Assembly: GCA_021157485.1 (NCBI GenBank)
Contig: JAGGWO010000222.1
Coordinates: 1 to 19,879, forward strand
Origin: Sulfurimonas sp.
Lineage (GTDB): Bacteria; Campylobacterota; Campylobacteria; Campylobacterales; Sulfurimonadaceae
Length of the DNA stretch: 19,879 bases
Reading direction: 5' to 3'
The notes below the pieces were generated by a model. It ran no database searches. It was not told where the DNA came from and saw only the letters and a program-made list of their open reading frames with translations. This document shows positions 1 through 19,879 of the stretch, one piece after another (positions within the stretch are counted from its first letter, which is position 1; the number at the start of each line of letters is the position of its first letter). The translations under genes and the position numbers were made by a program.

Positions 1-1304
1 ACAAAGAAAATGTTCACTACAATGTTGGACACCTTTGTGGTATGGAAGGAAAATCTGCTGACCCTCAAGGTAAGTATATTATCTCTCTTAACAAACTTGC
101 AATTGATAGATTCCAAAATGTTGGTCCACTTCACCCACAAAATCACCAGTTGATTGATATTAGTGGTAAAACGATGGATCTTCTTTATGATATGCCAATT
201 CCTTTAGGTGAACCTCACCAAGCAGTTGCAATCAGAGCTAGTAAACTACACCCGGAAGTTAGATATAAAATGGGTACAAATACTAAAACTGGTAAAATAC
301 ATGTTGGTAAAACTCTAGCTGGACAAGAAAGAATTGTAAGAAAAGGTAAGAACGTTACAATTTATGCAACTATGGTTAGATCTCACATCAATCCAGAAAG
401 AATTACTGTTAACAAAGGTGACATCGTTACTTTCTATCTAACTAACCTTGAAAGAGCTGAAGATGAAACTCATGGTTTTACAGTTGACCACTTTGATATT
501 CACGGTTCATTAGAGCCAGGTGAAACTATTGAACTTAAATTTAAAGCTGATATTGAGGGTGTATTCCCTTACTACTGTACAGAGTTTTGTTCTGCACTTC
601 ACTTAGAGATGATGGGTTATTTAATGGTTAAAGATCCTAACAAAAAATATGTTAGTGCTCAAAAACTAAAAATGAAAACAATGTCTCAAACTGAATTAAA
701 AGCTGAATATGACAAAACTGTTGCTGTAAATACTGCTACAGATGCTGTAATTCAATCAGTTGTTGGTTTCTTAAAAGAAAACCACTATGAGAAACATCCA
801 GTTGTTGTAGGTCTTGTAACAGATGCACTTGACCAATATGGACAAATCCCAGGTCAAAAAGCAAAATCTGATGAAGCAGTAAAAGCTGGTGATTTAGAAA
901 AAGCTATTTTATTTGAAAATATGATTTGGCAATATATGGTTAAAACTGCCGATGTTGGTATTAGAGCAAAAGATGCTCTTGTTCGTCTAATCGCTACTAA
1001 ACAATCTTCTGCTGCTCAAGCTGGTGAAAGAGCATTTGGTGAAGGTGGTTGTGGTGGATGTCACGTTATTGGTAAAGTTTCATCTGGTCCAGATTTAACT
1101 GGTGTTCTTCAAAGACATGAAAACGCTGAAAAATGGGTAAAAGATTTTATTATGGATCCTCATAGTAAATACAAAGAACCATATGTAAAAGGGATGATTG
1201 ATTACTTCAATCTTAAAATGCCTAACCAACATATGAATGCAGAAGAAACTAAAGACATTATTGAATACCTTAAATGGGTTGACGAGAATGCAAACTTATT
1301 CTAG
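1..1304 (+). CDS. nosZ: Nitrous oxide reductase, cytochrome c type (clade II), 3' part of gene
   Basis: Periplasmic multicopper enzyme that reduces N2O to N2. The reading frame is open from base 3, upstream of the first ATG at 42, so the gene is cut by the window edge and 42 is not the start. Near the window start lies HYNVGHLCGMEGK, part of the catalytic propeller domain. The cupredoxin domain carries the CuA motif C-x3-C-x3-H-x2-M (CTEFCSALHLEM, bases 576-611) with an upstream histidine in DETHGF. A C-terminal domain holds one haem c site, CGGCH (1050-1064). This fusion marks the cNosZ type known from Wolinella. The haem probably accepts electrons from the NosC cytochromes encoded downstream. 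A strong terminator follows at once, so nosZ may be transcribed apart from the accessory genes. Identification is near certain. Confidence 0.97.
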   Translation, partial: KENVHYNVGHLCGMEGKSADPQGKYIISLNKLAIDRFQNVGPLHPQNHQLIDISGKTMDLLYDMPIPLGEPHQAVAIRASKLHPEVRYKMGTNTKTGKIHVGKTLAGQERIVRKGKNVTIYATMVRSHINPERITVNKGDIVTFYLTNLERAEDETHGFTVDHFDIHGSLEPGETIELKFKADIEGVFPYYCTEFCSALHLEMMGYLMVKDPNKKYVSAQKLKMKTMSQTELKAEYDKTVAVNTATDAVIQSVVGFLKENHYEKHPVVVGLVTDALDQYGQIPGQKAKSDEAVKAGDLEKAILFENMIWQYMVKTADVGIRAKDALVRLIATKQSSAAQAGERAFGEGGCGGCHVIGKVSSGPDLTGVLQRHENAEKWVKDFIMDPHSKYKEPYVKGMIDYFNLKMPNQHMNAEETKDIIEYLKWVDENANLF

Positions 1305-1331
1305 AGATTAGATAAGTTTTAGTAATACAGG

Positions 1332-1360
1332 GGGGAAAGCACTCGCTTTCCCCTTTTTTT
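1332..1360 (+). terminator. Rho-independent terminator after nosZ
   Basis: A perfect 9-bp stem (GGGGAAAGC at 1332-1340, GCTTTCCCC at 1345-1353) encloses an ACTC loop and is followed by seven T (1354-1360). This is a textbook intrinsic terminator. It separates nosZ from nosB and may act as a partial terminator that keeps nosZ mRNA more abundant than the accessory-gene mRNA; the partial action is inferred. Confidence 0.93.
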
Positions 1361-1379
1361 ATGTATAATACTTATACAT
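1361..1379. repeat. 19-bp dyad ATGTATAA-TAC-TTATACAT upstream of nosB
   Basis: Two perfect 8-bp arms (1361-1368 and 1372-1379) flank a 3-base centre, directly between the terminator T-tract and the FNR-type site. Its centre is about 57 bp upstream of the inferred start of transcription, a plausible position for an activator or a second regulator. It could also fold as a weak AU-rich hairpin. The dyad is certain as sequence; a function is not shown. Confidence 0.5.
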
Positions 1380-1392
1380 TGATTTATATCAT
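1379..1392 (+). promoter_or_regulatory. FNR/CRP-type binding site upstream of nosB
   Basis: TTGAT-TTAT-ATCAT matches the FNR consensus TTGAT-N4-ATCAA at 9 of 10 defined positions. Its centre (1385.5) is 41.5 bp upstream of the start of transcription predicted from the -10 box at 1416-1421, which is the spacing of class II FNR/CRP activation. Crp/Fnr-family regulators are known to control nos genes in Wolinella (Nss proteins). The spacing makes this more convincing than the motif alone, but the regulator is not encoded in the window. Confidence 0.65.
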
Positions 1393-1415
1393 CCACCTTA
1401 ATCAATAAATTACGC

Positions 1416-1421
1416 TATAAT
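1416..1421 (+). promoter_or_regulatory. -10 box of the nosB operon promoter
   Basis: TATAAT is a perfect -10 hexamer, giving a predicted transcript start near 1427 and a leader of about 48 bases before the nosB ATG. No -35 hexamer is evident, which fits activation from the FNR-type site upstream and is also common for Campylobacterota promoters. Because it lies beyond the nosZ terminator, it would drive nosB and the following genes independently of nosZ. Confidence 0.6.
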
Positions 1422-1430
1422 AAACTAAAT

Positions 1431-1445
1431 TTATAATTATTATAA
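1431..1445. promoter_or_regulatory. Perfect PerR/Fur-type palindrome downstream of the nosB promoter
   Basis: TTATAATTATTATAA is a perfect 7-1-7 palindrome identical to the Bacillus PerR-box consensus TTATAATnATTATAA. It lies at about +5 to +19 of the predicted transcript, where a bound repressor would block RNA polymerase. The area is extremely AT-rich and runs into (TAA)n repeats, so chance is a real alternative. A Fur-family regulator (PerR or Fur) is the natural candidate, by inference only. Confidence 0.4.
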
Positions 1446-1474
1446 TAATAATAAATCTCATACAAGGAACAGAT

Positions 1475-2257
1475 ATGCATCCAAGTTTAACAAAAGCTAG
1501 AATTTTCGCAACTTTAGCTTTAATTATTTTAACATTCTCTTTCACTCTTCCTATGATTGCTTTTCATGGAACTATGAACAAAATAAGTGAAGAGAAAGGT
1601 GATGAAGTTTCATCACTTAGTAAGTCAGTATGGAATATATACAATAAAGGCAGATATAAAAGTGTAACAACAGAAAAAGATGCCTATAATAACCTAGAAA
1701 AGATGATAGAGTCTCAAGCTGAAATAGGTGCAGCATCACTTCCAATTTGGGCAGTTTCTCTTGAAGCTCCAAACTATCCAAAAGCAGCATTTCCAGAGGG
1801 TATTCCTGTCTATTTTCATTTTGATGGATATAGTGGAGAAGTTCATGAAATGAATACTATTAATCACTATGTTGGAATGGATCCTATGTGGGTTGGTGGT
1901 CATCTAGAAAGAGCAATTGGTATTTATGCACTTTTATCTTTATCTTTAGCTATGATTCTTTTTATTGCCTATAACAACAAGATTTTAAACTACCTTATGC
2001 TGATTCCAGCTTCTCTACCTCTCTTATTTATAGCTGACTACTCCTACTGGCTCTATTGGTTTGGACATAATCTACATGATTGGGGAGCGTTCAAAATAAA
2101 ACCATTTATGCCAACTGTTTTTGGTGATGGTAAAATTGCGCAGTTTACAACGCACTCATATCCAACAATTGGTTTTTATATGATTCTTGCTATTAGTCTA
2201 CTTAGCCTTCTTGCTTTCTTTGCTAAACAAAAAGCAATGAATGAGATGGAACAATAA
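1475..2257 (+). CDS. nosB: NosB-like membrane protein of the nitrous oxide respiration cluster
   Basis: A 260-residue integral membrane protein with about four hydrophobic segments, near residues 10-30, 144-165, 170-195 and 230-250. A polar loop of roughly 110 residues lies between the first and second segments. It directly follows nosZ and precedes nosD, which is the place of nosB in Wolinella and other clade II clusters. The biochemical role of NosB is unresolved; a part in electron transfer or assembly is usually assumed. The region before the last helix is rich in aromatic residues and histidines (YSYWLYWFGHNLHDWG, TTHSYP), possible membrane-surface ligands. AAGGA at 1464-1468 supports the ATG start. 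It is the first gene after the nosZ terminator. The assignment rests on position, length and topology rather than on a motif known to me. Confidence 0.8.
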   Translation: MHPSLTKARIFATLALIILTFSFTLPMIAFHGTMNKISEEKGDEVSSLSKSVWNIYNKGRYKSVTTEKDAYNNLEKMIESQAEIGAASLPIWAVSLEAPNYPKAAFPEGIPVYFHFDGYSGEVHEMNTINHYVGMDPMWVGGHLERAIGIYALLSLSLAMILFIAYNNKILNYLMLIPASLPLLFIADYSYWLYWFGHNLHDWGAFKIKPFMPTVFGDGKIAQFTTHSYPTIGFYMILAISLLSLLAFFAKQKAMNEMEQ

Positions 2258-2275
2258 AAAATATCAAGGTTTAAA

Positions 2276-3493
2276 ATGTTTAGAGTTTTTGTCATAACTT
2301 TACTTTTGTTATCAAGTCTGCTTAATGCAGGTATATTGCAAGAAGCTATTGATAATGCACCGGTAGGTTCTATTTTAAAATTGCCTGCTGGTGTTTATAA
2401 AGGTAATATTGTTATAAATAAGCCTCTTACAATTTTAGGTAAGGAAGATGGCGTAGTTATTGATGGAGAAAATAAAGGAACTGTTATTAAAATAACAAGT
2501 TCTTATGTAACTCTAAAGAATCTTAAAATTATAAACAGTGGTGAACTACATCATCAACTTGATGCAGCAATTACTGTAGAAAAAGCTAAACAGTGCGAAA
2601 TAAGTGATTGTATAATAGAGGATTGTCTATTTGGGATTGACCTGCAAATGGTAAACAACTCGATAATATCAAATAATTACATTACCTCAAAAGATGTGGA
2701 CTTAGGTTTAAGAGGTGATGGCTTAAGACTTTGGTATTCTAATGATAATGTAGTTAAAAAAAATAGTTTAATAAAATCGAGAGATATGGTTGTATGGTAC
2801 TCCCATGGAAATTTAATAGAAGAAAACTATGCTGAATATTGTAGATACTCCCTACATTTTATGTATGCTGGTAAGAATATGGTAAAAAACAATACTTACA
2901 AATTCAACTCTGTAGGTATATTTTTTATGTACTCACAAGACACTATAGCAACTGGAAATGTTATACAGAGTTCAATAGGTGCAACAGGTATGGGAATTGG
3001 TCTAAAAGATGTTTCAAACTTTACAATAAAAGACAATACAGTTATATATTGTGCACAGGGTCTATATATAGACAGATCACCTTTTGAACCTGGTACAAAC
3101 AACTGGATAACAGGTAATAAAGTTTTATATAATTCTGAAGCTATGCATTTTCATTCATTAAGTGAAAATAATATTATTAAAGATAATACTATTATGGGTA
3201 ATATTGAAGATATAGTTAACGATAGTAGAGGAAGCAAAACTAATGAAAATGAGATAGTAGGAAACTACTGGGATAATTATATTGGATTTGATAGAGATGG
3301 TGATAATATTGGAGACACTCCACATAAAGTGTTTCAATATGCAGATCAACTCTGGATATATAATCCTAATGTGAAATTTTTTTACGGAAGTCCTGTGATT
3401 TCATTGCTAAATTTTTTAGCAAAACTGGCTCCATTTACAAAACCAATCTTTTTACTTGAAGATGAAAAACCAAAAGTTAGGATAGAAGGATAA
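2276..3493 (+). CDS. nosD: NosD, periplasmic beta-helix copper-maturation protein
   Basis: A 405-residue protein with a Sec signal peptide (MFRVFVITLLLLSSLLNA). The body is made of CASH-type right-handed parallel beta-helix repeats with many N-N-x-I/V turns (for example IISNNYITS and MVKNNTYKF). Hallmarks of NosD are present: GDGLRLWYSNDN, RDMVVWYSHGN, RYSLHFMYAGKN, GLYIDRSPFEPG, and near the C-terminus GFDRDGDNIGD and FFYGSP. NosD works with the ABC transporter NosFY and the copper chaperone NosL in supplying the copper centres of NosZ in the periplasm. The gene starts 18 bases after nosB and ends 3 bases before nosG, so it is in the same operon. A second, diverged copy lies at 9343-10551; this copy keeps the conserved aromatic and basic residues and is taken as the orthodox NosD. 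Confidence 0.95.
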   Translation: MFRVFVITLLLLSSLLNAGILQEAIDNAPVGSILKLPAGVYKGNIVINKPLTILGKEDGVVIDGENKGTVIKITSSYVTLKNLKIINSGELHHQLDAAITVEKAKQCEISDCIIEDCLFGIDLQMVNNSIISNNYITSKDVDLGLRGDGLRLWYSNDNVVKKNSLIKSRDMVVWYSHGNLIEENYAEYCRYSLHFMYAGKNMVKNNTYKFNSVGIFFMYSQDTIATGNVIQSSIGATGMGIGLKDVSNFTIKDNTVIYCAQGLYIDRSPFEPGTNNWITGNKVLYNSEAMHFHSLSENNIIKDNTIMGNIEDIVNDSRGSKTNENEIVGNYWDNYIGFDRDGDNIGDTPHKVFQYADQLWIYNPNVKFFYGSPVISLLNFLAKLAPFTKPIFLLEDEKPKVRIEG

Positions 3494-3496
3494 AAT

Positions 3497-4237
3497 ATGG
3501 CTAAAGTACAAACAGATAGAAGAGATTTTGTTAAGTATTCCACTTTAGGTGTACTCGGACTTGTGCTAGGTGGTGGTATAATTTTCTCCCCTTACACACT
3601 AAGAGCTGAAAATAGATTACGCCCTCCTGGGGCAATGCCTGAAAAAGAGTTTTTAGCATTATGTATCAAGTGTGGTCAATGTCTTCAAGTTTGCCCATAC
3701 CACTCTATAGAATTAGCCGATATGGCAATGGGTCATGGAGAAGGAACTCCATATATAGATGCAAACGTAAGAGCATGTTACGCTTGTGAAGCAGTTCCTT
3801 GTGTCCTTGCTTGTCCAAGTGGTGCACTAGATCATAGCTGTGAAAAAGCTGAAGATATTAAAATGGGAATAGCAGTTTTAGAATTTCCTGATACATGTTT
3901 AGCTATGAGTAATACCCCTGTACCTAAGGGTTATAACGATAAAATGCATAAGTTTATTGATGGGGTAAGACATATAAACCCATTAGAAGATCAGCTGCTT
4001 GAAAAATTCGATAAATATGAAGGTGAGCAGTGTACTTTATGTGCAGATATGTGCCCAATACCGAACCCAATGGGTGCTATAGCAATGGTTCCTGATGCGA
4101 ATGGTGGTAATAAACCAGAAATTTACGATGGCTGTATTGGTTGTGGAGCATGTCAAGAAGTTTGTCCAACTTCCAAGCCTTCTATTGTAGTTAAACCTAG
4201 AGTTACCTATGATGAATATTATACAAATAAAAGTTAG
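3497..4237 (+). CDS. nosG: NosG, NapG-type periplasmic ferredoxin with four Fe-S clusters
   Basis: A 246-residue iron-sulfur protein. The N-terminus carries a twin-arginine signal (DRRDFVK at residues 7-13 followed by a hydrophobic stretch), so it is exported folded. Four cysteine clusters follow: C56-59-62-66 (CIKCGQCLQVCP), C94-97-102-106 (CYACEAVPCVLACP), C179-182-186 in a CP context (CTLCADMCP), and C213-216-219-223 (CIGCGACQEVCP). This is the NapG/MauM pattern of polyferredoxins. With the membrane partner NosH (5403-6308) it is thought to form a menaquinol dehydrogenase that feeds electrons toward the NosC cytochromes and NosZ in clade II organisms. A GAAGGAT ribosome binding site precedes the ATG, overlapping the end of nosD. 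Confidence 0.93.
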   Translation: MAKVQTDRRDFVKYSTLGVLGLVLGGGIIFSPYTLRAENRLRPPGAMPEKEFLALCIKCGQCLQVCPYHSIELADMAMGHGEGTPYIDANVRACYACEAVPCVLACPSGALDHSCEKAEDIKMGIAVLEFPDTCLAMSNTPVPKGYNDKMHKFIDGVRHINPLEDQLLEKFDKYEGEQCTLCADMCPIPNPMGAIAMVPDANGGNKPEIYDGCIGCGACQEVCPTSKPSIVVKPRVTYDEYYTNKS

Positions 4238-4245
4238 GAAATAAA

Positions 4246-4872
4246 ATGAAATTCAATACTGCAAACAAAGTGTCAACAGGTTTACTTCTAGCTTCATCAT
4301 TTTTCATACTCTCGCTTAGTGGATGTGGAGATAAAGCGGAAAACAAAACCGAGAAAAAAGCAACCGCTACAAACTCTACTCCACAGATTGAAGTTGTTAA
4401 AAATAAAAATGCACATGAGATAAAAGTAGCGGCTAAAAAAACCGACAAAGACCAAAGCAAGTCATACTACTATGATTATGGCGAAAAGGCTGAGTATTCT
4501 CAAGATGCTCAACCTGCAAACGAAGATGCATCTGTTAGAATTAGACCACGAACTAGTATAGATGCAAATATGAATGTAAGAAGCCCTTATGATGTAATAC
4601 AAGTATCTATGCTTGTAAATAAGCTTAGTAAAAAATTCATAGTCAAGTGTTCAGCATGTCATAATGACTATGCAAATGGAATCATTGGACCATCTTTGAT
4701 TGAAAGAGATTCTAACTATATTTATGAAAAAATTCAAGAATTTAAAAGTGGTAAAAAATCTAACCCATTAATGGATGATCTTATCCATATGATGAGTAAC
4801 AAAGAGATTCGACTGATGGCAGATGAGATCTATAAGTTTAACAAAGAAATAAATAAAATGAGGAATAAATAA
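4246..4872 (+). CDS. nosC1: NosC1, monohaem cytochrome c lipoprotein
   Basis: A 208-residue protein with a lipoprotein signal: a hydrophobic stretch ends in a lipobox LSGC near residue 27, followed by a lysine- and glutamate-rich linker. A single haem c site, CSACH (4648-4662), lies in the C-terminal half. Several methionines near the C-terminus (MDDLIHMMSNKEIRLM) could supply the sixth haem ligand. Position after nosG and before a second small cytochrome matches nosC1 of Wolinella. The proposed role is electron transfer from NosGH to NosC2 or to the haem domain of NosZ. The stop codon overlaps the ATG of nosC2 by one base (TAATG), so the two are translationally coupled. Confidence 0.85.
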   Translation: MKFNTANKVSTGLLLASSFFILSLSGCGDKAENKTEKKATATNSTPQIEVVKNKNAHEIKVAAKKTDKDQSKSYYYDYGEKAEYSQDAQPANEDASVRIRPRTSIDANMNVRSPYDVIQVSMLVNKLSKKFIVKCSACHNDYANGIIGPSLIERDSNYIYEKIQEFKSGKKSNPLMDDLIHMMSNKEIRLMADEIYKFNKEINKMRNK

Positions 4873-5372
4873 TGAAAAATATAATTGTAGGATTTTTTAC
4901 AATATTGATACTAGCTTTAATGGCATGGACTGCTTCTAATGGTGGTGCCTACAACGGTGGTGAACATGGTAAGGTTATTGCTGATATAGGAAATGGAAGA
5001 ACGGCAGAAGCTAAAGATAGTGAACCTGTAGACAAAAGCGATAGAGAAAAAGAAGATGAAGCACTTAATGCACTTAGAGAAAAAGCTGGTAATGTAGGTG
5101 CCTTTAAAGTAAGTGATGAGTACAAACGTAAATGTTCATCATGTCATGGTGTAAATGGTTCAGGCGAACAAAACGGTAAAAGACTTATGGGACCTAAACT
5201 ATTTGGACAAACTGCTGATGAAACTTATAAAAAACTTGATGATTTTAAAGCAGGTCGTAAAGAAAATATGATTATGAAAGGTCTCTTAATGAAACTAAAT
5301 AAAGATGACTTAAGAAGATTTGCTGATGAGATTGGAGAGTTTCCTGCTAGAGCAGAAGCACTTAAAAAATAG
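4872..5372 (+). CDS. nosC2: NosC2, membrane-anchored monohaem cytochrome c
   Basis: A 166-residue protein with one N-terminal hydrophobic segment (residues 4-20) that may be an uncleaved anchor or a signal peptide, since no lipobox is present. A charged linker rich in lysine and glutamate follows. One haem c site, CSSCH (5133-5147), is followed by GVNGSGEQNG and KRLMGPKLFG, typical of class I small cytochromes; C-terminal methionines (ENMIMKGLLMKL) could be the distal ligand. The C-terminal halves of NosC1 and NosC2 look related (ADEI motif, similar spacing), suggesting an old duplication. It would carry electrons from the NosGH side to NosZ. Confidence 0.85.
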   Translation: MKNIIVGFFTILILALMAWTASNGGAYNGGEHGKVIADIGNGRTAEAKDSEPVDKSDREKEDEALNALREKAGNVGAFKVSDEYKRKCSSCHGVNGSGEQNGKRLMGPKLFGQTADETYKKLDDFKAGRKENMIMKGLLMKLNKDDLRRFADEIGEFPARAEALKK

Positions 5373-5402
5373 AGTTACATTCTAATATAATAGGATAAAG
5401 AA

Positions 5403-6308
5403 ATGGATAAGTATAACAGTAGAGAAACCATAAAAAGAACAACCTTTTGGTCAACTTTTTTTGATAGAACAAAAGATGGAAAGAAAAAACTTAGCTATAG
5501 AATGAAAAGGTGGATACTTGTAATCTCTATCCACCTACTATTCTTCTTATCGTTTGCTATTGATATCCAAACTTTAGAAGGAACTCTAAATGGTTCAAGA
5601 TTTTTAGGTTTTCACCTCATAGATATATTTACAACTTTAGAGATGTTTATGGCAGAACACCATCTGCATATAAATATTATTATTGGAGTTAGTACCATTA
5701 CAGTTTTCTATCTTTTAGTTGGTGGTAGAAGTTACTGTGCCTGGGTGTGTCCTTATGGAATATTAAGTGAGATTGGTGAGAAATGGCATAATACATTGGT
5801 AGCTAAAAAAATCATAAAAGATAGAAATTTCGACCATCGTATAAAATACTTTTTTTGGGCAATATTTCTTATACTTTCTCTAACAAGTGGTTATCTTGTA
5901 TTTGAGTCTTTTAGTGTAGTTGGTATATTAAGTCGTGCAATAGCCTATGGTTGGAGTTTAGCTTTAGTATGGGTAGTTATTGTATTTGCTTTTGAAGTAT
6001 TTTTTGCTCGTCGTGCATGGTGTAGTTATATCTGCCCTATTGGAACAACTTATGGTATGATTGGTAAAGTTTCAGCTCTTAGAATCGAGTGGAATGATAA
6101 CTGCGATCATTGTATGGTATGTAGTGATGTATGTTTTGAAAATCAAGTTTTAGAGATTACTAAAGCAAAATATGATAAGCAAAGAGAAGAGAAAAATATC
6201 ACTCATGAGTATATAACCGGTGCAGATTGTACTTTATGTGGAAGATGTATCGATGTTTGTCATGCAGATGCACTTAAATTTGACTTCAGATTAAAAGGTT
6301 TAGTATAA
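5403..6308 (+). CDS. nosH: NosH, NapH-type membrane quinol dehydrogenase subunit
   Basis: A 301-residue polytopic membrane protein with about four transmembrane segments (residues 35-55, 88-107, 148-168, 182-202). Two CxxxCP motifs typical of NapH/NosR C-terminal domains are present: CAWVCP (C112, C116) and CSYICP (C207, C211). Two [4Fe-4S] ferredoxin motifs lie at the C-terminus: C234-237-240-244 and C276-279-282-286. In both, the usual proline after the last cysteine is replaced (CFENQ and CHADA). With NosG it should oxidise menaquinol and pass electrons to the periplasmic cytochromes. It begins 30 bases after nosC2 and ends 2 bases before nosF. Confidence 0.92.
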   Translation: MDKYNSRETIKRTTFWSTFFDRTKDGKKKLSYRMKRWILVISIHLLFFLSFAIDIQTLEGTLNGSRFLGFHLIDIFTTLEMFMAEHHLHINIIIGVSTITVFYLLVGGRSYCAWVCPYGILSEIGEKWHNTLVAKKIIKDRNFDHRIKYFFWAIFLILSLTSGYLVFESFSVVGILSRAIAYGWSLALVWVVIVFAFEVFFARRAWCSYICPIGTTYGMIGKVSALRIEWNDNCDHCMVCSDVCFENQVLEITKAKYDKQREEKNITHEYITGADCTLCGRCIDVCHADALKFDFRLKGLV

Positions 6309-6310
6309 AT

Positions 6311-6949
6311 ATGATAAAAGTTTCAAATCTAACTAAAAAGTTTGGTTCAAACACATCCCTTGACAATGTGAATTGTGAATTTAATAAAAATGAATCAATC
6401 GCTCTTATGGGTGCAAATGGTGCAGGAAAAACAACTCTGATACGCTCTATTCTTGGATACTACCATCCAAATGATGGAGAAGTACTAATTAATGGTATGA
6501 ATCCTATTAAAGAGCGTGTAAAAGTTTTAGAGAATATTAGTTTTGTTCCTCAACTTCCACCTCCAATTAAACTAAGTATTGATGAGTTAATGCAGTATAT
6601 AAGTGTTGGAGCTAAAGTTGATAGAGATTTAATCATGCACTATGCTAATGAGATGAAACTCGATGTTAGCGCCAACCTAAATAAATCATTTTTTAAGTTA
6701 AGTGGCGGGATGAAGCAAAAGCTACTTATCGCTATATCATTAGCAAAAAAAAGTGATATCATAATCTATGATGAACCAACAGCAAATCTTGACCCGAAAG
6801 CTAGAGATGATTTTTACAGGCTTCTCAAACAAAATGAAGATGAAAAAGTACTCCTCTTTGTTACTCACAGATTAGAAGAAGTAAAAGATTTAGTAAATAG
6901 ACAAATATATATGGACTTGGGGAAAATAGTTTCTGATGATAAAGTTTAA
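6311..6949 (+). CDS. nosF: NosF, ABC transporter ATPase for NosZ maturation
   Basis: A 212-residue ABC ATPase. Visible motifs are Walker A GANGAGKT (34-41), a Q-loop glutamine at 81, the signature LSGGM (130-134), Walker B IIIYDE (150-155) and the H-loop histidine at 186. It pairs with the permease NosY (7397-8224); together with NosD they form the NosDFY complex needed for the copper centres of N2O reductase. The protein is about one third shorter than NosF of Pseudomonas, lacking a C-terminal extension, which seems usual for this gene in Campylobacterota. Its last 14 bases overlap the following nosL gene. Confidence 0.93.
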   Translation: MIKVSNLTKKFGSNTSLDNVNCEFNKNESIALMGANGAGKTTLIRSILGYYHPNDGEVLINGMNPIKERVKVLENISFVPQLPPPIKLSIDELMQYISVGAKVDRDLIMHYANEMKLDVSANLNKSFFKLSGGMKQKLLIAISLAKKSDIIIYDEPTANLDPKARDDFYRLLKQNEDEKVLLFVTHRLEEVKDLVNRQIYMDLGKIVSDDKV

Positions 6950-7385
6950 AAATCTTTTTTTTATTCTTATTTTATCACTCTTAGTTATACTTAGTGCTTG
7001 TGATTCTTCTGTCGAAGAAACTGCAAAGGTTTGTCCTCAGTGTCATATGCCACTGCCTAAGTCAAACATTCATACATCGTTTATAAAAGGTAATTCTGCT
7101 ACAGAATACTTTGATGACATAGGATGTATGGTTTTGTGGATGAAAAAGAATCATATAGACTTGAACAGTGTTGATATAAAAGCTTTTTCAAATGATACAA
7201 AAAAATATATAGATGCCAAAAAAGCATTTTTTAAATTTAATGAAAAAACACCTATGAACTATGGCTTTTCAGCATATGAACATAGTCAAGAAAACAGCAT
7301 TAATTTTAATGAAGTCTATATGAAAATGTTAAGGGGCGAGCATATGGCAAACCCAAAAATTAGAAAACAGATATTAGGATATTAG
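6936..7385 (+). CDS. nosL: NosL-family copper-binding lipoprotein (copy 1)
   Basis: A 149-residue lipoprotein with lipobox LSAC (C22). Residues C33, C36 and M38 form CPQCHM, the CxxCxM copper-binding type motif of NosL. The family pattern FDDIGCMVLWMK and, near the C-terminus, TPMNYGFSAY is clear. NosL delivers Cu(I) to the NosDFY/NosZ maturation pathway on the outer face of a membrane. The ATG overlaps nosF by 14 bases, with GGGGA at 6919-6923 as the ribosome binding site. It closely resembles the protein at 10538-10981 (FDDIGCM-LW, MxYGFSA), which together form one of two NosL subtypes in this window. Confidence 0.85.
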   Translation: MIKFKNLFFILILSLLVILSACDSSVEETAKVCPQCHMPLPKSNIHTSFIKGNSATEYFDDIGCMVLWMKKNHIDLNSVDIKAFSNDTKKYIDAKKAFFKFNEKTPMNYGFSAYEHSQENSINFNEVYMKMLRGEHMANPKIRKQILGY

Positions 7386-7396
7386 GTGATAAAAAA

Positions 7397-8224
7397 ATGA
7401 AAAACTTATCTTTAATCGCATACTTAGATTTAAAAGAATCCATACGTGCAAAATGGTTTGTTGTGTACTCTCTTGTTTTTGGTGGGCTTATAGCACTATT
7501 TTTCATAGCAGGTGTTACAGAGTCTCAAGTTATGGGCTTTAGTGGGCTCAGTCGTCTCTTACTTATGTACATACAAATTACAATAGTAATTTTACCAATC
7601 TTTATACTAATAACAACAGTGAGGTCAATTTCTGGCGATAGAGATTCTCATGTATTAGAGTATATGCTCTCTTTTCCAATTTCACTTAAACAGTATTATT
7701 GGGGTAAAATTATAGGACGTTTTATCACGGTATACCTTCCAGTAATTTTTGCAATGATAATCGCAATAATTTATGGAGCATTCAAAGGTGCTTCAATTCC
7801 TTGGGATATATTCTTTTTATATACAGGACTCCTATTTGCTATGAGTGCTGCATTTTTAGGTATAGCTTTTTTTATCTCTTCATTTGTTAAATCATCTGAG
7901 GTAGCTCTTGGAATTGCATTTTTTATATGGATATTTTTACTTGCATTTATTGATATTGCACTTATATCACTAATGATGCAACAGAGATTTAACGAAGAGC
8001 TAATTATATTCATGGCAATGATAAACCCTATGGAAATATTCAGAGTTGCAGCTATTTCACTCTTTGATCCGGAACTGACTGTTATGGGTCCAGTTGCGTT
8101 TTATATACTTGACTCTATGAGTCAAACGGTATTTGTTTTACTATCTATAGGTTACCCTCTTGTGCTAGGATTACTCTTTGCATTTTTTGGTTATAAGATA
8201 TTTGAGAAAAAAGATTTAGTTTAA
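7397..8224 (+). CDS. nosY: NosY, ABC-2 type permease for NosZ maturation
   Basis: A 275-residue integral membrane protein with six predicted transmembrane segments. It has the ABC-2 permease pattern with an EYMLSFPISLKQYYWGKI segment after the second helix, which is the conserved cytoplasmic coupling region of NosY. With NosF and NosD it forms the NosDFY complex. Its exact substrate is debated, with sulfur species or mechanical work on NosD/NosL both proposed for the family. It lies 11 bases after nosL and is the last gene of the core nos operon; a 58-bp structured spacer follows before further NosL-related genes. Confidence 0.93.
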   Translation: MKNLSLIAYLDLKESIRAKWFVVYSLVFGGLIALFFIAGVTESQVMGFSGLSRLLLMYIQITIVILPIFILITTVRSISGDRDSHVLEYMLSFPISLKQYYWGKIIGRFITVYLPVIFAMIIAIIYGAFKGASIPWDIFFLYTGLLFAMSAAFLGIAFFISSFVKSSEVALGIAFFIWIFLLAFIDIALISLMMQQRFNEELIIFMAMINPMEIFRVAAISLFDPELTVMGPVAFYILDSMSQTVFVLLSIGYPLVLGLLFAFFGYKIFEKKDLV

Positions 8225-8234
8225 ACCACACTTA

Positions 8235-8269
8235 GGCTTTAGCCACGGTGGCATCGGCATTTAGTGCCA
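8235..8269. repeat. GC-rich run of small hairpins after nosY
   Basis: The spacer between nosY and the next gene is over half G+C in a genome about one third G+C. It holds three small inverted repeats in a row: GGCT-TT-AGCC (8235-8244), GCCAC-G-GTGGC (8242-8252) and GGCA-TTTAG-TGCC (8256-8268). No T-tract follows, so it is not a standard intrinsic terminator. It may stabilise or process the mRNA between the core operon and the extra genes, or be a remnant of a repeat element. Confidence 0.45.
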
Positions 8270-8282
8270 GAAAAGGAAAAAA

Positions 8283-8753
8283 ATGAAGAAAATATTTTTA
8301 GGAATTATTTTAGCATCAAGTCTGCTCTTTTCATTTGAGATGGATTACGATAAGAGTACAAAGTGTTTAGTGCGTCACATGAAAGTATATAAAGATCCTG
8401 CATGGGTTTCCAAAATAGAGCTAAATAATGGGAAAAAAGTATTTTTCTCGTCTCCAAAATCTATGTTTGAGTTTTACTTTAGACCAGGAAAATGGTTTGA
8501 TGTTGGTGTAAAAAACGAAGATGACTTCAAAAACATCCTTGTTACAGATTTTAAAACTCTCAAAGCAGTAAAAGCAAAAGGTGCCTTTTATATCTATGGT
8601 TCTAATGTAACTGGTCCTGCTGGTGATGATTTAATTCCATTTAATTCATATGCTGATGCTGAAGAGTTCTCTAAAAAACATAACGGTAAAAGAATACTTG
8701 GATTTAGAGATGTAAGTGACGCTCTAATCAGACTTATCAATGGGAGAATATAA
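8283..8753 (+). CDS. NosL-family protein with altered metal-binding motif
   Basis: A 156-residue protein with a Sec signal peptide (MKKIFLGIILASSLLFS) and no lipobox. It aligns along its length with the C-terminal half of the NosL protein at 12462-13139: KCLVRHMKVYKDPAW against KCPICGMFVYKYPKW, then FYIYGSN-TGPAGDDLIPF against FYVIGSDTYGPMGYELIGF, and GKRILGFRDV against GKKVIRFEDV. In this copy the CxxCxM motif reads C28-LV-R31-H32-M33, so the second cysteine is replaced and a histidine is added. The GPMG motif has become GPAG. Either metal binding is modified (Cys/His/Met) or the protein has another role in maturation. It is followed 2 bases later by the PAS gene, so the two are coupled. Confidence 0.75.
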   Translation: MKKIFLGIILASSLLFSFEMDYDKSTKCLVRHMKVYKDPAWVSKIELNNGKKVFFSSPKSMFEFYFRPGKWFDVGVKNEDDFKNILVTDFKTLKAVKAKGAFYIYGSNVTGPAGDDLIPFNSYADAEEFSKKHNGKRILGFRDVSDALIRLINGRI

Positions 8754-8755
8754 TT

Positions 8756-9280
8756 ATGACTAAACCTACACCTATAAATGAAGAGATACAACTGGACCCT
8801 AAACGTTATATAGTTAGTGAAACAGATGCTAAAGGTAAGATTACATACTGTAACGATTATTTTATGGAAGTATCTGGATATACAAATGAAGAACTTATAG
8901 GCAAGCCACATAATATTGTTCGACACCCAGATATGCCTAAAGTTGTATTCAAACTCCTTTGGGAGACTATTTCAGCAGGTAAAAACATAAATGCAGTTGT
9001 TAAAAACTTAGCTAAAGATGGTAGATACTACTGGATTTTTACTGAGTTTGAGATCAGAAAAGATACTGACACTGGTGAGATTATTGGCTACCACGCAGCA
9101 AGAAAGAGTATATCAAAACATGTAATTGAAATCATTGCAGATTTATATGCAGAGCTTCTTCAAATTGAAAAAGATGACTCTATTGAAGCTGCTGAAACTC
9201 ATCTTGTTAACTTCTTGAAAGAGAAAGGTGATGATATGGAATTTTCAAACATCATGGAAGAGATTCATAGATTTTACTAG
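8756..9280 (+). CDS. Stand-alone PAS-domain sensor, Aer/CetB-like
   Basis: A 174-residue cytoplasmic protein with no signal peptide or membrane segment. Residues about 17-122 form a PAS domain of the Aer type: YIVSETDAKGKITYCND, VSGYTNEELIGKPHNIVRHPDMP and DGRYYWI are characteristic. In Aer and CetB of Campylobacter this class binds FAD and senses redox state. The C-terminal 50 residues look helical and acidic and carry no output domain such as a kinase, GGDEF or methyl-accepting domain. It should therefore act through a partner, as CetB does with CetA, but no partner is encoded here. Position within the N2O-respiration genes suggests redox or energy taxis toward electron acceptors; this link is inferred. 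GGGAG before the ATG serves as ribosome binding site. Confidence 0.85.
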   Translation: MTKPTPINEEIQLDPKRYIVSETDAKGKITYCNDYFMEVSGYTNEELIGKPHNIVRHPDMPKVVFKLLWETISAGKNINAVVKNLAKDGRYYWIFTEFEIRKDTDTGEIIGYHAARKSISKHVIEIIADLYAELLQIEKDDSIEAAETHLVNFLKEKGDDMEFSNIMEEIHRFY

Positions 9281-9309
9281 ACCTACTAATATTACGTGCT
9301 AAAGCTACT

Positions 9310-9323
9310 AAAAGTTAACTTTT
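9310..9323. promoter_or_regulatory. 14-bp palindrome AAAAGTTAACTTTT before the second nosD gene
   Basis: A perfect palindrome centred on GTTAAC lies 19 bases before the ATG of the second nosD gene. It lacks the GC-rich stem of a terminator. It could be an operator or a weak mRNA hairpin; nothing else in the 62-bp spacer stands out except a possible -10 (TAATAT, 9287-9292). Confidence 0.3.
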
Positions 9324-9342
9324 TGAAAAAAAGAGGTAAAAG

Positions 9343-10551
9343 ATGAAGTTTTATTTACTACTTTTCGTTTTTGCCTCATACCTTGTTGCAAATCCTCTCC
9401 AAGAAGCTATCGACACTGCGACACCCTACTCCACTCTGAAACTACCATCTGGAACTTATAAAGGAAATATTACTATAAATAAACCGCTTACAATTATTGG
9501 TAAAGGTAAGGATGTAGTCATTCAAGGGAGTGGTAAAGGTAGTGTCATAACAATTACTAGCTCGCACGTAAATATTAAAAATCTAACTATCAGCAGTAGT
9601 GGTAGCAGAATGGACAGAATCGACGCTGGCATCTCTATAAAAAAAGCCAAACAGTGTGAAATAAGCAGTTGTAAAATTATTGATTGTCTTTATGGTATTG
9701 ATATGGATATGCTCAGTAATTCTGTAATTAAAAATAATTACATAACTTCTAAAAAATTTGACCTTACCCTAAGAGGTAATGCTCTAAAAATGTATTATTC
9801 AAATAATAATCTCATTGAAAACAATATGATTGAAAATACAAGAGATGTAACACTTAACTATTCAAATAATAATATTTTTAAAGCTAATATTTTTAAAAAT
9901 AATCGATTTGCAACACATGTAAGCCTAAGTCATAACAACACCTTTGATAAGAACACCTACCTCTATAATTCTGTTTCTATAATGGTAATGGGTGCAAAAG
10001 AGATGAAAGTCCTCAATAACACTATTAAAAGCTCTAAAGGTGCAGCAGGTATAGGTGTAGTAATTACTGGTGTTTCAAACTTTATATTTGAGCATAATAT
10101 TTTAAAGTTTAATGCCAAGGCTATATACATTGATGGACAAGAGAAGGCTCAAGGTATCAAAAGATATATAAATTATAATGAAATTTCTTATAATGGAGAG
10201 GCTTTACACTTTCACGCTAGTATAAAAGACAATACTATCACTCACAACAGAATATTTGGAAATATTGACGATGTTGTTAAAGATGTTGAAGGCAACTTTG
10301 CTCCTTCAAATATTGTAGAGTATAACTACTGGGATAGATATGCCGGTTTTGATAGAGATGGAGATAATATAGGAGACCATTCGCATCAAGTCTATCAATA
10401 TGCAGACCAGCTATGGCACTACAATAACAAAGTAAAATTCTTCTACGGAAGTCCGGTCATGACTCTGATGAATTTCTTATCAAATTTGGCTCCATTTGTA
10501 GAACCAAACTTAATTATGGAAGATGCAAAACCTATTTTTATTTCCCAATAA
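9343..10551 (+). CDS. Second NosD-like periplasmic beta-helix protein
   Basis: A 402-residue paralogue of NosD with its own signal peptide (MKFYLLLFVFASYLVA). The N-terminal cap (LKLPSGTYKGNITINKPLTI), the C-terminal cap (GFDRDGDNIGD, QYADQLWHYN) and the tail (KVKFFYGSPVMTLMNFL) match the NosD at 2276-3493 closely. The central coils do not: LRLWYSNDN becomes LKMYYSNNN, RDMVVWYSHGN becomes RDVTLNYSNNN, RYSLHFMYAGKN becomes RFATHVSLSHNN, and YIDRSPFEPG becomes YIDGQEKAQG. Conserved tryptophan, methionine and arginine residues are therefore lost in the middle of the helix. It is intact and has a good ribosome binding site (AAGAGG), so it is not a pseudogene by sequence. It may serve a different partner, perhaps one of the extra NosL proteins. 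Its end overlaps the end of the opposing nosL gene by 14 bases. Confidence 0.85.
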   Translation: MKFYLLLFVFASYLVANPLQEAIDTATPYSTLKLPSGTYKGNITINKPLTIIGKGKDVVIQGSGKGSVITITSSHVNIKNLTISSSGSRMDRIDAGISIKKAKQCEISSCKIIDCLYGIDMDMLSNSVIKNNYITSKKFDLTLRGNALKMYYSNNNLIENNMIENTRDVTLNYSNNNIFKANIFKNNRFATHVSLSHNNTFDKNTYLYNSVSIMVMGAKEMKVLNNTIKSSKGAAGIGVVITGVSNFIFEHNILKFNAKAIYIDGQEKAQGIKRYINYNEISYNGEALHFHASIKDNTITHNRIFGNIDDVVKDVEGNFAPSNIVEYNYWDRYAGFDRDGDNIGDHSHQVYQYADQLWHYNNKVKFFYGSPVMTLMNFLSNLAPFVEPNLIMEDAKPIFISQ

Positions 10552-10981
10552 TTAGAACTCTTTTTATAACTTCATCATAATCAACAATTTCTTGTCCATC
10601 TTTGATTGTATCTTTTGTTTTATGAGCTGAGAATCCATAAGCCATTGGAGTGATATTTTCAGTATCGTAAAACGCAGTTCTTGCGTTTATCCACTTACCT
10701 GTATTTACATCAGTAATCCATACAATTGCCTTATCTTTCCACTCTATATTCTCTTCTTTAAACCATAGAGCCATGCAACCTATATCATCAAACATATATG
10801 TTTTACCAGTTTTTGGATTTCTGACTTGAGTAGTGTTTTGTCTATCACTAACTACCATAACACATCTAGCACACATATCTCTATCCCAGTGAACCTCTGC
10901 AACATCAGTTGTAGATTTCTTCTCACAAGCTGAGAATGAAAAAACTAAAATACCAAGAATTAAAAACCTAAAATAATTCAA
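10538..10981 (-). CDS. nosL: NosL-family copper-binding lipoprotein (copy 2)
   Basis: A 147-residue lipoprotein with lipobox FSAC (C19). The motif MCARCVM (M36, C37, C40, M42) retains the full CxxCxM copper ligands. Family blocks FDDIGCMALWFKEE, WINARTAFYDTE and TPMAYGFSAH are clear. Among the four NosL-type proteins here it looks closest to orthodox NosL. It is the last gene of the - strand group, 17 bases after the permease gene, and converges on the second nosD. It is a probable Cu(I) chaperone for NosZ maturation, or it may act with the adjacent permease. Confidence 0.9.
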   Translation of the reverse strand: MNYFRFLILGILVFSFSACEKKSTTDVAEVHWDRDMCARCVMVVSDRQNTTQVRNPKTGKTYMFDDIGCMALWFKEENIEWKDKAIVWITDVNTGKWINARTAFYDTENITPMAYGFSAHKTKDTIKDGQEIVDYDEVIKRVLIIGK

Positions 10982-10998
10982 AAAAAACCTCCATATAT

Positions 10999-12174
10999 TT
11001 ATCTAATAACATCATCTGCTTCAAGAGTAGCTACTTTCCAAGAAGGAATAATTGTTGCGGCTACATAGATTGGAACACTCAAGAAAAAAACTAAAAATAG
11101 TGTTTGAAAATCTAATATAAAAGATATTTCAAACGTTGGTTTCAAGTCACTATATCCTATAAAAATATCTCTCAAAAGTGGTGCGTTGAAGATATATACA
11201 TAAGCCAAAGCTAGAATGACACCTAGAATATAAGCAAACAGTGAAAGTATCAAGCTCTCATAAAACTTTTCTTTAAGAACATCTTCTACTCTCCATCCAA
11301 TTGCTTTAAGTATTCCAACCTCTCTTTTTTGCTCACTGCTAAGTCCGCTCATTTTATCATAAATTATGATAAAAAAAGTAAAAATTGCAATTACAAACAG
11401 TGCTAAAAATATACCACTTTTATAGTTAAAAATATTCTCATAACTAAGCTTCATATCATCATTTGTAATTACTCTTGCATTTGGGAACATCTGCTCTATT
11501 TTCAGTGCAACTGTTCCTACCTCTTCTAGATTTGCAACCTTCACAACAATATCAGTAGCCTTTGATTCTTCGATACCAAATATCTCTCTTAGAGTATCTT
11601 TGGACATAACAATCATGTCATTTGACTCTAGTTCTATATCAGATTCAAACTGACCCAATATTTCCACTTTTTTTATCTTCCCATCTGGTTTTATAAAGTT
11701 AAAATAGTCTTTATAGTAACTGCTATTCATAATCTTTCTAACACCTGAACCAATAACCATACCAGAGCTATTAAGCTCATTTTTTTTGACAATGCCTTCA
11801 AGAGTATCACTATACTGCTCTTCAAATTCATCAATTCCAATTAAAGTGAAATTCACACCTGCATTTGCAAAGTAGTAGTAACCCCAAACTCTTGCATTTA
11901 CACTAGTAATTCCAGGAATATCAAGCAGTTTATCAGTAATAGAAATATCTACCTCAGTAACTCTTGAGGCTTTTGTTTGTTGAACTATTATCTGAGGAAG
12001 TGCATCAACAGTTGTATTTAGTTCATACTTTATAGAGTTAGTTATAAAAAATATAGAGGTTAAAAGAGCCGTAAGAAAAGTAAAAACAATAGTGATAAAA
12101 AGTGACTTATGTCCCTGTCTTATAATGGAACCAAGAGCATACTCTATAAGGTATACATTAATTTTACTACTCAT
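10999..12174 (-). CDS. FtsX/MacB-type ABC transporter permease, no ATPase alongside
   Basis: A 391-residue membrane protein. One N-terminal transmembrane segment (about residues 24-46) is followed by a periplasmic domain of the MacB_PCD type of about 200 residues. Three C-terminal segments follow (near 255-275, 308-332, 355-378). EQKREVGILKAIGW is the characteristic cytoplasmic loop, and the C-terminus ends PSWKVATLEADDVIR as in MacB/LolC relatives. Such permeases are mechanotransmitters or lipoprotein and peptide exporters driven by a LolD/MacB-like ATPase, normally encoded next door. None is present on either side; the only ATPase in the window is NosF. Its first 8 bases overlap the upstream gene, so it belongs with the flanking NosL genes. 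A role in lipoprotein or copper handling is inferred from context. Confidence 0.88.
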   Translation of the reverse strand: MSSKINVYLIEYALGSIIRQGHKSLFITIVFTFLTALLTSIFFITNSIKYELNTTVDALPQIIVQQTKASRVTEVDISITDKLLDIPGITSVNARVWGYYYFANAGVNFTLIGIDEFEEQYSDTLEGIVKKNELNSSGMVIGSGVRKIMNSSYYKDYFNFIKPDGKIKKVEILGQFESDIELESNDMIVMSKDTLREIFGIEESKATDIVVKVANLEEVGTVALKIEQMFPNARVITNDDMKLSYENIFNYKSGIFLALFVIAIFTFFIIIYDKMSGLSSEQKREVGILKAIGWRVEDVLKEKFYESLILSLFAYILGVILALAYVYIFNAPLLRDIFIGYSDLKPTFEISFILDFQTLFLVFFLSVPIYVAATIIPSWKVATLEADDVIR

Positions 12175-12469
12175 TAGTTTTACTCACTATTTTTGAATTT
12201 GCTATTACATATGTAGCACTATCATACTCTCTTAAACATCCATCAAGAGAGTATATATCTGATGTCATACTAAGACTTCTATGTCTGATGTAAGAGCTGT
12301 TTGATGAAAAAGCCAAGTCAGGCAGACCTGTTAAACCAACAAAAAGAACTTTTTTCTCTTTTGCATCTGCACTCATTGATTTTGAACTATTTAAGTACAG
12401 TACCTGAACAATTAAAATAAGACCAAGTAATGAAAAAAGATAAAAGGTGATTTTACTTTTTTTATTCAT
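12167..12469 (-). CDS. Small membrane-anchored protein of unknown function in the NosL group
   Basis: A 100-residue protein with one N-terminal hydrophobic segment (about residues 7-26) after a short lysine-rich start, so the rest probably lies in the periplasm. The soluble part contains TGLPDLAFSSNSSYIRHRSL and a single cysteine in SLDGCLREYDSATYVI. I do not recognise the family. The gene overlaps both neighbours by 8 bases (NosL upstream, permease downstream), a strong sign that it is real and made together with them. It could be an accessory subunit of the permease. Confidence 0.75.
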   Translation of the reverse strand: MNKKSKITFYLFSLLGLILIVQVLYLNSSKSMSADAKEKKVLFVGLTGLPDLAFSSNSSYIRHRSLSMTSDIYSLDGCLREYDSATYVIANSKIVSKTNE

Positions 12470-13139
12470 CTAATTTATATACTGTTTCTTTTGTAACATC
12501 TTCAAATCTTATGACTTTTTTACCACGGTGATCCATATAAAATGTTTTAGCATCAGCTTCATTTTTAAATCCTATAAGTTCATATCCCATAGGACCATAA
12601 GTATCACTTCCTATTACATAAAAAGCTTTAGTGGCATCTATTGTTTTTTGAGTGTACCAGTCCAGTATCAATATCTCTGTGATACCCTCTTTGTTGTCAA
12701 AGTAGTATTTAAACATATCTTTTATGCCATCAAAAGAGTAGTGTTTTTCACCATAAAAAATCTGTGTTGCCCATTTTGGATATTTATATACAAACATTCC
12801 ACATATTGGACATTTTTCACCTTTTTTAACTACTATATCTCTAAATTTTTTTTCTATATTTGAATCTCTTTTTTTATCCCAAAGATACAGAGAAACTGCT
12901 TCAAGATATTTTTGATTTAAAGGTTTACATAACTTCTGTGAAAGAATTTTTTCTTGCATCGATTCGTAAGTTTCATAGATTGATGGATTTATATCATTAC
13001 ATTTTTTAGAGTAGATTTTTTCGCCCATTGGATATATCTTTTTTTCTTTTATTGCGTCTGACATTTGGGGATAAGCAGACAGAGTTATGGAGGAAAAAAG
13101 CAGTGCAACTAGTGTTAACAAAATTTTATTTAAATGCAT
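12462..13139 (-). CDS. nosL: NosL-family protein with extra N-terminal domain
   Basis: A 225-residue protein with a Sec signal (MHLNKILLTLVALLFSSITLSA). The C-terminal half is NosL-like: C110, C113 and M115 in EKCPICGMFVYKYPKW, then FYVIGSDTYGPMGYELIGF. The N-terminal half (about 25-90) looks like a small class I cytochrome c that has lost its haem site: MGEKIYSKKCND, where a CxxCH would start, keeps only one cysteine (C47), and the end LNQKYLEAVSLYLW resembles the last helix of such cytochromes. A second cysteine (C71) could pair with C47. It is the first gene of a four-gene group; AGAAGG precedes the ATG. It would be a periplasmic copper chaperone; the cytochrome ancestry is my reading and needs a profile search. 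Confidence 0.85.
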   Translation of the reverse strand: MHLNKILLTLVALLFSSITLSAYPQMSDAIKEKKIYPMGEKIYSKKCNDINPSIYETYESMQEKILSQKLCKPLNQKYLEAVSLYLWDKKRDSNIEKKFRDIVVKKGEKCPICGMFVYKYPKWATQIFYGEKHYSFDGIKDMFKYYFDNKEGITEILILDWYTQKTIDATKAFYVIGSDTYGPMGYELIGFKNEADAKTFYMDHRGKKVIRFEDVTKETVYKLDE

Positions 13140-13168
13140 TTATTGACCTTCTCTTTTGATGAATAAAT

Positions 13169-13174
13169 ATTATC
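13169..13174 (-). promoter_or_regulatory. Possible -10 box for the NosL/permease group
   Basis: On the - strand, GATAAT within TAGATAAT lies 29 bases before the ATG of the gene starting at 13139, in a 55-bp spacer. The transcript would start near 13162. No clear -35 and no full FNR-type site are visible; only a half-site TTGAT (+ strand) is present. Weak but the best candidate in the gap. Confidence 0.35.
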
Positions 13175-13194
13175 TAAAAAGTGTTAAATTACAG

Positions 13195-13674
13195 TTAAGA
13201 TATTCGCAGTAGCATCAATCTTCTGACAAAGAGTACCAAAAGTGCAACAGCTAAGATTTTAAAATCTATTTCACTCGCTATATGAATGTTATGAAAGGTG
13301 TCACTTTGGGTTGCTTCAGCACCCATTGACTGCATTGCAAGAATTTTAGGAGCATAAACAGCACTAAACATTAAAGATGAAAACATTACTGTAATAGCTG
13401 CTCCAAAAGTAATAGCGTCACGCTGACCCATTTTATACATGATAGTCTCATAAAGTACTACAAACAGAGTCACAAAATAGAGCCAGAAAGAAAATCTATG
13501 AAAGATTTCTGCCATAATTTTTCCAGCATTATAATTATCTAACAACATCTCAAACAGAATTTTATCCGTATGAAAAACAACTGGTGCGACTAAAGCACCT
13601 AAGACAAGAACCCCTCCTAATGAGGCAGCTAAAATAAGTAAATAACTAAAATCTGCATATATGTTTCTTTTCAC
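13195..13674 (-). CDS. DUF4149-like membrane protein
   Basis: A 159-residue integral membrane protein with four hydrophobic segments (about 10-32, 60-80, 88-110, 135-153). The segment GALVAPVVFHTDK near residue 26 and the pattern of a helix ending YAPKILAMQ fit the DUF4149 / TMEM205-like family. Function of this family is not established in bacteria. It lies 10 bases after prmC and probably forms an operon with prmC and the M48 protease gene. It is separated from the NosL group by 55 bases. Confidence 0.75.
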   Translation of the reverse strand: MKRNIYADFSYLLILAASLGGVLVLGALVAPVVFHTDKILFEMLLDNYNAGKIMAEIFHRFSFWLYFVTLFVVLYETIMYKMGQRDAITFGAAITVMFSSLMFSAVYAPKILAMQSMGAEATQSDTFHNIHIASEIDFKILAVALLVLFVRRLMLLRIS

Positions 13675-13684
13675 TTTTGTACCT

Positions 13685-14515
13685 CTAAGTTCTTAGTGTA
13701 AAGCCTCTATCAAAGTCACTTAAGTCTTTATAGAACTCTAAATCTTTATAATTTTTATTTTCTAAATATTTCGTGATTTTACCCTTTTGGTCATAACCCA
13801 TCTCACAAGTAAAAAAGTTAATATTTCTCTTTAAGACTTCATCAAGAAGTTCATTAATGATCTCATCTCCAATAGTTCCGCCAAAAAGGGCATTCTGAGG
13901 TTCGTAAGCTAAGTTTGATTCTAAAGATTCATCATCTGCAATATATGGAGGGTTGGAAACTAAATAATCAATCTCTTCGCTTATTGGTTCAAGAAGTGAG
14001 CCTAAACGCAACTCAATTCTATCTTGGAGTCCAAACTTAACTATATTTCTCTTTGCAACTTCTATGGCCTTAAGTGAGATATCTACCGCTATAAACTTAG
14101 CATTTTTAAAATGCAATGCAAGCATGATAGAGATAATCCCACTTCCAACTCCAACTTCAACAAAAGTCATTACTGCGTTTTTATTTTCTACTCTTTTTAT
14201 AACTTCATCTATAAGTATTTCAGTCTCAGGACGAGGTATCAAGGCACCCTCATCTATATAAAACTCTTCACTGTAAAAACTTACACTGTTTGTTATATAC
14301 TCAAAAGGTTCATTTTTAGCTCTGCGCGCAGTCCACTCTAAAAGTTTTTCTATCTCTTGTACTTGAGTGTTTTGATTTGTAATGAGCCATAACTCATCTT
14401 TTTGCAGATGTGCCATTAAAAGAAGTTGAGCCTCACGTGAGGCTCTTGGGATATGTGGATTTAAAGTTGTAGTAATCTCTTTTAAAACATCTTTTACTAA
14501 ATTTGAGCTTCGCAT
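13685..14515 (-). CDS. prmC: Peptide chain release factor N5-glutamine methyltransferase
   Basis: A 276-residue S-adenosylmethionine-dependent methyltransferase that modifies the glutamine of the GGQ motif in release factors RF1 and RF2. The N-terminal helical domain (residues 1-75) is followed by the linker motif IPRPETE (93-99), the SAM-binding motif EVGVGSGIISI (120-130), VDISLKAIEVA (144-154) and the catalytic NPPY (188-191). The downstream YEPQNALFGG is the usual PrmC pattern. Length is normal. The start overlaps the end of the protease gene by 19 bases, indicating coupled expression. Confidence 0.95.
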   Translation of the reverse strand: MRSSNLVKDVLKEITTTLNPHIPRASREAQLLLMAHLQKDELWLITNQNTQVQEIEKLLEWTARRAKNEPFEYITNSVSFYSEEFYIDEGALIPRPETEILIDEVIKRVENKNAVMTFVEVGVGSGIISIMLALHFKNAKFIAVDISLKAIEVAKRNIVKFGLQDRIELRLGSLLEPISEEIDYLVSNPPYIADDESLESNLAYEPQNALFGGTIGDEIINELLDEVLKRNINFFTCEMGYDQKGKITKYLENKNYKDLEFYKDLSDFDRGFTLRT

Positions 14516-15756
14516 TTACCCTCTAAAGATGTTTGATCTGTATCTCCAACATCAACACCAAGCTCTTTTAGTCTCTCTAAAACCGGTGGATGCGTATAGT
14601 GAAAAAAGATATACAAAGGATGTGAAAGTGGAAAACTTTTGTTTTCAGTCACTAACTTTTGAAGTGCATTTGCAAGTTCTATTGCTCCGGCTGGACCACC
14701 AAGCTCACTTCCCATTTTATCTGCCGCATACTCATTATGTCTACTTACAATTCCCATGATTGGCATCATGACAAAGCCTAAAACTGGCATACATAAAAGC
14801 AGAAGTATCATCACTAAATAGGGCTCTTGGCTTAGTCCCATCTCTAAATAGAGTGACTCTGGTAAATTTCCAAATATTGCGAACATTACAAAAAGCATAC
14901 CGCCAACCAAAGCTATATTTTTATATATATCTCCATGTGCGAAGTGTCCTAGTTCATGTCCTAAAACTGCTAAAAGCTCTTTTGTTGTAAGTTTTTCTAT
15001 GAGAGTGTCAAAAAGAACAACTCTTTTTGCTTTTCCAAATCCACCAAAATATGCGTTTAGTCTCGCATCACGTTTTGAAGCATCACTTACAAATACACCT
15101 GAACTCACAAAACCAGTTTTATCCATAAGCTCTTTTATTTTATCATCTAACTCTTCATCTTTTAGTGGAGTCAATTTATCAAAGAATGTCGCACGAAACG
15201 CAGGGTAAAGCATATTAATTAAAATCACAACGGCAAATATAAATATAAAACTCCAAAGCCACCATAGAGTAAAGTTAACTATGATTTCATAGATTCCCCA
15301 TACAACTAAAGAACCAAAAACAAGAGTCATAACAAACGCAATAAGAGTATCTTTTATCCAAAGACCTAGAGTTGATTTGTTAAAACCAAACTCTTCATCT
15401 AGTACAAATTTTTCATAATATGAAAATGGTAGTGAAAGGATCGAGTTAACAACTAAAAATCCCATAACAATGGCTACATTCATTAAAGCTTCACTCTCTA
15501 AAAATATATTAGCTTGAAGCATAGATATACCAAAGCCCATCCAAGCTATAAAAAAGAGATAATCTACAAAAGAGTTCACAATTGATAACTTCTCTTTAGC
15601 AACGGCATAATTTCCAGCTTTTAAAAATTCTGATGCTGAGAGAAGAACCGGTGTTTTTCTTTTAGCTTGGTTTATATAACCTATCTGCATTACACTTGTA
15701 TATATAGAAACTAAGACGTATATAGTATAAACACCTACTATTACTGTTAACATCAC
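14497..15756 (-). CDS. M48-family membrane metalloprotease (Ste24/CAAX protease type)
   Basis: A 419-residue integral membrane protein. The zinc motif HELGH is at residues 267-271 within VLGHELGHFAHGD, and the third ligand is the glutamate of RHNEYAADKMG downstream. An N-terminal membrane region with several helices precedes the catalytic part, and a C-terminal HPLYIFFHYTHPPVLERL segment is typical of the Ste24-like M48 branch. Bacterial members are thought to take part in membrane protein quality control; a prenyl substrate is unlikely. AAGGTGGAG upstream of the ATG is a strong ribosome binding site. It leads the group with prmC and the DUF4149-like gene. Confidence 0.92.
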   Translation of the reverse strand: MMLTVIVGVYTIYVLVSIYTSVMQIGYINQAKRKTPVLLSASEFLKAGNYAVAKEKLSIVNSFVDYLFFIAWMGFGISMLQANIFLESEALMNVAIVMGFLVVNSILSLPFSYYEKFVLDEEFGFNKSTLGLWIKDTLIAFVMTLVFGSLVVWGIYEIIVNFTLWWLWSFIFIFAVVILINMLYPAFRATFFDKLTPLKDEELDDKIKELMDKTGFVSSGVFVSDASKRDARLNAYFGGFGKAKRVVLFDTLIEKLTTKELLAVLGHELGHFAHGDIYKNIALVGGMLFVMFAIFGNLPESLYLEMGLSQEPYLVMILLLLCMPVLGFVMMPIMGIVSRHNEYAADKMGSELGGPAGAIELANALQKLVTENKSFPLSHPLYIFFHYTHPPVLERLKELGVDVGDTDQTSLEGKCEAQI

Positions 15757-15790
15757 TCCACCTTATTTTTAATTTGAGAATTATAGCTAA

Positions 15791-16000
15791 TTATCTTATT
15801 GGAATACTCTTACTTTGAGGAACAACAGTAATCGAATCTTTAATATTAATAGCGTCATCTTTGTTATCATACACACTGTAAGAGATAGAGTAAATTATTC
15901 CCATAAGAAGACCGGCTAATATTACAGCCCAAACAACTTTTTTCTTCTCGCCTTTTAATGTGTTGTAGTCGCCTATATCTTCTAATCTTGGTTCACTCAT
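15791..16000 (-). CDS. Small single-pass membrane protein, unknown function
   Basis: A 69-residue protein beginning MSEPRLEDIGDYNTLKG. A longer frame begins at 16048, but AAAGGAT lies just upstream of the ATG at 16000 while nothing similar precedes the longer start, so the shorter form is preferred. One transmembrane segment (about residues 22-42, VVWAVILAGLLMGIIYSISYS) follows a charged cytoplasmic N-terminus; a short periplasmic tail follows. I do not recognise the family. The 138-bp region upstream holds two inverted repeats that may control it. Confidence 0.7.
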   Translation of the reverse strand: MSEPRLEDIGDYNTLKGEKKKVVWAVILAGLLMGIIYSISYSVYDNKDDAINIKDSITVVPQSKSIPIR

Positions 16001-16042
16001 AACATATCCTTTAATATTTTTTTTATAGAATATTAGCAGAAT

Positions 16043-16064
16043 TTGCATTGGATTTTCAGTGCAA
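16043..16064. repeat. Inverted repeat TTGCA...TGCAA upstream of the 69-residue protein gene
   Basis: Arms TTGCATTGG (16043-16051) and TCAGTGCAA (16056-16064) pair over 9 positions including two G-U pairs, with an ATTT loop. It lies just upstream of AT-rich -10 candidates for the - strand gene starting at 16000, a plausible operator position. No T-tract follows on either strand. Confidence 0.35.
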
Positions 16065-16075
16065 CATAAATTAGT

Positions 16076-16116
16076 TTGACGATTTAAGTATATTTTTTAC
16101 TTTATTTTATCGTCAA
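16076..16116. repeat. Two-part inverted repeat between the Dabb and 69-residue protein genes
   Basis: Outer arms TTGACGAT (16076-16083) and ATCGTCAA (16109-16116) are a perfect 8-bp match. Inner arms AAGTA (16086-16090) and TACTT (16098-16102) add a second stem. Neither strand has a T-run straight after the stem, so it is not a canonical terminator. It may be a weak terminator for the Dabb gene or a regulatory site. Confidence 0.45.
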
Positions 16117-16138
16117 TATTTAAGAGGTTTTTAAAACT

Positions 16139-16429
16139 TTATACCTCGTAATCTACCACCTTAGATTCACTAGTTACCTCTTTTATAAGTGAAACTACTT
16201 TTAAATGCTCTTCATGCACTGCATAAGCTTTTAAATCCTCTTTAGAGTCAAATGTCGAGTAAAGTGACAAGTCAAATGCTCTATCAGATTGATTAAAGTC
16301 TATTCCTACTTCTATTGACTTTAACTCATCAATTTTTGAAACTAGAGCGTTCAGCTTTTCCTCTACAATTTTCAGGTTTGACGCTCTGTTATCTTCTTTA
16401 AATTTAAACATTACAATATGTACTATCAT
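16139..16429 (-). CDS. Dabb-domain (stress-responsive A/B barrel) protein
   Basis: A 96-residue cytoplasmic protein matching the Dabb fold: MIVHIVMFKFKED at the start, a central helix KIVEEKLNALVSKI, SIEVGIDFNQS, FDLSLYSTFDSKEDLKAYAVHEEHLKV, and KVVDYEV at the end. Dabb proteins are dimeric ferredoxin-like alpha+beta barrels; bacterial members are mostly uncharacterised. AAAAAAGG precedes the ATG. It appears to be a single-gene unit, divergent from the small + strand gene at 16469. Confidence 0.85.
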   Translation of the reverse strand: MIVHIVMFKFKEDNRASNLKIVEEKLNALVSKIDELKSIEVGIDFNQSDRAFDLSLYSTFDSKEDLKAYAVHEEHLKVVSLIKEVTSESKVVDYEV

Positions 16430-16456
16430 TTTATACCTTTTTTAGTAGAAGTTTAG

Positions 16457-16462
16457 CATAAT
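16457..16462 (+). promoter_or_regulatory. -10 box placing the transcript start at an ATG (leaderless gene)
   Basis: CATAAT, preceded by TTTAG, ends 7 bases before the ATG at 16469. A normal -10 to +1 distance would put the first base of the mRNA on the A of the start codon. No purine-rich ribosome binding site is seen before that ATG, in keeping with leaderless translation. Confidence 0.35.
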
Positions 16463-16468
16463 ACCTTT

Positions 16469-16699
16469 ATGAGACAAACATTAAAAGAACTTTACGGAGC
16501 TGGTGTATTATTTTTTTACTTTTTCAAATGGCCATATTTTTTTGGATTCCCTTATCTCTATATGCACGGTCTAGATAATAACTTTATACTTGATGGATTA
16601 TGGTTCTTTGCGGTTTTTCTAATTCTAAAAGATATATACACCATGATAAAAAGAAAAAAGATTAATCAGTGTGATATTAAATCTAAACACAAAGATTAA
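16469..16699 (+). CDS. Small membrane protein, unknown function
   Basis: A 76-residue protein rich in aromatic residues (GVLFFYFFKWPYFFGFPYLYMHG) with a second hydrophobic stretch (LDGLWFFAVFLILKDIYTMI) and a basic C-terminus. Two short membrane segments are likely. The family is not recognised. It is the only rightward gene in this half of the window. Its stop overlaps the stop of the anion transporter gene on the other strand within the palindrome TTAA. Lack of a ribosome binding site lowers confidence, but the composition is that of a real membrane protein. Confidence 0.6.
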   Translation: MRQTLKELYGAGVLFFYFFKWPYFFGFPYLYMHGLDNNFILDGLWFFAVFLILKDIYTMIKRKKINQCDIKSKHKD

Positions 16700-18054
16700 G
16701 TCAATATTCCTTTCCAAAAGAACTCAGCTATTATCACGATAAAGAAGATTCCTAAAAGATTCAGTACTGCTCCATAACGAATCATACTCTTCACATCTAC
16801 AACGCCACTACTCATAGCTATTGCGTTTGGTGGGGTAGCAATAGGAAGCATAAATGCGTAACTCGCACAAAGAGTTGCAACCATCATAAATAGAGTTGTA
16901 TTTATCCCTGTCTGCTCTGCTACTGAGTATATAACCGGTAACATTATTGATATAAGTGCCGTATTTGATGTAATTTCTGTTGTAAAGGTTATAAGAAACG
17001 CAACGGCGAAGAGCAAAAGTATTGGAGATAGTGTTGTCATAGAGATAAGATACGAGGCAACTTCATCTGCCAGTCCAGTCCCACTAAATGCTTTGGCTAT
17101 ACTAAATCCTGCCCCAAACAAAAACATTATTCTGTAAGGAATTTTAGCCTTGTCATCCGTCCAATCAAGTATGTTAAAAGGTGGCATAAACAGGAGTAAT
17201 CCAGTTCCTAAAAGTATTCCAGCTTCACTAAGTCCAAGACCTGACCAGTATGGTTTAATAGGTGCGTTTATAAGTAGGACAAGAACCAATCCGCCTAAAA
17301 TATATAAAACTTTTTTTTGACTAGTGTCTAAAATATCTCTTTTCTTTTCTTTATGTATTGGTCTGTTATCCACACCTAAACCAAGAAGTAGACTTACACT
17401 TATTATCATCACAAATGAAAGAGGTGCAACCATCCATATCCACTGAAGAAATGGTATAGCTTCAAGTCCTTTATCATTCATAATTCCAAGTAAAATCAAG
17501 TTTGGGGGTGTCCCAATGGGAGTTAATATACCACCAACACTAGCACCATAAGCGATAGCAAGAGCAAATCTCAGCTTCAGTTTTATATCCTCAGTAATAA
17601 ACAGAGCGATGGATATAAGAAGAAGTGTTGTTGTTGTATTTGAGAGGATAGAGCTTAAAAGTCCTGATGTCAAGGCTAAAGAAAAAATCATTCCTCTAGG
17701 TGTATTTGGAAAAAAACTTAATATCTTATCTGCTACAAAAATATGAAGATTAGTTTTCTCAACTGCAATAGCGAGCATAAAACCACCCAAAAAGAGATAT
17801 ATAATAGGATGGGCATAATTAGCGGTAGTTGCCTTAGTTGTTAAAATATCAAAAGATGGAAAAAGTATGATAGGAAGTAGTGAAACAACCGCTAAAGGAA
17901 GCCCCTCATTTGTCCAAAGAGTCACAAGAAACGCAATAATTCCTAAAAGAGCAGATTGTGTTGGATTAAAAATAGCAAAAGAGAGTACAAATACTCCAAG
18001 ACCTATTAAAAGTCCTAACCCTATCTTTTTAAACTGCTCTTTGTGCTCTGACAT
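16696..18054 (-). CDS. DASS-family (SLC13-type) sodium/anion symporter
   Basis: A 452-residue membrane transporter with about 11-12 hydrophobic segments. Both substrate and sodium-site signatures of the divalent anion:Na+ symporter family are present: SNTTTT in the first half and SNTALISIMLP in the second, each followed by a proline-glycine rich stretch (GGILTPIGTPPNLIL and MLPIATPPNAIA). Family members import dicarboxylates, citrate or sulfate with sodium; the exact substrate cannot be told here. It starts 9 bases after gpsA and so may be transcribed with it. Confidence 0.9.
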   Translation of the reverse strand: MSEHKEQFKKIGLGLLIGLGVFVLSFAIFNPTQSALLGIIAFLVTLWTNEGLPLAVVSLLPIILFPSFDILTTKATTANYAHPIIYLFLGGFMLAIAVEKTNLHIFVADKILSFFPNTPRGMIFSLALTSGLLSSILSNTTTTLLLISIALFITEDIKLKLRFALAIAYGASVGGILTPIGTPPNLILLGIMNDKGLEAIPFLQWIWMVAPLSFVMIISVSLLLGLGVDNRPIHKEKKRDILDTSQKKVLYILGGLVLVLLINAPIKPYWSGLGLSEAGILLGTGLLLFMPPFNILDWTDDKAKIPYRIMFLFGAGFSIAKAFSGTGLADEVASYLISMTTLSPILLLFAVAFLITFTTEITSNTALISIMLPVIYSVAEQTGINTTLFMMVATLCASYAFMLPIATPPNAIAMSSGVVDVKSMIRYGAVLNLLGIFFIVIIAEFFWKGILT

Positions 18055-18063
18055 ATATATCCC

Positions 18064-18951
18064 TTACTGTGAGAGTAAATCTCTCAAAGATATATGTGGA
18101 TTTTTACCTTCTAAAAGTTCATAAACCTCATGTGCTATGGGTAAGTAGAGATCTTTTTGTTTAGCTATCTCATGAAGGGCGTAAGTAGTTCCTATTCCCT
18201 CTGCAACTTCACCTAGTTCATCGAGTATCTCTTGCTGCGTTTTACCATCTGCTAAACCAAGACCAACTCGAAAGTTTCTACTCATTGTAGATGATGCTGT
18301 TAAGAATAGATCTCCTGCACCACTAAGACCCACAAAACTCTCCTCTTTAGCTCCATACACTCTTCCAAATCTCTGCATCTCTACAAGTCCACGTGAGATT
18401 AGAGCAGCGGCTGCGTTTTTACCTAAAGAGAGACCTTCACATATACCAGCAGCTATAGCAATAACATTTTTATATGCTCCAGCCACTTCAGCACCAGCTA
18501 TATCTGTGGATGTATATGTCTTAATAAATTTTGGGAAAAAAGATGCAAATTTTTTACTCACTTCTTCATTTACTGCGTTTACAACAAGTGCAGTAGGAAG
18601 CGACTGAATAACCTCTGCGGCAAATGATGGACCAGAAAGAAAAGATATATTTTCATCAGGAACATACTCAGAATATATCTCATTTAGAAACTTTCCACTC
18701 GATGCTTCTATACCTTTCGCAGCAACTAAAATCTTTTGGTTTTTAAAAATAAAGTTCTCTTTTAACCAAGATGAAACTTGCTGTGCAGGAATTGCAATTA
18801 CTAAATACTCTAATTCTAAAACCTCTTCTAAGGAGACAAAGTTCGGTAAATCTCTTGGTGTTCTAGAAGTTATTAAAACATCATTTTTCTCACTTAAAGC
18901 AAAAGCTAAAGCTGAGCCCCATTTTCCAGCTCCAATCACTCCTATCTTCAT
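18064..18951 (-). CDS. gpsA: Glycerol-3-phosphate dehydrogenase [NAD(P)+]
   Basis: A 295-residue cytoplasmic enzyme that reduces dihydroxyacetone phosphate to sn-glycerol 3-phosphate for phospholipid synthesis. The nucleotide-binding motif GAGKWG is at residues 7-12; AAKGIE, LSGPSFAAEV, AGAYKNVIAIAAGI (with the catalytic lysine) and GLSGAGDLFLT follow in the expected order. It is somewhat shorter than E. coli GpsA, as usual in Campylobacterota. The ATG overlaps the stop of the upstream TrkA-like gene by 4 bases (ATGA), so the genes are coupled. Confidence 0.96.
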   Translation of the reverse strand: MKIGVIGAGKWGSALAFALSEKNDVLITSRTPRDLPNFVSLEEVLELEYLVIAIPAQQVSSWLKENFIFKNQKILVAAKGIEASSGKFLNEIYSEYVPDENISFLSGPSFAAEVIQSLPTALVVNAVNEEVSKKFASFFPKFIKTYTSTDIAGAEVAGAYKNVIAIAAGICEGLSLGKNAAAALISRGLVEMQRFGRVYGAKEESFVGLSGAGDLFLTASSTMSRNFRVGLGLADGKTQQEILDELGEVAEGIGTTYALHEIAKQKDLYLPIAHEVYELLEGKNPHISLRDLLSQ

Positions 18952-19643
18952 GAGTCATCTCCTATAAATTTTTTAAACTCTTTTAAATCCTCTTCATACC
19001 CTACCGCTATAAAAATATCTCCATTTTTAATTAAATTGTGTTTAGCTTTTGATGAGTATATAAACTCTTGACTCATATCTTCATGAATTATTGATAATAC
19101 TAAAACACCATGATCTCTGCTCCACTCTATATCCGCTGGATATTGTTCATTAAAACGCTCTACATTTTTAACTTCTGCTTGAATAATTTTAAGAGCGCTA
19201 TCTTGGTATAAAATATTATGTAAAACTTCCGTAATAATAGGTTTTTTTAGCATATCAGTTATTATATTAGCTGTTGTTTCAACTATAGGTATAACCTTTG
19301 TAGCACCTGCCATCTTTAATTTATTTGCATCCTCATTATTATTTGCCATAGCGATAATTGTTATATCTGAAAAAGCAGCACGCAAAGAGATTGTTAAAAA
19401 TATATTTTTTGCCTCATCATTTAATGCGCAGAAGATTATAGATTTATCTAAATCATGTTTTTCTCTTAAAATATCCCAGTCATCGCTTAAATCAAAGTGT
19501 TCTATTTTAAAATCACAAACAGAAGAGATATCAATATCATCTAAGGAAAAAATACTTATATGACTATATCTATGAGTTACATTTTTTGCAATCTCTAAAC
19601 CATACTCATTATTACCAAATATCAATGCACTACTTACACTCAT
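18948..19643 (-). CDS. TrkA/RCK-type potassium transport regulatory protein
   Basis: A 231-residue protein with a TrkA-N Rossmann-like domain (about 1-140) and a TrkA-C domain (about 150-225, ending HNLIKNGDIFIAVGYEEDLKEF). The GxGxxG nucleotide motif reads GNNEYG, so the middle glycine is missing and binding of NAD(H) or ATP may be weak or changed. MAGATKVIPIVETTANIITDML is a typical RCK segment. It lies 3 bases after the end of another RCK-containing gene and is probably the regulatory partner of that channel at the inner membrane. Confidence 0.85.
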   Translation of the reverse strand: MSVSSALIFGNNEYGLEIAKNVTHRYSHISIFSLDDIDISSVCDFKIEHFDLSDDWDILREKHDLDKSIIFCALNDEAKNIFLTISLRAAFSDITIIAMANNNEDANKLKMAGATKVIPIVETTANIITDMLKKPIITEVLHNILYQDSALKIIQAEVKNVERFNEQYPADIEWSRDHGVLVLSIIHEDMSQEFIYSSKAKHNLIKNGDIFIAVGYEEDLKEFKKFIGDDS

Positions 19644-19646
19644 AAT

Positions 19647-19879
19647 CTAAGCCTTTTTTTGTACTTTTTTTGAGAGATGCTTACTAAATTCTCTAATAAA
19701 CATATAATTACCAATGAGAAGTAAATAATCACCAGCTTCTAAGAGAGTACTATCTATAGGATTGAAGAAAAATCTTTTTTTTGATTTCTTGTGTATACCA
19801 AGAAGTACAACCCTAAATCTAACATTATCTAATTCACCCACTGTTGCGATTGATTGCAGTATTCTCTCTGTTACAACTA
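19647..19879 (-). CDS. C-terminal end of an RCK-gated potassium channel or transporter protein (partial)
   Basis: The frame is open to the window edge, so the gene is cut; the apparent GTG at 19841 is internal. About 77 residues are visible, including ILQSIATVGELDNV and NPIDSTLLEAGDYLLLIGN, the typical end of a TrkA-C (RCK_C) ligand-binding domain. Together with the next gene, also RCK-type, this suggests a two-protein potassium channel. The membrane part would lie beyond the window, so the channel assignment is inferred. Confidence 0.7.
   Translation of the reverse strand, partial: VVTERILQSIATVGELDNVRFRVVLLGIHKKSKKRFFFNPIDSTLLEAGDYLLLIGNYMFIREFSKHLSKKVQKKA

Follow-up and report, generated by a model that had tools for sequence, protein, structure and literature searches.

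The window analysed was a 19,879-nucleotide stretch of a Sulfurimonas sp. genome, in which four NosL-type genes (LA, LB, LC, and LD) lay within 6.2 kb beside nos genes (Table 1). The original prediction had recognised two subtypes among their products, with one member of each subtype on each strand, and this observation was confirmed. The arrangement was conserved in relatives.

Table 1. Genes of the NosL-rich part of the window and adjoining gene
Gene	Position	Strand	Assignment	Evidence
nosF	6311..6949	+	ABC ATPase of NosDFY	ABC_tran 92.6 bits; nos operon position; 43–90% identical in relatives
LA	6936..7385	+	Divergent NosL-like lipoprotein	CPQCHM (CXXCXM) retained
nosY	7397..8224	+	ABC permease of NosDFY	ABC2_membrane_2 79.2 bits; 53–94% identical across Campylobacterota loci
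LB	8283..8753	+	NosL fold, without lipobox	PF05573 76.8 bits; copper motif lost (CLVRHM)
nosD2	9343..10551	+	Second NosD, abuts LC	TIGR04247 348 bits, cut-off 300
LC	10538..10981	-	Clade II-type NosL lipoprotein	PF05573 20.4 bits; CARCVM (CXXCXM) retained
ftsX	10999..12174	-	ABC permease of FtsX type (MacB/LolCDE superfamily), second module	PF02687 47 bits, cut-off 25.5
o100	12167..12469	-	Small protein with hydrophobic N-terminus	Sits between LD and ftsX in relatives
LD	12462..13139	-	NosL protein with N-terminal extension, without lipobox	PF05573 116.5 bits; CPICGM and GPMG retained
(DUF4149)	13195..13674	-	Gene labelled DUF4149, presumed name	Gene order; followed by presumed prmC-like and M48-like genes

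At the curated cut-off of PF05573, LB and LD were recognised as NosL proteins, LC fell just under the threshold, and LA was unmatched. With E ≤ 0.05 the same model matched 37 of 37 members of the LB family, 40 of 40 of the LC family, and 5 of 34 of the LA family; all three scanned members of the LD family were over the curated cut-off. The expectation that profiles would place at least three of the four proteins in NosL was thus not borne out by the PF05573 cut-off alone (two of four) and held with family-level profiles and the LA model; the NosL fold was recognised. The longer relatives of LD, which reach 381 aa, carried a second NosL domain.

A CXXCXM-type motif is tied to Cu(I) binding in PMC6530538. 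In the LC family, CXXCXM, the Cys of FDDxGC, and the Met of TPM were present in 40/40 proteins, and the motif residues of LD were retained in 18/18. In the LA family, the Cys and Met of CXM and the second Met were found in all 34 proteins and the first Cys in 28. By these motifs, LA, LC, and LD look like NosL copper chaperones and are predicted Cu(I) carriers. LB was not filed as a copper chaperone, because the Cys of CXM was present in 3 of its 37 family members (Arg replaced it in 32), the Met of CXM in 7, and the Met of GPMG in none. Since LB has neither the CXM motif nor the second Met, at most three of the four proteins look like Cu(I) carriers, and the proposed four-carrier copper relay was not upheld. 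LB-type matches (frames of up to 210 aa) were located within 20 kb of nosZ in 54 of 72 cases among the matches listed; eight others lay elsewhere in nosZ genomes and ten in genomes without a nosZ match.

The four proteins formed old, separate groups in a NosL tree (122 rows, 148 columns), which was built by a quick method and had many weak forks. As a single side of a branch, LC was supported with 96, the C-terminal domain of LD with 97, and the LD-type N-terminal domain with 100; LA and LAx were joined with 89, and LB was grouped weakly (72). A recent duplication of a chaperone pair found no support in this tree. The suggested doubling of a pair around one NosFY was likewise unsupported: the pair on the minus strand flanks a second ABC permease. 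For each transporter, one membrane-bound and one soluble putative carrier is plausible.

In many relatives this second permease was part of a module with the order NosL, o100 (not always present), ftsX, ATPase, memX, and NosL. The ATPase was found on the same locus as the FtsX-type permease in 27 of 28 related loci. The gene labelled DUF4149 was a chromosomal neighbour of the module also at loci without adjacent nos genes (gene order of L082, L083, L093, L094, L095, and L100). No family was found for o100 in Pfam/NCBIfam profile searches. In the window no ATPase gene separates ftsX from LC, which raised the suspicion that this genome had lost the transporter; this was rejected, as an ATPase (79% identical) and memX (72%) were located on another contig, C235, between genes that we take to be mraY-like and gpmI-like. 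In all seven other same-genus genomes of the 159-genome survey having memX (G015, G047, G060, G073, G109, G119, and G139), a NosL match was located 2.8–3.1 kb from it; the split operon, seen in a single MAG (249 contigs, 80% complete), is therefore either an artefact of assembly or a peculiarity of this genome. The idea of a single copper relay around NosFY, made up of all four NosL proteins, draws on their common superfamily and close spacing. We regard it as very improbable, given the missing copper motif of LB, the FtsX-type permease among the four genes, and the occurrence of the module away from nos.

The FtsX permease domain and the matching ATPase assign the transporter to the type VII ABC class (MacB/LolCDE/FtsEX). 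The best matches of the C235 ATPase were FtsE, a bacteriocin exporter, and LolD, with MacB lower, all below the model cut-offs. As an alternative, the permease and ATPase could release LA and LC from the inner membrane in the manner of LolCDE, so that the released proteins would reach the site of NosZ maturation and copper would be carried by NosL only. The top NCBIfam match of the permease was lolCE (E 2.6e-10, far below the cut-off), the ATPase has LolD among its best matches, and LA and LC have a lipoprotein-like appearance. At the level of equivalogs, neither component was assigned to LolCDE (39.8 of 362 bits for lolCE TIGR02212; 191 of 308 bits for LolD). Lol-type extraction is not known to handle hydrophobic N-terminal segments devoid of Cys. 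Against such release, the lipobox pattern was matched by just 18 of 34 LA/LAx proteins, and several of the others opened with a hydrophobic segment lacking Cys in the alignment; memX and LD would also be left unexplained. We consider this alternative unlikely.

The distribution of the module was followed by means of memX. Among 159 genomes, nosZ and memX were both detected in 49, nosZ only in 16, memX only in 29, and neither in 65 (Fisher p 3e-8, kinship ignored). Since 16 of the 65 nosZ genomes lacked memX, the module is not required for N2O reduction in general. Within a limit of 25 kb, 18 of 91 memX matches lay near nosZ and 11 near mccA (one counted twice), and 63 were near neither, many of the contigs being short. 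A NosL-type gene was found beside memX in 14 of 19 fetched stretches and was not found beside it in the other five (L084, L085, L088, L089, and L092). G020, the genome of one of these five, had no LA-type match anywhere.

In 11 of the 12 close mccA genes memX was located at a distance of 9.4–12.7 kb, and the twelfth mccA was at a contig end; the contigs of all five distant mccA-like genes (47–49% identity) were without memX. The MccA gene, present in five stretches and 669–698 residues long, was named by no family model in the profile search. In these other genomes it was recognised by seven CXXCH motifs and one CX15CH and by its position beside mccBCD/ccsA-type genes (mccA, mccBCD, and ccsA-type being the names that we presume for them). 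Operons of the mcc type carried the module immediately downstream, where it followed a CcsB-like gene. The nine mcc-linked memX sequences formed a single clade (SH-aLRT 96, quick tree), and G131 and G141 had three copies, of which one lay near nosZ, one near mccA, and the third elsewhere. Hermann et al. 2015 reportedly described the MccA sulfite reductase as a haem c-copper enzyme encoded in a mccABCD-ccsA1 operon, and a NosL-like MccL is said to have been discussed for Wolinella. PMC7558416 counts the MccA-type sulfite reductase among cuproenzymes.

The 29 memX genomes without nosZ, the five stretches with no NosL-type gene beside memX, and the pairing of an FtsX permease with an FtsE/MacB-like ATPase would suit a MacB-like copper or thiol efflux or stress system that protects copper-enzyme loci and does not load them. 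No outer-membrane channel or membrane-fusion gene was recognised among the labelled operon genes, and the several NosL proteins and the separate copies at two different copper reductases favour loading; efflux is hardly a likely function.

The product of memX is a Cys-rich membrane protein with five invariant cysteines (C88, C168, C169, C246, and C249); it matched no Pfam or NCBIfam family, and no PDB match was convincing. Its CPFC and CC motifs bear no more than a resemblance to VKOR/DsbB-type thiol oxidoreductases. The source name of one homologue, P0056, starts with "Vitamin K epoxide reductas". Clade II NosZ has a haem c domain and MccA is an octahaem protein, and memX with FtsX might serve the disulfide or haem chemistry of these haem-bearing reductases, NosL accompanying it for the enzymes' copper. 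The invariant cysteines, the name of P0056, the place of the module after the CcsB-like gene, and the copies lacking an adjacent NosL are in line with such a role. We judge it quite improbable: NosL-type genes accompany memX in most of the fetched stretches, and neither VKOR nor DsbB was matched in Pfam scans (31 members) or in the PDB rows listed, although this is weak evidence.

The window shares with NosDFYL (PF05573; PDB 7osf and 7znq; NosL alone 7og7) a NosL with CXXCXM/GPMG, an ABC transporter, and a periplasmic copper enzyme, and NosD, NosF, and NosY are all present. It differs from that system in having four proteins of the NosL superfamily that belong to old, separate groups, one of them without copper ligands, in a second ABC permease of the FtsX class, and in an unnamed membrane protein. 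Five additional predicted genes (hypothetical, ABC permease, ATPase, hypothetical, hypothetical) are reported in PMC4794192; by gene order in Sulfurospirillum cavolei UCH003 (L050), they correspond to o100, permease, ATPase, memX, and LA. Apart from PMC4794192, no paper found in the literature search described the module; what is added here is that the last gene encodes a NosL-type protein and that the module occurs in mcc operons and is widespread. In the mccABCD-ccsA1 operon, a module copy with NosL proteins lies downstream and would serve a different copper enzyme. Shewanella SirEFG was dismissed as a parallel, being described as a haem lyase and not as an ABC transporter in PMC6976685. With MacB/LolCDE/FtsEX the module has in common the FtsX permease and the FtsE/LolD-like ATPase, but its partners are NosL proteins and memX. 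The usual cargoes of FtsX-type permeases are lipids, lipoproteins, and peptides, or else they relay signals; metals are not typical of them, and no MacB/LolCDE/FtsEX member is known to be tied to copper loading.

We find it somewhat more likely than not that two copper-maturation machines meet in the window, the usual nos machine and a portable second module. The conserved module order, the retained copper motifs, the co-occurrence of nosZ and memX, and the linkage of memX to nosZ and mccA speak for this reading. Against it count the memX matches near neither enzyme, the memX copies with no NosL-type gene beside them, the nosZ genomes and distant mccA-like genes without memX, the lack of a family match for memX, the usual cargoes of FtsX-type permeases, and the single MAG behind the split operon. 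Four NosL relatives apparently stand beside the nos genes because this second transporter module, with chaperones of its own, adjoins the usual one. The nos machine would comprise NosD, NosF, NosY, and a lipoprotein NosL, with the ligand-less LB as a putative nos-dedicated adaptor. The portable module would consist of LD, o100, the FtsX-type permease, the FtsE/LolD-type ATPase, memX, and a NosL anchored in the membrane. The anchored types LA and LC appear to be swapped in position in this genome. The working of the module is proposed by analogy with NosDFYL and MacB. Hydrolysis of ATP in the cytoplasm would move the periplasmic part of FtsX, which may shuttle Cu(I) between LD and the anchored NosL and then deliver it to the periplasmic copper enzyme, NosZ here and MccA elsewhere. 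MemX, with its invariant cysteines, could supply or reduce copper at the membrane. More tentatively, the module may represent a new class of portable ABC copper-insertion machine that was recruited separately to NosZ and MccA, LB being a nos-specific adaptor.

Organisms carrying clade II NosZ are regarded as important sinks of the greenhouse gas N2O, and copper delivery to the CuZ site is a main gap in understanding N2O destruction. From the absence of ligands in LB one would expect a NosL protein that does not act as a carrier, which poses a clean structural question. If a second ATP-driven module helps to load NosZ and its sister copy loads MccA, periplasmic reductases would share an exchangeable copper-insertion engine.

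The FtsX-type permease encoded in the window belongs to a second ABC transporter. An FtsE/LolD-like ATPase shares the locus with this permease in 27 of 28 related loci, and the single exception (L051) stops 112 bases past ftsX. In many related loci, memX, encoding a 319-residue Cys-rich membrane protein, comes next and is followed by an anchored NosL. Both the ATPase and memX are absent from that spot in the window, where the ftsX stop codon is followed by GGAGG and the TTG start of LC, a junction clean in appearance. They lie together on another contig of the same genome, C235, between genes which we take to be mraY- and gpmI-like. Barring a misassembly of the MAG, the second transporter is therefore complete but divided between two contigs. 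What we observe directly of the module is gene content, homology, motif state, and linkage. The best-supported mechanism is a portable, ABC-driven module that would deliver copper via anchored and secreted NosL carriers. No publication on the module as such was found in our literature search; a NosL family protein was reported as more abundant in fermenting Sulfurospirillum (PMC6242987).

Features of the window, its genome, and related loci
Feature	Location	Context
FtsX-type permease	window 10999-12174	between LC and LD; PF02687
100-residue protein		between LC and LD, beside the FtsX-type permease
Second NosD (nosD2)	window 9343-10551	adjoins LC
PAS-domain protein	window 8756-9280	within the nos cluster
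919-residue protein	L074:9415-12171	contig C141 of the window's genome (G000)
NosL-type protein, 232 residues	L075:1780-2475	same genome
NosL-type protein, 213 residues	L076:6197-6835	same genome
NosL-type protein, 180 residues	L081:1772-2311	same genome
LD with two NosL domains	L002:4858-5994	relative
LD with two NosL domains	L011:5669-6805	relative
LB, LA, memX, consecutive	G075 contig C1, about 2230026-2232795	one-contig genome without a nosZ match

The original prediction saw the four NosL proteins of the window as two subtypes, a pair duplicated or assembled twice around one NosFY. In a weakly resolved tree (quick method, 122 NosL domains, 148 columns), LB and LD split with support of 97 from a set made up of LA, LC, and six relatives of other phyla. 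LC (96) and the C-terminal domain of LD (97) formed single groups, LB did so with weak support (72), and LA joined its relatives, LAx (89). By this split the two subtypes appear real, but old; the tree, with its separate groups, does not support a recent duplication of the plus-strand and minus-strand pairs. Some LD proteins of relatives have two NosL domains, the first of which is absent from the window LD, and a linker, possibly akin to a cytochrome c minus the haem motif, with an invariant single Cys. The three further NosL-type proteins and the 919-residue one, a NapH-like ferredoxin part with a NosL domain, bring this MAG to at least eight. The 919-residue protein is encoded near another ferredoxin-type protein, a TonB-dependent receptor, and a small membrane protein; this locus may serve metal uptake.

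According to PMC6530538, NosL has a strictly conserved, likely Cu(I)-binding CXM (CXXCXM in clade II) and one further absolutely conserved Met. Among aligned members, the Cys and Met of CXM are retained in LA (34/34), LC (40/40), and LD (18/18), as is the candidate second Met. In LB, the Cys position is occupied by Arg (32/37), Thr (2/37), or Cys (3/37), with the CXM Met present in 7/37 and the GPMG Met in 0/37; the window LB reads CLVRHM. LB still keeps the family sequence profile and matches the solved NosL 7og7 (E 4.8e-11). The copper site thus appears lost from the LB sequence, and keeping the fold but not the ligands would suit an adaptor or lock better than a carrier. LB is located after nosY in nos loci and is present in 51 of the 53 fetched loci that contain nosY. 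Among the 72 short-frame matches to the LB profile listed in our genome survey, 54 lie within 20 kb of nosZ and 8 elsewhere in nosZ genomes; the other 10, of which some are probably LD-like, come from genomes where nosZ was not matched. The LB-LA-memX row of G075 looks like a nos remnant. The PAS-domain protein is 74–87% identical in most related nos loci having one, and a nosD2-like gene accompanies LC in 17 of 68 fetched loci.

Our survey sampled the order with 159 genomes (requested completeness of at least 85%, with G000 included at 80%). nosZ was detected in 65 and memX in 78, both in 49 and neither in 65 (Fisher p 3e-8, uncorrected for kinship); 29 had memX without nosZ and 16 nosZ without memX. 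The module is not confined to nos. Surroundings of memX were inspected on 19 stretches in other genomes, 8 more, and two upstream extensions. In six loci (L082, L083, L093, L094, L095, L100), memX was accompanied by genes that also occur as neighbours in the window, presumably DUF4149-, prmC-, and M48-like, with no adjoining nos genes save LC in one case. One stretch was a nos locus (L091), and further stretches were from other places, five of which (L084, L085, L088, L089, L092) contained no NosL-type gene. Such memX-module copies without a neighbouring NosL favour the two main rivals of copper delivery: that the system releases NosL lipoproteins as Lol does, or that it works in efflux like MacB. 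Copper delivery is still the leading reading; for it we infer copper as the cargo, the direction of transfer, and the roles of memX and of LB as adaptor.

Of 91 memX matches, 18 were within 25 kb of nosZ and 11 within 25 kb of mccA, the sulfite reductase gene (one counted in both; chance for one pair about 2%); 63 were near neither, many on short contigs. G131 and G141 each had one copy by nosZ, one by mccA, and a third elsewhere. Some copies lie immediately downstream of what we interpret as an mcc operon, whose genes we take to encode an isomerase of the FKBP type, subunits of the ferredoxin and NrfD types, and a haem lyase similar to CcsB (163 bits vs. the CcsB model's 188). The first operon gene was within the stretch in five cases (L102, L103, L107, L108, L110); its 669–698-residue proteins each have seven CXXCH and one CX15CH, heme sites that mark them as predicted MccA. 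The CX15CH site of the Wolinella sulfite reductase is mentioned in PMC6976685. With the L108 protein as query, 17 mccA-like genes were found in the 159 genomes: memX was 9.4–12.7 kb away from 11 of 12 close ones, the twelfth being at a contig end, and on the same contig as none of the five distant ones. L087 (G019), with mccC-, mccD-, and ccsA-like genes and no mccA match in its genome, was entered as mcc-linked in the trees. In a quick 59-row memX tree, the nine mcc-linked copies formed one clade (support 96), and the 28 nos-linked copies, over-represented since they were picked via LC, required 13 label changes, at least nine on starred branches.

Of 52 loci with both nosF and nosY, 16 have only LC in the slot between these genes and 20 only LA, whereas 7 have both kinds there and 9 have neither. 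For the 33 memX genes whose neighbour was labelled, the next gene was LC in 15 cases, LA/LAx in 10 cases, and neither type in 8; LAx followed in 9/9 mcc-linked copies. Most simply read, LC would be the standard NosL of nos loci (PMC4794192 has nosL adjoining nosY prior to insertion) and LA/LAx the module's own, with positions swapped in Sulfurimonas-like genomes. The order in Sulfurospirillum is nosF-LC-o100-ftsX-ATPase-memX-LA-nosY, o100 being the 100-residue protein gene; as a guess, the swap would result if the LC-to-memX block left such an order and re-entered elsewhere permuted.

A NosL-like MccL has reportedly been worked on in Wolinella, which would reduce the novelty of the mcc part. 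MccA-type sulfite reductase is counted as a cuproenzyme in PMC7558416. The copper-delivery module may accompany the particular periplasmic copper reductase on which a cell relies.
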